Assembly (NCBI GenBank): GCA_029226205.1
Contig: JAQXXT010000079.1
Span: forward strand, 22,325 to 86,324
Source of the DNA: Prevotellaceae bacterium
GTDB lineage: Bacteria; Bacteroidota; Bacteroidia; Bacteroidales; Bacteroidaceae
Reading direction: 5' to 3'
Length of the DNA: 64,000 bases
Part shown: piece after piece, positions 1 through 64,000 of the stretch
Layout: each line of letters begins with the position of its first letter
How positions within the stretch are numbered: position 1 is the stretch's first letter
Position numbers and translations under genes: made by a program
Notes under the pieces: model-generated
Told to the model about the DNA's origin: nothing
Database searches by the model: none
Seen by the model: the letters and a program-made list of their open reading frames with translations, nothing else

Positions 1-218
1 ATGGAGACACTGTCCGACATCATCTTCGGTGCCATTTTCGACTTCAGGTAGCTGCACTCGTCATATTTGAATACGGCGACCTTCCGCTGCTGGATATCCA
101 GGGTGGTGTCGTTGCATATTTTCTCTGCCTCCTTGGCGACATAGTTCAGCACGTCCTGCGCGGAAGCGGGGAGGACGAGGAAGGCCAGAAGGGCGAAAAG
201 GGAAAGAAACTTTTTCAT
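1..218 (-). CDS. Partial secreted protein, N-terminus only (MKKFLSLFALLAFLVLPASAQDVLNYVAKEAEKICNDTTLD...)
   Basis: Manual translation of the minus strand from the ATG at 218; signal peptide; open to the window edge. Confidence 0.6.
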   Translation of the reverse strand, partial: MKKFLSLFALLAFLVLPASAQDVLNYVAKEAEKICNDTTLDIQQRKVAVFKYDECSYLKSKMAPKMMSDSVS

Positions 219-275
219 ATCGATTTTTTTATTGGAGGTAGGACGGCCACGAGGGCCGCATCCTACGTTGGTATT

Positions 276-1799
276 TCAGGCATGCCGCTGGAGATAGATG
301 CTGTGATCTATGCAGGCCGGCAGCTCGTTCTTATAATGTGTGACCATGATCATGGTCTTGTTGTCACGCTCACAGAACGTCTCAATGATGTCCTTCACGA
401 GACGGCGCTGCGTGTTGTCGAGACCATGGAGGGGCTCATCGAGGATGAGGAGCTCAGGATCCTTGACGAAGGCACGGGCCAGGAGGACGAGGCGCTGCTC
501 ACCACTCGATATTTTCAGGAATGTACGGTCGGCGAGGTCTCCGACGCCGAAGATATCCATCCAGAACCGACATTTCTCATAGTCCTCCTCCTTCGGCTTG
601 ACATACAGGCCGACGGAGTCCATGAGGCCGCTGGCGACGATGCGCACGCACGGCATGTCACGCTGGTAGGCACGGTGCATCTCGGGAGATACATAGCCGA
701 TATGCTTCTTGATGTCCCAGATACTCTCGCCGCTGCCACGGGGATTACCGAAGAGGGCGATGTCGCAGGCATAGCTCTGGGGGTTGTCGGCACAGACGAG
801 ACTCAGCAGGGTCGACTTGCCGGCACCATTCTGTCCCGAGAGCGCCCAGCGCTCACCATTCTTCACGACCCAGTCGAGGTCCTTGAGGATCGTGCGCTTG
901 CCATAACGGATACAGACATGATGCATGTTGACGACCTCATCGCTGTGGAACTCCTTCGCCTTATGGGGCAGGGCGAGGATAGCCCGGCGCTTCTCCTCGG
1001 GGAGGACATGGGCCGGTATCTCGGGGCGGTTTCGGAGATATTCCTCTTTCGTGACCTTCGGCAGGACTTTCATGTCCCGTACTTCCACGACATGGGTGAT
1101 GAAGTCGGGGATGTCGTCGACCTTCGAGAGGACGAGGATGATCTGCAGATGACGCTCTCGGGAGAGGGTGGCGAGGAGCTCTTTCAACTGGTCACGCGTC
1201 TCGGCGTCGAGTCCGATGAACGGATTATCCATGATGAGGATCCGCGGGTCGGCGAAGAGGGTAGAGGCGAGCTTGAATTTCCGGAGCTCACCACTCGACA
1301 GGAGGATGATATACTTGTCGAGGAGATGCTCCATATGGAAAAGCTCATAGATATGCTTCTGCAGCTCACGGCGCCCGGGGGTGTCCTCTCCGGCGAGGTT
1401 ATAGGCCTCTTCGAGCTTGCCGCCTACCGTCGGCGTGTTCTCATCGATCTCCATCTGGTTCCACCGCTGCTGGAGATAGTAGGTCTTGTCGTTGTCACCG
1501 CCGTAGGAGTCACGGAAGGTGATATAGCGGATATTGTCGCTCACGAGGGGCTTCGTGCTCGGCGTAAAGTCGTATTCGGGGTCGTGCATGAGCAGGGGGT
1601 GCCGGCCGACAATCATGTCGACAAGCATGGACTTGCCACCGCCGTTGGGACCGACGATAGCCAACTGCTCTCCGTCGAGGGCTTCGAAGTTGACGGGCTC
1701 TGCCATACGCCATTCCGGCATACGGGGCACTCCATTGGTAATCTTAATCGTTTTTTGCATGTTCTCTCTTATTTTTCGTGGCCGCAACATGGCGGCCAC
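276..1799 (-). CDS. ABC transporter ATP-binding protein with two ATPase domains (ModF/PhrA-like)
   Basis: Two Walker A motifs (GPNGGGKS, GQNGAGKS) and two signature/Walker B regions (LSSGELRKFKLA..LIMDNP; ISSGEQRLVLLARAF..LLILDEP). Confidence 0.88.
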   Translation of the reverse strand: MAAMLRPRKIRENMQKTIKITNGVPRMPEWRMAEPVNFEALDGEQLAIVGPNGGGKSMLVDMIVGRHPLLMHDPEYDFTPSTKPLVSDNIRYITFRDSYGGDNDKTYYLQQRWNQMEIDENTPTVGGKLEEAYNLAGEDTPGRRELQKHIYELFHMEHLLDKYIILLSSGELRKFKLASTLFADPRILIMDNPFIGLDAETRDQLKELLATLSRERHLQIILVLSKVDDIPDFITHVVEVRDMKVLPKVTKEEYLRNRPEIPAHVLPEEKRRAILALPHKAKEFHSDEVVNMHHVCIRYGKRTILKDLDWVVKNGERWALSGQNGAGKSTLLSLVCADNPQSYACDIALFGNPRGSGESIWDIKKHIGYVSPEMHRAYQRDMPCVRIVASGLMDSVGLYVKPKEEDYEKCRFWMDIFGVGDLADRTFLKISSGEQRLVLLARAFVKDPELLILDEPLHGLDNTQRRLVKDIIETFCERDNKTMIMVTHYKNELPACIDHSIYLQRHA

Positions 1800-1813
1800 C
1801 TACATCGTGGTTG

Positions 1814-2380
1814 TTATTTTGCAATGCGGTCTTTATTCTTCAATACGAAATCCTTCCATGAGCCGTAATGGTGAGCGTCGGTCTCAGGACGTCCCAACTG
1901 CAGGAAATGGCAGTAGGCGGCAGCGACGGCATCGGTGGCATCGAGGAATTTCGGCATGTCATCATCGGAGATATGAAGGAGTCGCTGGAGCATGGCAGCC
2001 ACCTGTTCCTTGGAGGCCTGTCCCTGTCCCGTGATGGCCATCTTGATTTTCAACGGCGCATACTCATGGATGGGGACACTGTGATGGATGGCGGCGGCAA
2101 TGGCGACGCCCTGTGCTCTGCCGAGCTTGAGCATCGACTGGATATTCTTGCCGAAGAAGGGTGCCTCGATGGCCATCTCGTCGGGGAGATAGGCATCGAT
2201 GATTCCCGTGACACGCTCGAAGATCTTACCGAGGCGGAGATACGGATCGCGTTCCTTGCGCATGTCGACGACGCCCATGACGACGAGGGAGGCCTTGTTG
2301 CCGTTGACCTTGATGACGCCATAGCCCATGACATTCGTGCCCGGGTCAATACCGAGGATGATTTTTTCACCTTTCGTCAT
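1814..2380 (-). CDS. ruvC: Crossover junction endodeoxyribonuclease RuvC
   Basis: ILGIDPGTNVMGYGVI, MAIEAPFFGKNIQSMLKLGRAQGVA, and ATDAVAAAYCH motifs. Confidence 0.95.
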   Translation of the reverse strand: MTKGEKIILGIDPGTNVMGYGVIKVNGNKASLVVMGVVDMRKERDPYLRLGKIFERVTGIIDAYLPDEMAIEAPFFGKNIQSMLKLGRAQGVAIAAAIHHSVPIHEYAPLKIKMAITGQGQASKEQVAAMLQRLLHISDDDMPKFLDATDAVAAAYCHFLQLGRPETDAHHYGSWKDFVLKNKDRIAK

Positions 2381-2389
2381 CGTTCTTTG

Positions 2390-3031
2390 TTAACGGTCGA
2401 GATAAGGATTCGTAGCCAGTTCGTCACCGAGCATCGTCTGAGGACCGTGTCCCGGAAGGATCGTCGTCTCGTCGGGGAGCTGGGTGAGCTGTCGGAGACT
2501 TTGGATGATGAGGAACATACTTCCCTCGGGGAAGTCCGTGCGGCCGATGCTCCCCTTGAAGAGGGTGTCGCCGGAGAAGAGTACGTTTTCCTCGGGACAG
2601 TAGAAACAGACGGAGCCGTGGCTGTGACCGGGCGTGGGGATGATCTGGAACGCATGGTTGCCGAAGGTGATCTTCTCGCCGGGCTCGAAGAAATGGTCCA
2701 CGGGAGGGAAGTCGTCGGGAATATCCATCTGCCAGTTCTTGGCCTGTGCGGCGAGATGTCGCATGAGGTCCTCGTCGCCACTGTGCACCTCGGGCTTCAA
2801 CTGATAGTTGTCGAAGATGAGCTTGTTGCCCATATTATGGTCGAGATGTCCGTGGGTGACGATGAGGTGCTTGGGCGTGAGCTGCTGCTTACGGATATAA
2901 TCGGTGATGGCTGTGCGCTCTTCGGGATATTGCGCGCCACAGTCGACGATGACACATTCTTTCGTGTCATCACTGACGACATAGCAGTTTTCCCGGATGT
3001 CATTGCAGACGAATCGTTGGATGTTGAGCAT
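2390..3031 (-). CDS. MBL-fold metallo-hydrolase (glyoxalase II-like)
   Basis: THGHLDHNMG, FSGDTLFKGSIGRTD, LPGHGPQT motifs. Confidence 0.9.
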   Translation of the reverse strand: MLNIQRFVCNDIRENCYVVSDDTKECVIVDCGAQYPEERTAITDYIRKQQLTPKHLIVTHGHLDHNMGNKLIFDNYQLKPEVHSGDEDLMRHLAAQAKNWQMDIPDDFPPVDHFFEPGEKITFGNHAFQIIPTPGHSHGSVCFYCPEENVLFSGDTLFKGSIGRTDFPEGSMFLIIQSLRQLTQLPDETTILPGHGPQTMLGDELATNPYLDR

Positions 3032-3046
3032 ATTTTCGTTTATGGT

Positions 3047-3670
3047 TTACAATGGGATATATACGAGTTTTTTCTCTTCGGCAAACCATGGCTCGTCGAA
3101 CCATGTGCTGAGGTCGGTGACTTCAGCGATCTTCTCCACGCCACGGAGCTCATCGGTGAGGTCTCCGCCTTTGAGACAGAGGAGGCCGTTGGGCAGGGCA
3201 TGGTGCTGTTCGCGTGAGATATTCTTTCGGATGATCTTCAGAAGCTTGTCAACGGGCATGACGGCACGTGAGACGACAAAGTCATATTTCCCCTTCTCTT
3301 CCTCGCCGCGAAGATGTTCTGCCGTGACATTCTTGAGTCCGATGGCCTGGCTGACCTCCTGACAGACACGGATCTTCTTACCCGTACCGTCGATGAGCTT
3401 GAACCGGCTGTCGGGGAAGAGGATGGCCAGCGGGATACCGGGGAAGCCGCCACCCGTGCCGAAGTCGAGGATATGGGCGCCGGGGCGGAAGGTCACGGCC
3501 TTGGCAATGGCAAGGGAGTGGAGAACATGGTGCTCGTAGAGGTTGTCGATGTCCTTACGGGAGATGACGTTGATTTTTGCGTTCCAATCCCGATAGAGGG
3601 CGTCGAGGGCCGCGAACTGCCGCTGTTGCGTGGCAGTGAGATGGGGGAAGTATTTTGTGATGATATCCAT
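3047..3670 (-). CDS. rsmG: 16S rRNA (guanine527-N7)-methyltransferase RsmG
   Basis: NVISRKDIDNLYEHHVLHSLAI, DFGTGGGFPGIPLAI, VVSRAV motifs. Confidence 0.95.
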   Translation of the reverse strand: MDIITKYFPHLTATQQRQFAALDALYRDWNAKINVISRKDIDNLYEHHVLHSLAIAKAVTFRPGAHILDFGTGGGFPGIPLAILFPDSRFKLIDGTGKKIRVCQEVSQAIGLKNVTAEHLRGEEEKGKYDFVVSRAVMPVDKLLKIIRKNISREQHHALPNGLLCLKGGDLTDELRGVEKIAEVTDLSTWFDEPWFAEEKKLVYIPL

Positions 3671-3745
3671 ATAGGTGACAAAGTTACGAAGAATATTTCA
3701 AAGGACACCATCTTTGTGGAAATTATTCGTTAAGAAAGTTAAAAC

Positions 3746-3885
3746 GTGGTGGGTGCGTGGCCGCGCACCCACATGTGGCGGGGTTGTTATTTTACAAAAA
3801 CAAGAAAAACAAAAATAATACCTTGGGTGTGTTGTTTACGAAGAAAACCTTTAAAAACAAGATAAAAACCAATTAGAAGTAAAAG
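3746..3885. repeat. Copy A of a ~125-bp intergenic repeat beginning with a GC-rich hairpin (GTGGGTGCG-TGGCCG-CGCACCCAC at 3749-3772)
   Basis: About 90% identical by eye to 10105-10234. Confidence 0.8.
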
Positions 3886-4084
3886 GGGCGGACTACGAGG
3901 CGAAACATGATAAATCATGTCCGAGAGGCCGACATTTTAAATCCTTAAGATCTCTCCCGCGCAAGCGGGTAGTTTTGAAAATATATTTTGGTTTTTATCA
4001 TGTTTTTTTTGGTTTTCTTTTTAAACTATGAATTGCTCAAAGTCCTTACGTTCCAATGAAATATGCTCGCTCCCAAAAAGAATA

Positions 4085-4390
4085 TTAGCCGAGGGCGATC
4101 TTGCGTACGGTACGGCCTACCTTCACGATGTAGCAGCCCTTACGCAGGTTGAGGTCATAGCGGCGGTCATTGCCGTCGACACGGAGGGAGTAGACGCAGA
4201 CACCGGCAACATTATAGATCTGCAGCATCTGTCCGTTGCCACCGGCGATACGAAGACTGTTGCCGATTACCTGGATTGTCACGTTCTGGTCAAACTGTTC
4301 AGCAATCTCCACGGCTTCCTCGGCGTGAGAGGAGGTGGGGACGGCAAGGAGGACGAGACCCAAGAACATCAAAGTAAATATTTTCTTCAT
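4085..4390 (-). CDS. Small secreted protein consisting of a signal peptide plus a T9SS-like C-terminal sorting domain
   Basis: MKKIFTLMFLGLVLLAVPTSSHA signal peptide, then NSLRIAGGNGQMLQIYNVAGVCVYSLRVDGNDRRYDLNLRKGCYIVKVGRTVRKIAL. Confidence 0.65.
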   Translation of the reverse strand: MKKIFTLMFLGLVLLAVPTSSHAEEAVEIAEQFDQNVTIQVIGNSLRIAGGNGQMLQIYNVAGVCVYSLRVDGNDRRYDLNLRKGCYIVKVGRTVRKIALG

Positions 4391-4524
4391 AAACGTTTAT
4401 TTTTTATTGGAGTCCGGTGCAAATATACAAAATCCTCGGGAAACGACAAAATATTTCTCATGGTTTTTTGTAAGAACATGATTGATCATGGATCGCCTTT
4501 CATGGATTGCCTGAAAACGAAAGA

Positions 4525-4546
4525 AGCCTGCTCCCATGAGCAGGCT
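4525..4546 (-). terminator. Intrinsic terminator candidate downstream of rplU-rpmA
   Basis: Perfect 9-bp stem AGCCTGCTC/GAGCAGGCT with a 4-nt loop; T-rich tail on the minus strand. Confidence 0.65.
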
Positions 4547-4583
4547 CTATGTTTGTTTGGAATAAGTTTGATTTTATTGTACG

Positions 4584-4874
4584 TTAGGCCTGAGGCTTCT
4601 TCGTTTTCTCAGCGTAAGCCTCCGGAGTGAGCACACTGACCGTACTCTTGTCGTACTTACCCTTGTGGAAGTATACCACACCGTCGGTAAGAGCGTAAAG
4701 GGTATCATCCTTGCCCTGTGCTACATTCTGGCCGGGATAGTGCTTGTTACCACGCTGACGGACGATGATATTGCCGGCAGTGATGGTCTGGCCACCCCAG
4801 ATCTTGACGCCTAATCTCTTGGAAGCGGACTCACGACCGTTCTTAGAACTACCTACACCTTTCTTATGTGCCAT
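4584..4874 (-). CDS. rpmA: 50S ribosomal protein L27
   Basis: [42 protein letters not shown]-like motif. Confidence 0.98.
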
Positions 4875-4891
4875 AATTTGTTCCTCCGATT

Positions 4892-5209
4892 TTAAGCGAT
4901 TACTTGTTTAACTTCTACCTGTGTGAACTGTGCACGATGACCATTCTTCTTGCGATAGTCCTTGCGGCGCTTCATCTTGAAGACGATCACCTTGTCACCC
5001 TTGACGAGGGGGTTCACAACTTCTACTACTACTTTTGCACCATCTACTGTGGGTGCACCGACAGTGACTGCTCCATCGTTGTCTACGAGCAGTACCTTGT
5101 CGAACTCAACAGTCTTACCAGCTTCAGCATCCTTGATGTGATGAACGAAGAGCTTCTTGCCCTGTTCTGCCTTGAACTGCTGACCGTTAATTTCTACAAT
5201 TGCGTACAT
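4892..5209 (-). CDS. rplU: 50S ribosomal protein L21
   Basis: [45 protein letters not shown]. Confidence 0.98.
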
Positions 5210-5293
5210 TAACTGATATTTAAACGGGTTTCTCCGCCAGGCGACCGGTCCTTGACCAGTACTTCCTCGAGCCCGAACGGACTAAATCGGCTG

Positions 5294-5301
5294 CAAAATT
5301 A
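5294..5301 (-). promoter_or_regulatory. Bacteroidetes-type -7 element (TAATTTTG) for rplU-rpmA
   Basis: Matches TAnnTTTG on the minus strand, ~85 nt upstream of the rplU ATG. Confidence 0.5.
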
Positions 5302-5368
5302 CAAAATATTTTTATGACAGAGGAAGATACCTGTTAAGATGATGTATTATTTACGGATAATTAACATA

Positions 5369-5971
5369 TCAGAATTCTATATTTTGTTCCGGTATGCGGG
5401 CATCGGGGGTGATGTCTCTGATCTTACGGGCGGGGACACCGGCGACGACGGTATGGGAGGGGATGTCATGGAGGACGACGGCACCGGCACCGATGACGAC
5501 TCCGTCGCCGACATGTACGCCGCCGCATATCGTGGCGTTGGCACCGATCCATACGTCATCGCCGATGTTGATCGGCTGGGAGAGCTCGATACCTTCGGCC
5601 CTTTGTTCGGCATCGATGGGATGGGAGGCGCAGCTCAGCGTGACCTGCGGGGCGATGAAGCAGTGGTCGCCGATGATCACGGGACTCGTGTCGAGGATTG
5701 TCACGCCGAAGTTCAGGAAGGCGGAGCCGCGGAAATGGGTGTTGAAGCCATAGTCGAAGGCGATACCGGGTTGTATGATCACCTTCTCATTATAGGTGCC
5801 GAGGATCTGCCGCAGCAGCTCCTGTTGCCGCCGGGTGTCAGACGGTCGCGTACGGTTGTATTCCCATACGAGGTCACGGCCGTGCTGCACACGATCAAAT
5901 GGGATTTTCGTGACATCACCGATATATCCTTTCATTCCGGTGACGAGTTGCATGATTTCGGATGGCGTCAT
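5369..5971 (-). CDS. Sugar O-acetyltransferase (maltose/galactoside acetyltransferase-like, left-handed beta-helix)
   Basis: Hexapeptide repeats; IGDDVWIGANATICGGVHVGDGVVIGAGAVVLHDIPSHTVVAGVPAR. Confidence 0.92.
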   Translation of the reverse strand: MTPSEIMQLVTGMKGYIGDVTKIPFDRVQHGRDLVWEYNRTRPSDTRRQQELLRQILGTYNEKVIIQPGIAFDYGFNTHFRGSAFLNFGVTILDTSPVIIGDHCFIAPQVTLSCASHPIDAEQRAEGIELSQPINIGDDVWIGANATICGGVHVGDGVVIGAGAVVLHDIPSHTVVAGVPARKIRDITPDARIPEQNIEF

Positions 5972-6025
5972 AAATTTCTTTTTTGAGGTAGGGGCATCCC
6001 CTTGTGGGTGCCCTAAATGCCTAGG

Positions 6026-6895
6026 TTATAACCACTCTTGGAGCAGGAGCTTGTAAAGTTCCGTCTGGTCGATGAATGTCATGTGACGGACACCATCGAG
6101 GAGTTCCCACCGTGCCCGGGGGATACGGTCGAACATGGTCTTGGCGATGAGGGGCGTGCACTCGTCATTCGTGCCATTGATGATGAGGGTCGGTTGCGTG
6201 ATCTCGTGGAGGTGGGCAGTATAGTCGAAGTTTTTCAGTGTTCCTGTAGGCGTATATTCATTGGGTCCCCAGGCCGTGAGATAGCTCTCTGTGCCGAAAC
6301 GTTTCTTCCGTCGGAAACACTCCGGACTGTCGGGCGTGATCTCGCCGGCATGAAGAATCGTATAATGTTCATTAGCACGCAGATAGGCAGGATCATTGAA
6401 GTTTCCCGTTCGTACGGCTTCAGCGATGGCCTGCTGTTCGTCTTCGGGCATGAAACGGATGAGCCGTTGCTGTTCGTGGCTCCACAGATAGCTTGACGGG
6501 AGCGTGGACGAGAGGATGACGGAGTCGATGCCCTTCGGCTGTTCGTCGATGAGATAGGCAATGATGAGCATGCCGCCCCAGGACTGTCCGAGGAGGTGGA
6601 CATGATCGAGGTGGAGGAACTGTCGCAGAGCCTTCAGCTCTTTCTTCCAGGTATGGAGTTTCCACAGCTCGGGATGTCCGTCGACGTAACTCTCTCCGCA
6701 GCCGATCTGGTCGTAGGAGATGATCTGCCGGTTCAGCGAGGTGGCAAGGTCGTCGAGGACTTCGAAATAGTTATGTGTAGACCCCGGCCCGCCGTGGATG
6801 AGGAGCAGGGGAGCCTGCCCCTGGTCATCCCCGACGATGCGGTAATAGGTCTTGAAGCCCATAAAGGGCATTTTTCCTTCTTTGATATTCATCAT
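6026..6895 (-). CDS. Proline iminopeptidase-family alpha/beta hydrolase (S33)
   Basis: PLLLIHGGPGSTHNYFEVLDDLA, YDQIGCGES, LLGQSWGGMLIIAYL. Confidence 0.88.
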   Translation of the reverse strand: MMNIKEGKMPFMGFKTYYRIVGDDQGQAPLLLIHGGPGSTHNYFEVLDDLATSLNRQIISYDQIGCGESYVDGHPELWKLHTWKKELKALRQFLHLDHVHLLGQSWGGMLIIAYLIDEQPKGIDSVILSSTLPSSYLWSHEQQRLIRFMPEDEQQAIAEAVRTGNFNDPAYLRANEHYTILHAGEITPDSPECFRRKKRFGTESYLTAWGPNEYTPTGTLKNFDYTAHLHEITQPTLIINGTNDECTPLIAKTMFDRIPRARWELLDGVRHMTFIDQTELYKLLLQEWL

Positions 6896-6958
6896 ATATT
6901 CACCATGATAAGGCGATCATGCTACCCCCCCTCCTTTTGGAGGAGGGGGCGGGGCTCT

Positions 6959-8413
6959 TTACTTGCTGAGTTTCTTGAGGATCAGCAGGAGGTGATCCCA
7001 TACCATCTGTACGGTAGGAATGAGGAGTTTCTCATCCGGGGTATGGACATGACGGAGGGTAGGACCGAAGCTGACCATATCGATATCAGGATATTTCTCG
7101 GAGAAGAGACCACACTCCAGACCGGCATGGATACCGAGGACCTTCGGCTCCTTGTGGAAGAGCTCCTTGTAAGCCTCCACAGCCGTCTGTACGATGGGAC
7201 TGTTGGCATCGGTCTTCCATGCGGGATAGCCGTCACCTTGCTTCACCTCGGCACCGGCGAGCTGGAAGGCGGCCTTGATGCTGTTGGCCTCGTTGAGGAG
7301 GTTGCTCTTCACGTTGGAGCGCTGAGAGGAGACGATGACGATCTGATCGTCTTCCGTCTTGATGCTGGCGATATTGCTCGAGGTCTCTACGAGCCAGGCG
7401 AGTTCCTCATCCTGGCACATGGCGAAGACACCGTTGTCGACGGCCTGGACGGCACGGAAGAGATTCGTGGAGACAGCCTCGGGAACGACGGGCTGGCGGT
7501 CAGCGCTGACGAGGTTCCACTGCATCGTCGTATCGGTGACATGGAACTCATCCTCCACCTGGGCGGCAAACTGGTTCCAGTCGGCTTTCACCTCTTCTTT
7601 CTTGTCGTTGCTGACGGCGAAGACGATCTTGCCGTCACGGGGGATGGCATTGTGCATCTTACCACTGTTCCAGCTGACGAGGCGTACGCCGAACTTCTCA
7701 TTCTCGTTGTAGAGGAAACGGCCGAGGACCTTGATGGCGTTGGCGCGCTTCTTGTTGATGTCGTCGCCGCTATGACCGCCCTTGAGGCCCTTGATGCTGC
7801 CCTCGAAGAAGAAGTAATCCTTCGGGGCCTCCTCACGGGAGAAATGGAAGGTAGCCTCCGTACCCATACCGCCGGCGCAGGAGATGAAGATCTGTCCCTC
7901 TTCCTCGGAGTCGAGGTTGATGAGGTATTTACCCGTCATGAAGCCCGGCTTCATACCTTCAGCGCCGGAGAGCTGTGTCTCCTCATCGCGTGTGAAGACG
8001 CACTCCAGAGGACCGTGCTCGATGTCGTCGCTCTCAAGGATAGCCAGTTCGATGGCATCGCCGATACCGTCGTCGGCACCGAGGGTCGTTCCCTTGGCGG
8101 TAAGCCAGTCACCGTCGATATAGGTCTGGATGGCATCCTTGGAGAAGTCGAAGTCGACATCCACGAGTTTATCGCATACCATATCCATATGGCTCTGCAG
8201 GATGATGGTGGGGTAGTTCTCATAGCCTTTCGTGGCCGGTTTGCGGATGAGGACGTTACCAGTCTCGTCGACATGGGTCTCCAATCCGTGCTCTTTTCCG
8301 AAGTTGCTCAGATACTCGATCATTTTCTCCTCGTGCTTGGAAGGACGGGGGATGGCATTGATTTTGGCGAACTGCTCAAAAACGCGTGCCGGTTTCAAAT
8401 CACTTTTGTTCAT
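6959..8413 (-). CDS. pepD: Aminoacyl-histidine dipeptidase (M20 family, PepD)
   Basis: IPRPSKHEEKMIEYL, ILQSHMDMVCDK, GTTLGADDGIG, FTRDEETQLSGA. Confidence 0.93.
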   Translation of the reverse strand: MNKSDLKPARVFEQFAKINAIPRPSKHEEKMIEYLSNFGKEHGLETHVDETGNVLIRKPATKGYENYPTIILQSHMDMVCDKLVDVDFDFSKDAIQTYIDGDWLTAKGTTLGADDGIGDAIELAILESDDIEHGPLECVFTRDEETQLSGAEGMKPGFMTGKYLINLDSEEEGQIFISCAGGMGTEATFHFSREEAPKDYFFFEGSIKGLKGGHSGDDINKKRANAIKVLGRFLYNENEKFGVRLVSWNSGKMHNAIPRDGKIVFAVSNDKKEEVKADWNQFAAQVEDEFHVTDTTMQWNLVSADRQPVVPEAVSTNLFRAVQAVDNGVFAMCQDEELAWLVETSSNIASIKTEDDQIVIVSSQRSNVKSNLLNEANSIKAAFQLAGAEVKQGDGYPAWKTDANSPIVQTAVEAYKELFHKEPKVLGIHAGLECGLFSEKYPDIDMVSFGPTLRHVHTPDEKLLIPTVQMVWDHLLLILKKLSK

Positions 8414-8454
8414 TTAATTATGTTATTTTATTTGGTGTTTTAATCGAAATATAG

Positions 8455-8462
8455 TACCTTTG
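8455..8462 (+). promoter_or_regulatory. Bacteroidetes -7 element TACCTTTG upstream of the 8503-9362 genes
   Basis: TAnnTTTG match ~45 nt upstream of the small membrane protein ORF. Confidence 0.45.
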
Positions 8463-8502
8463 CGCTTGAATTTATATTCAGCACATTGCAAAATTACGAA
8501 AA

Positions 8503-8688
8503 ATGATGAAAACTCTGCTCTTCACTGTGTTAATAATTGCTATATCTTTTGCATTATTATCCATAAAAGTGATCGTGAGGAAGAACGGGAAGTTCTCCTC
8601 GCAGCATGTACACGACAATCCTGCCCTGCGAAAGCTCGGCATCCACTGTGTCCTTGATCAGGACAGAGAGGCCAGAGGAGAAGCGTAG
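8503..8688 (+). CDS. Small membrane protein (61 aa)
   Basis: Single N-terminal TM helix; preceded by a TAnnTTTG element. Confidence 0.55.
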   Translation: MMKTLLFTVLIIAISFALLSIKVIVRKNGKFSSQHVHDNPALRKLGIHCVLDQDREARGEA

Positions 8689-8765
8689 AAAACTAAAGAA
8701 GTAAACGTAGGGACATGATTCATCATGTTCCGTCAGTTATGAAGTAAAAAAAACAGAAATATACA

Positions 8766-9362
8766 ATGAAGAAGAACATGATTATGATGGCCGTGGCAGC
8801 CGTTGCTGCGCTGGCCATGACATCCTGCAACAAGAGCCAGCCTCAGGTAGAGTCTGCCAGTGAGACGGCCAAGGCACCGTCAACATTGAAGATCGCTTAT
8901 GTGGAGGTTGACTCCATCATGACGCAGTACACCTTTGCCAAGGAGTATTCTGATCTGTTGCAGAAGAAGAGTATGAACATCCAGAAGACCCTCAATGCCA
9001 AGGCTCAGGCCCTTCAGGCTGCCGCTGCCAACTTCCAGCAGAAGGCACAGCAGAATGCCTACACGCAGGATCAGGCGCAGGCTATCCAGGCCGGTCTGCA
9101 GCGTCAGCAGGCTGATCTCCAGGCTCTGCAGCAGCGTCTGGGTAATGAGTTCCAGGCCGAGCAGGACAAGTATAACAAGGCCCTGCACGACTCCATCGCT
9201 CATTATCTGAAGGCCTACAACAAGGATAAGAAGTACAGCATCATCTTCAGCAAGAGTGGTGACAATCTGCTGTACTGTGACAAGGGTTACGATATCACCA
9301 ATGAAGTCATTGCCGGTCTGAACAAGGCTTACACGGGCCATGTCGGCGATGCCAAGAAGTAA
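8766..9362 (+). CDS. OmpH/Skp-family outer-membrane chaperone-like lipoprotein
   Basis: Lipobox MTSCNK; IAYVEVDSIMTQYTFAKEYSDLLQKKSMNIQKTLNAKAQALQ coiled coil. Confidence 0.85.
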   Translation: MKKNMIMMAVAAVAALAMTSCNKSQPQVESASETAKAPSTLKIAYVEVDSIMTQYTFAKEYSDLLQKKSMNIQKTLNAKAQALQAAAANFQQKAQQNAYTQDQAQAIQAGLQRQQADLQALQQRLGNEFQAEQDKYNKALHDSIAHYLKAYNKDKKYSIIFSKSGDNLLYCDKGYDITNEVIAGLNKAYTGHVGDAKK

Positions 9363-9411
9363 TACCCGACGTAGGGGCACCCCTTGTGGGCGCCCTAAAA
9401 AGAGATAAACA

Positions 9412-10062
9412 ATGAATCGTCAGGACCGATATCGTTATATATTGGACTATTTTGAAAAGGCGCAGCCAAATGTAACCACGGAGTTGCATTTTGGCAGCGC
9501 CTTTCAACTTTTAGTGTCCACCCTTCTCAGTGCCCAGTGTACCGACAAGCGTATCAATGCCGTCACGCCGGCACTCTTCGCCCGCTATCCCGATGCCCGC
9601 AGGATGGCACAGGCCAGTGAGGATGATCTCTTCGAGCTGATCCGCAGCGTGAGCTATCCCCATGCGAAGGCCGCTCATTTGGCGGCCATGAGTCGTATGC
9701 TCGTCAGTGATTATGGTGGGGAGGTGCCTACGGACCCGAAGGAACTTGTCAAACTTCCCGGTGTGGGCCGTAAGACTGCCAATGTCTTGCAGGCGGTGTG
9801 GCTCGGTCGTCCTACGATGGCCGTCGACACCCATGTCTACCGTGTCAGTCACCGTTTGGGCCTTGTGCCTCATGATGCCAATACGCCGCAGAAAGTGGAG
9901 GCTTATTTGGAGAAGCATATCCCCAAGGATGTGATCCCGAAGGCTCACCACTGGCTCCTGCTCCATGGCCGTTATGTCTGCAAGAGTCTCCATCCCCAGT
10001 GTGCGAAGTGTCCTTTCAATGACATCTGTCCGAAGTTGATGAAAGACTCGAAACTGGAGTAG
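9412..10062 (+). CDS. nth: Endonuclease III
   Basis: LLSAQCTDKRINAVTPALF, LPGVGRKTANVL, VDTHVYRVSHRLGL, 4Fe-4S C-x6-C-x2-C-x5-C-type C-terminus. Confidence 0.97.
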   Translation: MNRQDRYRYILDYFEKAQPNVTTELHFGSAFQLLVSTLLSAQCTDKRINAVTPALFARYPDARRMAQASEDDLFELIRSVSYPHAKAAHLAAMSRMLVSDYGGEVPTDPKELVKLPGVGRKTANVLQAVWLGRPTMAVDTHVYRVSHRLGLVPHDANTPQKVEAYLEKHIPKDVIPKAHHWLLLHGRYVCKSLHPQCAKCPFNDICPKLMKDSKLE

Positions 10063-10104
10063 GTGGCCGCCATTTTTCTGCCAATGTGTAGGTGGCCGCC
10101 ATGT

Positions 10105-10234
10105 TGCGGCCACGCACCCACATATGGCGGAGTTGTTATTTTACGAAAACATGAAAAACAAAAATGATACACGTGGGTGTGTTGTTTAAGAAGAAAACCT
10201 ATAAAAACAAGATTAAAACCAATTAGAAGTAAAG
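10105..10234. repeat. Copy B of the ~125-bp intergenic repeat
   Basis: Shares GCACCCACATRTGGCGGRGTTGTTATTTTAC ... TGGGTGTGTTGTTTAMGAAGAAAACCT ... CCAATTAGAAGTAAA with 3762-3885. Confidence 0.8.
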
Positions 10235-10270
10235 GATTAAGAAGGGGCAGGAACATCACGTTTCTACCCT

Positions 10271-11269
10271 TTACTTTTTTAGAATGACGTAGATAATCAC
10301 GGGGGCACCGAAGAGAGGGGTGACGGCATTGAGGGGGATAATCGTGCCATCGGAGGGAAGGACGGTGATGAGCAGACAGAGGAGGGCGAGAGTGCTGCCA
10401 CTGAGCGCTGTCATCGGTATCAGGAGACGGTGATCGTCGGTTTGCGTGATGAGTCGTGCGATATGCGGGACGGCGAGTCCGATAAAGGCGATAGGTCCGC
10501 AGAATGCTGTGACGACCGCCGTGAGGAGTCCTGTGAGCAGTAACAGTTGTCCCCGGACTTTGCGGATATGGATGCCGAGGCTACGTGCATATCCCGTGCC
10601 GAGGAGCAATGTGTTGAGGGGCTTGACGAGGAGCATGGCCAGTGCCAGCAGGATGATGATCAGGGAAGCGAAGAGTGGCATGTCATCGAGAGAAACCCCT
10701 CCGAAGTTTCCCATTCCCCAGAGCATATAACTTTTCACGCCGGTCTCCGTAGCAAAATAGTTGAGCAAGGATATAATACTCCCCGCGAGATATCCCGTCA
10801 TGAGTCCGATGATGAGCAGCATGACATGATCCCTGACAATCGTGGAAACGGCGAAGATGATGACCGTCACGACCATGGCTCCGGCGAAGGCGGCGGCGAT
10901 GATGGCGGCATATCCTCCCGTGGCAGCAGCGCCACCTCCCATGCCGAGCATGACGAGGGCCACGCCGACTCCCGCGCCACTGTTGATGCCGAAGACATCA
11001 GGACCGGCGAGGGCATTGGCGAAGGCCGTCTGTAGCATCAGTCCGCTCACGGCGAGGGCACTGCCGGCGAGGAGTGCCGTCAGCGCCTGCGGCAGTCGGC
11101 TCTCGAGGATGATATACTGCCATGATGGGTTCGTTCCCTCACCGCCGCAGAGGATATGGAGGATATCTGCCGCGGGGATGGAGACGGAGCCGATGAGCAG
11201 GTTCATGATGAAGAGCAGTATAACGGCCACGGCCATCAAGGGCAGGGTATAGAAGCGGGAAAAAGACAT
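10271..11269 (-). CDS. FecCD-family iron-siderophore/haem/B12 ABC transporter permease
   Basis: ALLAGSALAVSGLMLQTAFANALAGPDVFGINSGAGVGVAL; CGPIAFIGLAVPHIARL; start moved to MSFSRFYTL because the upstream extension lies in a repeat. Confidence 0.9.
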   Translation of the reverse strand: MSFSRFYTLPLMAVAVILLFIMNLLIGSVSIPAADILHILCGGEGTNPSWQYIILESRLPQALTALLAGSALAVSGLMLQTAFANALAGPDVFGINSGAGVGVALVMLGMGGGAAATGGYAAIIAAAFAGAMVVTVIIFAVSTIVRDHVMLLIIGLMTGYLAGSIISLLNYFATETGVKSYMLWGMGNFGGVSLDDMPLFASLIIILLALAMLLVKPLNTLLLGTGYARSLGIHIRKVRGQLLLLTGLLTAVVTAFCGPIAFIGLAVPHIARLITQTDDHRLLIPMTALSGSTLALLCLLITVLPSDGTIIPLNAVTPLFGAPVIIYVILKK

Positions 11270-11296
11270 CCTAAAAGTATATATTAAGAAGTAAAA

Positions 11297-11379
11297 GTAG
11301 GTGGCCGCCATGTAGCGGCCACGCAGCCACACTGAATCATTGATTGTGGGTGCGTGGCTGCAACATAGCGGCCACCTAC
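11297..11379. repeat. Long inverted repeat (35-bp arms, 4 mismatches) of the GGTGGCCGC/GCGGCCACGCA family
   Basis: GTAGGTGGCCGCCATGTAGCGGCCACGCAGCCACA ... TGTGGGTGCGTGGCTGCAACATAGCGGCCACCTAC. Confidence 0.85.
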
Positions 11380-11392
11380 TAAAGGAAAATCA

Positions 11393-13993
11393 TTAGAGAT
11401 TATCGAAATTGACGGTCTGTTCCGTTGGATGGTGTTTCTTCTTCTTCTCCGGTGCGGCGGAAGAGCTGCTGCTGGAGGACGTGGAGGAACTGGAGGATGA
11501 TCCTACCTGTCCGGCCTGCGGAGAGTTGTCGTCTGTCGGCCGTTCGATATCGGGATTATCCTCATCGTCGAAGTCGATGTCGTCATAGTCGATATTCTGC
11601 GTGGAGTCTCTGTGCGAAGTCGTCTGTACTTTCGGCTTCGGCGCATAGCTGGCACACTCATACATATCTTTCGTGATGTCATCATCGGCACCCGGCATTC
11701 TCCATTTAGCGTGATACTGCTTGAAGCGCGGATCCGCCATAAGTTTCTGCAGGAAGAGACCACAGATCGGCAGTGCCGTTCGGGATCCTTGTCCGAGGGC
11801 ACCCGTACGGAAGTGTATACTTCGGTATTCACCACCGACCCAGGCACCGACGACGAGATTCGGCGATACGGCCATGAACCACGCGTCGGAGTGGTTGTTG
11901 GACGTACCCGTCTTACCACCGAAATCAGTATCATGGACATTGCCGACGAAGCCGAGGAGACCGGCTCCCGTACCACCGGGTTCCGTGAGGTCGCCCTTGA
12001 GCATCTGCTGCATGAGGAGGGCACTCTTCGCGGGGATTACTTGGTTGTCATCCTTCGGACCCTCATAGACGACATTACCGTCGTGGTCCACGATCTTCGT
12101 CACGAGGACGGGAGCGTGGTGGCGGCCGTAGTCTGCCACGGTGCAGTAGCCGTTGACGAGTTCGAGGAGGTTGACATCGGAGGAACCGAGGGCCAGTGAC
12201 GGCTCATCGTCGAGAGGACTCGTGATACCCATGGCCTGGGCCGTAGCGATGATACGCTTGATACCGACCTCCTGACCGAGACGAACGGCGACGGAGTTGA
12301 TACTCTTGGCGAAGGCGCTCTTCAGAGGCATGGAGTCACCGGAGAACGTGCCGCTGGCATTACCCGGCGTCCATGTGACCATCTCATGTTTCTTCTTGTC
12401 GTATACCTGCATGGAGATATACTCGTCGCGGCGCTTGTCGCAGGGAGTGAGACCCTGGTTCATCGCCTCGGTATAGACGAAGAGTTTGAAGGTGGAGCCA
12501 GGCTGACGCATAGCCGTGGCCTTGTCATATTTCCAGTGGTTGAAGTCGATATCACCGACCCATGCCTTCACCTGTCCGCTCTGCGGCTCCATGGCCACCA
12601 TAGCGCAGTGCATGAAGGTTGTCATATATTTGATGGAGTCTTCCGATGTCATGATCTTCGTCACCTCACCCTTGTCGTAGTCGAATACCTTCACGGGATG
12701 TTTCCACTCCCGGTAGTAGTAGTTGATGGAGTCGGGCTGATTCGGGAAGCGGGCCAGCAAGGCCTTGTAGAACGGCTGGCGCTGGGCGACCTGAAGGATG
12801 AAGTCGGGGATGACCTGACCGTTCTCGTCGATCCACGGCTCCTGTCCTAGCCAGTTGCCCTTGCCGACCTCGTCACGGTGGATGGACCAGTGGTCATTGA
12901 AGAGGCGCTGCACATCCTTCATCTGTTGTTTGGCAGCCTCCTCGGCATATTTCTGCATTCTCGTGTCGATGGTCGTATAAATCTTCAGACCACTGGCATA
13001 GAGATCCATGCCGTTCTCATCACACCAGTCCTTGAGGTATGCGGCGACGGCCTCACGGAAGTATTTGGCCTGTCCGTCATAATTCTCCTCTACCTTGAAG
13101 TCGAGCTTGATAGGAATTTGGGAGATAGAGTCGCAGGCGGCGCGCGTGAGGTCACCGTGGGTCACCATATTATTAAGTACGGTGTTACGACGGCGGAGAC
13201 TGTTCTTCGGGTTCGTCTTCGGGTTATAATAGCTCGTTGCCTTGAGCATACCCACGAGGACGGCGGCCTGCTCGGTCGTGAGGTCCTTCGGAGTGGTGTT
13301 GAAATAGGTCTTGGCAGCGGTCTTGATGCCGTAGGCGTTATTACCGAAGTCGACGGTGTTGGCATACATCGTCAGAATTTCTTTCTTGTTGTATACCGTC
13401 TCAAGTTTTGTGGCGATGATCCACTCCTTACTCTTGACGATGAGGATCTTCAGTCCGGGGACATGTCCAAGCAGACCCGTGGAATACTGCGAACGGACGC
13501 GGAACATATTCTTCGCCAACTGCTGGGAGATGGTGGAGGCACCACGGCCGTCATGGTGAAGGATAGCATCCTTCATGGCACTGAAGATACCGACGAAGTC
13601 GACGGCCATACCGCGCGGACGCTTATAGTAACGCTCATCCTCGGTATCGATGAGGGCGTGGAAGAAGTCGGGGTTGATCTCCTCATATTTCACCGGCGAG
13701 CGGTTCTCGTCGAAATATTTACCGATGAGGACGCCGTCGGCACTGTATATCTCGGAAGCCTCATGGACACCGGGGTCGAGGATACCGGAAAAATAGCCTG
13801 GACTCTTACCGAAGAGCCAGAGGAAGTTGATGTCTACAGCCCCCAGATAGAGGAAGAAAGCCACAATGACAGAGGCAATGGCGATGCCTGTCTTCTTCCA
13901 CCACGGCTTGCCGCGATAGAGAGATTTATACCAGGGCCAGAACCGTTTTGCCTTGTCCCATGCCCAGGCAATGAGCTTTTTGATTTTTTTCAT
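11393..13993 (-). CDS. Class A penicillin-binding protein (PBP1A-like; GT51 plus transpeptidase)
   Basis: EDERYYKRPRGMAVDFVGI, GASTISQQLAKNMF, QPGSTFKLFVYTEA, SINSVAVRLGQEVG, GKTGTSNNHSDAWF. Confidence 0.96.
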   Translation of the reverse strand: MKKIKKLIAWAWDKAKRFWPWYKSLYRGKPWWKKTGIAIASVIVAFFLYLGAVDINFLWLFGKSPGYFSGILDPGVHEASEIYSADGVLIGKYFDENRSPVKYEEINPDFFHALIDTEDERYYKRPRGMAVDFVGIFSAMKDAILHHDGRGASTISQQLAKNMFRVRSQYSTGLLGHVPGLKILIVKSKEWIIATKLETVYNKKEILTMYANTVDFGNNAYGIKTAAKTYFNTTPKDLTTEQAAVLVGMLKATSYYNPKTNPKNSLRRRNTVLNNMVTHGDLTRAACDSISQIPIKLDFKVEENYDGQAKYFREAVAAYLKDWCDENGMDLYASGLKIYTTIDTRMQKYAEEAAKQQMKDVQRLFNDHWSIHRDEVGKGNWLGQEPWIDENGQVIPDFILQVAQRQPFYKALLARFPNQPDSINYYYREWKHPVKVFDYDKGEVTKIMTSEDSIKYMTTFMHCAMVAMEPQSGQVKAWVGDIDFNHWKYDKATAMRQPGSTFKLFVYTEAMNQGLTPCDKRRDEYISMQVYDKKKHEMVTWTPGNASGTFSGDSMPLKSAFAKSINSVAVRLGQEVGIKRIIATAQAMGITSPLDDEPSLALGSSDVNLLELVNGYCTVADYGRHHAPVLVTKIVDHDGNVVYEGPKDDNQVIPAKSALLMQQMLKGDLTEPGGTGAGLLGFVGNVHDTDFGGKTGTSNNHSDAWFMAVSPNLVVGAWVGGEYRSIHFRTGALGQGSRTALPICGLFLQKLMADPRFKQYHAKWRMPGADDDITKDMYECASYAPKPKVQTTSHRDSTQNIDYDDIDFDDEDNPDIERPTDDNSPQAGQVGSSSSSSTSSSSSSSAAPEKKKKHHPTEQTVNFDNL

Positions 13994-14118
13994 TTCGTTC
14001 AGAACTGTGTTTGCTAATCAAACTATATTTCTGCAAAGATACGCTTTTCTTGGCAAACGGCCATCAAAGTCCCGGAAAATTTATAATTTGTTTATAGTTT
14101 TTTTGTGGGAATTTATAA

Positions 14119-15498
14119 TCACGATTTAACTGCATGGGTGGCGGCTACGAGGGCGAGGAAGATCATCATGACGAGGAGGAAGAAGGTGTAACAGGTGCCC
14201 TGGGCCGTAGCCGTGGCAATATCCGAGGGAAGGGCAGCCTGGGCGGAGGCTACGAAGGTGGCGGCGACGGCCGTGCCGGCGGCTCCCGATAGCTGTTGCA
14301 GACTGTTGATGAGGGCGTTGCCGTCGGGGGCGAGGTCCTTCGGGAGTGTGGAGAGGCTATAGGTGAGCATGTTGCCCACGCTGAGTCCCTGGCCTAACGT
14401 ATATACTATATAAAATAGGTAGAACTGCATGGTCGTGAGCTGTCGGCCGTAAATGGCGAAGAGAATCATGGATAGCAAAAGACAGCTCATTCCCGTGATG
14501 ATTGGTATCCGTGGCCCGAGTTTGTCGTAGATCGTACCACCGACGACGGCGAGGACGGCACCGAGAATACACCCCGGCACGAGGAGACAACCGGCCACGA
14601 AGGCGCCCGTGTGGTTGACGAGCTGGGAGTAGTTTGGTATGGCATAGCCGATGGCCAGGGTGGCGAACTGGATGACGAGGATCGCGGAGAGACAGCATAC
14701 GAAGGAGCTGTGACGGAAAATCTCAAAGCGGAGCAGGGGAGAGGGCTCACGGCGTGACCGCCGGTCGAAGAGCAGCATGGCGGCGATAGCGAGGATGAGC
14801 AGTGTGATGACCGTAACGCTCAGCCATCCCGCATGTGAGGCGTTGACCATGGCGATGATGAAGGCGGAATAGCCGATGATGATCAGGAGATAGTCAAGGA
14901 CATGGAAATGGGATCTGGCACCGATCTTCGACGGATGAAACAGTCGTGCGCCGATGAGAAGGGAGAGGACGAGGGGAATGAGGAGGATGAGGAAAATGTC
15001 ACGCCAGCCAAGATATTCCACGACGAAGCCGCCGAAGACAGGACCCACTGCCGGTGCCATGGCCGTGATGAGCGTGGCGATACCCATGAACAGACCGAGC
15101 TTCTCACGTGGTGACTCCTCCATAACGATATTGAACATCAGCGGCAGGGCGATACCCGTACCGATACCCTGGAGCATACGTCCGCCGATGAGTACACCGA
15201 AACAGGGTGACCAAGAGCACAGTGCCGTGGCTGTGATGAAGGAGCCGATAGCCGTGAAGAAGAGCGTGCGCTGCGTGAAGTTTCGTTTTAGATAAGAGGA
15301 AAGGGTGATGACAAGGGAGAGGATGAGCAGATAGCCCGTCGTGACCCACTGTACAGTATCCGTCGTGATGGAGAATTCCCTCATCAGTGTAGGGAATGTG
15401 ACGTTCATGGCCGTCTCACTGACGACGCCACAGAACGACATGACGCCCATGGCAACGATCTTCCCGATGAGCGACAAATAAGTGTGATTATTTTGCAT
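14119..15498 (-). CDS. MFS multidrug transporter (DHA2/EmrB-QacA type)
   Basis: NVTFPTLMREFSITTDTVQWVTTGYLL; GRMLQGIGTGIALPLMFNIV; multiple TM segments. Confidence 0.92.
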   Translation of the reverse strand: MQNNHTYLSLIGKIVAMGVMSFCGVVSETAMNVTFPTLMREFSITTDTVQWVTTGYLLILSLVITLSSYLKRNFTQRTLFFTAIGSFITATALCSWSPCFGVLIGGRMLQGIGTGIALPLMFNIVMEESPREKLGLFMGIATLITAMAPAVGPVFGGFVVEYLGWRDIFLILLIPLVLSLLIGARLFHPSKIGARSHFHVLDYLLIIIGYSAFIIAMVNASHAGWLSVTVITLLILAIAAMLLFDRRSRREPSPLLRFEIFRHSSFVCCLSAILVIQFATLAIGYAIPNYSQLVNHTGAFVAGCLLVPGCILGAVLAVVGGTIYDKLGPRIPIITGMSCLLLSMILFAIYGRQLTTMQFYLFYIVYTLGQGLSVGNMLTYSLSTLPKDLAPDGNALINSLQQLSGAAGTAVAATFVASAQAALPSDIATATAQGTCYTFFLLVMMIFLALVAATHAVKS

Positions 15499-15499
15499 A

Positions 15500-16072
15500 T
15501 TAATATACGATTAAACCGATGATGCCGCAGACGAGCATGACAAGGATGGGGTTGACCTTCTTGAATCGGACGGCGGCGAAGGCGGCGAGGAAGATCACGA
15601 TACTTAGGATGAACATCGGCAGATTGTCTGTCGGTGAGCCAAAGTTGTCCTTATTCATCAACAACAGGGCCGCGGCGGCGATGAGACCGATAATGGCGGG
15701 GCGCAGCGGCGTGAAGATGTCCTGGATGAATGGGGCGTCACGGTGCTTGAGGAGATAACGGCTGATGGCGATCATCAGGATGAACGGCAGCCACATGATC
15801 GACAATGAGGCCATGACGGATGCCAGACAGGCCGCCCATACGGGATAACCGGCATTGATGACGGCGGTATAGCCGCAATAGGTGGCGGCATTGATGCCGA
15901 TAGGTCCCGGCGTTGACTGACTGATGGCGACGATATCGGTGAACTCGGCACTCGTGAGCCAGTGGTAATGCGTCACCACCTCACCATAGATCAGCGACAG
16001 CATGGCATAGCCACCACCGAAGTTGAAAATGCCGATCTTGCTGAAGACATAGAATAATTGGAGAAATATCAT
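15500..16072 (-). CDS. Chromate transporter, half-size subunit 1
   Basis: FSKIGIFNFGGGYAMLSLIYGEVV..AISQSTPGPIGINAATYCGY. Confidence 0.9.
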   Translation of the reverse strand: MIFLQLFYVFSKIGIFNFGGGYAMLSLIYGEVVTHYHWLTSAEFTDIVAISQSTPGPIGINAATYCGYTAVINAGYPVWAACLASVMASLSIMWLPFILMIAISRYLLKHRDAPFIQDIFTPLRPAIIGLIAAAALLLMNKDNFGSPTDNLPMFILSIVIFLAAFAAVRFKKVNPILVMLVCGIIGLIVY

Positions 16073-16151
16073 AATATCATATCTTTTTTCGGAACATGAT
16101 GCATCAAGTACCTACGTTCGGAACATGATGAATCAAGTCCCTATGGTAGTT

Positions 16152-16697
16152 TTACTTCTTTACTTTTTTACTTCTCATTATTTTTCCGTAGAGGTATCCC
16201 GCGGTGCCCGTGATGATGATGATCCACACGGGGTTGACCTTCAGCAGCCAGATCAGCAGACAACTGACGATGACGATCCAGATGTTGCGCCAGGAGATAT
16301 GCGCCGTCTGCGCCATCTTGAAACACGGGGCGGCGATGAGAGCCACGACGGCGGGACGGACACCCTTGAAGAACCGTTCCACCCAGGGATTATCCTTGAA
16401 ATGGCGGAAAAAAATGGCGATGATGAGAATGGCAATGATCGACGGCAGGGCAATGCCCAGGGCCCCGACGATACCGCCCCAGACGCCACGGAGCTTATAG
16501 CCGATATGACTGGCCATATCGATGGAGAAAATGCCCGGTGTGGTCTGTGCCACGACCATCACGTCCATGAACTCCTCCTTCCCCAGCCAGTGGTTCTTGT
16601 CGACGAACTCCTCCTGCATGATGGGGATCATCGCGTAGCCGCCACCGAGGGTGAAGGCTCCGATCTTATTACAAGTCAGAAAAAATTTCAGTAACAT
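16152..16697 (-). CDS. Chromate transporter, half-size subunit 2
   Basis: KIGAFTLGGGYAMIPIMQEEFVDKNHWLGKEEFMDVMVVAQTTPGIFSIDMASHIGY. Confidence 0.9.
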   Translation of the reverse strand: MLLKFFLTCNKIGAFTLGGGYAMIPIMQEEFVDKNHWLGKEEFMDVMVVAQTTPGIFSIDMASHIGYKLRGVWGGIVGALGIALPSIIAILIIAIFFRHFKDNPWVERFFKGVRPAVVALIAAPCFKMAQTAHISWRNIWIVIVSCLLIWLLKVNPVWIIIITGTAGYLYGKIMRSKKVKK

Positions 16698-16787
16698 CTT
16701 ACAATCTTTTTCGTTTTCGGGTGCAAAGGTACAAAGAAAATGTAAGAAAAAGGTCTATGGCGATGCAAAACAAATGGAAAACGTCCT

Positions 16788-17870
16788 TTACTTTTTTACT
16801 TCTTTCCTTTTTCTGTATTCCGTCGCCGTCATCCCTGTGATTCGCTGGAAATGACGATGAAAACTACTCATGGAGTTAAAACCGGACTGGAGAGAGATAT
16901 CGGAGAGAGGGAGATCGGTAGAGCGCAACAGTTGCTCGGCTTTCTCCACTCTCCAACGGTTGACATAATCATAAAAGGTTGTGTGCAGCCGACGGTTAAG
17001 ATACAAAGAGATATACGTTCGGTTTGTACCCATCGCCCGTGCGACATCATTGATATTCAGCGTGGGATGAAGATAAAGCTCTTGATCACGGAAAATATCC
17101 TCGAAACGGTCACTGAAATGGAAATCCATCTCAGCCTCTTCCAAGGCAGAGTCTTTCGCTTCTTCCTGTTCCTCGATAACCGGTTCATCTTTCTCACTAT
17201 GTAGCATTTCCAACATATCCTCCTGACGATAGACGAAATAGCAGAGCAGAGCGAGGATGATACTGCAGAGAATGTTATAGACAGAGGACATCAGCGGTGA
17301 ATAGACCTTTGTCGCCATAAACCATACGATGCCTAGGAGAACATACAGAAAAAGGAAGAGCCATAGCCAATGGAGGGACAGCCGTCCCTCAGAAGAGAAA
17401 TTCTGCAACAGGCGTTGATTAAAACGTCGTACGGCAATAGAGCCATATCCAATGATCGCCACTGAATGAATGAGTGCTACCTGCATCGTCAGTTCATAAA
17501 TCCAGGGCTGAGGCTTGATCGTATAGACTGTCAGAGCCAAAAGATAAGGAAAAATATTGAGTGCTGCCGGAAGAATAGGCATGGAGTGACTATGCGTCAG
17601 TCTGTAGAGGAAGAGCAGGGCCAAAGGCACTACTGTCACTTGCAACAGATCCGTAACGCTACGCATCTCTTCACCGAGGATGTTGTGAATGAAGAAGACG
17701 TAGAACTCGAAGGAACTGATAGTCAGAAGATAAAGCATGAAAAAGAATGCTGACCGCTGCAGTCGGTGCTGACGTCCTTTGGAAAACAGCGCGATAGTTC
17801 CTACGAGCTGAAACATAAAGAACAGTCCGCAAGAGAAATCATTCAGTCGTGTGCTCAGTTCTGCATCCAT
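16788..17870 (-). CDS. Membrane-anchored AraC-family transcriptional regulator
   Basis: Multi-TM N-terminus; LNINDVARAMGTNRTYISLYLNRRLHTTFYDYVNRWRVEKAEQLLRSTDLPLSDISLQSGFNSMSSFHRHFQRITGMTATEYRK. Confidence 0.92.
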   Translation of the reverse strand: MDAELSTRLNDFSCGLFFMFQLVGTIALFSKGRQHRLQRSAFFFMLYLLTISSFEFYVFFIHNILGEEMRSVTDLLQVTVVPLALLFLYRLTHSHSMPILPAALNIFPYLLALTVYTIKPQPWIYELTMQVALIHSVAIIGYGSIAVRRFNQRLLQNFSSEGRLSLHWLWLFLFLYVLLGIVWFMATKVYSPLMSSVYNILCSIILALLCYFVYRQEDMLEMLHSEKDEPVIEEQEEAKDSALEEAEMDFHFSDRFEDIFRDQELYLHPTLNINDVARAMGTNRTYISLYLNRRLHTTFYDYVNRWRVEKAEQLLRSTDLPLSDISLQSGFNSMSSFHRHFQRITGMTATEYRKRKEVKK

Positions 17871-18081
17871 AAGATAATCGTTGATCGGTTTGTTTCTTCT
17901 TTTGCAAAGATAGTCAAAAGAAATCAGATTTCAAAACATTCAATTCATAAAATATTATTCATCCCGTCAATAATTCTCTTTCACTCGGTCAAACTTTACG
18001 CATTGACAGTGTCCTTTTATGCTTTATCACTATCTTTGGAGCGAGAAAAATAAATGATTCACCTATAAACAAAGAACAACT

Positions 18082-18684
18082 ATGAAGACAAGAATTTTCC
18101 GCCTCCTTGCCATGATGATTCTGGCGGCAATGGCCATGCCGATGCAGGCTCAGGGACTTGGTGGCTTGCTGAAGAAAGCGAAGAAAGCCCTGGAGACCGT
18201 GACCTCCTCGACAACAACGAACAGCACAACTTCCTCAACAGCTACATCCGATGACCAGCCGGTCGGGAAGACGATCCCACTCGTTGGCGGTGGCACGCTG
18301 ACCAATCCACTGAGCAATATCATGGATGTCGAACTCGTCGGTGTCTATGGTCATAGCAAGTCCGTTAACTTCGGAGACGTCGGTGTGGTATTGAAGATCA
18401 AGATGAATGAGTATGTTGAGACCCTCAACTATATCGATGGTGGTTCACGGACAATCGCGTTCGACGAGGAAGGCAACAGTTACATGGGCGACAACACCCT
18501 TTATTCCGTTCCCGTGACAGAAGGTGTCTTTGTGAAGATCGATCTGGGCGATAAGGGACAGCATTTCAAGAACGTCCGTAAAGCTGCCGCTAAGACTTTC
18601 CCGGTGATGAAGATCAAGATCTGTGTCGATTATGGCAAAGAGGGTACCTTGGTCTTCAAGAATGTACCCGTCTCATGGGATTAG
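18082..18684 (+). CDS. Secreted hypothetical protein
   Basis: Signal peptide MKTRIFRLLAMMILAAMAMPMQAQ; no family recognised. Confidence 0.7.
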   Translation: MKTRIFRLLAMMILAAMAMPMQAQGLGGLLKKAKKALETVTSSTTTNSTTSSTATSDDQPVGKTIPLVGGGTLTNPLSNIMDVELVGVYGHSKSVNFGDVGVVLKIKMNEYVETLNYIDGGSRTIAFDEEGNSYMGDNTLYSVPVTEGVFVKIDLGDKGQHFKNVRKAAAKTFPVMKIKICVDYGKEGTLVFKNVPVSWD

Positions 18685-18865
18685 TAAAAACGACCTCTTC
18701 CAACCCTCCCCGAAAGGGGAGGACTTTTTTCAGGAAATGATTTATCATGTTCCGAGAGAGGGACAGAAAGTTCTGATCATTTTTTACTTTTTTAATTTTA
18801 TATTTTTTTCTTTCTCTATTTTTATCACTATTTTTGCAAAAGATTTATAGAGAAAGAGAATTGCG

Positions 18866-21800
18866 ATGGAAGAAGAAGTAACAGAAGAACAAACCTATAC
18901 CTTAGGTATCGACGTCGGTTCCACAACAGCAAAGGTGGTGCTCATGACGGCTGACAATCAACTGGTCTATCACAGCTATCAGCGGCACCAGGCCCAGGTG
19001 GCCCATCTGCTAGAGGGTGAACTCAATAAACTCATCCGCCAATATGGCGACATCCCCGTACGCCTCTGTGTCACGGGATCTGTAGGCATGCAGACAGCCC
19101 AACAGCTACAGGCCGCTTTCCTGCAGGAAGTTGTCGCTGCCACAACCTATGCCCGTCAGCTCCATCCCGAGGCCCGCGCACTCATCGACATCGGTGGGGA
19201 GGACGCGAAGGTGGTGTTCTTCGACGGACAGCGCACGGAACTGCGTATGAACGGTAACTGTGCCGGTGGCACGGGGGCCTTCATTGACCAGATGGCTGTG
19301 CTCATGGGAGTCAGCAACGAGGAGATGAATGACCTTGCCATGAAGGCCACGACGGTATATCCCATGGCTGCCCGCTGCGGCGTCTTCGCCAAGACGGATA
19401 TCCAGAACCTCATGAGCCGTAACCTCCCCGAGAGTGATATCGCCGCAAGCATCTTCCATTCCATCGCTGTACAGACGGTGACGACACTCTCGCACGGATG
19501 TACGTTCGCACCGCCGATACTCCTCTGCGGTGGTCCGCTGACCTTCCTTCCCGCTCTCCGTAAGGCTTTCTCTGCTTATCTCCATATCGCCGACAGCGAT
19601 TTTATCATCTCGCCTAATAGTAACCTCATCCCCGCCATGGGCTGTGCTCTCCGTGCCCGGAAAGAGGACCACGCCGTAAAGCTCTCGGCTCTCCTCGAGC
19701 GCGTGACAACAACGACGGTGACCCACTGGCACAGTAAACTCGCGCCGCTCTTCACGGATGAGGACGACTACGCCCGGTGGAAAGCCGACAAGGCTCGCTT
19801 CCAGATTAATGAGGCTCCGCTGCGCCAGGGACGTCAGGATGTGTTCCTCGGCATCGACTCTGGATCGACGACGACAAAGGTCGTGGCCCTCCGCATGGAT
19901 GATGGACACCCCGTGATGGTCTTCTCCGACTACCGCATGAACCTCGGCAACCCTATCCTTGCCGTCAGGAAGGCCCTGCAGCGCATGGAGGAGGAGAGTA
20001 GCAAGGCCGGTGCCGACCTGCATATCCTCGGTAGCTGTTCTACGGGGTATGGTGAGGAACTCATCCATACTGCCTTCCACCTTTCCGGGGGCATGATCGA
20101 GACGATGGCTCATTACCGCGCTGCCAGGGAGCTGATGCCTGACGTGTCTTTTATCCTCGATATTGGTGGCCAGGACATGAAGGCGATCTTTGTCGATCAT
20201 GGCGCTGTCGTACGTATGGAACTCAATGAGGCTTGTTCCTCAGGTTGTGGCACGTTTATTCAAACCTTCGCTACGAGCCTCGGCTACAAGGTGGAGGACT
20301 TCGCACGGCTGGCTTGTGAGTCGAAGGCTCCGTGTGACCTCGGTACACGCTGTACGGTATTCATGAACTCGAAAGTAAAGCAGGTGCTTCGTGAGGGTGC
20401 CGGCGTGGCGGATATCTCCGCTGGTATCGCTTATAGTGTCATTAAGAACTGTCTCTATAAGGTATTGAAATTCCGCGATGCCCGTGCTCTTGGCCGTCGG
20501 GTCGTCGTGCAGGGTGGTACCATGCGTAATGATGCCGTCGTAAGGGCTTTCGAACGTCTCAGTGGCGTCACCGTGGCCCGGAGCAGTCATCCGGAACTTA
20601 TGGGTGCCGTAGGCTGTGCCCTACACGCCGCGGAAATGACAGTCAATCATTCCACGGAAGCTACCGGCGCTGTCACCACTGCCGATGCCTCGACGATCGC
20701 CGATCTTCTCGCGCAGGCTAACTATACCACCCGTCAGCTCCAGTGTCATGGTTGTCAGAACCAGTGCCGTGTGACACGCTATACCTTTGCCGACGGGGCT
20801 CGCTTCTTTACCGGTAACCGTTGTGAACGGGTATTCAACAATGCCGGGAAGAGCCGGCTGAAAGGGGAGAACGTCTATACCTATAAATATAATCTTCTCT
20901 TCGACCGTCCGCTTCAAGGTGCGACAGCGGATCGCGGCGTCATCGGTATTCCGCGTGCCCTGAATATCTATGAGGACTATCCCTTCTGGAATGCCCTCCT
21001 GAGAGCTTGTGGCTTCCGCATCGTCCTCTCTCCCGAGTCGACCTATTCCCATTATGAACAGGCACTGGGTACCGTGATGGCAGATAATATCTGTTTCCCT
21101 GCTAAACTTGTACACTCCCATATCATGGCCCTCGATGCCGACGCTTCCGTAGACCGTATCCTCATGCCGTATGTTGTCTATGAGCGCCAGGAGGACCCAC
21201 GGCATACCATCAACAGCTATAACTGTCCGATCGTTTCAGGCTATAGCGACGTCATCAAGAGTGCCATGAACCTACATAAACCCATGGACAGTCCTGTGAT
21301 CAATTTCTCCGATGAGAAACTCTTAGAACGGCAGATCACGTCCTATCTTCACAGTCTCGGCGTGAGTCGTCATGAGGCCCGTAAGGCTCTGACGGTAGCC
21401 ATTGAAGCTCAGCGTTCTTACGGCCGTCTGTTGAAGCAGCACTGCAAGGATATTCTAAGGAAAAGCAGACAAGAAGGACGGTTGACAATCCTCCTTGCCG
21501 GACGTCCGTATCATACTGATCCACTTATCCAGCATAAGCTGTCGGAGATGGTGGCAGACCTCGGCGTGAATGTCATCAGTGAAGATCTGCTGCGAGAGAC
21601 ACCGGACCTTGCGGGGGCTGAAACTTATCTCGTCAAACAGTGGGCTTATATGAACCGAATCATGAAGGCGGCACAGTGGGTCGCCACTGAGGGGCCTGAC
21701 GTGCATTTCGTGGAGATGACGAGTTTCGGCTGTGGCCCTGATGCTTTCATCCAGGATGAGAACCGTGACATTCTTCGTCGTGCCGGTAAGCCTTTTACAC

Positions 21801-23203
21801 TTCTGAAGATTGATGATGTCAGCAATGTCGGTAGTCTGAAGCTCCGTGTCCGTTCCCTCGTGGAGAGTCTCCGTGAACATAAGAAAAATATGTTGAATCG
21901 GGAAGTGCGTAAAGACGGAGTGGGAGAGGGACAGCCTATGGAAAAAGCCCATTCCACCGCCCTTCCTCAGTTGCCGCCCTTCACGGCTGCCGATCGTCAC
22001 AAGAAGATCCTGGCTCCGTTCCTCACGAGTTATCTCTCACCGATGCTCCCGGCACTCTTCCGTCTCATGGGCTATGATGTGGAGGTACTACCGATGGCCG
22101 ACGGCGAGAGCGCTGACCTCGGACTGAAGAACGCGAACAATGAAGTCTGTTATCCTGCTACGCTCATTGTCGGCGATATTATCAAGGCCCTGCACAGTGG
22201 CCGTTATGACCTCAAGAATGTTGCTGTCGCCATGAGCCAGACGGGTGGACAGTGCCGTGCCACGAATTATGTGGGACTTATCAAACGGGCTATGATCGCC
22301 AATGGATTCGGCGACATCCCGCTTATCACACTCGGTGTGACAGTGGCTGCCGATGGTGGTCATGCCAGCAGCCAGTTCTCCATTGACTGGAAGAAATATA
22401 CGGGTATTGCCGTGGTGAGTATCCTCTTCGGGGATGCCCTTAACGAGATGTATTATGCCACACTGGTGAGAGAACGGCAACCGGGACTGGCCCGGCGTTT
22501 GCGTGATGAGGCCCTCACGGGTTGCTGCCGTCTCATCGCTGATAACAAACCGAAAGAAATCCTTCATTTGCTCGATGAAACGGCCCGGAAATTTGACCGT
22601 GCCGTCCTCGATGAGGAGCATCCGAAAGTTGGCATTGTTGGGGAGATCTTCTTGAAATTCAATCCCTTCTCTCATCAGTTCCTCGAGAAATATATCGTTT
22701 CCAAAGGTATAGAGGTCGTGCCGCCGTTGCTGGCGCCGTTCTTCCTCCAGGAATTTGTCAACGTTGGTGTACAGAAAGACCTCGGACTCAAGCGCTCGCA
22801 TATGCCGAATATGGCAGTACGGGCTCTGTATCAGATGGTTATCGGACGGCGTATACGACAGATCAACGCCATTTGTAGTCATTTCCGGTATTTCCGGCCG
22901 TTCTCGGACATCTATAGTGACGCTCGTGCCGCAGAACCGATTGTCAATCTTGCTGCGCAGTTTGGCGAAGGCTGGCTGTTACCGGCAGATGTCGTCGGGT
23001 ATCTGCATGACGGCATCAACAACGTGCTGAGTCTGCAGCCATTTGGATGTATCGCTAACCAGGTGATCTCCAAAGGTATTGAGAAAAAACTCAACCGCAT
23101 GTACCCGCAACTCAATATGTTGTCATTGGATTTCGACAGTGGCGTCAGTGCTGTCAACATCACTAACCGTTTGTTGTTGTTCCTTGATAAGATCAAAGAA
23201 TAA
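18866..23203 (+). CDS. 2-hydroxyacyl-CoA dehydratase activase-type protein (two BcrAD/BadFG ATPase domains plus DUF2229-like C-terminus)
   Basis: Two LGIDxGSTTxKxV motifs; GNCAGGTGAFIDQMA and EACSSGCGTFIQTFA; CHGCQNQCRV cluster motif. Confidence 0.95.
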   Translation: MEEEVTEEQTYTLGIDVGSTTAKVVLMTADNQLVYHSYQRHQAQVAHLLEGELNKLIRQYGDIPVRLCVTGSVGMQTAQQLQAAFLQEVVAATTYARQLHPEARALIDIGGEDAKVVFFDGQRTELRMNGNCAGGTGAFIDQMAVLMGVSNEEMNDLAMKATTVYPMAARCGVFAKTDIQNLMSRNLPESDIAASIFHSIAVQTVTTLSHGCTFAPPILLCGGPLTFLPALRKAFSAYLHIADSDFIISPNSNLIPAMGCALRARKEDHAVKLSALLERVTTTTVTHWHSKLAPLFTDEDDYARWKADKARFQINEAPLRQGRQDVFLGIDSGSTTTKVVALRMDDGHPVMVFSDYRMNLGNPILAVRKALQRMEEESSKAGADLHILGSCSTGYGEELIHTAFHLSGGMIETMAHYRAARELMPDVSFILDIGGQDMKAIFVDHGAVVRMELNEACSSGCGTFIQTFATSLGYKVEDFARLACESKAPCDLGTRCTVFMNSKVKQVLREGAGVADISAGIAYSVIKNCLYKVLKFRDARALGRRVVVQGGTMRNDAVVRAFERLSGVTVARSSHPELMGAVGCALHAAEMTVNHSTEATGAVTTADASTIADLLAQANYTTRQLQCHGCQNQCRVTRYTFADGARFFTGNRCERVFNNAGKSRLKGENVYTYKYNLLFDRPLQGATADRGVIGIPRALNIYEDYPFWNALLRACGFRIVLSPESTYSHYEQALGTVMADNICFPAKLVHSHIMALDADASVDRILMPYVVYERQEDPRHTINSYNCPIVSGYSDVIKSAMNLHKPMDSPVINFSDEKLLERQITSYLHSLGVSRHEARKALTVAIEAQRSYGRLLKQHCKDILRKSRQEGRLTILLAGRPYHTDPLIQHKLSEMVADLGVNVISEDLLRETPDLAGAETYLVKQWAYMNRIMKAAQWVATEGPDVHFVEMTSFGCGPDAFIQDENRDILRRAGKPFTLLKIDDVSNVGSLKLRVRSLVESLREHKKNMLNREVRKDGVGEGQPMEKAHSTALPQLPPFTAADRHKKILAPFLTSYLSPMLPALFRLMGYDVEVLPMADGESADLGLKNANNEVCYPATLIVGDIIKALHSGRYDLKNVAVAMSQTGGQCRATNYVGLIKRAMIANGFGDIPLITLGVTVAADGGHASSQFSIDWKKYTGIAVVSILFGDALNEMYYATLVRERQPGLARRLRDEALTGCCRLIADNKPKEILHLLDETARKFDRAVLDEEHPKVGIVGEIFLKFNPFSHQFLEKYIVSKGIEVVPPLLAPFFLQEFVNVGVQKDLGLKRSHMPNMAVRALYQMVIGRRIRQINAICSHFRYFRPFSDIYSDARAAEPIVNLAAQFGEGWLLPADVVGYLHDGINNVLSLQPFGCIANQVISKGIEKKLNRMYPQLNMLSLDFDSGVSAVNITNRLLLFLDKIKE

Positions 23204-23220
23204 CCCTTTAATTCCTATGA

Positions 23221-23248
23221 AGGTGGCCGCTGTGTTGCGGCCATGCAG
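23221..23248. repeat. GGTGGCCGC..GCGGCCATGCA palindromic repeat copy
   Basis: aggtggccgctgtgttgcggccatgcag. Confidence 0.7.
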
Positions 23249-23301
23249 TCATTATGATCTAATTCTTGAGGCTATATTTTTCAGATACACTTTTATTTCG
23301 G

Positions 23302-23321
23302 AATCGACATTGTGATAAATA
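23302..23321. repeat. Left attachment repeat (attL), dif-like
   Basis: AATCGACATTGTGATAAATA; 19/20 identical to 30135-30154. Confidence 0.85.
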
Positions 23322-23327
23322 CGAGCG

Positions 23328-23335
23328 CAAAGATA
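23328..23335 (-). promoter_or_regulatory. Outward-facing promoter -7 element TATCTTTG at the provirus left end
   Basis: TAnnTTTG on the minus strand with ATTG 19 nt upstream; in a circular genome it would face the first phage ORF. Confidence 0.55.
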
Positions 23336-23424
23336 AAAACAAAAAACAAGAAAACAATATTTTGTTAACAATAATTATACTTTAAATGTGCTGTCAGTTT
23401 TCCTATAGTGAAACAAGAGCGGGA

Positions 23425-23443
23425 CGCTTGGCGGAGGCAAGCG
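23425..23443. other. Stem-loop CGCTTG-(7 nt)-CAAGCG in the phage intergenic region
   Basis: Perfect 6-bp inverted repeat. Confidence 0.5.
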
Positions 23444-23480
23444 CCTAACGGAAACTGAAAATACAAGATTTTTAGAGGTT

Positions 23481-23498
23481 CGCTAACGCTCATTAGCG
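23481..23498. other. Stem-loop CGCTAA-CGCTCA-TTAGCG in the phage intergenic region
   Basis: Perfect 6-bp inverted repeat. Confidence 0.5.
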
Positions 23499-23565
23499 CA
23501 CGCACAGAACGACTTATATCATTTTTCGAAAACTCAAAATGATAATATGTAAAAGCACAAAAAAA

Positions 23566-23590
23566 ATGTAGGAGGTTTAACCTCCTACAT
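23566..23590 (-). terminator. Intrinsic terminator of the phage transcription unit
   Basis: Perfect 10-bp stem ATGTAGGAGG-TTTAA-CCTCCTACAT followed by eight T on the minus strand. Confidence 0.85.
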
Positions 23591-23723
23591 AAAAATAAAG
23601 ACATAGGAACAAAAGTCCTAAAAGATCAATACAAGCCAAAGCGAACCAATAAGATCCAACTAAGGCGAAGAGAATTTTAAATAAACGTACCATAAGCAGT
23701 GAATAACACTGCAAAGATAATAA

Positions 23724-25052
23724 TTAAAAATGATCTACAATAGTACCAGACGGATTTTTTTTAGAAAAAATACCAAAATGTGTACCAAGTAGAGTAGAAT
23801 GATTAATAAAATGTGTGGTTCCGTCCCATTGGATCAAAGCTTTATTAAAGAAACCATGACCAAAACGCCAGGCGTTACGTTGATAATCAGCAGCACCACG
23901 AGCTTTAGCAGAAACAGAGTGCCAATATTCTGTTTTGGAACGATTATGTTCTGTAACAGACTGTTGACCATGAAGAGAAGCGGTATTACGAGCATCTTTA
24001 ACAACATAAGGACGGGTTGCGTTTTTAGTTTTAGTGTCAGCACGAGTATTTTCGGCAGAAGCACGAGAAGAATCGGCACCTGCATTAAGATTACCAACAG
24101 TAGCAGCAGCAACTCTATTATCATTACGTTGAGACTGAATCATATTATCAATCTCAGTCTTATACTTTTTAGGCAACCATTTAATATTTAAACGCTTCAT
24201 CTCAGAATCGCAAGTAATATTATCAATATTAGCGTTAGCAACACCTATATCAGATAAAATTTTCTGAACATTGGTAACCAAAGAATCACGATCAGCATAA
24301 TAACGCACCTGAGAATTAGTAACGGGAGAACCATTATCATTAACCAAAGAATAACCATCTTTATCATTAACATATGGTTCATCATCTAACATCTGGAAGA
24401 TTTTAGCTCTGTGAGCTTCGAAAGCAGCAGAATCAGCAGCAGCAGCAGCACCACGAGCAGCAGCAGAAGTAGAAATAACTTGATTTTGTAAACCAGTATT
24501 ACCAGAAGAATCTTTAGCATTATCAAGAAACTTTTGGCGCCAATTGTCGTAGTTTAAATTAAGAGACTCCTGCCAAGCTTTAGCGGAATTTGAATGATTA
24601 AGATCAATAGTAGAATCATTCAGTTTAGCACCAGAATAAGCGTTCAAAAGAGTAGCGAAAGTAGAAGGAATATTCTGGAAAACTTGACCAAGTTGAGAGC
24701 CTGTATCAAACTGAGATGCAATAGGAGCAGAAGAAGCAGAAGGAACAGCAGGTGAAGAAGAAGACATACCAAGATAAGGATTATAACCTGCATTCTCTAA
24801 ACGTTGACGAACATAAGCAGGGTCAGACTCAAGATCCTGCCAACGACGAGCAGCAGCATTTTCAGCAGCTTGACGATACAACTGTTTGTCATTTTGATGA
24901 TTGGTCATAATGGTTCCAACAAGACCACCAACAGTAGAGAAGAAAGAACCTGCACCTGCAAGAGCAGCACCAGAACCAGAACCTATAGAATCAACAGAAT
25001 CATTACAACGGTGATCTAAAAGGGGACGATCAAAAGAATAAATATGCAACAT
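23724..25052 (-). CDS. Microvirus DNA pilot protein (VP2-like)
   Basis: GSGSGAALAGAGSFFSTVGGLVGTIM..NEN/QND-type ..YRQAAENAAARRWQDLESDPAYVRQRLENAGYNPYLGMSSSS; start moved to MLHIYSFDRPL. Confidence 0.85.
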   Translation of the reverse strand: MLHIYSFDRPLLDHRCNDSVDSIGSGSGAALAGAGSFFSTVGGLVGTIMTNHQNDKQLYRQAAENAAARRWQDLESDPAYVRQRLENAGYNPYLGMSSSSPAVPSASSAPIASQFDTGSQLGQVFQNIPSTFATLLNAYSGAKLNDSTIDLNHSNSAKAWQESLNLNYDNWRQKFLDNAKDSSGNTGLQNQVISTSAAARGAAAAADSAAFEAHRAKIFQMLDDEPYVNDKDGYSLVNDNGSPVTNSQVRYYADRDSLVTNVQKILSDIGVANANIDNITCDSEMKRLNIKWLPKKYKTEIDNMIQSQRNDNRVAAATVGNLNAGADSSRASAENTRADTKTKNATRPYVVKDARNTASLHGQQSVTEHNRSKTEYWHSVSAKARGAADYQRNAWRFGHGFFNKALIQWDGTTHFINHSTLLGTHFGIFSKKNPSGTIVDHF

Positions 25053-25164
25053 AATGAATAAATATAAATAAATGAAACAAAGGTAGACAAAAATGAAACA
25101 AAGGTGGACAAAAGATGAATAAATATACAAAGGTGGACAAATGAATTTTTATCCACCTAAGTAA

Positions 25165-25566
25165 TTAAACATCAGATCCAGAAGCGTCAGATCCAGAAGC
25201 ATCAGAACCAGAAGCATCAGAACTAGAAGAATCAGACTTATTCATAGAGTCAATAATCTGAGTCATGAGATCTCGAACCTTGTCCATATCGGTATTAGTC
25301 GAATTATAGCGAGAAGGAAGCAAGGAAATAAGCTCATCATCAGAGAGACGGGAGCGAGAAGAAGCAGGAATCTTTTCAAGTTGAGACATAATAAGTTCCT
25401 TTTCTTTAGAAGAAACAGCAGGATCCAACAAACGGGTTGTAGCTTGCAAGCGATAACCAGTAACGGGATCAACTGGAAAAAGAGTATCCTGCAATTCAAG
25501 TGCTTCACTATTTAAAACACGAAGGTCATGATTAACAACGGGATCAATATTGAAAGATCTAAACAT
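25165..25566 (-). CDS. Microvirus small protein (VP3-position, putative scaffolding) with C-terminal DASGS repeats
   Basis: Position between capsid and pilot genes; MFRSFNIDPVVNHDLRVLNSEALELQDTLFPVDPVTGYRLQATTRLL; C-terminal SSDASGSDASGSDASGSDV. Confidence 0.65.
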   Translation of the reverse strand: MFRSFNIDPVVNHDLRVLNSEALELQDTLFPVDPVTGYRLQATTRLLDPAVSSKEKELIMSQLEKIPASSRSRLSDDELISLLPSRYNSTNTDMDKVRDLMTQIIDSMNKSDSSSSDASGSDASGSDASGSDV

Positions 25567-25575
25567 AACAAAGAA

Positions 25576-27705
25576 TTAATAATTAGGTAAACCAGTTTCA
25601 GACATATCAGATACTTTAGCAATCTGGAAATTTACACCACCGTAAACGCAATCAGACTGTTGAGAACCATCATAAGAAACATTAAAGACTGAATCCAAAA
25701 GAGTAGGGGAGACCTTAAACAAATCAAGTTTAATTTGGAGAACATAATCAGTGTCACCGTTAACCAATTTAGTAAGATGCTCTTTTAAGATACGACTTTT
25801 AGAAGTAGTGAAATAAGAAAGTTCATTGGCAAATTGACCATGATTAATATCAATAGCAGACTTATATTCATTATACCTGGGACCATAACCAAGAACAGAA
25901 TTAACACCGTCATAAAGCTGATCGGCAGTAACAGCCTGCAAACCAAGATTTTCAAACTCAGGTACAAAGTAATCACCACGTGAAAACTTTTTATTGAAAG
26001 GATCAAGACGGTTATAGTCATAACCGAAAGAAGGTATCAAAGAATAGATACACATAAGAACACCATGCTCTTTAGCATCAAATTCAATAGAACCAGAACC
26101 AGAACCAAGACCTTTAGAAACAGAAAAACCAAGGGTTTTAGAATTATCATAGTCAAAGTTACCTACAGACTGAGTAACATCATTAAACTCATAATTAGAG
26201 TCAAAACCACCGATATAAGTACATTTATGATCACGACCTTCAGAAACAGAAATACCAAAGTGAGCTTTGATCTGATCTGCATAAGTTTTTCCTGCAAGCA
26301 TAGTTTGAGCAGCTAACTTTTCAAGAGCATAACCAGCACGAAGAGACATAATAGAGAAGCCAGAAGTATCTTTTACAGTGGTACCATCAAGATCCAACTT
26401 AGAGCCATCAATATTCAAATAATCTGTAAGAGACTTTTCACTAACACCATCATAGACAAAAGAAGGACGGATATTAGTAAGAAAATCCAAATTACAGTTA
26501 CGGTAATGAAGTTCAAGAAGCTGATCTAAAGGAGTAGAAACAGTATCGACATCACCATCAATATTAAAGTAAGTAGGATCATAATCTTCATAAGTAGTAT
26601 TACGATAGTGATCCTCATAAATCTTATGATAAGCAAGAAGTCTAAAAGGATTGTAAGAACGATCATTACGAGTTATCCAATCTTTATCGAAAGGATGGCA
26701 ACCTTCAGAATCGACATAACCACTACCAGAGGAATGACCAACACCAGAACCATCAGGAAAGAAACGACCATAACCAAGGAGATCAAGAAGTCGAACAGCA
26801 TCATAAGACTTTGAAAAACCACAAAGGTCATCTTTAGCAGAATCATGAGGAGCTATAAAAGAAGTAGGATTGTTATAAGAACGACCAGAACCCCAGGACT
26901 TATAGCCGGTATAACCTTGCGAATTGGTACCATCTGGACGAGTAGAACCAGAAGTAGAAGATCCAGAAGTAGAAGAACCAGAAGAAGAGGAAGAAGAAGT
27001 AGAATGGTCAACAAGAGTAACGGGATTATCAAGATTAACTTGACCACCAGTATCAGTGATAACGGGCTTATCAAACTTAACAGTCAAACCTTCATGATTA
27101 TTAGAGACTAAAGTGCCTTTATTAGAAGTAATAACAGAGTTATCAACGGCAGTACCATAAGGAAAAGTAACATTAACAGTATTCTTAGTATCGTCAACAG
27201 AAGTAACAGTACCAGTAAGGGACATTATACGATTGAAAGTACGATCACCAAAAGCATGAGAAGTAGAACCATCAATATCAGAAGAATCGACAACATGAAG
27301 CTTATAATGATTCTTTTCAAGCCAAGCATTAATAGAAGAACGCTTAACAGAAGGAACAGTAAGTGCTTTAGAATTTGAATAAGAATTATAACGGTTCCAT
27401 AATTGTACAGTTCGGAAGTCATGCATACCAGTAACTAACTGATCAAAAGGAGACCAAAGTTGAGAATAAGGAACAAAATAAAACTCATAAACACCACGCA
27501 TAGAAAGAAACGCAGTACTATTACAAGGCAAACAGCGCATAAAGTCTTGTGCAGAAATCTTAACATGATCATGAGGAATCAAATCAAGAGAAAGAACAGG
27601 TAATAACATACCTGCATGAGCAGAAAACAGATGACGCTGAGAAAGATCAAAAGCACTGCGAGGGCGATTAACGCTCTGAGGTTTTAAAACTGGAACTTTT
27701 CCCAT
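25576..27705 (-). CDS. Microvirus major capsid protein (VP1-like)
   Basis: RSAFDLSQRHLFSAHAGMLLPVLSLDLIPHDHVKISAQDFMRCLPCNSTAFLSMRGVYEFYFVPYSQLWSPFDQLVTG; large size and operon position. Confidence 0.93.
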   Translation of the reverse strand: MGKVPVLKPQSVNRPRSAFDLSQRHLFSAHAGMLLPVLSLDLIPHDHVKISAQDFMRCLPCNSTAFLSMRGVYEFYFVPYSQLWSPFDQLVTGMHDFRTVQLWNRYNSYSNSKALTVPSVKRSSINAWLEKNHYKLHVVDSSDIDGSTSHAFGDRTFNRIMSLTGTVTSVDDTKNTVNVTFPYGTAVDNSVITSNKGTLVSNNHEGLTVKFDKPVITDTGGQVNLDNPVTLVDHSTSSSSSSGSSTSGSSTSGSTRPDGTNSQGYTGYKSWGSGRSYNNPTSFIAPHDSAKDDLCGFSKSYDAVRLLDLLGYGRFFPDGSGVGHSSGSGYVDSEGCHPFDKDWITRNDRSYNPFRLLAYHKIYEDHYRNTTYEDYDPTYFNIDGDVDTVSTPLDQLLELHYRNCNLDFLTNIRPSFVYDGVSEKSLTDYLNIDGSKLDLDGTTVKDTSGFSIMSLRAGYALEKLAAQTMLAGKTYADQIKAHFGISVSEGRDHKCTYIGGFDSNYEFNDVTQSVGNFDYDNSKTLGFSVSKGLGSGSGSIEFDAKEHGVLMCIYSLIPSFGYDYNRLDPFNKKFSRGDYFVPEFENLGLQAVTADQLYDGVNSVLGYGPRYNEYKSAIDINHGQFANELSYFTTSKSRILKEHLTKLVNGDTDYVLQIKLDLFKVSPTLLDSVFNVSYDGSQQSDCVYGGVNFQIAKVSDMSETGLPNY

Positions 27706-27711
27706 AATAAA

Positions 27712-29397
27712 CTAATTTAAAATACGACAATTATTAATTAAAGTATTATTTATCTTTTTAGATTTATTCTTATCTTGGAAACGTTTAAAATTAGTATTCA
27801 ACCAAAGTTTGTAATAATTATCTTTAGAATAATCATACAAATTAATTCGTCCGCTATCAGTGAACAAATCTCGACCATAAATAAAACGTGCAAGAGGATA
27901 GAAAGGAGACGTAAGATAATTACGAGAACCGATAAGATCATTTAAAAGATCTGGATAAAAACAAGCTAAGGAACGCCGACCAAATGTATCAATAAAATCA
28001 TTTTGCGAATCATAAAAACGCTTAAGTTGATATTGAGCTGAAAGATATAAATACTTATCAAACAGATAGATATAAACATGAACTGGATCAACGAAAGGCA
28101 TAAACTTATTAAAGTTAACCAAACGAAGAACCTTCATACAATGAAGAGAAGCATACCAGGAGGAATCATCATCAACATTGAAACGAGTAAAACCAAAAGT
28201 ATTAGTTACATCATGAACGAACAAAGAATTATAAGAATCAGAATAACGATCCTTACACCATGAACGAAAAGAGGGAACAATACCTTTAGACAAAGCAAGA
28301 GAATACTTAATATTCAAACATTTAAGAATAGAATTTAATTCATTTTCATATTCTTCAATGTGCGAGAGACAAAAAGAGTACAAGCAGTGTTTTGCATCAA
28401 AAGATAACTCACTATATCGGTAACACTTGCGCCAGACGGAATTAACAGAATCTTTGGTAAAAGGAACATCACAAAGCAAGGTGATCCCTTTTTTACTGTC
28501 AGTTCGTGAAACAAGATGAGTAATAATTCCTCTGGAGATAGACGAGAGTAACGTTTCTGAATCATTTTTGAACAAACCGATAACTGGATCTTTGCTCTGA
28601 ATGTGGAACGGACGGAAGATAGAGAATCGTAACAACGAAGGTAAATTAACATTGCCAGTAACATAGTCCGCAACATAGTAACTTGTGTTACTGTCGCAGA
28701 ATTTGACATAATTTCTGGTAAGGTTAGGATCTGCAAACGGTTGAAACGAAAAACAGTTACGACCTTTTCCTGCAACTCTGATTTTGACAGACCAGGCAGA
28801 AACGATAAAATCAGTGATTTTAGTCGAGAGTAACGGAGAATCGAAGAACAAGATACCGTGGTAATGTGGACGAAAGGTCCTGGGACCATATTCACACGAA
28901 ATATAATATCTGATTTTTTGCTCATAAGCAGGAATAGAAGATTTGGAGATTAAGAAACGGAGACGCTTAATAAAATTCTGAACATCACGTTTACAAGCAA
29001 CAGCGAAAGTAAGATCAGATGAAAGATCATGTTCAATAAAAGGAACAAAAGTATCATCTTTAATCAAATATTCACCATACTTATCACAAGAATTTAAAGG
29101 AAAGCGATCATACATATCGGAAGTACGGCCAATAGGACGGCACTGGATAACACCGTTAGAATCCTCAAAGAGTTCAGCACGAGGAACAAATTTATTATTG
29201 TAGGTAAGAGTAAAAAACACCGAATAACGATGCTCTTTAATTTCAGACGAAACACGCATAGTTTGTTTACCTGCATCACGGAGACGGCAAGCCGTACAAG
29301 AACCACAAGGCACGTATTCAAAGCGTCCAGTATATCTATTAAAAATACGTACTGGATGTTCGCAATTAACTGGCAAACTAAAACGTGATAAATCCAT
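27712..29397 (-). CDS. Microvirus replication initiator (HUH endonuclease, VP4-like)
   Basis: CGSCTACRLRDAGKQTMRVSSEIKEHRYSVFFTLTYNN; HUH motif GPRTFRPHYHGILFFDSP; tyrosine motif SYYVADYVTG. Confidence 0.93.
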   Translation of the reverse strand: MDLSRFSLPVNCEHPVRIFNRYTGRFEYVPCGSCTACRLRDAGKQTMRVSSEIKEHRYSVFFTLTYNNKFVPRAELFEDSNGVIQCRPIGRTSDMYDRFPLNSCDKYGEYLIKDDTFVPFIEHDLSSDLTFAVACKRDVQNFIKRLRFLISKSSIPAYEQKIRYYISCEYGPRTFRPHYHGILFFDSPLLSTKITDFIVSAWSVKIRVAGKGRNCFSFQPFADPNLTRNYVKFCDSNTSYYVADYVTGNVNLPSLLRFSIFRPFHIQSKDPVIGLFKNDSETLLSSISRGIITHLVSRTDSKKGITLLCDVPFTKDSVNSVWRKCYRYSELSFDAKHCLYSFCLSHIEEYENELNSILKCLNIKYSLALSKGIVPSFRSWCKDRYSDSYNSLFVHDVTNTFGFTRFNVDDDSSWYASLHCMKVLRLVNFNKFMPFVDPVHVYIYLFDKYLYLSAQYQLKRFYDSQNDFIDTFGRRSLACFYPDLLNDLIGSRNYLTSPFYPLARFIYGRDLFTDSGRINLYDYSKDNYYKLWLNTNFKRFQDKNKSKKINNTLINNCRILN

Positions 29398-29398
29398 A

Positions 29399-29626
29399 CT
29401 ACTTATCTATAGGAAGATTAGTAACTTCAATAGTATGATAATGAGCAAACTGAAGTGCAACATCAGTAAGATCACAGTGTTCAGAAAGCTCAAACATACT
29501 TAAATTAGTGAAGTTCCAATGATAAAACAACGTAAAAATTTGAAAAGCATAATTCAAATCACGGAAAGAAACAGACTTCAAAACTTGAATATCTGGATCA
29601 GTATAATTAACTTGATATAGATACAT
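29399..29626 (-). CDS. Phage small protein, 75 aa, unknown
   Basis: Packed between the Rep and lipoprotein ORFs on the coding strand. Confidence 0.55.
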   Translation of the reverse strand: MYLYQVNYTDPDIQVLKSVSFRDLNYAFQIFTLFYHWNFTNLSMFELSEHCDLTDVALQFAHYHTIEVTNLPIDK

Positions 29627-29629
29627 AAA

Positions 29630-29833
29630 TCAATGTTTAGGGTAAACAATAGAACCAGAGTGATTAACATCAGTAGTATCAACATAAATGATACGTGAAT
29701 GTCCAGAACCTTCAATAGAATGTGTAACAGTACAAGAAGTCAAAGCACTGACACCAAGAGCAGCGAGGAAAACACCACAAGCGTAAATAACGCTTTTAAG
29801 AAGGCAGACAAGAATAGTTTTACGATCTAACAT
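29630..29833 (-). CDS. Phage-encoded small lipoprotein, 67 aa
   Basis: Signal anchor GVFLAALGVSALTSC (lipobox L-T-S-C), short hydrophilic tail. Confidence 0.65.
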   Translation of the reverse strand: MLDRKTILVCLLKSVIYACGVFLAALGVSALTSCTVTHSIEGSGHSRIIYVDTTDVNHSGSIVYPKH

Positions 29834-29835
29834 AA

Positions 29836-30129
29836 CTAATCAAAATTAGAAGTGAACACAATAGAATATTTATGGGTGAAGTCATCAACAAGAATATAGT
29901 CAACTTTAGACCATAGAGTTAGAGGAATGTGAGAAGCAGAAACGAGAAGCTCGAAAAGATAACGCTCAGGATCGAAGATACGATCAGGAACAGCGTAGCC
30001 AATACCAGAAAGGAATCTATTTACCATAAGCAGAGCACGGTGATAAACAAGGAACTTTTGTTTCTTGTCATTGGCATGAACCAGGCGGAAGGAACTGCCA
30101 TCATTGGGGGAAATCAACTTGTAAATCAT
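29836..30129 (-). CDS. First phage ORF, 97 aa, unknown
   Basis: Starts 6 nt inside attR; same strand and tight packing. Confidence 0.6.
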   Translation of the reverse strand: MIYKLISPNDGSSFRLVHANDKKQKFLVYHRALLMVNRFLSGIGYAVPDRIFDPERYLFELLVSASHIPLTLWSKVDYILVDDFTHKYSIVFTSNFD

Positions 30130-30134
30130 ATTAT

Positions 30135-30154
30135 AATCGACATTATGATAAATA
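30135..30154. repeat. Right attachment repeat (attR), dif-like
   Basis: AATCGACATTATGATAAATA; TTATGATAAAT matches the E. coli XerD arm TTATGTTAAAT at 10/11. Confidence 0.85.
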
Positions 30155-30186
30155 GATAGTTATAACCATCTTCCCCCTTATCTATT

Positions 30187-30212
30187 GGTGGCCGCATTGT
30201 TGCGGCCACGCA
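30187..30212. repeat. GGTGGCCGC..GCGGCCACGCA palindromic repeat copy
   Basis: ggtggccgcattgttgcggccacgca. Confidence 0.75.
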
Positions 30213-30240
30213 GAGAGAGATAATCCACGATATGCGGACA

Positions 30241-30756
30241 TTATTGTACTAATTCACCATAAAACGAAATGGGTTCACGCTCTTTGGCCCATACGGAGAC
30301 GTAACTCTTGCCATTGGTGAATATGTCGAGCTGATAGGTCAATTGGTCCTCGCCATTGTCAATGTTCATTTTGATGAGATATTCTCCGTCTTTCGGTACC
30401 GTCATTGTATAATGGCCAATTGTAGCAGTAAAGTTCAAGCCTTTCCCACCACCGTATGGCACATTGTATGCCCGACCGAAATACGGCAGATAAGAAATGA
30501 TGCTATCGCCGTGAACTTCCAGAGAGTAACCATCGTCGAGATGACGTGATGGTCCAGCCATCGGCTGCATCTCATTGATATCGATGCAGTAATGACGGTC
30601 ATTAATCATTTTCTTTACGTTCTCTACTCTCTTGACGCTCAGCTGTGCTTTCTCCGCCGACGTCAGTCTCGTGCCCGTACAGGACACTGTCAGCATCGAA
30701 AGGATGCCGACGAGTCCCGTGAGCAACCATTTAGAAATATCATTACCTTTCAACAT
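30241..30756 (-). CDS. DUF4251-like lipoprotein
   Basis: Lipobox LTVSC; SYLPYFGRAYNVPYGGGKGLNF region. Confidence 0.75.
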   Translation of the reverse strand: MLKGNDISKWLLTGLVGILSMLTVSCTGTRLTSAEKAQLSVKRVENVKKMINDRHYCIDINEMQPMAGPSRHLDDGYSLEVHGDSIISYLPYFGRAYNVPYGGGKGLNFTATIGHYTMTVPKDGEYLIKMNIDNGEDQLTYQLDIFTNGKSYVSVWAKEREPISFYGELVQ

Positions 30757-31802
30757 ATTCTATTTATCATAATTTGTTCCAAGGCCTTGTCCAACCCTTG
30801 GATGTCGTCCTCCGTTGTTGCCCAACTCGTGACGAAACGACAGAGGATGTTGCCATTCTGTATCGGAGCCCATACCTCAAAGGCGATCAACTTCATCAAG
30901 GCCTCTTTCTGTGCCCGACTGAGGATGACGAATTGCTGGTTTGTAGGACTGTCTATGCCCATACGGTAACCATGGCGCTGGAACTTGTCACGGAGGGCAT
31001 GAGCCATCTCGATGGCATGACGGGATACCTTGAAGTAAAGATTGTCGGTGAAGAGCGTCTCAAACTGGATTCCAAGCATGCGGCCTTTGGCCAACAGAGC
31101 TCCATGACGTTTGACGATGGTGAAGAGATATTTAGGTGCATGCGTGTTTGTATAGACAACGGCCTCACCGAACATCGCTCCCACTTTTGTGCCACCAATA
31201 TAGAACACGTCACAATGCCGTGCCAGGAATTTCATATCGACATCATTCTCGTCGGCCATCATTCCGTAGCCCAGACGGGCACCGTCGATGAAGAGTTTCA
31301 AGTCGTGACGCTGGCATGCGGCATAGATATCCGCCAGTTCCTGACGGTTGTAGAGCATTCCGAGTTCCGTGGGTTCCGTGATATATACCATTCCCGGCTG
31401 GACCATATGGGGAAAAGTCTCGTCGGCATGAAAGGCGTTCATATAATCGTCGATCTGCTTCGCCGTCAATTTACTCTCCTCCCCTTTCAGTGCAATGACC
31501 TTATGACCGAAGGCCTCCACGGCACCGGACTCATGGACATTGATATGTCCCGTATCTGCACAGATGACACCCTCGCAGCCTTGCAGCAGTGAGTCGATGA
31601 CCGTCGTATTCGTCTGTGTGCCACCGATGAGAAAAACTATTTCAGCCTCGGGCATATCGATGAGTTGGCGGATTTTGGCCTTTGCACGGTCACAATGGGG
31701 ATCGAAACCGTAGCCTGACGTCTTTTCGTTGTTGGTTGCTACAAACTGCTGAAGAATTTCCGGCAGTGTACCGTTGTTGTAATCACTTTCAAACGAAATC
31801 AT
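30750..31802 (-). CDS. Threonine aldolase / beta-eliminating lyase family PLP enzyme
   Basis: FESDYNNGTLPEILQQF, FLIGGTQTNTTVIDSLLQ, FIDGARLGYGM, FYIGGTKVGAMFGEAVV. Confidence 0.92.
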   Translation of the reverse strand: MISFESDYNNGTLPEILQQFVATNNEKTSGYGFDPHCDRAKAKIRQLIDMPEAEIVFLIGGTQTNTTVIDSLLQGCEGVICADTGHINVHESGAVEAFGHKVIALKGEESKLTAKQIDDYMNAFHADETFPHMVQPGMVYITEPTELGMLYNRQELADIYAACQRHDLKLFIDGARLGYGMMADENDVDMKFLARHCDVFYIGGTKVGAMFGEAVVYTNTHAPKYLFTIVKRHGALLAKGRMLGIQFETLFTDNLYFKVSRHAIEMAHALRDKFQRHGYRMGIDSPTNQQFVILSRAQKEALMKLIAFEVWAPIQNGNILCRFVTSWATTEDDIQGLDKALEQIMINRIC

Positions 31803-31824
31803 TTTTCTATCTTCTAGAATCTGC

Positions 31825-32280
31825 TTATTTCTCTTTTAGAATCTGTTCAGCATGCTCTTTAACCTTGATCTGTTTGGGACGGTAGATCTCCGTGATGACA
31901 CCATTTTCGTCCGTGACGAAGGTGGTACGGAAAGTTCCCATGGAGACCTTACCATACATCTTCTTCTCACCATAGGCACCAAGTTCTGTGACGAGGGTCT
32001 TGTCGACATCGGCGATGAGCGGGAAAGGAAGGTTATATTTTGCGATGAATTTCTGATGGCTTGCGGCATTCTGGATGCTCACACCGACGACGGCATAACC
32101 CTGGGCCAGCAGCCGCTCATAATTATCACGGAGGTTACAGGCCTCATTCGTACAACCCGGTGTCATATCGCGGGGATAGACGTAGAGTACGAGTTTCTTA
32201 CCCTTGAAATCGCTGAGTTTAACCTCTTTGCCGTCCTGGTCCATGCCCAGGTTCTCCGGCAGTTTCTGTCCTATTTCCAT
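31825..32280 (-). CDS. bcp: Thioredoxin-dependent thiol peroxidase (BCP/PrxQ)
   Basis: YVYPRDMTPGCTNEACNLRDNY; VVGVSIQNAASHQKFIAKYNLPFPLIAD. Confidence 0.94.
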   Translation of the reverse strand: MEIGQKLPENLGMDQDGKEVKLSDFKGKKLVLYVYPRDMTPGCTNEACNLRDNYERLLAQGYAVVGVSIQNAASHQKFIAKYNLPFPLIADVDKTLVTELGAYGEKKMYGKVSMGTFRTTFVTDENGVITEIYRPKQIKVKEHAEQILKEK

Positions 32281-32341
32281 ATTTGTTGTGTTATATATTG
32301 TTTTTGCTTTTTTACCTTTCTAATTTTTTACCTTCTTACTT

Positions 32342-33076
32342 CTAACTGACGCTCCAAAGGATGAGACAGCCGCTGATGCCGATATAGGCGTATACGATAT
32401 AGCGGAAGATCTTGTTGGGGATACGCTTGAAGACGAACGCGCCAAGACTCATGCCGATCACTACCCCACCGAGCCCGTAGAGATAGGAGATGCCGACGGC
32501 CTTCGTCAGGAAGCCATTATATGCTCTGACTGCCGTCATTAGCAGATTGCCACAGAGAAAATAGGTCTGAGCCAACGCCATATATTCATTCTTATCCTTT
32601 GATGCTGAAACGAAATAGAGTACGGCGGGCGGACCTTGCATACCAAAGAAACCTCCCATGAGACCGCTCAGTGTTCCTGCCGTGAGCTGTGTGGGAATTG
32701 TGGCGGGAATTTTGATCCGCTGACTGAAGAAGGCGAAATAGATGCTCACCAGAATAAGGACCACACCGAGGATACGGCGCAGAAGAATGTCATCCATCCG
32801 TTTCAGGCAGAAGATGGCGGCTGCCGAGACTACCATGAATGTCAGTAGGATCGGCAACAACCGACGGACATGCAACTGCCTACGCATGCGGAAACTCACC
32901 ACGGCGGAGGTCGTCATGGCCAGAAGACCAGAGAGGGTTGTCGCCTCACCATAGGACGGCAGAAGGAATGGCAGTGCCGTCATGATGAAGATGCCAAAAC
33001 CGAAGCCTGTGGTCCGTTGTACGAAACTGGCACCGATGCTCAGCAGAAACAGGAAAATCATTGTTGTTGTCACCAT
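32342..33076 (-). CDS. Sulfite exporter TauE/SafE family protein
   Basis: Multi-TM; GASFVQRTTGFGFGIFIMTALPFLLPS; TAGTLSGLMGGFFGMQGPPAVLYF. Confidence 0.9.
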   Translation of the reverse strand: MVTTTMIFLFLLSIGASFVQRTTGFGFGIFIMTALPFLLPSYGEATTLSGLLAMTTSAVVSFRMRRQLHVRRLLPILLTFMVVSAAAIFCLKRMDDILLRRILGVVLILVSIYFAFFSQRIKIPATIPTQLTAGTLSGLMGGFFGMQGPPAVLYFVSASKDKNEYMALAQTYFLCGNLLMTAVRAYNGFLTKAVGISYLYGLGGVVIGMSLGAFVFKRIPNKIFRYIVYAYIGISGCLILWSVS

Positions 33077-33109
33077 ATTCTATCTGTCAATACAGTTGCA
33101 AAGATACAA

Positions 33110-33143
33110 AAATATCGGGAAAAGAAAAGTTTTCCCGATATTT
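33110..33143 (-). terminator. Intrinsic terminator candidate between 33206 CDS and tauE-like gene
   Basis: AAATATCGGGAAAA ... TTTTCCCGATATTT inverted repeat. Confidence 0.6.
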
Positions 33144-33205
33144 TTTTGTGTGGAGGAACATGTTAATCATGTCCATACCATTGCGGACCATGATAAATCA
33201 TGTCC

Positions 33206-33496
33206 CTACTTACGCGGAGCCGGTTTTTTCTTACCCTTGGCTTTCTTGCCCTTCTTGGCCTTGGCTTTAGACTTGGGAGCCGGAGCTGGTTTCTTGACTT
33301 CCTTGGTCTGCTTCTTGGCCTCGGCGTTCTCCTCATGATAAGTGGCTGTGCTGACACCGTCTACCTTCTTCTGTTTCTTGGCGGTCTGCTGCTTGTTATC
33401 CTGAGAAGCTTGACCGTTCATACTGTTGGCGACAGCCGGTGCGGAGAGCAGCATCACGGCGGCAGCCATCATCATCAATGTTTTTTTCATCTTCAT
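33206..33496 (-). CDS. Small secreted Lys/Ala/Pro-rich basic protein
   Basis: Signal peptide MKMKKTLMMMAAAVMLLSAPAVA; tail KKPAPAPKSKAKAKKGKKAKGKKKPAPRK. Confidence 0.65.
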   Translation of the reverse strand: MKMKKTLMMMAAAVMLLSAPAVANSMNGQASQDNKQQTAKKQKKVDGVSTATYHEENAEAKKQTKEVKKPAPAPKSKAKAKKGKKAKGKKKPAPRK

Positions 33497-33653
33497 TTGT
33501 TTTTTTGGTTGAACCGTTATTTAGACGATGAAGACGTGGAAAGGTTTAATCTGTTATTTTCGTAAACATTACAAAAATGTTAAATATTCACGGATAATTT
33601 GGTCGTGTCAGAATATTGTTGTAACTTCGTGGTGTCAAAAACAAAAAGGGCTT

Positions 33654-34292
33654 ATGAAACAGATTATTTTCACATGGTTGTTCCTCTTGGTGGCCGTCGT
33701 CGCCTATGGACAGCAAGATAGTAGTAACATAATAAACAACAAAAACATGAGTACAGTTTACGATTTCACGTTGAAAGACAAGAAAGGCCAGGATGTGAGC
33801 CTTTCAGAGTATAAGGGTAAGGTATTGCTTATCGTCAATACCGCAACGGGTTGTGGCTTTACGCCCCAGTATAAGGAGTTGGAGGCCATGTATGCCCGTC
33901 TGAAGGATAAGGGTTTCGAGATCCTCGATATTCCCTGTGACCAGTTCGGTCATCAGGCTCCAGGCAGTGATGAGGAGATCACGAAGTTCTGTACGCTGAA
34001 GTTCGGTACCGACTTCCCTCAGTTCAAGAAGAGTGAGGTCAACGGAAAGGATGAGTTGCCTCTCTATACCTGGCTGAAGAGTCAGAAACCTGTCACCGGA
34101 ACTTACGAGCCTAAACTCGCTAAGGTGATGGAGAAACTATATAATAAGGTGAATCCGGAGCCGCGTAAGAAAGACGATATCCAGTGGAACTTCACGAAGT
34201 TCCTCATCAACCGCGATGGTGCCGTCGTTGCCCGTTTTGAGCCGACGGAAGATATGAAGACCGTCGAGGCCGCCGTTGAGGCACAACTGTAA
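33654..34292 (+). CDS. Glutathione peroxidase family protein (secreted)
   Basis: LLIVNTATGCGFTPQYKELEAMY, IPCDQFGHQAPGSDEEI, WNFTKFLINRDG; start moved to MKQIIFTW. Confidence 0.93.
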   Translation: MKQIIFTWLFLLVAVVAYGQQDSSNIINNKNMSTVYDFTLKDKKGQDVSLSEYKGKVLLIVNTATGCGFTPQYKELEAMYARLKDKGFEILDIPCDQFGHQAPGSDEEITKFCTLKFGTDFPQFKKSEVNGKDELPLYTWLKSQKPVTGTYEPKLAKVMEKLYNKVNPEPRKKDDIQWNFTKFLINRDGAVVARFEPTEDMKTVEAAVEAQL

Positions 34293-34377
34293 TACACCCG
34301 TAGGGACATGATTTATCATGTTCTTCCTCATAAGTAGGGACATCATTTATTATGTTCCGAATGACGGGGATATAAAT

Positions 34378-34444
34378 AAAAGACAGAATAACAGATCAAA
34401 CATATTTTTATGCTGTATATGTAAAATCTGTTACTCTGTCTTTT
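34378..34444. terminator. Long stem-loop, 19-bp arms (18/19 paired), terminator-like
   Basis: AAAAGACAGAATAACAGAT ... ATCTGTTACTCTGTCTTTT. Confidence 0.7.
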
Positions 34445-34606
34445 CTATTGGTCGGAACATGATAATTCCTTGTTGGCTTGGGCGATGGCCATAGGCTATA
34501 TCATGTTTTTTGTTTAAGTTTCAATGAATATCTTTGGCAAAAATAGAAAAATATTCATACCATCCAAATATTTTCGCTATCTTTGCAAAAATAAATTTCG
34601 GAAATT

Positions 34607-35098
34607 ATGAATTATATCAATAACACTGTACGTCGTCAGGACAGACTGATGGACGAAGCACGAGCCAGAGAGATTCTCCGAACGACAGAATATGGTGTTT
34701 TATCCCTTACCGACGGCGATCAGCCCTATGGCATTCCCGTCAATTTCATCTGGGATGGCAAAGACAGTATCTATATCCATTGTGCTCCCGAGGGTCGAAA
34801 GTTGCGTATCATTGAGAAGAACCCGCTCGTCTCCCTCTGTGCCATCGGGAATGTTCATCTGCTGCCACGGAATTTCACGACCGAGTATGAGAGTGTCATC
34901 GTTTTCGGCAAGGCCCATATCCATCTCCCGGAGGAAGAGCGTATGGCGGCCCTTCATCTGCTCATTGACAAGCTCTCACCCGATTTTAAGGAGATTGGTG
35001 ACAAGTATGCCCATGCCAGTTTTCATCGTACAGAGATTATCCGCATTGACATCACCGATTTCTCCGGAAAATGCAAACATGTAAAATCTGCTGACTAA
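34607..35098 (+). CDS. Pyridoxamine 5'-phosphate oxidase family protein (NimA-like)
   Basis: RTTEYGVLSLTDGDQPYGIPVNFIWDGKDSIYIHCAPEGRKLRII. Confidence 0.9.
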   Translation: MNYINNTVRRQDRLMDEARAREILRTTEYGVLSLTDGDQPYGIPVNFIWDGKDSIYIHCAPEGRKLRIIEKNPLVSLCAIGNVHLLPRNFTTEYESVIVFGKAHIHLPEEERMAALHLLIDKLSPDFKEIGDKYAHASFHRTEIIRIDITDFSGKCKHVKSAD

Positions 35099-35099
35099 T

Positions 35100-35837
35100 A
35101 TGACTCAGAAAGCTGTGATCATGGGTGCCTCCTCGGGTATGGGACTCGAGGTGGCGAAGGTTCTGCTTCGGAAAGGCTGGACGCTGGGACTGGCGGCACG
35201 CCGGCAGGAGGCGATAGAGAAGCTCCGTGATTCCTATCCCGGACAGGTGTTTGCCGCAAGCATCGATATTACGCGTGATGATGCCGATGAGGCATTGCTG
35301 TCGCTGATCCATGAGATGGGAGGAATCGATCTCTATCTCCATGTTTCGGGCATCGGTTATCAGAACTTGTCGCTGACAGCGGATAAGGAACTACGAACCG
35401 TCAATACTAATGGTCTCGGCTTCACAAGGATGGTTGGTGCTGCCTACCGTTATTTTGCGGAAAAAGGCGGTGGACATATCGCTGCTATCTCCTCTATTGC
35501 GGGAACGAAAGGACTCGGTGCGGCACCGGCCTACAGTGCCACGAAAGCCTTTCAGAATGTCTATCTCCAGGCGTTGGAGCAACAGGCCCATCTCCGTCGC
35601 CTTCCTATCTATTTCACCGATATTCGTCCTGGCTTTGTCCGTACGTCGCTCCTCGATGATGGTCATCATTATCCGATGTTGATGGATCCCCATTTCGTGG
35701 CTCGCCGGATTGTTCGGGCCATTCTCCATCATCGGCATGTCGTTGTCATCGATGGCCGTTACCGCGTCTTGACTTTCCTTTGGCGCCTCCTCCCCTCTTG
35801 GCTGTGGAGAAGATTGAATATTAAAACCAAGATGTGA
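35100..35837 (+). CDS. SDR family NAD(P)-dependent oxidoreductase
   Basis: AVIMGASSGMGLEVAKVL; YSATKAFQNVYLQAL. Confidence 0.93.
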   Translation: MTQKAVIMGASSGMGLEVAKVLLRKGWTLGLAARRQEAIEKLRDSYPGQVFAASIDITRDDADEALLSLIHEMGGIDLYLHVSGIGYQNLSLTADKELRTVNTNGLGFTRMVGAAYRYFAEKGGGHIAAISSIAGTKGLGAAPAYSATKAFQNVYLQALEQQAHLRRLPIYFTDIRPGFVRTSLLDDGHHYPMLMDPHFVARRIVRAILHHRHVVVIDGRYRVLTFLWRLLPSWLWRRLNIKTKM

Positions 35838-35884
35838 CAGCAGACTTGTAGACGAACAGATGCAGTGGCAGAAAAGAATGTCAC

Positions 35885-36230
35885 TGACTGTTTTTTGACC
35901 GTGATTTTCCTCAAAAAACGGTTAGAGAAATTTTTTATTCTAGCGTTGAAATGGACGAATTTCAGCCATAGCCATCGAAAACAACAGAGAAAATTTTGTA
36001 AACAACGTGTTTAGAAAATTATCTCATATAGATACGGGTCGTAAATGCCATACTTATGACTCGTAAATACCATAGAAAATCTGCATTTTTATTAAATGAC
36101 GGTTGATTTCCTATGGATTTATGCGAGTATTTATGCATGATATGGAGGCGTATTGCTGTCTTAAAAATATATAGTACTAATAATCAATGACTTATATAAA
36201 AGCTGCAGAATTCTCAAATTTGCGGACGCT
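35885..36230. repeat. ~330-bp intergenic element, copy A
   Basis: Collinear conserved blocks with 58377-58713. Confidence 0.65.
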
Positions 36231-36279
36231 ACTCTGTTCGCTGATCTCCATGACCATTTTGAACCTTTGTCAGACATGA

Positions 36280-36314
36280 AAAAAGGTGGTCATAAAGTCC
36301 ATACCCACCTTTTT
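36280..36314. terminator. Terminator-like hairpin next to element copy A
   Basis: AAAAAGGTGG ... CCACCTTTTT. Confidence 0.55.
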
Positions 36315-36351
36315 ATTGACCTTAATCTGTATAATTCATAGATCCTATTGT

Positions 36352-36460
36352 AGGTGGCCGCCCTGTTGCGGCCACGCAAGGAAGATAGGGAATATGTAGG
36401 GATTTAATTTATTATGTTCCGTCCAATGCGGGTGCGTGGCCGCAATATGGCGGCCACGCA
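36352..36460. repeat. Two GTGGCCGC/GCGGCCAC palindromes flanking a GTAGGGATTTAATTTATTATGTTCCG repeat
   Basis: 36352-36378, 36396-36421, 36429-36460. Confidence 0.75.
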
Positions 36461-36858
36461 TTGGTAGAAATATACCTAACTTTCGTACATCATAAAGGCT
36501 CTTACCCGTGAATTATTTAGGTTGATGGGTCTCCTTTGGCCAGATAAGTCATCACGTTTGATGCCGTGCCGCCGGGACAACAGCCGACGAGGATGACGCC
36601 AATGGCAACTCGTCACTCAGATGGAAAATCTTTGATTTCTGCTGCCATGTTGAGTGGCCTGCCGTTGTGTGCTTGCGCTTTGCAACGCAAGGTTGCGCAT
36701 ATACCCGAATATCCGACCCGTCGGTCGGCAGACGGCCACAAGGGCCGCACCCTGCAAATGGAATCGGACGGGCATAAGGGCCGCGCCCTATAAATGAATC
36801 AATAGAAATGGCCGGAAAATTTTGAGGAAAAGAAAATATTGCTTAACTTTGCCCTCCA

Positions 36859-37662
36859 ATGAAGAGAAGAAAGAAAAATAGAGTTGATTACACCTTATTA
36901 TATATAGCGGGCATCATTGCCACGCTGATCCTTTTGTTTGTCGCCGTTTGGAACCATTTTCCCGCCTTCCGATGGTATATCCTTCATCACGATCAAAAGG
37001 CAACAGAGGATGTCGGTTTCGTTGATAGGCTGAAAGGCACTGATTACAGCAAAGACAATTTCGACGGGATTGATGTGGCCAAACACCAGAGCGTTATCTT
37101 GTGGGATGAAGTGGTGAAGAACTATAATCTTCAGTTCGTCTATATCCGTGCCACCATGGGCAAACGTCATCCTGATAAGAACTTTGAAAGGAATTTGCGG
37201 GAGGCAAAGAAGGTAGGACTGAAAGTTGGTGCTTATCATTTTCTGACATCGAAGTGTAGTATTGATGATCAGTTCAATGATTTCTATCGCTACGCCAAGC
37301 CGTTGGATTTGGATCTTATTCCCATGTTGGACGTGGAGGCTAGTCATACGGGCCGTTGGTCGCGCGAAGAACTCCAGGACTCTGTGGCGAAGTTCTCTGC
37401 TTTGGTGAAGAGATACTACGGTTGTCTGCCGATGATCTACAGCAATGAGTCTTTCTACAATGATATGCTTGCCCCGCGGTTCAATGATCATATCCTCTAT
37501 ATCGCCAACTATAATCCCACGAAGCCGAAGGTCAACGGCAGAGGGGATCCCGATCTATGGCAGTTTACAGAACATGGTCATCTCCATGGCATCGGCGAGT
37601 GGGTGGACCTCTGTCGCTTTTGCAACGGTACAACGCTGGAGAATTTGTTGATTTCTCACTGA
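36859..37662 (+). CDS. Glycoside hydrolase family 25 (lysozyme-like) membrane protein
   Basis: N-terminal TM; GIDVAKHQSVILWDEVV, FVYIRATMGKRHPDKNFERN, VGAYHFL, PMLDVEASH. Confidence 0.9.
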   Translation: MKRRKKNRVDYTLLYIAGIIATLILLFVAVWNHFPAFRWYILHHDQKATEDVGFVDRLKGTDYSKDNFDGIDVAKHQSVILWDEVVKNYNLQFVYIRATMGKRHPDKNFERNLREAKKVGLKVGAYHFLTSKCSIDDQFNDFYRYAKPLDLDLIPMLDVEASHTGRWSREELQDSVAKFSALVKRYYGCLPMIYSNESFYNDMLAPRFNDHILYIANYNPTKPKVNGRGDPDLWQFTEHGHLHGIGEWVDLCRFCNGTTLENLLISH

Positions 37663-37698
37663 TTTTTTGTATCTTTGCACTGTCAAAGAAACAGGAGA

Positions 37699-38712
37699 AT
37701 GAAAAAGAAAGAAGCTATATCGTGGATGAATGAGATGGGAAAAGCAAATCGTGACTTTCTCTTTGTCATCAACTATTCTGCTACGGATTGCAGGCTATGG
37801 CCGTTGGAGGACGTTCATGCTGACCGCGTTGGCTATCAAATTGGGAGCCATACGAATATCGCTGAAGTCCACGCTCCTACCCTTTCCACCGTTTCCGACG
37901 AATCTTTCCTCAAAGAGGAAACTGCAGTTCTTACGTTGGAACCTGAATCCCCAGCCTCCTATCACCGCCGTTTCCAAATTGTAAAGGATCATCTCTTGCG
38001 GGGCAATAGCTATCTCGTGAATCTGACCAGTAGGATTCCCATTCATACTCGTCTGTCATTGAGAGACTTATTTTTATTATCTGAAGCAAAATATAAGCTA
38101 TGGCTTCAAGACGAGCTTGTCTGTTTCTCCCCTGAAACTTTTCTGCAGATCCATGACGGAGAGATTAGCTGTTGTCCGATGAAAGGAACGATCAAGGCTG
38201 ACGACGATAATAGTCTGGATATGTTGATGGCTGATAAGAAGGAGGCCGCCGAACATGCCACGATTGTCGATCTCATCCGTAATGACCTCAGTATGGTAGC
38301 CGATCATGTCCATGTTGAGCGCTATCGGTATGGTGAACTATTGCATACTGACCATGGCGATCTTTGGCAGACGAGTTCACGGATTACGGGCCGTCTTCCA
38401 AAGGACTATCGCAGTCATATTGGCGATATCCTCTTTTCCCAACTCCCGGCGGGATCGATTACGGGAGCCCCGAAGCCGAAAACGATGGCCATCATCCATG
38501 AGGCCGAACCTTTCGACCGGGGATTCTATACCGGTGTCATGGGAATCTACCACGACGGAGACCTTGACAGTGCCGTCATGATCCGTTTTATCGATCAGGA
38601 AGATGGTCAGCTGTATTTCAAAGCCGGTGGTGGCATAACAGCCCGGAGCGACTGGAAGAAAGAATATGAAGAAGTGATAGAGAAAATCTATGTCCCCATT
38701 AAAAGAACATAA
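37699..38712 (+). CDS. pabB: Aminodeoxychorismate synthase component I (PabB-like)
   Basis: HLLRGNSYLVNLTSRIP, SPETFLQIHDGEISCCPMKGTIKA, EHATIVDLIRNDLSMVA, LPAGSITGAPKPKTM, GFYTGVMGIY. Confidence 0.93.
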   Translation: MKKKEAISWMNEMGKANRDFLFVINYSATDCRLWPLEDVHADRVGYQIGSHTNIAEVHAPTLSTVSDESFLKEETAVLTLEPESPASYHRRFQIVKDHLLRGNSYLVNLTSRIPIHTRLSLRDLFLLSEAKYKLWLQDELVCFSPETFLQIHDGEISCCPMKGTIKADDDNSLDMLMADKKEAAEHATIVDLIRNDLSMVADHVHVERYRYGELLHTDHGDLWQTSSRITGRLPKDYRSHIGDILFSQLPAGSITGAPKPKTMAIIHEAEPFDRGFYTGVMGIYHDGDLDSAVMIRFIDQEDGQLYFKAGGGITARSDWKKEYEEVIEKIYVPIKRT

Positions 38713-38724
38713 AAACGAATAACG

Positions 38725-39375
38725 ATGAAAATAGCGAATCTCTCTTATCGGAATATTATTTTTGACTTAGGTAATGTACTTGTCAAACTCGATGAACAGG
38801 CTACCATGCGCGGCTTTGAACGACTCGGTCTTGGCAAGTTCGAACATATACGAGAGAATCCCGAGGCATTGCGGCTCTTTCAAGGCATGGGCATCGGCAG
38901 GGTATCTGACCGTGAGTTCTTCGATGGCTTCCGTCGCTTGACGGGCAGTGCAGCCACTGATGAGCAGATCACCGATGCCGCCAATGCCATGTTGCTGTAT
39001 ATTCCCGATAAGAAGAAACGTATTCTGCTGGCATTGCGGGCAGCGGGCTATAAGACCTTCCTGCTGAGCAACACCATCGACCTGCATTGGCATTACTGTG
39101 TGGAACATCTCTTTCCGATGGATGGCTATACCATCAAGGATTATTTCGACCGTACGTTTGTCTCACAGGAAATGCACATGAAGAAACCCGATGACGAGAT
39201 CTTCCAGACCGTTATCGCAGAAACCGGTATCCGTCCTGCCGATACACTATTCATCGATGACCTCGAAGTCAACTGCCAGGCTGCCGAGCGTAACGGCATT
39301 CACAGTTTCCAAAACAAGTCGTTTGAGGATTGGGAGAAAATCATCTGTATCCCCAATGGCGCTAACAAGGATTAA
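38725..39375 (+). CDS. HAD-family hydrolase (subfamily IA)
   Basis: NIIFDLGNVLVKLD; TFLLSNTIDLHW; MHMKKPDDEIFQ; DTLFIDDLEVNCQAAERNGI. Confidence 0.92.
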   Translation: MKIANLSYRNIIFDLGNVLVKLDEQATMRGFERLGLGKFEHIRENPEALRLFQGMGIGRVSDREFFDGFRRLTGSAATDEQITDAANAMLLYIPDKKKRILLALRAAGYKTFLLSNTIDLHWHYCVEHLFPMDGYTIKDYFDRTFVSQEMHMKKPDDEIFQTVIAETGIRPADTLFIDDLEVNCQAAERNGIHSFQNKSFEDWEKIICIPNGANKD

Positions 39376-39381
39376 GGAGTT

Positions 39382-40620
39382 CTATTTTTTGATATCCTTA
39401 TCCGTCATGGCGCAGACACAACTATCGGACCATACATTCTCGGCAGTCTCGATCATGTCGATGATGGTATAGATAGGAAGGATGATGCCCATGATACCCA
39501 CGGGAGCACCCTGGCCCGTCATCAAAGACAGCGTGAGGAAATAACAACCCATGGGTACACCGGCATTGCCCACGGCGGAGATGACGGCGATGAGCAGCCA
39601 CAGGAGCATAGTCGGTAACGTCAATACCGTTCCGCCATTCTGCATGACGAAGAGACTCGTCACGAGGATAAAGGCGGCACAGCCGTTCATATTGATTGTC
39701 GTACAGATCGGCAATACGAAGCGCGATACCTTCGGCGATACACCAAGGCGGTTCTCCGCCGTTGCCATCGTCACGGGAAGGGTCGCCGCACTGCTCTTCG
39801 TGAACAGTGCCATGAGTACGGCGGGCATCATACGGCCCAGGGTATGGATGGGATTCAGACCACGTGCCAAAAGGAAAAGAGGAAGAATGATGAAGAACTG
39901 AATGACGTTTCCTCCGAGGATGACAGCGACATAACGGCCAAGGGATGCTGCCGCCACACCCGCCGACACTTGTGCAGACAACTGTGCTGAGAAAGCCGTG
40001 ATACCTACCGGCAATGTCCAGATGAGGCCGCGGATGAGCGTGAAGAGCAACTCCTGAAGACCGAAGAAGAGATTGACGACGCTCTTCTTCCCTTCCGTCT
40101 CCGGCATCTTCGACAATGCGAAGCCTACCGCGAAGGCAATGAGCAATAACGACAGGACATTACCCTCCAACAATGGCTGGATCACATTATTCGGAATGAC
40201 CGAGAGAATATGATCATAATAAGTCTCTTTGCCGAGATCCTGCGGCAGTGCCTGAACACCGGAATGGACCATGGCTGCGGGAAGGTTACCGGGGCGGATG
40301 ATATTATATAAGATAAGTCCCACGGCAGCAGCAACTGTTGTCGTCAAGAGCGTATAGGTGATGGCATGACGGAATATGCGTCCCGTATCCTCTTGTCGGC
40401 CAAACATCGTAAGCGTCGTGATGACAGCCAGGAGAATAGTAGGTACGGCGACGAACTGGAAGAGACGGGTATAGACCGTGGCGATGAAGTTCATCAGCGC
40501 GTTAAGCCAATCCAGTCCCGTCAGACCGAGGAGGGCACCGATGACAAGGGCTCCGATCCACAGTATCAACTGTTTCCGTGAGGTATGAATTTTGTGACTT
40601 GTATCGTTTTCTTGCATCAT
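39382..40620 (-). CDS. Dicarboxylate/amino acid:cation (DAACS) symporter
   Basis: TKSSAATLPVTMATAENRLGVS; ICTTINMNGCAAF; GNAGVPMGCYFLTL. Confidence 0.92.
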   Translation of the reverse strand: MMQENDTSHKIHTSRKQLILWIGALVIGALLGLTGLDWLNALMNFIATVYTRLFQFVAVPTILLAVITTLTMFGRQEDTGRIFRHAITYTLLTTTVAAAVGLILYNIIRPGNLPAAMVHSGVQALPQDLGKETYYDHILSVIPNNVIQPLLEGNVLSLLLIAFAVGFALSKMPETEGKKSVVNLFFGLQELLFTLIRGLIWTLPVGITAFSAQLSAQVSAGVAAASLGRYVAVILGGNVIQFFIILPLFLLARGLNPIHTLGRMMPAVLMALFTKSSAATLPVTMATAENRLGVSPKVSRFVLPICTTINMNGCAAFILVTSLFVMQNGGTVLTLPTMLLWLLIAVISAVGNAGVPMGCYFLTLSLMTGQGAPVGIMGIILPIYTIIDMIETAENVWSDSCVCAMTDKDIKK

Positions 40621-40655
40621 TATTATTTCTTATTGTCCGCAAAATTACAAAAAAA

Positions 40656-40683
40656 ATCCCATTCCACCGTTGCGGAATGGGAT
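40656..40683 (-). terminator. Intrinsic terminator of the double TPR/HTH regulator gene
   Basis: ATCCCATTCC ... GGAATGGGAT followed by eight T on the minus strand. Confidence 0.85.
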
Positions 40684-40694
40684 AAATCATTTCT

Positions 40695-43600
40695 TTACAG
40701 ATGCTTTTTGCGGATGCGGCTCTTGCGAAGTCGGTAAGCGGAAGGAGAGATATCGAGGGTCATCGTGATTTCATCGGGAGTCTCGCCTTCATGTTCGAGA
40801 ATGAGAAAGAACATCTCCGACGGTGTGAGATCGTGATAATCCTTGCTAAGCGACTTGATGAAATCGAGGTCCAGACTCATATAGTAATCGAGGAGACAGA
40901 CATAGTCCTCTTTTTTCCATTCCTTGACACATTCCCCGTTCTTCCAGCGTTTATAGAGCACTCTGCCACGGTTGAAGAGCTGCTCGTGGCGGTCTTTCAG
41001 TTCGGCGAGCTCCTTTTGCCGTTTGTCGATCTCGTCTTCATCGGAAATCACGGCAGTCTGCAGGTCATTGAGGATCGTCTGATAGCGCACACCCTCGTCG
41101 TAGAGCTGCGTGATCTTCCGTTGTGAACGGCGTTGGCGCCAAAGGAGAAGGATGACGACGAGGATACAGATGATAACGTCGATGAGAAGAATATAAACCA
41201 ACTTGTTTTTCAAATGACCATAGATAGAGTCAGAATCGAGGTCGTCTTGTATCTGTTGGATATTATTGTCTTGGAGGTGTTCGTTGAGCTGTTCGTTTAC
41301 CGAGTCGAGCTGTTGGGTTAGTGCCGCCACTTCCTCGTTGCGGCCGTCATCCTGCAACTGCAGAATCATACATTTCAGAATATCTGATTTCGTACGAAGG
41401 TCCCTTGTACTCAACGCTTTCTTCCACAGGCTGTCGGCCCGTTGCCGGCTGCCACTCTCATGGTAATAGATGGCCAGGTTTGCCTCCAGAATAGGCGACG
41501 GATGAATCTTGTCGAGGTTCCCCATCTGTTGTTGCAACTTACGGCGCAGGTCATTACCGGCGATGGCATAGATATCGGTGACGATATGCGGCCGCTCGAT
41601 CAATGGAATTAGGTGGATGTCGTTGAAAGTTTTCTCCGCATAATATTGTGCGCTGTCATTGCGGCCCGTATGATACCATGTAGACATAAGTGCGTAATAT
41701 CCCAGTGCTCGGAGATAACCACTGCCACTCTCCCCGGCGATCTTCATGAGTTTCCGGGCATAGCCCTGTGCTGTCACGCCGTTGTCGGACACGAGGTTGA
41801 TGTTCGCGATTCGCTCATAGACCTTATCCAGAATCATGTAGTAGTGATGCCGCTCGCCTATCGCTTCCGCCTTTTTCAGATAAGGCATGGCATATTTGTA
41901 ATCGCTGATCTTGCAGGTATCCGACATGATAGCCCCTATATAATAATAGGTGTCAGCCAGCAGCGAGTCGTCATGATCCTTGAAATAGGCGATACTGGTG
42001 TTCAAGGGTGCCGTGGGGTTCGGTGAGACGGACAGGCGGAAGCGGGTCTTCGCGTTCAGCAGATGATACATGGCTTTGTCGCCCTCTCCCATCGCCGTCG
42101 TGTCTAGCCGTTGCAGGCCAGCCATGACGGAGTCGTCCTCATTGCACATGCTCAGCATAGAGAGATGGTTGAGTGCCGTCGATGTCTCCGAGTGGTCCTG
42201 ACAAGCGACGAGGGCGGGAGAAAGGGTGATCAGGGCAATTACGACCGTCAACGCTTTCTTCCGCAGACGGGAGCGGCGGACACGCAGCGCGGTCTCACTG
42301 ATCCCCATGATATGAATGATCTCCGCCTCGCTCTTCCCCTCATGTTCCAGGATAAGGAAGAACAGTTCCGAGGGCGTAAGGCCCTGCCACTGACGGACAG
42401 CATCGAGGACGAAGTCGAGGTCTACACTCATATAATAATCGATGAAATCAATGAAATCACTCTTTCGCCAGGCAACGGTCACTTGATCTTTGCGGATATC
42501 CTCATAGAGTTCACGGCCATGGGAGAAGGTAAGGGCGTGACGGGCTTTCAGCTTCTCCAGCGCATTATTCATCATCGAGATATATTCTTTTCCCGTGGTC
42601 TGCCGTCTCTGCAGCTGTTCCTTGAAAGTCTTCATATTCTCCAGATCAGACAACAGCAACTTTTCCCTGACACGGTCCTGGTGTCGTCTTCTGAGATAGA
42701 AGAGCAGAATACAAGCGATAACGACGAGGGCAACGACAGTGATTGTCCAGCCGGTACGGCGGTAACCTTGTTGATATTGGTCATTGGCAAGATTGTCCTG
42801 TACCTTTTGAATATTATTATGTTGGAAAATGAGGTTGAGGCTGTCACTCTCGATGATCTGCTGTCGGCTGAGTGCCGCCACCTCTTTCCATTGCTTGTCG
42901 GCTTGCTTGCATTGGATCATATCTTCGAGGATGGCGACACGGGCAGAGATATCACCTTTCTTCAACGCCTCATGCCAGAGGCTGTCGGCCCGCTCATGAC
43001 TTCCACTCTCATCATAGAGACACGCAAGGTTATCCATTATCAGCGGCTCGCCGTTGGTCCGTACAAGTCCCTCAAGCACGCCGATGGCTTCCTTACGGTA
43101 TTCCGGTCCCAGCATCATGTACATATCGTTCAGGTAACTCGGTAGCTCATTCTTTGGCATGTATTTCTTTAAGGCATAACATTTCCGGGCATAGAATCGC
43201 GCGCTGTCCGTCTTTCCCATCACGCCATATACGGCGACGAGCTGGTGGTTGGCACAGGCTTGAAGATACTTATTGCCGCTGTCATCGGCGATCGTCTTCA
43301 ACTTTTGGGCGTAAGTTAGGGCCGCACGAAACTGGTTGGAGAAAAGATTGATATTGGATAATTTTTCGTAAACCTTATCCAAAAGGAAGATATAATGGTG
43401 ACGCTCGGCGATGACCTGTGCTTGATGGAGACTGTTGATGGCCGGATTATACTGGGTGACACGACCCGTATCACAGGCTACGGCACCCTTATAGAACCAG
43501 GCGTCGGCGAGAAGGGAGTCGTTGCGGGCCGTCTTCCCGAAGATAGCGATAGCGTGGTCGATGACGGCGTCAGGGAGAGCCTTACGGTTCAGACGGTAAC

Positions 43601-43823
43601 GGGTCTTGACAGTCAGTAGGTCATAAAAGGCACGGTCTCCTTCCTTCAGCGCTGCCGTATCGACCTTTTCGAGTAAGGCCATGGCGGAGTCGTCCTCGTT
43701 ACGGATACTCAACTGGCTGATCGTTGCCAGCATGCCGTCACGCGGTACCTCATAGTGGCTGCAAGACTGCAGGGTCAGGAGGAGAAAGAGCAGTAGAATG
43801 CTCAGTGTAGTTCTCTTGTTCAT
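40695..43823 (-). CDS. Fusion of two paralogous membrane TPR-TM-HTH regulators
   Basis: Two repeats of lipobox/signal-TPR-TM-coiled coil-HTH (GLTPSELFFLILEHEGKSEAEIIHIMGISETALRVRRSRLRKK; DLTPSEMFFLILEHEGETPDEITMTLDISPSAYRLRKSRIRKK); start moved to MNKRTTLSIL. Confidence 0.85.
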   Translation of the reverse strand: MNKRTTLSILLLFLLLTLQSCSHYEVPRDGMLATISQLSIRNEDDSAMALLEKVDTAALKEGDRAFYDLLTVKTRYRLNRKALPDAVIDHAIAIFGKTARNDSLLADAWFYKGAVACDTGRVTQYNPAINSLHQAQVIAERHHYIFLLDKVYEKLSNINLFSNQFRAALTYAQKLKTIADDSGNKYLQACANHQLVAVYGVMGKTDSARFYARKCYALKKYMPKNELPSYLNDMYMMLGPEYRKEAIGVLEGLVRTNGEPLIMDNLACLYDESGSHERADSLWHEALKKGDISARVAILEDMIQCKQADKQWKEVAALSRQQIIESDSLNLIFQHNNIQKVQDNLANDQYQQGYRRTGWTITVVALVVIACILLFYLRRRHQDRVREKLLLSDLENMKTFKEQLQRRQTTGKEYISMMNNALEKLKARHALTFSHGRELYEDIRKDQVTVAWRKSDFIDFIDYYMSVDLDFVLDAVRQWQGLTPSELFFLILEHEGKSEAEIIHIMGISETALRVRRSRLRKKALTVVIALITLSPALVACQDHSETSTALNHLSMLSMCNEDDSVMAGLQRLDTTAMGEGDKAMYHLLNAKTRFRLSVSPNPTAPLNTSIAYFKDHDDSLLADTYYYIGAIMSDTCKISDYKYAMPYLKKAEAIGERHHYYMILDKVYERIANINLVSDNGVTAQGYARKLMKIAGESGSGYLRALGYYALMSTWYHTGRNDSAQYYAEKTFNDIHLIPLIERPHIVTDIYAIAGNDLRRKLQQQMGNLDKIHPSPILEANLAIYYHESGSRQRADSLWKKALSTRDLRTKSDILKCMILQLQDDGRNEEVAALTQQLDSVNEQLNEHLQDNNIQQIQDDLDSDSIYGHLKNKLVYILLIDVIICILVVILLLWRQRRSQRKITQLYDEGVRYQTILNDLQTAVISDEDEIDKRQKELAELKDRHEQLFNRGRVLYKRWKNGECVKEWKKEDYVCLLDYYMSLDLDFIKSLSKDYHDLTPSEMFFLILEHEGETPDEITMTLDISPSAYRLRKSRIRKKHL

Positions 43824-43856
43824 CAAAGCTATCTTGTCATTTTTGTTATGCGACTG

Positions 43857-43864
43857 CAAAGTTA
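43857..43864 (-). promoter_or_regulatory. -7 element TAACTTTG for the regulator gene
   Basis: TAnnTTTG on the minus strand ~35 nt upstream of the ATG at 43823. Confidence 0.5.
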
Positions 43865-44055
43865 CGAAAAAATGTTGGTTTCGTAACAAACTGATGCTTC
43901 TAATGTTGATCATTTTTGTTACAATATCATACTTGAACAGTAGTATGATATCCATTACAATCATTTGTTATTCAACGTTTTAAGTTGCATTTTCGTTTTG
44001 TTGCGCCCTTGAAAAATATTGCTTTCCCTCGACAGCTTTTCTCATCAACAGATTG

Positions 44056-44063
44056 TAATTTTG
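44056..44063 (+). promoter_or_regulatory. -7 element TAATTTTG for the divergent peptide gene
   Basis: TAnnTTTG ~55 nt upstream of the 44117 ORF. Confidence 0.4.
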
Positions 44064-44116
44064 CCAATGTTTCAAGTCCGATACGGGCAGTAAGATGAAT
44101 TAAGATACTTAGAAAT

Positions 44117-44320
44117 ATGATGATTAAAATGAATAAGAAAACTTATGTAAAACCTACCATTGAGGTAGTTCGTTTGGCAGGAGAGCAATTGTTGGAAGCG
44201 CTCTCTACGACAATTAAAGAAGATCCCATTCCTGGTGGCGGTGATGCCAAAGGCTTCACGCCCGAAACGGAGGATTGGAATAATGACCAGCAACAAGACG
44301 ATGACCAGTCGTGGCGATAG
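44117..44320 (+). CDS. Short peptide with N-terminal MNKKTYVKPTIEVVRLAGEQLLEA motif
   Basis: Shares the MKKxYVxPxxEVV N-terminus with 46781-46981. Confidence 0.6.
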   Translation: MMIKMNKKTYVKPTIEVVRLAGEQLLEALSTTIKEDPIPGGGDAKGFTPETEDWNNDQQQDDDQSWR

Positions 44321-44379
44321 AATGTTCACGAGGATATCATTCTCTGCAAAAGAAACAAAATTACTAATATTATAAGATT

Positions 44380-46778
44380 ATGAAATTGAAAAGATTAACG
44401 ATTTGGGTCGCAATGACCTTCTGCCTGCTGATGGTTTCCATCAAAGGGATAGCGGCAGACACAAATGTCTATAAGCCATTCACGGATGATCAAGGCATCT
44501 CGTGGACATATACAACGTGGGACGATAATGGTACCACGGAGGCTAGACTGTGGAAGTGTGATTATAGTGGTACGGGGACTGTCACGGTGCCGGAAAAGAC
44601 AGATGGTGGGCTGACGATTTCCTCAATAGCTTCTGATGTAAAACATTTGAATGATTTCTTTACGTCAGCTTGCAAAGTGATCATGCCATCAACGCTCGTT
44701 GAAATAGAAGAAAAAGGGTTGGAGAATTCCTTAATGACTTCACTGGATTTTTCCAAGTGTACAAATCTGAAGGAGATTCCGCAAAGTATGTGTAGCGTTT
44801 GTCCCAACCTTGTGTCTGTAATATTCCCTTCATCATTAAAGAAGATAGGAGTAAATGCTTTTGTCCAATGTGAGGCATTAGCGTCAGTGGAAATTCCTGG
44901 CAGTGTAGAAACTATTGGTGATGCTGCATTCATAAAGTGCAGTGGGTTGACAAAAGTGAAGTTTGACGATGCTGATACTCCAAAGTTGACCATTGGCAAT
45001 AACGCCTTTGGAGAATGTCCGGGTCTGACGGATATCACTTTTGGCACAAATGTGAAAGTTATTGGAAACCTTGCTTTTCAGAGTTCTGTTATAAAAAATG
45101 CAATCAAATTCAATGAGGGCTTAGAAGAAATTGGTGACTTCGCTTTCAACAGTTGCCAGATAAAAAAAGGTGCTCTTAATCTGCCTAGTACGCTTAAAAA
45201 GTTGGGAGATGTGCCTTGGGGATCAATGTATCCTGCTGGTTCTGATAAATCCGTAGGTTGGTATTTCAACAATGATCTTAGTTTGCCAGATGGTTTGGAA
45301 TATATTGGTAAATATTCATTCTTAGGTGCAAAGAAAATCACAAAGGAGCTTAAACTTCCGAGTCATTTGAAGCATATAGGAATAAATGCATTCTCAATGT
45401 ATCCTGTTGTTGGTGAATTAGTGATTCCTGCATCTGTTGAATCCATTGATATGGGTGCGTTTAATAATATGCCATTCTTGACTAAGGTCTCATTTGAGAG
45501 TGGTTCTAAATTGACATCATTAGGAGATAAAGTATTTGCTAACGACTATAATCTCCGTTATATCGACTTGACAGCAGCAACCAGCCTTAGCGCGTTCACC
45601 TGTTCGAGGAGTAGCGGTGTCTTTCAGAATCTCCCCATCTACACGTTGGTGTATCTTCCGAGCACATTTTCAGATATCAAGGTAGATAATTTCATTTATG
45701 AGAATGGAGGCCAGAAGACTTGTTATAACTTCTTGGTTTATGATACAAATAAAAACTATCTCCCGGCAACGCAGAAAGCTGCCAACAGTTATACTTATCT
45801 GACGAATAACATGCCGGAGGAGGAGATTGCCACCATCGATGCGCAGTATGCCGCCATGCCGACGAACCGCGGCTGTGACTACGAGATTCCCTATGCGTTC
45901 ACGGCACAAAGCGCTACCTATTACCGGGCTTTCAAGACGGGCACGCTGACCACCATCTCTCTCCCCTATTCCGGCGGAGAGCTGCCTGTCGGCGTGAAGG
46001 CTTTCAAACTCGTCAGCACGTTCCAGACCACGGAGTCATACCATTGCCACAGTCATCTGTTCCTGCCGGACAGAGCGTCTCGGAAACACAGAACAGTGAA
46101 GAATTGGAAGGCGCATATGTCATCGGCGGTGTCACCAATTATGGTAAGGATGGCGTGGAACCCTATCTGCGTACCTATTCCTCTTCAGGTAGCAACCAGA
46201 TAGTGCCGCGCAATGAGGCCGTATTGCTGAAAGCCTCCGACAGTTACGAATGGGACAAACATAATAACCAGCTCGTTTGCTACGTCAAGCTCGATGAGGC
46301 TGATCAAGTTTCTCAGAAAGCCCTGCCTACTGTTCCTACGGCTGATTATACAGAGACCAAGATTAATATGATGAGTTGGGGAGAACCTGGAAAGACGACG
46401 ACAACGGGCGACAGTAAGTATGACGCCAAGTGCCGTTTCTATCATCTCGCCGCCGTCGATTATGGCAAATCATGGGATATGGCATTTTATTATGGTAATC
46501 CGAATAGTTCGGGACCATTTACGTTCCCGTCTTCCAACCGTACGTCCGCATTTCTGGCTATTCCCTATCTGGCACCAATTAATCAGGCAAAGGAACTGTC
46601 GCTTAGCGAGCTCCTCTCTTACTATATCGGTCAGTCTACGTCTATAGACCAAAAAGTCATCGACAGTAATCATCCGATACAGATCTATACGATTGATGGC
46701 CGCCGCGTCAACCGCCCTCAAAAAGGCATCAATATCATCCGTTCCGCAGAGGGGCGTGTCATTAAAAAGATTTATTAG
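44380..46778 (+). pseudogene. BspA-like leucine-rich-repeat (LRR_5) surface protein, interrupted by a frameshift at ~46036-46044
   Basis: LRR repeats in ORF 44380-46203; C-terminus (IQIYTIDGRRVNRPQKGINIIRSAEGRVIKKIY) continues in another frame (46044-46778). Confidence 0.8.
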
Positions 46779-46780
46779 AA

Positions 46781-46981
46781 ATGAAAAAGAAGTATGTAAC
46801 TCCCGAGTGTGAGGTTGTCCATGTAGAAACATCCACACCGGTCTTTTCAGGATCGGGATCGGGTGTTGGATTTTCGACAAAGGTAAAACCTACAACAATA
46901 GAAACAAAGGATATTACAGGCGATATCGTACCGTCGGATCCCAATGATCCCGATAATCCCAATAACTGGACAGACTATTAG
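46781..46981 (+). CDS. Short peptide, MKKKYVTPECEVVHVETSTPVFSGSGSG...DPNDPDNPNNWTDY
   Basis: Begins 2 nt after the stop of the BspA-like ORF; N-terminus like 44117-44320. Confidence 0.65.
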   Translation: MKKKYVTPECEVVHVETSTPVFSGSGSGVGFSTKVKPTTIETKDITGDIVPSDPNDPDNPNNWTDY

Positions 46982-47189
46982 ATATTATACATTTAGTTCA
47001 ATAGGTATCTTAATTGTAAAAAGGGAAAAACAGTTTGTAATGTATATGTTTCAATTCCCTCTCTTAGAATTGCCTTGATGAAGAGCCATAAACGCAAAAC
47101 ACACAACAAGGAGCAAGTATGAGTGTTCATGCTTGCTTTTTTATTTCTCTGTATTCCTGTAAGGTGAAAATATCTATGTGAGATAATTT

Positions 47190-47229
47190 CGTAAACAACG
47201 TAGATATTTTTTTATCTATGTTGTTTACG
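47190..47229. other. Strong hairpin, 17-bp arms (16/17 paired), 6-nt T loop
   Basis: CGTAAACAACGTAGATA-TTTTTT-TATCTATGTTGTTTACG. Confidence 0.75.
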
Positions 47230-47327
47230 ACCCGTAAGTATGATACTTATCATATATGTATGGCATGGAATCTTTTGTTATATGGACAAAAATATGTAAC
47301 TTTGCAAGAAAATTCAGAGAATAGATT

Positions 47328-47804
47328 ATGCAAAAGGATTTAGAGGCACGGGTGAACCGTGCGGTAGATTATTTCATGCAGGGCTATGGCTGCTGCCAGA
47401 GTGTTGTGGCGGCCTTTGCCGACAGATACGGAATGGATGAGAAGATGGCACTGCGGATTGCCGCCGGCTTCGGCGGTGGTGTCGGCCGACTACGGATGAT
47501 GTGCGGTGCCGTCTCAGGTATCGTCATGCTTGTAGGTCTTGAAGAAGGCCAGGTTGAGGGTTCGGACCGTGAGGGAAAGTCACATTGCTATAAGGTCGTA
47601 CAGGAACTGTTGGCGGAATCAAAGCAACAGAATGGCTCTATCATCTGCGCTGAGATTCTCGGACTGAAAGGCCATGAGAAAGCTGTCGGCAACTACGAGG
47701 CATCACCTCGTACGGCGGAATATTATCGTAAGCGTCCCTGTGCCGCCAAGGTAGAGAGTGCCGCACGGATCTTTGCCGAATATCTGGAGCGCAAGGGACA
47801 GTAG
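47328..47804 (+). CDS. C_GCAxxG_C_C family protein
   Basis: YGCCQSVVAAFADRYGM; AAGFGGGVGRLRMMCGAVSGIVMLVGL. Confidence 0.9.
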   Translation: MQKDLEARVNRAVDYFMQGYGCCQSVVAAFADRYGMDEKMALRIAAGFGGGVGRLRMMCGAVSGIVMLVGLEEGQVEGSDREGKSHCYKVVQELLAESKQQNGSIICAEILGLKGHEKAVGNYEASPRTAEYYRKRPCAAKVESAARIFAEYLERKGQ

Positions 47805-47835
47805 TGGCCGCCATATTTGTAATATTCAAAATATT

Positions 47836-48237
47836 ATGCAACCAGATTATTCAAACCGTATCACGCCGGGGTATATCTCCGAGCTTAAGCCCAATGAAAT
47901 CTTTGTTTTCGGCAGTAACCTTGCCGGTATGCACGGCGGTGGCGCTGCCCGTACGGCCCGTCTGCATTTCGGTGCCGTAATGGGTAATGGTGATGGTCCT
48001 CAGGGACAGAGCTATGCCATCCCAACGATGCAAGGTGGTGTGGATACCATCCGTCCTTATGTCGACAAGTTTATCTCTTACGCCAAAGCCCATCCCGACG
48101 AGACCTTCCTCGTCACGCCCATTGGCTGTGGCATTGCCGGCTTCTTCCCCGCAGACATTGCGCCTCTGTTTCGTGATGCCGTAGATGTGAAGAATATCCA
48201 TCTCCCCAAGAGTTTCTGGAAAGAATTAATGGAGTAA
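47836..48237 (+). CDS. Small conserved protein, macro-like/A1S_2505-type family (tentative)
   Basis: NEIFVFGSNLAGMHGGGAARTARLHFGAVMG..GPQGQSYAIPT..VTPIGCGIAGF; start moved to MQPDYSN. Confidence 0.65.
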   Translation: MQPDYSNRITPGYISELKPNEIFVFGSNLAGMHGGGAARTARLHFGAVMGNGDGPQGQSYAIPTMQGGVDTIRPYVDKFISYAKAHPDETFLVTPIGCGIAGFFPADIAPLFRDAVDVKNIHLPKSFWKELME

Positions 48238-48322
48238 ATGGCAGTTGACCACGCATTCAAAAAAGTCACCATGTGGGTGTCCGTTCTATTCCGGCCACGC
48301 CGCCATAATATATGGTAATAAA

Positions 48323-48355
48323 AAACGCAGGAAGGGAAATCCCCATCCTGCGTTT
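48323..48355. terminator. Bidirectional terminator between convergent genes
   Basis: AAACGCAGGA ... TCCTGCGTTT. Confidence 0.75.
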
Positions 48356-48381
48356 ACTTATTTGTTTTTTGCTTTTTACTC

Positions 48382-50130
48382 TTATTCAAGTCCCAGGCTC
48401 TTCTTGATGGCATCGATCTTAGCGGCGCCTTTCTTATCGAGAGCGGCATACTGACTCTTGTCGGTCATGGTGCCCTTTACCTCGATGTAGAACTTGATCT
48501 TCGGCTCTGTACCGGAGGGACGGACGCTGACCTTCGTGTCATCATCGCAGAACCACTGCAGCACGTTGCTCGTCTCCGGCATGTTCAGCTTCGTCTTTGT
48601 GCCGTCGATGGATGTAGCCTCGAGCGTCTTATAATCCTTCCAAAGCACGACCTTGCTGCCACCGAGTTCCTTCGGCGGGTTCTGACGGAAGTTCGTCATC
48701 ATCTGCTGGATCTCGTCGGCACCCGTCTTACCCGGACGCTCAACATTAACGGTAAACTCCTTGGAGAAGCCATACTCGATATAGATATCCATCAGAATGT
48801 CATAGAGAGTCTTGCCGTGATCCTTGGCGTAAGCACAGATCTCAGCGAGCAGTGAGCAGGCGCTGACAGCATCCTTATCACGTACGAAGTCCTCAGCCAG
48901 GAAGCCGTAGCTTTCCTCACCGCCACCGATATACTGCTGCTTGCCTTCGGAGAGACGGATCTCACGAGCGATCCACTTGAAGCCCGTGTAGACATCACGC
49001 ATCTCGATGTGGTTCTTCTCAGCGATCTTGCGGATCACCTCAGTGGTGACGATGGTCTTGACGATGAAGTCCGTCGGTTTCATCTTACCGACAGCCTGAC
49101 GGTTCGTGATAATGTACCACAGGAAGATCAGACAAGTCTGGTTACCATTGATGAGAACCCACTCCCCCTTATCATTCTTGCAAGCCATGCCGACACGGTC
49201 AGCATCAGGATCGGAAGCCATGAGAATATCTGCATCGATAGCCTTGGCATCACGGAGGCCGAGCGTAAGAGCCTCAGCAAACTCCGGATTCGGACGGTCC
49301 ACAGTCGGGAAGTTACCATCCTTGACCATCTGTTCCTTGACACAGTGAACATTGTCGAAGCCCCAGTATTTCAGAGAGCGAGGAATCATCGTCATACCCG
49401 TACCATGGAGCGGCGTATAGACGATCTTCAGGTCATGCTGGCGCTTGATGACGTCGGGATCGATGCAGATCGTCTTGATCTTCTCGAGGTACGGCTTGTC
49501 GACATCCTCGCCGATCATCTGAATCAGCGCGTCGTTGCCTTTGAACTTGACATCCTCAACCTTGACCTTGTTGACTTCGTCAATGATGCCCTTGTCGTGG
49601 GGAGCGAGCACCTGTGCGCCGTCTTCCCAGTAAGCCTTGTAACCGTTATATTCACGCGGGTTGTGAGAGGCGGTGATGTTTACGCCGGCCTGAGCCTTGA
49701 AATAGCGGATGGCGAAAGAGCACTCCGGTGTCGGGCGCATCTCAGAGAAGAGATAAACCTTGATGCCGTTGGCGGAGAAGATGTCAGCGACCGTCTTTGC
49801 GAAGAGATCGGAGTTGTTACGGCAGTCGTAGCAAACGACGACGGAGATCTGCTCACGATCCTTGAAGTTGAGCTTCAGATAGTTGGCGAAGCCCTGGGTA
49901 GCCATACCTACGGTATAGATATTCATGCGGTTGCTGCCGGCACCCATGATGCCACGGAGACCGCCGGTACCAAACTCGAGGTCCTTGTAGAAGGAATCGA
50001 TGAGGTTGCTCTTGTCGTCAGCGTCGAGCATAGCCTGTACGTCCTTACGGGTCTTCTCGTCGAAGGACGGAGAGAGCCACTGTTTTGCTTTCGCCTCACA
50101 CTGGGCGATGAGTTCTGCATTGTTAGCCAT
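48382..50130 (-). CDS. Phosphoglucomutase/phosphomannomutase
   Basis: GTGGLRGIMGAGSNRMN, TASHNPREYNGYKAYW, DPDADRVGMA, GGGEESYGFL, SVRPSGTEPKIKFY. Confidence 0.96.
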   Translation of the reverse strand: MANNAELIAQCEAKAKQWLSPSFDEKTRKDVQAMLDADDKSNLIDSFYKDLEFGTGGLRGIMGAGSNRMNIYTVGMATQGFANYLKLNFKDREQISVVVCYDCRNNSDLFAKTVADIFSANGIKVYLFSEMRPTPECSFAIRYFKAQAGVNITASHNPREYNGYKAYWEDGAQVLAPHDKGIIDEVNKVKVEDVKFKGNDALIQMIGEDVDKPYLEKIKTICIDPDVIKRQHDLKIVYTPLHGTGMTMIPRSLKYWGFDNVHCVKEQMVKDGNFPTVDRPNPEFAEALTLGLRDAKAIDADILMASDPDADRVGMACKNDKGEWVLINGNQTCLIFLWYIITNRQAVGKMKPTDFIVKTIVTTEVIRKIAEKNHIEMRDVYTGFKWIAREIRLSEGKQQYIGGGEESYGFLAEDFVRDKDAVSACSLLAEICAYAKDHGKTLYDILMDIYIEYGFSKEFTVNVERPGKTGADEIQQMMTNFRQNPPKELGGSKVVLWKDYKTLEATSIDGTKTKLNMPETSNVLQWFCDDDTKVSVRPSGTEPKIKFYIEVKGTMTDKSQYAALDKKGAAKIDAIKKSLGLE

Positions 50131-50271
50131 AATGAATTAGATGTTTATTACTGATTTCTTATTTTACTCGCAAAGATAAGGATTTTTTTTGGTAATCATG
50201 CGCTTTGATGGATATTTTTTTGTATTTTTGTCGCTTGAAAAGATTTTAAAAGCAGAAAAGTAAAAATAGAT

Positions 50272-50571
50272 ATGTATTTCGACGGCATGATCATAGCCCT
50301 GTCCACCTTTTTTATAATAGGGCTCTTCCACCCCATCGTCATCAAGACGGAATATTATTTTGGCACGCGTCCGTGGTGGATCTTCCTCCTTACGGGGTTG
50401 GCAGCCATCATCGGCAGTCTGTGCATCAGCAACACGCTGCTCTCGGCCATCGTAGGCGTCATCGGTGCCTCCCTGCTGTGGAGTATCGGCGAACTCTTCC
50501 AACAGAAGAAGCGTGTGGAGCGTGGCTGGTTCCCCAAGCGGCCTTCACGGGATAAGGAGGCAGAAGTATGA
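50272..50571 (+). CDS. DUF4491-like small membrane protein
   Basis: Three TM segments; IKTEYYFGTRPWWIFLLTGL..SIGELFQQKKRVERGWFPKRP. Confidence 0.75.
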   Translation: MYFDGMIIALSTFFIIGLFHPIVIKTEYYFGTRPWWIFLLTGLAAIIGSLCISNTLLSAIVGVIGASLLWSIGELFQQKKRVERGWFPKRPSRDKEAEV

Positions 50572-51038
50572 AGACAGTGCTGATTCTTGTGGGAAAGACG
50601 GTCAACAAACATTTCGTGGCCGGTATCAACGACTATGTGGAGCGTATCGGGCATTATATGCCTTTCAGTATCACCGTCATCCCGGAACTGAAGAATACAA
50701 AGTCGCTCACGGAAGCACAGCAGAAGGAGGCGGAGGGACAGCAGATTCTGAAGCAGATCCAGCCGTCGGATACCGTCGTGCTCCTCGATGAGCATGGCAC
50801 GGAATACCGTTCGGTGGAATATGCCCGTTGGCTGCAGAAGAAAGCGAACACGTCACGGCGCCTTGTCTTCGTCATCGGTGGCCCTTACGGTTTCTCGGAG
50901 GAAGTGTATAGTCGTGCGAACGACAAGATCAGTCTCTCTCGCATGACTTTCTCTCATCAGATGGTCCGCCTGATCTTCGTGGAGCAGCTCTACCGCGCCT
51001 GTACGATCATTAAAGGTGAGCCTTACCACCACGAATAA
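50568..51038 (+). CDS. rlmH: 23S rRNA (pseudouridine1915-N3)-methyltransferase RlmH
   Basis: LVFVIGGPYGFSEEVYSRANDKISLSRMTFSHQMVRLIFVEQLYRACTIIKGEPYHHE. Confidence 0.97.
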   Translation: MKTVLILVGKTVNKHFVAGINDYVERIGHYMPFSITVIPELKNTKSLTEAQQKEAEGQQILKQIQPSDTVVLLDEHGTEYRSVEYARWLQKKANTSRRLVFVIGGPYGFSEEVYSRANDKISLSRMTFSHQMVRLIFVEQLYRACTIIKGEPYHHE

Positions 51039-51070
51039 ATACAACAAGCCAAACGAAAGGAAATAAAGCT

Positions 51071-53902
51071 ATGGAATATATAGAAGTTAAAGGGGCACGG
51101 GTGAACAACCTGAAGAATATCTCGGTGAAGATTCCACGGGATCAGTTCATCGTTGTCACCGGTGTCTCGGGATCGGGAAAGAGTTCACTGGCTTTCGACA
51201 CGTTGTATGCTGAAGGACAGCGCCGATATGTCGAGTCGCTGTCGGCTTATGCACGTCAGTTCCTCGGCCGAATGAGTAAGCCCGAATGTGACTTTATCAA
51301 AGGACTTCCGCCGGCTATCGCCATCGAACAGAAAGTCGTGGCCCGCAACCCGCGGTCTACCGTTGGCACATCAACGGAGATCTACGAATATCTCCGTCTC
51401 CTCTATGCCCGTATCGGCAAGACGTTCAGTCCCATCAGCGGTGAAGAAGTGAAGCGCCACAGTCCCGAGGATGTTATCAAGTGTGTGAGCCAGTTTGGTG
51501 AGGGTACGAAATTCGTTGTCCTCTCCCCTCTTCATATCATTGAGGGTCGTACACTCGGCAAGCAGCTGGAGATGTATATGCAGGAAGGCTATGCCCGTAT
51601 TTATGCCGGTGGTGACTTCATCCGTATTGACGACTATCTCGAGGCCCATCCCGATGCAGATGGAGATGCCTCTGACATCTGGCTTGTCATTGACCGTATG
51701 AGCGTATCGTCGGAGAAGAGCGAGATCTCCCGTCTTACCGATTCCTGTGAGACGGCTTTCTATGAAGGAGACGGCGCTCTGCGTGTGATGGTTCTACCTT
51801 CGCGTCAGGTCTTTGACTTCTCCACGCGTTTCGAAGCCGACGGCATAACTTTCGAAGAGCCAAACGATAATATGTTCTCGTTCAACTCTCCCCTTGGCGC
51901 CTGTCCTACCTGTGAGGGCTTCGGCAGCATCATCGGTATCGATGAGAAACTCGTTATTCCCAACAGCACCCTCTCTGTCTATGACGGTTGCGTACAGTGC
52001 TGGCATGGTGAGAAGATGAGCCAGTGGCAGACGGAGTTTGTCCGTCGGGCGCAAAAGGATAACTTCCCGATCTTTAAGCCTTATTTTCAGTTGTCTAAAG
52101 AAGAGAAAGATGAGCTGTGGCACGGCCTGCCCTCGGAGCGTAACAAGGAACTCCATGAGCGTGTGTGTATCGACACGTTCTTTCAGATGGTGAAAGAGAA
52201 TCAGTATAAGATACAATATCGTGTCATGCTCAGCCGTTATCGTGGAAAGACGGTTTGTCCCGACTGTCACGGAACAAGACTGAAGAAAGAGGCCAACTAC
52301 GTGAAGGTCGGCGGACGTAGTATCACCGAACTTGTAGAGATGCCGATCCGTGATCTTGAACAGTGGTTCCTCCATCTCGAGCTCGACGCCCATGACGCAG
52401 AAGTTGCCAAGCGCCTTCTAACGGAGATCCGCAACCGTCTTCACTTCCTCGTGGAAGTCGGCGTGGGCTATCTGACGCTGAACCGTCGCAGTAACACGCT
52501 GTCGGGTGGTGAGAGCCAGCGTATCAACTTGACGACATCGCTAGGATCAAGTCTCGTCGGTAGCCTTTATATTCTCGACGAGCCGAGTATCGGTCTGCAC
52601 AGCCGTGACACCGACCGTCTGATCCATGTGCTGCGGGAGTTGCAGGCCCTCGGCAATACGGTACTTGTCGTCGAACATGATGAGGAGATCATGCGGGCTG
52701 CCGATTATATCCTCGATATCGGTCCTGATGCCGGCCGTCTCGGTGGCGAAGTCGTATTTCAGGGATCGTTGAAAGTTCCCGAAGGCCGTACGGCGAAGGA
52801 CTATTATGAGGAACTGCGAAAGAAGAATCCACGGAGCTATACACTCCGTTACCTCACAGGGGAAGAGCAGATCGCTGTCCCCGCCTCCCGTCGCCAGTGG
52901 AACGAGCGTATCATCCTCAAAGGTTGCAGGATGAATAACCTCCGGGGTATTGACGCTACCTTCCCGCTTCATGTCCTCACTGTCGTCACGGGTGTCTCCG
53001 GCTCCGGAAAGAGTTCCCTCGTTAAAGGCATTCTCTATCCTGCCCTGAAACGCCACCTTGATGAGGTCTGTGATGCTCCCGGTGAGTATCTTGGATTGGA
53101 AGGCGACTGGCAGAGCATACATCATGTGGAGTTTGTCGATCAGAATCCTATCGGCAAATCCACACGCTCCAATCCTGCCACCTATGTCAAGGCTTACGAT
53201 GCTATTCGTCAGCTCTTTGCCGATCAGCCGTTGGCAAAACAGATGGGTTTCACGGCCCAGTATTTCAGTTTCAACGCTGAAGGCGGCCGTTGTGAGGAGT
53301 GTAAAGGTGCCGGTGTTATCACTGTGGAGATGCAGTTCATGGCTGATCTCGTCCTTGAATGTGATGCCTGTCACGGCCAGCGCTTTAAGAAAGACATCCT
53401 TGAGGTGCGTTTCCACGACAAGAATATCAACGACGTGTTGAATATGACGGTCTCCGAGGCTATCGCCTTCTTTGATGAGTATGGTGAGAAGACTATCGTC
53501 AAACGTTTGCAGCCTCTGGAGGATGTCGGACTGGGCTATATCAAGTTAGGACAGAACTCCTCGACACTCTCCGGCGGTGAGAACCAGCGTGTGAAACTCG
53601 CATATTTCATCGGTCAGGAACAGGCACAGCCTACCCTTTTCATCTTCGATGAGCCTACGACGGGTCTCCACTTCCATGATATCCAGCGGTTGCTGAAAGC
53701 CTTTGACGCACTGATCGACCGCGGCCATAGCATCATTGTTATTGAGCATAATCTCGATGTCATCAAATGCGCCGACTATGTTCTTGACCTTGGTCCCGAT
53801 GGTGGCGACCGTGGCGGTGAACTTGTTGTCAGTGGCACTCCTGAAGAGGTGGCTGCCTGTGAGAAGAGTATCACGGGGAAATTTTTAAAGGATAAGTTAT
53901 AA
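51071..53902 (+). CDS. uvrA: Excinuclease ABC subunit A
   Basis: GVSGSGKSSLAFDTLYAEGQRRYVESLSAYARQFLG; second Walker A TGVSGSGKSSLVKGIL; zinc-finger CPxCxxG motifs. Confidence 0.98.
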   Translation: MEYIEVKGARVNNLKNISVKIPRDQFIVVTGVSGSGKSSLAFDTLYAEGQRRYVESLSAYARQFLGRMSKPECDFIKGLPPAIAIEQKVVARNPRSTVGTSTEIYEYLRLLYARIGKTFSPISGEEVKRHSPEDVIKCVSQFGEGTKFVVLSPLHIIEGRTLGKQLEMYMQEGYARIYAGGDFIRIDDYLEAHPDADGDASDIWLVIDRMSVSSEKSEISRLTDSCETAFYEGDGALRVMVLPSRQVFDFSTRFEADGITFEEPNDNMFSFNSPLGACPTCEGFGSIIGIDEKLVIPNSTLSVYDGCVQCWHGEKMSQWQTEFVRRAQKDNFPIFKPYFQLSKEEKDELWHGLPSERNKELHERVCIDTFFQMVKENQYKIQYRVMLSRYRGKTVCPDCHGTRLKKEANYVKVGGRSITELVEMPIRDLEQWFLHLELDAHDAEVAKRLLTEIRNRLHFLVEVGVGYLTLNRRSNTLSGGESQRINLTTSLGSSLVGSLYILDEPSIGLHSRDTDRLIHVLRELQALGNTVLVVEHDEEIMRAADYILDIGPDAGRLGGEVVFQGSLKVPEGRTAKDYYEELRKKNPRSYTLRYLTGEEQIAVPASRRQWNERIILKGCRMNNLRGIDATFPLHVLTVVTGVSGSGKSSLVKGILYPALKRHLDEVCDAPGEYLGLEGDWQSIHHVEFVDQNPIGKSTRSNPATYVKAYDAIRQLFADQPLAKQMGFTAQYFSFNAEGGRCEECKGAGVITVEMQFMADLVLECDACHGQRFKKDILEVRFHDKNINDVLNMTVSEAIAFFDEYGEKTIVKRLQPLEDVGLGYIKLGQNSSTLSGGENQRVKLAYFIGQEQAQPTLFIFDEPTTGLHFHDIQRLLKAFDALIDRGHSIIVIEHNLDVIKCADYVLDLGPDGGDRGGELVVSGTPEEVAACEKSITGKFLKDKL

Positions 53903-53905
53903 ATC

Positions 53906-55411
53906 ATGAAATTGAAATTCTCATTGGAATATAAGACGGCATGGGGACAGAGTCTGCATGTCATGGTCACCTATTTCAGTCGTGACGGTCATCGCCGTCG
54001 TACGGAACTGGCCATGGACACGCGTGACGGCAATCTGTGGACGCTGGAGACGGCAGCCATGGAGAGCTATCGCCATCCAGCCGCTTATATCACCTATTAT
54101 TATATAGTCGTAGATGGCAGTGGAAAGATGTTGAGACGAGAATGGCTCGGTGATCCTCGCCTCTATCCTTTCGATATTCATCAGGACTTTCTCTTCCCTG
54201 ACTACTGGCGCGACGCCCCACTCGATGTCCGTTTCCGCCAGCCTACAGGACCGGCTCTCGATGAGAAAGAACAAGAACAGCATGAGCAGCAGGTCATCAA
54301 CAACTACCTTCACAAGGCAGAACTGCAAGCCCGTAAGTTGTCCTGCGTGCTCTATAATCAGACCATCCTCTTCACCGTCAAAGCCCCCGACCTCCATGAA
54401 GGTGAGGAAGTAGCCATTATTGGTAATCATCCCACGCTCGGCTCTTGGCTTCCTGAGCGCTATCTGAGTATGAAACATGTTGATGATGATTTGTGGATGC
54501 TGAGTGTCAATGTCACGGGTGTCGACTATCCCCTGGAATATAAATATGTGGTCATTGACCGTGAGACCCGTCTGCTGAAACTCTGGGAGGAAGGAGCAAA
54601 CCGCAGAGTCCATGTGCCGCGTGTCTATCCCGAGAATGTCATTATTGAGGATGGAGACTGCCTGCGTGTCAAAGATCCCGCGAAGATCGGTGTATTCACC
54701 CTGGAGACGACGGCCCCGGAATATCTGTTGTGGCATCTTCCTTTCGGCACACGTATCAAAGGCTTTGAATGGCGGAGAGATTACGAAACTTATGTCTTTG
54801 ACCTCGACGGTACGCTCATCAGTAGTCTTGAGGATCTCTGTGGCTCATGCAACTATGCGTTGAAGACATTCGGCTTGCCGCAGCATAGTCTCGAAGAGGT
54901 ACGTATGATGGTCGGCAACGGTGTGAAGAAACTCATGGAGCGCGCTACTCCCGATGGTCTCGATAATCCTAAGTTTGACGAGGTCTACGCGACATTCCGC
55001 AAACATTATATGTCGCATAACCGCGACCATACGGCGCCCTATCCCGGTATTATGGATATGCTCCGTCGTCTGCGTGCCGCCGGAAAACACGTCGCTGTAG
55101 TGAGCAATAAATTCTACGCTGCCACGCAGGCCCTGTGCAAGGATTTCTTTGGGCCGTTGGTGGAAGTGGCTATCGGCGAGCGGGAGAATATCCGAAAGAA
55201 ACCGGCACCGGACACTGTCGTCGAGGCCTTGCGGCAGCTCGGCGTGGGCCGTGACCGTGCGGTATATATCGGTGACAGCGATGTCGACATCATGACTGCC
55301 CGCAACAGTGGCATGCCATGTATCAGTGTTCTTTGGGGCTTCCGTGACCGTGCCTTCCTCGTTCGTCATGGTGCCCGTACTTTTGTCAGCAAACCAGAAG
55401 AAATTTTTTAA
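53906..55411 (+). CDS. Tandem CBM20-type domains fused to a HAD (phosphoglycolate phosphatase-like) domain
   Basis: N-terminus FSLEYKTAWGQSLHVMV...ILFTVKAPDLHEGEEVAIIGNHPTLGSWLPERYLSMKHVDDDLWMLSVNV; C-terminus YVFDLDGTLISSLEDLCGSCNYALKTFG...VAVVSNKF...RKKPAPDTV...YIGDSDVDIMTARNSGM. Confidence 0.88.
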   Translation: MKLKFSLEYKTAWGQSLHVMVTYFSRDGHRRRTELAMDTRDGNLWTLETAAMESYRHPAAYITYYYIVVDGSGKMLRREWLGDPRLYPFDIHQDFLFPDYWRDAPLDVRFRQPTGPALDEKEQEQHEQQVINNYLHKAELQARKLSCVLYNQTILFTVKAPDLHEGEEVAIIGNHPTLGSWLPERYLSMKHVDDDLWMLSVNVTGVDYPLEYKYVVIDRETRLLKLWEEGANRRVHVPRVYPENVIIEDGDCLRVKDPAKIGVFTLETTAPEYLLWHLPFGTRIKGFEWRRDYETYVFDLDGTLISSLEDLCGSCNYALKTFGLPQHSLEEVRMMVGNGVKKLMERATPDGLDNPKFDEVYATFRKHYMSHNRDHTAPYPGIMDMLRRLRAAGKHVAVVSNKFYAATQALCKDFFGPLVEVAIGERENIRKKPAPDTVVEALRQLGVGRDRAVYIGDSDVDIMTARNSGMPCISVLWGFRDRAFLVRHGARTFVSKPEEIF

Positions 55412-55412
55412 A

Positions 55413-56843
55413 ATGAAAATAAACGTTCTGCTCTTCACTTTTCTCCTCGTTCTCTGCTCCTGTGCAGAGGATGACTCGTTCTCGATATCTACGGGCGACC
55501 GTCTGACGTTCTCCACGGATACCGTCAGCATGGATACCGTCTTTTCTACGGTCCCTACACGTACGCAGACCTTCTGGGTCTACAACCATACGGGTGACAA
55601 CCTCCGTTGTTCGTCTGTACGTCAGGAACAAGGCAGTACGACGGGCTTCCGCGTGAATGTCGATGGTACTTATCTCTCCTCGTCATCCAACTATCAGACG
55701 CAGAATGTCGAGATCCGTAAGGGTGACAGTCTCCGCGTGTATGTAGAACTGACGTCGAAGACGATGAATGCCACTGATCCCAAGAAGATTGAGGACAACC
55801 TCGTCTTCACCCTTGAGAACGGTACGCAACAGAAAGTGAATCTCAACGCCTTCTGTTGGGATGCCGAGCTCCATCGCAACTGGGTCATCAGTAAAAACAC
55901 AACGATAACGGCCGATAAGCCCGTCGTTATCTATGGTGGCCTGAAGGTTGACTCCGCAGCGACTCTTACGCTGGCTGCCGGCGCTCATCTCTATTTCCAT
56001 GGTGACGCTGCCATGACCGTCTACGGCCGGGTGAAGAGTGAGGGAACGGCAGAGAAGAATGTCGTATTGCGCGGTGACCGCCTGGATAATATGTTCGACT
56101 ATCTCCCCTATGACCTCACGGCAGGACAATGGGAAGGTCTGCACCTCATGCCGTCATCCTATGGCAACAGTTTATCCTATACAGACCTTCACAGCCCTTA
56201 TGATGGTATTGTTTGCGACTCGTCATCAGTAGAACAAACGAAGCTCGCCGTCGATCATAGTACGATCCATAACTGTCAGGGCAGTGGCATCAAGGCTGTT
56301 TCCGCGAAGATCACCGTAGAAAATACGGAGATCTCCAATGTCCTTGATCACTGTGTCGATATCACTGGCGGTTCTCTGACGATGAATCAGTGTACGCTGG
56401 CCCAGTTCTATCCCTTCAGTCTCCGTGGTACGGCCCTTCAGCTGACCGCTATCCGCCAGCCGTTGACCTCCATGGTACGCAACTCCATCGTCACGGGATA
56501 TGCCGATGATGAGATCAGCATTGCCTATGAGGACACGACGGTGGCAAAGGTTGACTTCCGTTTCGACCACTGCCTTCTGCGCACGCCGCGCTTCACGACA
56601 GCCGACAGCCTCCGCATGACGAACATCATCTATGAGGACGTGAAGGATACGACGATCTATGGGGAGAAGAATTTCATACTTTTCGATACCGATAAGCTCA
56701 GATACAATTTCGCGTTGAAAGCCACGAGTGCCGCCATCGGAAAGGCTGATCCCGCTACTGCTCTTCCCTATGACCGTAATGGCCTGAAGCGTGACGACGA
56801 ACCGGATATGGGCTGTTATGAGTTCAATGTTACCAACAAATGA
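55413..56843 (+). CDS. Right-handed parallel beta-helix repeat lipoprotein
   Basis: Lipobox VLCSCAEDD; IHNCQGSGIKAVSAKITVENTEISNVLDHCVDITGGSLTMNQCTLAQF. Confidence 0.85.
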   Translation: MKINVLLFTFLLVLCSCAEDDSFSISTGDRLTFSTDTVSMDTVFSTVPTRTQTFWVYNHTGDNLRCSSVRQEQGSTTGFRVNVDGTYLSSSSNYQTQNVEIRKGDSLRVYVELTSKTMNATDPKKIEDNLVFTLENGTQQKVNLNAFCWDAELHRNWVISKNTTITADKPVVIYGGLKVDSAATLTLAAGAHLYFHGDAAMTVYGRVKSEGTAEKNVVLRGDRLDNMFDYLPYDLTAGQWEGLHLMPSSYGNSLSYTDLHSPYDGIVCDSSSVEQTKLAVDHSTIHNCQGSGIKAVSAKITVENTEISNVLDHCVDITGGSLTMNQCTLAQFYPFSLRGTALQLTAIRQPLTSMVRNSIVTGYADDEISIAYEDTTVAKVDFRFDHCLLRTPRFTTADSLRMTNIIYEDVKDTTIYGEKNFILFDTDKLRYNFALKATSAAIGKADPATALPYDRNGLKRDDEPDMGCYEFNVTNK

Positions 56844-56981
56844 CGGCATCGTTTTCCTGTTTACTGGTTTTAAGTAACATTTGTTACCTATAAAGGGCAA
56901 AGAAGGTTGATTCCGTTGGTTGGTATTATTTTTGTTCTATGGTAGTTGAACGAAAATAAGAACCATTAAAAAGATAAGATT

Positions 56982-57704
56982 ATGAGCAACGAATTGACAA
57001 AGAACATGACCGTCGGCTCCATGGTAGCTGAGGATTTCAACCGCGCACAGCTCTTCGAGCGCTTAGGCATCGACTATTGCTGCCACGGCTCGGATACACT
57101 CGATGAGGCTTGCAAGAAGGTCAACCTCAATCCTGACGATGTGCTGGCAAAGTTGGATGACAAGAAAGAAGTTGCTGGTGGCGCCCCTGACTTCGCCAGC
57201 TGGCCGCTTGACTTGCTGGTCGACTATGTGCTGAAAAAGCATCATCGTAACTTCCATCTTCATCATGATGATCTCCTGCAACTTGTCAATAAGGTAGCCA
57301 GCGTGCATGGTGGCCGCCATCCCGAGCTGTTGGAGATCAGAGATCAGGTAGCTGCTTCTTTCGAAGAGCTCGATGATCATTTCGCCAAAGAGGAGAATGT
57401 TCTGTTCCCGCAGTTCTATGAGATCTACAAAGCTCACGAAGAGAATCGTCCGGCAGCTCCCTTCCATTGCGGTTCTGTCGCCTACCCGATCCGACAGATG
57501 ATGCTCGAGCATGACACGACGGGAGACGCATGGCAGCAAATCACGGAGCTGTCTCATAACTTCGTGACACCCGATGATGGCTGTGCTTCCTACAGACTGA
57601 TGAACCAGCAGCTGAAGCAGTTCTTCCTCGATCTCAAAGAGCATATCTCGCTGGAAAACAACCTCATCTTCCCGGGCTTTATCAATATGGAGCAGCAAGG
57701 ATAG
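56982..57704 (+). CDS. ric: Iron-sulfur cluster repair di-iron protein (Ric/ScdA/YtfE)
   Basis: GIDYCCHGSDTLDEACKKVNL; HHRNFH; HFAKEENVLFPQF; LEHDTTGDAW; HISLENNLIFPGF. Confidence 0.95.
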   Translation: MSNELTKNMTVGSMVAEDFNRAQLFERLGIDYCCHGSDTLDEACKKVNLNPDDVLAKLDDKKEVAGGAPDFASWPLDLLVDYVLKKHHRNFHLHHDDLLQLVNKVASVHGGRHPELLEIRDQVAASFEELDDHFAKEENVLFPQFYEIYKAHEENRPAAPFHCGSVAYPIRQMMLEHDTTGDAWQQITELSHNFVTPDDGCASYRLMNQQLKQFFLDLKEHISLENNLIFPGFINMEQQG

Positions 57705-57727
57705 TATATCGATTTCGAATCATCATT

Positions 57728-57752
57728 ACGGGGGACTTAAAAAGTCTCCCGT
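57728..57752 (+). terminator. Intrinsic terminator downstream of ric
   Basis: ACGGGGGACTT ... AAGTCTCCCGT followed by TTTT. Confidence 0.75.
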
Positions 57753-57806
57753 TTTTCGTCTATATCAAATATATTTCTTATTTTTGCACGATCAAAACAA
57801 TAAGGA

Positions 57807-58331
57807 ATGAAAGATTTCGCAGCAATAGACTTTGAGACGGCCAACGGAGAGCGGACGAGCGTCTGCTCCGTTGGTATCGTGATCTATCGTGACGGTAAGA
57901 AAGTGGATGACTTCTATTCACTCATTAAGCCCGAGCCGGAATACTATACCTATTGGTGTACCCGTGTGCATGGCTTGACGAGAGAAGATACGGAGAACGC
58001 GCCGATTTTCACCGAGGTATGGAAACAGATAGCGCCCAAGCTCCGTCTATCTCCTGAAGACCAGGAGAGATTAGGCTCTGAGTTCCTTCCCCTTGTCGCC
58101 CATAACAAAGCGTTTGATGAGAATTGCCTGAAAGCCGTCTTCCGCATGTATGGAATGGATTATCCCGATTATCCATTCTACTGTACGCTGGTCCGTTCCC
58201 GTCAAGTATGGCCGGGCGGTCATCATAACCTAGACATCATTGCCGAGCGCTGCGGTTTTGATCTCAGAAATCATCACAATGCCCTTGCCGACGCTGAGGC
58301 GTGTGCGGCAATAGCGTTACAAATATTATAG
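57807..58331 (+). CDS. 3'-5' exonuclease (DnaQ/Pol III epsilon-like)
   Basis: FAAIDFETANGERTSVCSVGIV; HNKAFDENCL; HHNALADAEACA. Confidence 0.93.
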   Translation: MKDFAAIDFETANGERTSVCSVGIVIYRDGKKVDDFYSLIKPEPEYYTYWCTRVHGLTREDTENAPIFTEVWKQIAPKLRLSPEDQERLGSEFLPLVAHNKAFDENCLKAVFRMYGMDYPDYPFYCTLVRSRQVWPGGHHNLDIIAERCGFDLRNHHNALADAEACAAIALQIL

Positions 58332-58376
58332 AATTCCTACGCAAAAGAATCAGGGCTGTGTTAGCGGGTGGAACCT

Positions 58377-58713
58377 CTGACTGTTTTTTGCCATCATTTT
58401 TTCGAACAGATTCTTTTCGTTCTAGCTCAGAAAAGAATAGGAATAAGACTTTTAAGGTGTATCTAACGGAGAAAATTTTGTAAATAACATGTTTAGAAAA
58501 TTTTCTACGATAGATACGACCTGTAAACAGTATGTTTTTGAGCCAGAAACTTCATCCAAAAATCGCATGATTATGAAGTTACGACTGGTTTTTAGTTGGA
58601 TTATGCAAATAATTATGCAGAATATGAGAGCGCAAATATTGTCTATTTGTTCATCTGTCTGATATATAATAAGTTACAAAATCATTGCGGGATTCCCGAA
58701 TTTCCGACCATTT
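58377..58713. repeat. ~330-bp intergenic element, copy B
   Basis: Collinear conserved blocks with 35885-36230. Confidence 0.65.
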
Positions 58714-58878
58714 CATGGTTACATGACTTCTGTGGCCGAAATGAGCTGGAAACAATGTGAAATAAAGTGTCAGTGAGCTTTTCGATTTCATGAAATGCCG
58801 ACAATCATCAAACATCATGGGGCAATTTTGCCGCTCTCTCCTTTTCATATATCAAAGAAAATGATTAACTTTGCAAAT

Positions 58879-59901
58879 ATGAGAAATAGGTATAGAACAA
58901 TCTTATCAGTATTGATGCTTGTGGCTGCAACCTTCGTTTTCGGCCAGAACAAGCAGGACTTCTGGCTCGGCGCTGACATCAGTGGTACGACAGAGCTGGA
59001 GGCCAATGGAGAAAAACTCTATAACAGAAACGGAGAGATCCGCGAGAATACGGCACTGATGCATGAGCTTGGACTCAATGCCGTGCGCCTTCGTGTGTGG
59101 GTTAATCCGCGCGGGGGATTCTCCGGTGCACAGGATGTGCTGGAGATGGCTAAGCGTGCCCGATACTATGGTATGGCTGTGATGATCGACTTCCATTACA
59201 GTGACTGGTGGGCTGATCCCGGGAAACAGACAATCCCGGCGCAATGGCAGTATCTGAGTTACGGTGAGATGAAGACGAAACTGTGGGAGCATACGCACGA
59301 CGTGCTTCAACTGTTGAAGGATAATCATATCGATGTGAAATGGGTACAGGTTGGCAATGAGACAACGCATGGTTTCCTTTGGCCCATGGGAAAGGCTGAG
59401 GATCATATGGATCAATATGCCGGACTGACGGAGGCAGGCTATGAGGCCGTAAAGTCCGTTTACCCTGACGCGAAGGTTATCGTTCATCTTGACGGTGGCT
59501 GTGATCAGAAACGTTATGACTTTATCTTCGACGGTCTGAAGAAATATGGTGCTCACTGGGATATGATCGGTCTGAGTGTTTATCCTTATTGGGATGTTCA
59601 GACGAAGTTGGAGAAGGACTGGCATGGCACTGTCAAAGACTTCGCTGCCAATATCCGACATCTGTATCAGAAATATGGTTTCGAGTGTATGGTTGTGGAG
59701 ACGGGAGCAGAAGCCAAGCAGCCTGTTGAAGGCAAGAAGATCATTGCTGCCATTATCCGTGCTGCGAAGAATGACTGCGACGGTCATTGTCATGGCGTGT
59801 TCTATTGGGCCCCGGAGGCAGAAGGTCAATATCCGCTTGGCGCTTTCGACAACCATCGTCCGACAATCATCATGGATGCTTTCTCTGAAGCTGCGAAATA
59901 A
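58879..59901 (+). CDS. Glycoside hydrolase family 53 (endo-beta-1,4-galactanase)
   Basis: FWLGADISGTTELEANG..LHELGLNAVRLRVWVNP; MIDFHYSDWWADPGKQTIPAQW; VQVGNETTHGFLWP; VVETGAEAK; start moved to MRNRYRT. Confidence 0.94.
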   Translation: MRNRYRTILSVLMLVAATFVFGQNKQDFWLGADISGTTELEANGEKLYNRNGEIRENTALMHELGLNAVRLRVWVNPRGGFSGAQDVLEMAKRARYYGMAVMIDFHYSDWWADPGKQTIPAQWQYLSYGEMKTKLWEHTHDVLQLLKDNHIDVKWVQVGNETTHGFLWPMGKAEDHMDQYAGLTEAGYEAVKSVYPDAKVIVHLDGGCDQKRYDFIFDGLKKYGAHWDMIGLSVYPYWDVQTKLEKDWHGTVKDFAANIRHLYQKYGFECMVVETGAEAKQPVEGKKIIAAIIRAAKNDCDGHCHGVFYWAPEAEGQYPLGAFDNHRPTIIMDAFSEAAK

Positions 59902-59949
59902 GGGGCCTTTATATAAAAGGTGTAATATTCTGTAGAACTCTCCATACAC

Positions 59950-59981
59950 AAAGGGACCACCATATAAATGGCAGTCCCTTT
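59950..59981. terminator. Bidirectional terminator between convergent genes
   Basis: AAAGGGAC ... GTCCCTTT with T-run. Confidence 0.7.
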
Positions 59982-60003
59982 TTTAGAATATTATAGAGTC
60001 TGG

Positions 60004-61437
60004 TTAGAGCATCACCTTGGAGTAGTAGCTCTTGTTGCCGGCCTTCACAGAGACGACATACACGCCTTTGCGGAGCTGGGAAACATTGAGCGTGTTGCCG
60101 GTGCCCTCTGCTGCTTTGGCGCCACCTTCCGTGTAAACGGTGATGGTACCGGCCTGAGTACCCTTGGCGACGTTGTAAACGCCACCGGCCTTACCCGTCA
60201 TGTTCTCTCTTACGCCGGAAGGAGTGACATTCTCCACCTCCGTTACTTCTCCGACTTCCAATGTCTTGGTGAGGTTGTCAACCGGACCGATGACTTCATA
60301 GATGTGGTCATGGCCCTGGAAAGCTACCTGAATACCCAGTTCATTGAAGACGGGGAGCATAGCTTCACGGACCTTGCGGCCGTCAGCATCGCTCTGGTGG
60401 CTCTTGCTACCCGTGAACATATTCTTATGGAAAGAGGCAATACGCCATTTCACGTCCTGATGGGCAGCAACTTCCTGACGCATCCATTTGGCAAGGGCAT
60501 CGAAGTAACCGGGAGTATTCCAATCCTCATAGTTGATGACGAGATAGAGCGCATCGCCATAAACAATGGAGAATACGGTACCATTCATATCCGTACGTAC
60601 GGCAGAGGTAGCGTTGAATGTCGTGTCGTTGTTAAAATGATAGTAGAAGTTGTGATTGCTGCTCTTGTCATGGTTACCTTGTGTGACAATCAGCGGATTG
60701 GTCATCCACACATCCTGCATCGTAGAGAACCACTGCTCATACTCCCACTCAGAGTTGTTGGAGCCGGAAGTCTCTACGAGGTCACCGTTACAGAGAACGA
60801 ACTTGGAATCAGGTACAAGCTTCCGGGCGGCATGGACGGTCTTCTGCGTGATGTCGAACATCTCATCATTCTGAGCCTGCGTATCGGTGATATAGATGAA
60901 GTCATAGCCCTCGGGATAAGAAGCGGTAGCAGTCGTGAACTGTCCGATCTCGCTCCATCCATTCTCATTGCCTACACGGTAGGAATAGGTCGTGCCGGGC
61001 TTCAGTCCTGTTGCGACAACCTTATGAGTATAGTAGGACTTCTTCTCATTCGGTGTGACACCAGTGAGCTTGTTCTTGGCAATGGAGTAGTTGAGATCCT
61101 TGACGAGCGTGTTGTTGGCATCAATGACAACGGCATTGGCGAAATCTGCCTCTGTGGCATCAGCCTTCTCCACGATCTCCAACTTTCCATTGCTCACGGA
61201 GGTATTGGTGAACCAGGCGAAAGCCATGCGGGATGTAGGATCACCGTTGAGCGTCATGTTAATACTATAAGGTGTGGTAGATGCCTTCATGGCACCGTAG
61301 GTACGACAAAACTGTGTCCATGCGGGAACAGTGAAGTCACTCTCGTTCAATGTGATTTGGTTCTGAGCCTTGGCGGTACCGCAGAGAGCGGCGACAGCGA
61401 TGATGGCTGATGTTAGCCTGAGTTGAATTGTCTTCAT
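60004..61437 (-). CDS. Purple-acid-phosphatase-like metallophosphoesterase with Fn3-like domain and T9SS C-terminal domain
   Basis: KVVATGLKPGTTYSYRVGN; CNGDLVETSG; VTQGNHDKSSNHNFYYHF; FQGHDHIYEVIG; GNTLNVSQLRKGVYVVSVKAGNKSYYSKVML. Confidence 0.93.
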   Translation of the reverse strand: MKTIQLRLTSAIIAVAALCGTAKAQNQITLNESDFTVPAWTQFCRTYGAMKASTTPYSINMTLNGDPTSRMAFAWFTNTSVSNGKLEIVEKADATEADFANAVVIDANNTLVKDLNYSIAKNKLTGVTPNEKKSYYTHKVVATGLKPGTTYSYRVGNENGWSEIGQFTTATASYPEGYDFIYITDTQAQNDEMFDITQKTVHAARKLVPDSKFVLCNGDLVETSGSNNSEWEYEQWFSTMQDVWMTNPLIVTQGNHDKSSNHNFYYHFNNDTTFNATSAVRTDMNGTVFSIVYGDALYLVINYEDWNTPGYFDALAKWMRQEVAAHQDVKWRIASFHKNMFTGSKSHQSDADGRKVREAMLPVFNELGIQVAFQGHDHIYEVIGPVDNLTKTLEVGEVTEVENVTPSGVRENMTGKAGGVYNVAKGTQAGTITVYTEGGAKAAEGTGNTLNVSQLRKGVYVVSVKAGNKSYYSKVML

Positions 61438-61673
61438 TGTTGTTTCTTTTTGGTGTTACATTTCCGGCCGGTTATTGAATTCGTTGCAAAGTTAGTGCCT
61501 ATATATTTCTTCATGACGACAGAGTTATATCAAAGATATGACAATTGAAAAAGTAGTATTTGCGTCATTAATTTTCAAGATGGGTACCCTAAAACTTGCT
61601 GGATTCGATAATAAATGAGGAAACAATCCGTTATTTACTAAGTAGTACTATTTTTTCTATTAACGCAGTAAGA

Positions 61674-63440
61674 ATGATGAAAATAAAATTGTGGAATGCA
61701 TTGTTCCTCGTTTTCTTGACAATCCCGGCAATCCTCTCAGCCCAGACGACGGGAGGAAAGGTATCGGGTACTCTTCCCGTTGTGTATATCAATACCAAGG
61801 GAGGTCAGGAAGTAATGGTGAAAGACAAGTACATCGATGCAACAGCTTATATTGATGCCCTCGGACTGTCTGGATATAAAAATATGGCATCCAGTTCTGC
61901 GCCTGATACTTTATCGATAAAGGGACATGGTAACTATACTTTCAGAGCTTTCAACAAGAAACCTTTTGGACTCAAATTTTCCAAGAAGGTTCAACCGCTC
62001 GGTATGGCCAAAAGCAAGCAGTTTCTCTTGATGTCGGCCGCAGATGACGCCCATGGCGCACTGGCAAATCTTACCGGATATGAATTGAGTCGCCGCCTCG
62101 GACTGGCGTGGACCCCAAATGCTATTCCTGTGGAACTGGTATTCAACGGCAACTATCGTGGTCTGTACATTCTCACAGAGAAAATCAAGGTTGACAAGAA
62201 CCGTGTGAATATTGTAGAGCAGAACGACAACGAGACAGACCCCGAGAAAGTCAAAGGTGGATGGCTTGTAGAGATAGACAACTATGATGCTGATCCCCAT
62301 ATCAATGTCAATATGGGTGGCAGAACGATGTGGGTGACTTATCATTCTCCGGAAGTGCTCTCTTCCATTCAGCAGCAGTATCTGCAGAGTCAGTGGGACT
62401 CCATTGCTTCTTCTCTGTATGTCAATAATGCCAAGGATACGGAATGGGAGAAGCATATTGATATGGAGTCACTTGCGAAAGTCTATCTCTGCAGGGAATT
62501 GCTCCAGGACGAGGAAGGATTCCATGGAAGCTGTTACCTCTATAAGGATATTACGGATACGAAATGGCATTTCGGTCCGGTATGGGATTTCGGCAATGGC
62601 TTTGCGGGAAATACTCATAAGTATATCTTTGACCAGCCGGAATTTACAAACTGGGTGATCGACCGCGCGTGGAAATTTGACCGTTTCCGTGAGACCGTGA
62701 AGACACTTTGGAAATCTTTCTATTCCGGGGGCTTCGCTACGATGGATGAATGGCTCGATAATACGGCCACGACACTCTCACAGGCTGCCGTTTGTGATTA
62801 TAACCGTTGGAAGGATGACCAGCCTTCGAATGGTGGCAGTAAGGTACAAGTGACCAATGATGAAAAGGCAAAGGCTGCGGAATGCAAGAGCTTCCTCCAT
62901 GACAAGGCGGCATGGCTGCAGGAACAGTGGTTTCCACAGCCGGGTGACAGCATCAATATCTATGTCTATACCGATAACTTTTCTGCGGTCCCCTATCTTT
63001 ATTGGTGGGGCGGAAAATCAACGGCTCCGAAATGGCCTGGTGAGAGAATGACCGATACCCGTGTGGTGGGTGACAGTATATTCCATACAAAGCGTCTGCC
63101 GAAGGGTGTCAATATCATCTTCAGCCTTGTCGATGACAATGCCCAGGATATCTCGTCGGCAGCACAGAAGACGCAGACCGAGGATATCAAGGATGTGGAG
63201 CGTGACACGTGGTATTATTTCTATCAGGCAGCCGGATCAGCCTCACAGAATAAGAATGGTCGTTATAAGGATATCACTGATCAAATGAACCAACGTATCG
63301 CTACAGCTATCACGACTCCTGTTCAGCCGAAGACTGCTAAAAAGACAGTGCGATACAATCTTTCCGGTCAGCAGGTAAATGACTCCTACAAGGGTGTTGT
63401 TATTGAGAATGGCCGTAAAGTACTCCTCTCACGGCAGTAG
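61674..63440 (+). CDS. CotH kinase family secreted protein with starch-binding-like C-terminal module
   Basis: IKGHGNYTFRAFNKKPFGLKFSKK; GNYRGLYILTEKIKVDKNRVNI; YLCRELLQDEEGFHGSCYLYKD; C-terminal INIYVYTDNFSAVPYLYWWGGKSTAPKWPGERM. Confidence 0.9.
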   Translation: MMKIKLWNALFLVFLTIPAILSAQTTGGKVSGTLPVVYINTKGGQEVMVKDKYIDATAYIDALGLSGYKNMASSSAPDTLSIKGHGNYTFRAFNKKPFGLKFSKKVQPLGMAKSKQFLLMSAADDAHGALANLTGYELSRRLGLAWTPNAIPVELVFNGNYRGLYILTEKIKVDKNRVNIVEQNDNETDPEKVKGGWLVEIDNYDADPHINVNMGGRTMWVTYHSPEVLSSIQQQYLQSQWDSIASSLYVNNAKDTEWEKHIDMESLAKVYLCRELLQDEEGFHGSCYLYKDITDTKWHFGPVWDFGNGFAGNTHKYIFDQPEFTNWVIDRAWKFDRFRETVKTLWKSFYSGGFATMDEWLDNTATTLSQAAVCDYNRWKDDQPSNGGSKVQVTNDEKAKAAECKSFLHDKAAWLQEQWFPQPGDSINIYVYTDNFSAVPYLYWWGGKSTAPKWPGERMTDTRVVGDSIFHTKRLPKGVNIIFSLVDDNAQDISSAAQKTQTEDIKDVERDTWYYFYQAAGSASQNKNGRYKDITDQMNQRIATAITTPVQPKTAKKTVRYNLSGQQVNDSYKGVVIENGRKVLLSRQ

Positions 63441-63528
63441 AAATATAAACTGATCCACTCCGTTGTGAAAAATCTTCAGGAACTTGTATTGATTCTCAAG
63501 TATTCTCTTTATCTTTGCACAAAAAATA

Positions 63529-63954
63529 ATGTGTAAGGAGTTATCACTTTTTCCTGAAGAGGATGATGAAGAGCAACAAGACAAGAGGGAGATCGACAGT
63601 ATCGATCTCTCTCCGCTCTTCGACCGGCTTGCCAAAAGCAAGTTCCGTAGTTCTTTCTATCTCAATGCCAAGGATAAAGAATATATCCAAAAGAAGGGCT
63701 GGGAGAAGATAGAGGAAGGAACGAGGGAAACAATAGCCAGACGACTTGCGCCTGCTGTGATCCCCAATGACGGTAAACAGACGCCGATGCGGCATGGCAT
63801 CTTTCCGCCATTCATCGCCCAGCATGCCACCGGTTGCTGTTGCCGTAACTGTCTTCAGAAATGGCATGGCATTCCCAAAGGCAGAGCGCTGACCGTAAAG
63901 GAGCAGATCTATATCACCCGTGTCATCATGGAGTGGCTGCGCCGACACTGTTAA
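63529..63954 (+). CDS. DUF4186-like protein
   Basis: SSFYLNAKDKEYIQKKGWEKIEEGTRETIARRLAPAVIPNDGKQTPMRHGIFPPFIAQHATGCCCRNCLQKWHGIPKGRAL. Confidence 0.8.
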   Translation: MCKELSLFPEEDDEEQQDKREIDSIDLSPLFDRLAKSKFRSSFYLNAKDKEYIQKKGWEKIEEGTRETIARRLAPAVIPNDGKQTPMRHGIFPPFIAQHATGCCCRNCLQKWHGIPKGRALTVKEQIYITRVIMEWLRRHC

Positions 63955-64000
63955 TCAAACGTTCTTGCCCAACTGGTAAGCCTCGTCAAAGGCAGGCGTT
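63955..64000 (-). CDS. Partial CDS, C-terminus only (..TPAFDEAYQLGKNV*)
   Basis: Manual minus-strand translation to the window edge. Confidence 0.35.
   Translation of the reverse strand, partial: TPAFDEAYQLGKNV

Follow-up and report, generated by a model that had tools for sequence, protein, structure and literature searches.

Here we describe an open reading frame of 1,042 aa, on the minus strand at 40695..43823 of a 64,000-nucleotide stretch of DNA (the window), in which two complete copies of a membrane regulator are joined end to end in one open frame. The source of this fusion is a single MAG, 87% complete and in 124 contigs, of an uncultured Prevotella-like bacterium. The fused open reading frame as assembled is very probably real, and the explanation we favour, at a probability of roughly 0.55, is a deletion-fusion of a tandem duplicate, encoding a linked transmembrane one-component regulator that would act on a divergent LRR gene. 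What is new is the fusion; the family itself is an ordinary kind of protein, common in Bacteroidaceae as single proteins of ~520-560 aa.

One open frame with two complete modules

The fused frame contains its terminal stop only, as compared to the 50 and 52 stops of the other two frames on the same strand, and GC by codon position (0.57/0.34/0.63 and 0.55/0.33/0.65 for the two halves) is coding-like in both. From the most distal start (43964, minus strand) an ORF at 40695..43964 stays open for 1,089 codons; that start lies upstream of the promoter described below and was ruled out on this ground. The ATG at 43823, ~33 nt 3' of a Bacteroidota -7 box, gives a protein with the N terminus MNKRTTLSILLLFLLLTLQSC, a lipoprotein signal sequence, and since the promoter sits between 43964 and 43823 and the lipoprotein signal begins at 43823, we regard the latter, which is also the coordinate given in the first-pass annotation, as the credible start.

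Modules 1 and 2 share 39% identity over 491 aa (E=1e-113). A family HMM made from 10 relatives, with the window's two modules left out, matches the protein twice, at residues 2-524 (profile positions 3-523, 451 bits) and at residues 525-1041 (profile positions 6-523, 366 bits), and because it aligns at full length to both halves, no part of a module has been lost and no linker is present. This two-module structure is far beyond chance, and it bears out the first-pass annotation, which had read the region as a single ORF with two complete paralogous modules.

40695..43823, minus strand: fused ORF, two complete TPR-TM-HTH regulator modules (frame, module alignment, hydropathy, profile matches)
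42264..43823, minus strand: module 1, residues 1-520, the profile match reaching residue 524 (AF2 pLDDT 77)
40695..42263, minus strand: module 2, residues 521-1042 plus stop (module identity, profile match)
42255..42263, minus strand: junction codons CGG AAG AAA (RKK), belonging both to the end of HTH 1 and to the n-region of the module 2 signal

The join reads CGT CTG CGG AAG AAA GCG TTG ACG, or R L R K K A L T, so that module 1 does run, as had been claimed, straight from its SRLRKK end into the signal of module 2. The stop codon, spacer, start codon and promoter of stand-alone family members are all missing here, a pattern that a deletion within a tandem pair leaves and that is hard to get from a single-base error. 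The AAGAAA at the join codes for the KK at the end of the HTH and equally for the KK that should follow the Met in a signal peptide; since it fits both, we propose that AAGAAA is perhaps the micro-repeat at which a deletion would have occurred.

Domain anatomy and predicted topology

Both copies have the same predicted layout of lipobox, periplasmic TPR, TM, coiled coil and HTH. Hydropathy picks out four hydrophobic segments (residues 5-23, 359-377, 524-542 and 875-893), and taken together with charge, the placement of K and R fits an N-in/TPR-out/HTH-in arrangement twice over. The charge pattern is therefore in keeping with the earlier prediction of a protein that would cross the membrane repeatedly, with two HTHs inside and two sensors outside. 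The signal of module 2, likewise as first described, is now internal, its lipobox LVAC being present within residues 524-542.

43761..43823, minus strand: N-terminal signal with lipobox LQSC, residues 1-21 (sequence, hydropathy; Cys invariant in alignment)
42900..43742, minus strand: predicted periplasmic TPR domain 1, residues 28-308 (AF2 helices, PDB TPR matches, Pfam TPR in most family members)
42693..42749, minus strand: TM helix of module 1, residues 359-377 (hydropathy 2.67; K/R 2 before, 6 after)
42255..42374, minus strand: HTH 1, residues ~484-523 (C-terminal sub-HMM 101.9 bits; AF2 three helices, pLDDT 83-90)
42198..42254, minus strand: internal former signal / TM with lipobox LVAC (Cys541), residues 524-542 (hydropathy 2.06; K/R 7 before, 0 after)
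41340..42182, minus strand: predicted periplasmic TPR domain 2, residues ~548-828 (homology to module 1)
41145..41201, minus strand: TM helix of module 2, residues 875-893 (hydropathy 3.38)
40701..40820, minus strand: HTH 2, residues ~1002-1041 (C-terminal sub-HMM 85.6 bits)

The column of the lipobox Cys21 is invariant in the family alignment. An AF2 model of module 1 from four sequences (pLDDT 77) places a TPR superhelix at residues 28-308, then a long helix that includes the TM segment, followed by a coiled-coil helix, and its helices at the C terminus would fit an HTH; a fold search returned TPR proteins, including LGN and Rap/NprR, and sequence profile searches also led to TPRs. AF2 of the full-length fusion, run without an alignment, was uninformative (pLDDT 44). 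Both HTH scores fall in the range of stand-alone relatives on the same sub-HMM (60-123 bits). Pfam matches on the HTH are weak (Sigma70_r4_2 0.005, GerE 0.012), so that DNA binding by the HTHs is likely but is something that we infer from their sequence.

Promoter, terminator and candidate operators

The fused ORF is bounded by one promoter-like site on its 5' side and one terminator-like site on its 3' side. These sites, the divergent LRR gene and the family's usual place beside exported-protein genes go beyond the first-pass annotation.

43857..43890, minus strand: Bacteroidota-type promoter, TTTG (43890-43887), 22 nt, TAACTTTG (43864-43857)
40656..40683, minus strand: terminator-like site (intrinsic), a 12-pair stem followed by seven T, directly 3' of the fused ORF
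43861..43887, no strand: inverted repeat GTTACGAAA-N9-TTTCGTAAC, candidate operator overlapping the regulator promoter
43924..43951, no strand: inverted repeat ATATCATACT-N8-AGTATGATAT, candidate operator between the regulator and the divergent gene
44056..44064, plus strand: -7 box TAATTTTGC, pointing towards the small divergent ORF and the LRR gene

Among 41 rows of stand-alone relatives, in which a few loci are counted twice, 37 carry a TAnnTTTG box 57-147 nt (mostly 75-115) before the lipobox Cys codon, as compared to 12 of 288 coding bins of equal length. Module 2 lacks a -7 box in this interval, and TANNTTTGY does not occur at all on the minus strand inside the fused ORF. The two perfect inverted repeats lie within 132 bp, for which mononucleotide shuffling gives p ~0.003. 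Across the window there are 43 TANNTTTGY sites against 13.7 expected, and the motif is a useful promoter marker in the source genome.

Relatives are unfused

Matches to the family were found in 88 of 399 genomes in a genus search (E<1e-20), in 19 of 320 genomes, each at least 88% complete, in a second genus search (E<1e-40), and in 157 of 400 genomes, from 20 of 30 genera, at the family level (E<1e-15). No second fusion occurred in the 399 and 320 genus genomes or the 400 family genomes, the open frames among the matches listed being at most 680 aa, as compared to 1,090 for that of the window, and given that there is no fused relative, selective retention of the fusion is unsupported. A contig profile search with the full fusion gave no match; with a 4-row alignment it returned only two loci, both in the genome G061, and none when viral contigs were searched.

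The first-pass annotation had suggested looking for unfused genes in relatives, and these exist in two forms. The closest relatives are two separate, unlinked genes (L086 and L087) of G061, an uncultured Prevotella MAG (ERR1855550_bin.24), whose products are 35-39% identical to module 1. A 46-member tree puts them in one clade with modules 1 and 2 (100/100). The inverted repeats of the window are not shared with G061, and a common operator was sought between the two and not found. The grouping of the two modules as sisters is weak (92/41), so that a direct tandem duplication is no more than likely. Tandem pairs that are still unfused occur in the genomes G076 (207 bp apart) and G454 (152 bp apart), and tandem duplication is thus a known route in this family. 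When a transporter gene was used as a synteny anchor, no family regulator adjoined it in the best matches opened (G234, G332, G330 and G262). Membership of DUF6377 (PF19904) was ruled out, as there was no match above the Pfam gathering score: only 1 of 12 members gave a hit, at E=0.003, and the window modules gave none.

The divergent neighbour

44380..46203, plus strand: BspA-type LRR_5 exported protein gene, probable target (PF13306, E=4e-48)

The frame of this LRR gene, whose LRR part lies in 44380-46203, is apparently broken near 46040 and carried on in 46044-46778 on the plus strand. The break may reflect a pseudogene, phase variation or a base error, and with the adjoining gene frameshifted in this way, errors or decay may affect the locus. 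The continuation, in the other frame, ends in IYTIDGRRVNRPQKGINIIRSAEGRVIKKIY and resembles a C-terminal sorting domain.

The nearest upstream neighbour is divergent in 26 of the 34 family members with flanks, and a simple signal-peptide rule scores 21 of these 26 as exported, as compared to 81 of 220 other listed ORFs in the same stretches, a contrast that is only indicative because the background ORFs include spurious ones. LRR genes are divergent to regulators in G107, G277 and G361 as well, and the gap between regulator and divergent exported or surface gene is ~200-400 bp (e.g., L078, L079, L080, L108 and L118). The family seems to be a group of Bacteroidaceae regulators, little described so far, that act locally on surface-protein genes; a limited literature search returned no description of it. 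The fused protein is probably a one-component regulator that acts locally, on the divergent gene for a surface protein. Inspection by eye of the ORFs scanned near the fused gene picked out no SusC/SusD-like gene.

A small ORF of 67 aa, MMIKMNKKTYVKPTIEVVRLAGEQLLEALSTTIKEDPIPGGGDAKG..., lies at 44117-44320 on the plus strand, between the divergent promoter and the LRR gene, and resembles the short Y-x-KP-type peptides of Prevotella. A similar ORF, MEKKKHYIKP..., stands near the regulator in L072.

How the fusion may have arisen and what may speak against it

We infer a deletion mechanism, a stable chain, its topology, DNA binding, dimer function, target and ligand along the following lines. First, a transmembrane one-component regulator of Bacteroidaceae would have been duplicated in tandem, and a deletion, perhaps between AAGAAA micro-repeats, would then have taken out the stop codon of copy 1 along with the spacer and the promoter and start codon belonging to copy 2. 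Transcription from one promoter to one terminator would yield one chain, starting with a lipid-anchored N terminus, periplasmic TPR 1, a TM segment, and a cytoplasmic coiled coil with HTH 1; the old signal sequence of copy 2 would serve as a membrane-entering helix, to be followed by periplasmic TPR 2, TM, coiled coil and HTH 2. Such a chain would be a built-in (pseudo)dimer, whose TPRs might sense an envelope or surface signal and so set how both HTHs bind DNA, the target being the regulatory region common to the fused gene and the divergent BspA-type LRR gene, possibly its inverted repeats. More tentatively, we speculate that the two periplasmic sensors and two DNA-binding heads are independent, in which case the protein would be a covalent pseudo-heterodimer in which two envelope signals are brought together at one promoter and a former signal peptide is reused as an internal membrane helix.

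Alternatively, one ORF might give two proteins, either by Lgt and signal peptidase II cutting at LVAC-Cys541 or by an internal start at ATG 42308 (MGISETALRVRRSRLRKKALTVV...). The internal lipobox and its charged n-region are intact, the lipobox Cys is conserved in all aligned relatives, and the in-frame ATG at 42308, 18 codons before the h-region, would provide module 2 with a charged N-terminal region. A lipobox 540 residues into a chain would however be an unusual substrate for signal peptidase II, the fused ORF has no internal promoter box, and ATG 42308 falls in the conserved HTH (IMGIS) and, being part of it, needs no start function to explain it; we consider two products unlikely. We place rather less weight on the possibility that the fusion is a recent non-adaptive mutation and a dead end, with module 1 alone, or neither module, working and module 2 decaying. 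The fusion is unique among the genomes searched, and module 2 has the longer branch (1.09 vs 0.63 for module 1). Decay of a second copy does occur in the family, since in the tandem pair of G454 (G454:C12, L100 7879-9502) a stop before the HTH splits the downstream copy into 450-aa and 83-aa parts, the upstream copy being intact. Decay sits poorly, though, with 1,042 codons free of stops or frameshifts and with a module 2 that scores 366 bits at full length and 85.6 bits on its HTH, within the range of stand-alone relatives.

The remaining explanation is an artefact of assembly or base calling, in which the tandem genes are still separate in the living cell and an intergenic stretch or a base is missing from the MAG. 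The fusion is known from one MAG, the adjoining LRR gene is frameshifted near 46040, and all relatives are unfused; the first-pass annotation had held that relatives with separate genes, together with agreeing reads from this strain, would contradict a fusion, and of these two the former is what we find. But a one-base error cannot delete a whole spacer, promoter and start codon, and both module ends are preserved to the codon at the join. Removing one A would make module 1 end in RKKR-stop and leave module 2 with the n-region SAEEALTVV, which has no positive charge and is thus no signal peptide, and the repeat of ~6 nt (AAGAAA), the only shared sequence proposed at the join, should not be long enough to lead a de Bruijn assembler astray. 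To an artefact we accordingly give little credence, and a true deletion-fusion within a tandem pair is the reading that we retain.

Comparison with known systems

Membrane-bound one-component regulators are numerous in Bacteroidia but poorly understood, above all as to whether dimers are their active form and by what means an HTH held at the membrane gets to DNA. A covalent double copy that arose naturally would provide a fixed-stoichiometry test of dimer function, and the fusion would also test whether the internal lipobox signal is cut or is used as a TM segment. The wider family, divergent from genes for exported proteins (BspA-type LRR etc.), seems to be made up of local switches for surface proteins.

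The fused protein is most like the unnamed TPR-TM-HTH regulators of Bacteroidaceae, which have the same order of lipobox, TPR, TM, coiled coil and HTH and are usually divergent from an exported-protein gene, as the fused ORF is from the LRR_5 gene (44380, plus strand). Stand-alone regulators have a single module with its own promoter box, whereas the fused ORF has two modules, and at 1,042 aa as compared to ~520-560 aa its product is a variant, two members joined, rather than a plain member. Transmembrane transcription regulators (TTRs) are likewise one-component, act from the membrane and are frequent in Bacteroidia (PMC10269533); the fused protein differs from them in that a single chain carries two complete sensors and two HTHs. 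SusR of B. thetaiotaomicron (BT3705) is a Bacteroidetes-specific membrane protein with a periplasmic sensor and a cytoplasmic C-terminal HTH, and SusR-like regulators control surface-protein genes and are predicted to bind as dimers (PMC3878776). Compared by description only, its layout of periplasmic sensor and cytoplasmic HTH is like that of the fused protein; SusR consists of one module, and the sites predicted for it are direct repeats spaced 67-77 bp from centre to centre (PMC3878776).

A Pfam scan of the fused protein found no HisKA/HATPase_c or receiver domains, and a hybrid two-component system (HTCS) was ruled out for want of a kinase or receiver domain. The Porphyromonas FimS sensor kinase (NF053520) weakly matches one relative, L025, over the TPR-TM part at residues 162-383 (E=3e-4), but FimS is a kinase and the fused protein has no kinase domain. 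The match to the TPR superhelix of Rap/NprR (RNPP) is a likeness at the level of fold only; those TPR regulators are cytoplasmic, whereas the TPR of the fused protein is predicted to be periplasmic.

Follow-up and report, generated by a model that had tools for sequence, protein, structure and literature searches.

A tandem CBM20-HAD phosphatase fusion in Prevotella, probably derived from a glucanotransferase-phosphatase gene pair

The window, that is the whole 64,000-nucleotide stretch analysed here (contig JAQXXT010000079.1 of a Prevotellaceae bacterium, genome G000 in our sample), carries a gene whose single open frame joins two CBM20-fold modules to a HAD phosphatase domain. The relevant features, all on the forward strand, are the following, with the basis of each assignment in brackets.

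51071..53902, + strand: uvrA, the upstream neighbour (list of open reading frames; order as in Prevotella sp. AGR2160)
53906..55411, + strand: CBM20-CBM20-HAD fusion gene, 501 aa (open frame, Pfam, match in Prevotella sp. AGR2160, dN/dS)
53906..54214, + strand: CBM-A (aa 1-103), of CBM20 fold and without a Pfam match (AlphaFold2 pLDDT 92 and Foldseek)
54242..54349, + strand: insert between the modules (aa 113-148), with a predicted helix at aa 120-144 (alignment, model)
54350..54655, + strand: CBM20-B (aa 149-250), with predicted glucan-site residues W181, K213, W227, E228 and N232 (Pfam, alignment with 1ac0 and STBD1, conservation)
54656..54778, + strand: linker (aa 251-291), mostly of low confidence, marking the site of GH77 loss (pLDDT; alignment with full malQ2 and other fusions)
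54779..55411, + strand: HAD class-IA phosphatase domain (aa 292-501), stop codon at 55409-55411 (Pfam HAD_2, structure match to 2hi0, motifs)
55413..56843, + strand: putative lipoprotein, the downstream neighbour (sequence, open frame; order as in Prevotella sp. AGR2160)

Only 3 nt separate the stop codon of uvrA from the ATG of the fusion gene, and the start codon of the lipoprotein gene lies immediately 3' of the fusion's stop. The second module is readily recognized by Pfam (CBM_20, PF00686, at aa 153-239; E 2e-15, 56.8 bits against a cut-off of 23.3). The first ~103-110 residues gave no significant match in the Pfam search and no meaningful match to the PDB by sequence, and the assignment of CBM-A thus rests on its fold. 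Its AlphaFold2 model is a beta-sandwich (pLDDT 92) whose top PDB matches in Foldseek are CBM20 starch-binding domains (6fhv, 2vn4, 1b90, 1cqy and 2z0b), so the term tandem CBM20 holds. The preliminary description had assigned the N-terminal ~280 residues to such a tandem. This was right as to two CBM20-fold domains, one above the profile cut-off and the other matched by fold and not by profile, but the pair ends near residue 250. The motif APEYLLWHLPFG (aa 270-282), which had been given as its end, falls in the weakly ordered linker (pLDDT ~55-75 over aa 251-290 in the AlphaFold2 model). Among the aligned relatives, the insert between the modules is longest in the window and in Prevotella sp. 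AGR2160.

In alignments, the five predicted glucan-site residues of CBM20-B coincide with the glucan-binding site of the Aspergillus glucoamylase starch-binding domain (1ac0) and match STBD1. They include two Trp, a Lys and an Asn (W181, K213, W227 and N232), which we take to be the equivalents of the binding-site-1 residues of the glucoamylase domain. Across 82 distinct sequences all five are kept without exception, whether the gene is fused, gutted or reduced to the CBM pair (forms described below), and glucan binding is therefore most likely the conserved thing. Judging from these residues, the CBM20 pair most likely binds glycogen or long maltodextrins.

The C-terminal part matches Pfam HAD_2 at aa 297-475 (E 2.8e-35) and has all four HAD catalytic motifs: D299/D301 (DLDGT), S400, K432 and D457/D461 (GDSDVD, from residue 456). 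These motifs, an inserted cap, and scores above the cut-offs of the NCBIfam models TIGR01549 and TIGR01509 place it in class IA. The phosphoglycolate phosphatase equivalog TIGR01449, though the nearest NCBIfam family, is not reached (126.4 bits against a cut-off of 180). The top match by both sequence and structure is 2hi0 (E 2.2e-43; in Foldseek, 36% identity and a TM-score by target of 0.82). The preliminary description of a complete phosphoglycolate-phosphatase-like HAD domain was therefore accurate. Pfam searches of the window protein found neither a GH77 domain with its Asp/Glu/Asp triad nor a dual-specificity (Cys-based) phosphatase domain. The AlphaFold2 model of the whole protein (mean pLDDT 92.3, pTM 0.58) has well-formed domains whose relative placement is uncertain. 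Orthologues of the HAD domain that lack a CBM altogether are common in Prevotella; they also occur in Lachnospiraceae. Four of them, in records labelled Roseburia (L064, L066, L067 and L069), are ~55% identical, which is close for another phylum; a gene transfer between the two groups or a binning error might explain this.

The presence of both parts in one protein, as first described, is real, since it is shared by an independent assembly and by other genomes. Prevotella sp. AGR2160 (L033), which was sequenced separately, has a 501-aa fusion of identical layout, 87% identical and with matching neighbours. Fusions of the same layout were found in Segatella copri iA622, Prevotella cerevisiae DSM 100619 and three further genomes, and one fusion-bearing genome (G044) is a single contig. 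The frame is open in all seven fusions. Between the window and Prevotella sp. AGR2160, dN/dS (NG86) is 0.08 in CBM-A, 0.08 in CBM20-B, 0.07 in the HAD domain and 0.02 in uvrA, at dS of ~0.8-1.0, and the linkers are more variable than the domains. Ratios near 0.08 at a dS near 0.8 mean that the CBMs are not decaying. The possibility of a pseudogene under decay was rejected on dN/dS for the fusion, as well as for the gutted and CBM-only genes discussed below.

The fusion is rare. Of the 398 genomes sampled from the genus, 4 have it (G000, which is the window's own, G041, G044 and G240), and across 344 genomes of the order it occurs in none apart from the window's own. It is also present in the named records L033, L034 and L035, some of which may be of the same species as the sampled genomes. 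On the HAD tree the AU test rejects one common origin of all seven fusions (p 0.012). Once the divergent G240 is left out, such an origin is no longer rejected (p 0.165; p 0.46 on uvrA), and we therefore claim no more than that there were probably two origins or more. The fusions fall together on the CBM tree, a grouping made unreliable by long branches.

Where did the CBM20 pair come from? The canonical malQ is intact elsewhere in the genome (a 901-aa frame with Pfam matches to CBM20 and GH77), which answers a check proposed in the preliminary description. We rejected this gene as the source because the CBM pair of the fusion is only 28% identical to that of the genome's own canonical MalQ, against 45-50% for its best matches in a second glucanotransferase gene of layout CBM20-CBM20-GH77, here named malQ2. 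Genes whose CBM part is nearer to that of the fusion than canonical malQ is, fusions and shortened forms included, occur in 184 of the 398 genus genomes. Where the neighbourhood could be read, the usual order is mltG (reverse), malQ2, HAD, and a LytTR regulator (reverse). The HAD gene lies on the same strand and at most 300 nt downstream in 27 of the 30 full-length malQ2 with enough downstream sequence, a count biased upward by the many loci that were fetched by their HAD gene. Among coupled pairs, the TGA of malQ2 often overlaps the ATG of the HAD gene (ATGA). The fusion is likely to have replaced an ancestral pair of coupled malQ2 and HAD genes. In the window's genome the fusion has left the ancestral locus: it now follows uvrA, and mltG, found on a different contig, lacks a HAD neighbour.

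The mltG-malQ2-HAD locus is found in five states: full malQ2 with HAD, gutted malQ2, a gene for the CBM pair only followed by HAD, HAD alone, and the fusion. Gutted genes occur at L062 and L193-L195, at L132, L191, L192 and L217, and at L189 (genome G086), where the HAD gene is on another contig; L190 was left out of this count, as a contig end seems to truncate it. CBM-pair-only genes with a separate HAD gene occur at L133 and L219, and fusions at L034, L035, L113, L114 and, on a short contig, L205. Once rows shortened by locus ends are excluded, the Asp/Glu/Asp triad is kept in all full-length malQ2 except L130 and is absent from all gutted genes. In gutted and CBM-only genes the CBM part has a dN/dS of 0.06-0.08, and the GH77 remnants 0.17. 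Several lineages have therefore lost glucanotransferase activity and kept the glucan-binding pair. The comparison of these sequences indicates that GH77 is repeatedly lost at this locus, in what reads as a staged domain swap whose binding modules outlive the catalytic domain.

Individual loci add some detail. The exception L130 (5097-7703) encodes a full-length malQ2 in which the GH77 Glu is replaced by Asp (AEDL to ADDH). The form found at L062 (3208-5000) and L193-L195 has 610-643 aa and a degenerate GH77, with Asn in place of the catalytic Asp (QINH/RINH) and without the third acid; the dN/dS of 0.17 in the remnants suggests that it is probably a maintained pseudoenzyme. L132, L191, L192 and L217 share a similar internal deletion that leaves mainly the C-terminal part of GH77 (from probe residue 442/453 onward), and they cluster on the CBM tree. 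At L135 (5502-7683) a CBM/GH77 fragment and the HAD gene lie tail to tail, by local inversion or assembly error. The linker of the G240 fusion holds an apparent piece of the first GH77 segment (LVNWAQEQGLRVVLMP), which fits deletion of the rest of the domain. In HAD-only genomes the spacer between mltG and HAD showed no convincing CBM remnants.

The preliminary description had wavered between a rearrangement that removed GH77 and a glycogen-targeted phosphatase. The relatives bear out the former, with the paralogue malQ2 adjoining the HAD gene as the source. The two alternatives are not exclusive and each seems partly right: GH77 was apparently removed, and the product appears to be conserved as a phosphatase with glucan-binding modules. 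The genome encodes a glycogen branching enzyme, a glucan phosphorylase and malQ, found by individual searches, and glycogen metabolism is therefore likely present; in L034, L113 and L114, glgB lies ~3 kb from the fusion. We thus favour, with moderate confidence, an origin by GH77 loss between the malQ2 CBM20 pair and the coupled HAD gene, yielding a cytoplasmic phosphatase tethered to glycogen or maltodextrin by its CBM20s. The loss, as the relatives suggest, would have turned the CBM20 pair and the tightly coupled gene behind it into a true fusion. Its product would be a cytoplasmic enzyme that the CBM20 pair holds on glycogen or long maltodextrins, and the flexible linker would let the HAD domain dephosphorylate its substrate at or near the glucan surface. 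The fusion may thereby fix a co-localisation that other Prevotella could reach with two coupled genes. Given an intact HAD domain, a flexible linker and the predicted glucan binding, a phosphatase held on glycogen is the simplest model, and the maintenance of both halves by selection suggests one parked on stored glycogen. Against this model, the conserved residue W80 of CBM-A is lost in the S. copri-type and G240 fusions, and the fusion gene is co-directional with uvrA and not with glycogen genes. Two further points weigh against it: the CBM-free orthologues of Prevotella and Lachnospiraceae, which imply that the HAD reaction can do without glucan and make a small sugar phosphate a better candidate substrate than the polymer, and the likeness of the HAD domain to enzymes of phosphoglycolate phosphatase type, whose cap usually admits small molecules and excludes polymers. 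Small sugar phosphates from glycogen turnover would then be the most likely candidates, and phosphate monoesters on the glucan less likely ones.

Removal of phosphate esters from glycogen itself would make the protein a bacterial glucan phosphatase, the functional equivalent of laforin on an unrelated catalytic fold. A CBM20 joined to a phosphatase is the layout of laforin, whose CBM20 recruits it to glycogen (PMC13011383); the CBM of STBD1, a glycogen-binding protein, aligns with CBM20-B; and the CBM pair remained under selection after the loss of GH77. Yet we regard this as distinctly unlikely, given the usual exclusion of polymers by the cap, the wide occurrence of CBM-free orthologues, and the fact that glycogen phosphorylation in organisms without laforin, bacteria included, is described as an open question (PMC13011383). 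It is also conceivable, if doubtful, that one chain carries two independent functions, the CBM20 pair being a glucan-binding factor (a scaffold or chain-end cap), the HAD domain a housekeeping metabolite phosphatase, and the fusion a by-product of gene coupling. The CBM-pair-only genes beside separate HAD genes, which are under purifying selection, fit this view, as do the gutted malQ2 of G086 with its HAD gene on another contig and the common HAD-only genomes. However, probably at least two origins of the fusion and the frequent coupling of malQ2 with HAD suggest some benefit from linkage.

Two further explanations discount the CBM part or the gene itself. The many relatives with HAD alone at the locus might indicate that the modules are useless baggage in a gene being reduced to HAD alone, but this is very improbable: it is contradicted by the selection test on both CBMs, by the binding-site residues kept in all fusions and by the seven open frames. 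The window comes from a draft genome of 124 contigs, in which a malQ fragment might have been wrongly joined to a HAD gene. Such a misassembly, which the preliminary description had raised as a caveat, is ruled out for practical purposes by Prevotella sp. AGR2160, whose independent assembly has this fusion between these neighbours, and by the fusions of S. copri iA622, P. cerevisiae DSM 100619 and the one-contig genome.

Our results bear on the evolution of this locus, where full, gutted, split and fused forms, all in living relatives, mark the stages of a domain swap. They also hint, through guilt by fusion, at what a widespread, uncharacterised HAD phosphatase may do in Prevotella. We found no report of a CBM20-HAD architecture in the open-licence literature, which is not proof of absence. 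Laforin was called "the only known glycogen phosphatase" in a 2025 paper (PMC12834914), and a bacterial CBM20-phosphatase makes the question of glycogen phosphorylation without laforin directly testable. A broader proposal, which we put forward tentatively and think rather unlikely, is that of a HAD-based bacterial counterpart of laforin, a CBM20-held phosphatase that would control glycogen phosphate or local sugar-phosphate pools and would have arisen repeatedly in Prevotella out of paired glucanotransferase and phosphatase genes.

Several known proteins resemble the fusion in part. With tandem-CBM20 GH77 4-alpha-glucanotransferases (Bacteroidetes MalQ and the plant DPE2 type) it shares a homologous CBM20 pair, but the fusion has HAD in place of GH77 and is not a GH77 enzyme. 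The top match of its catalytic domain, 2hi0, is a HAD-IA protein of Lactobacillus delbrueckii annotated only as a putative phosphoglycolate phosphatase; unlike the fusion, it is single-domain and has no CBM. Human GPCPD1, whose CBM20 (2z0b) is among the structure matches of CBM-A, combines CBM20 with a glycerophosphodiester phosphodiesterase, and is comparable in having a CBM20 on an enzyme that acts on a small phospho-compound; it is an animal protein with a single CBM20 and an unrelated catalytic domain. The nearest analogue in layout is laforin (CBM20 and a dual-specificity phosphatase), grouped with the plant glucan phosphatases SEX4 and LSF2. The CBM20 of laforin is N-terminal. Laforin unites an alpha-glucan-binding module, CBM20, and a phosphatase in one cytoplasmic protein, and the fusion, also with CBM20, is predicted to do so. 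The likeness is one of layout: the fusion is bacterial and has two CBM20s instead of one, and its catalytic domain is HAD class IA, not the Cys-based dual-specificity phosphatase of laforin, SEX4 and LSF2. As the catalytic domains are unrelated, the fusion is not a member of the laforin family.
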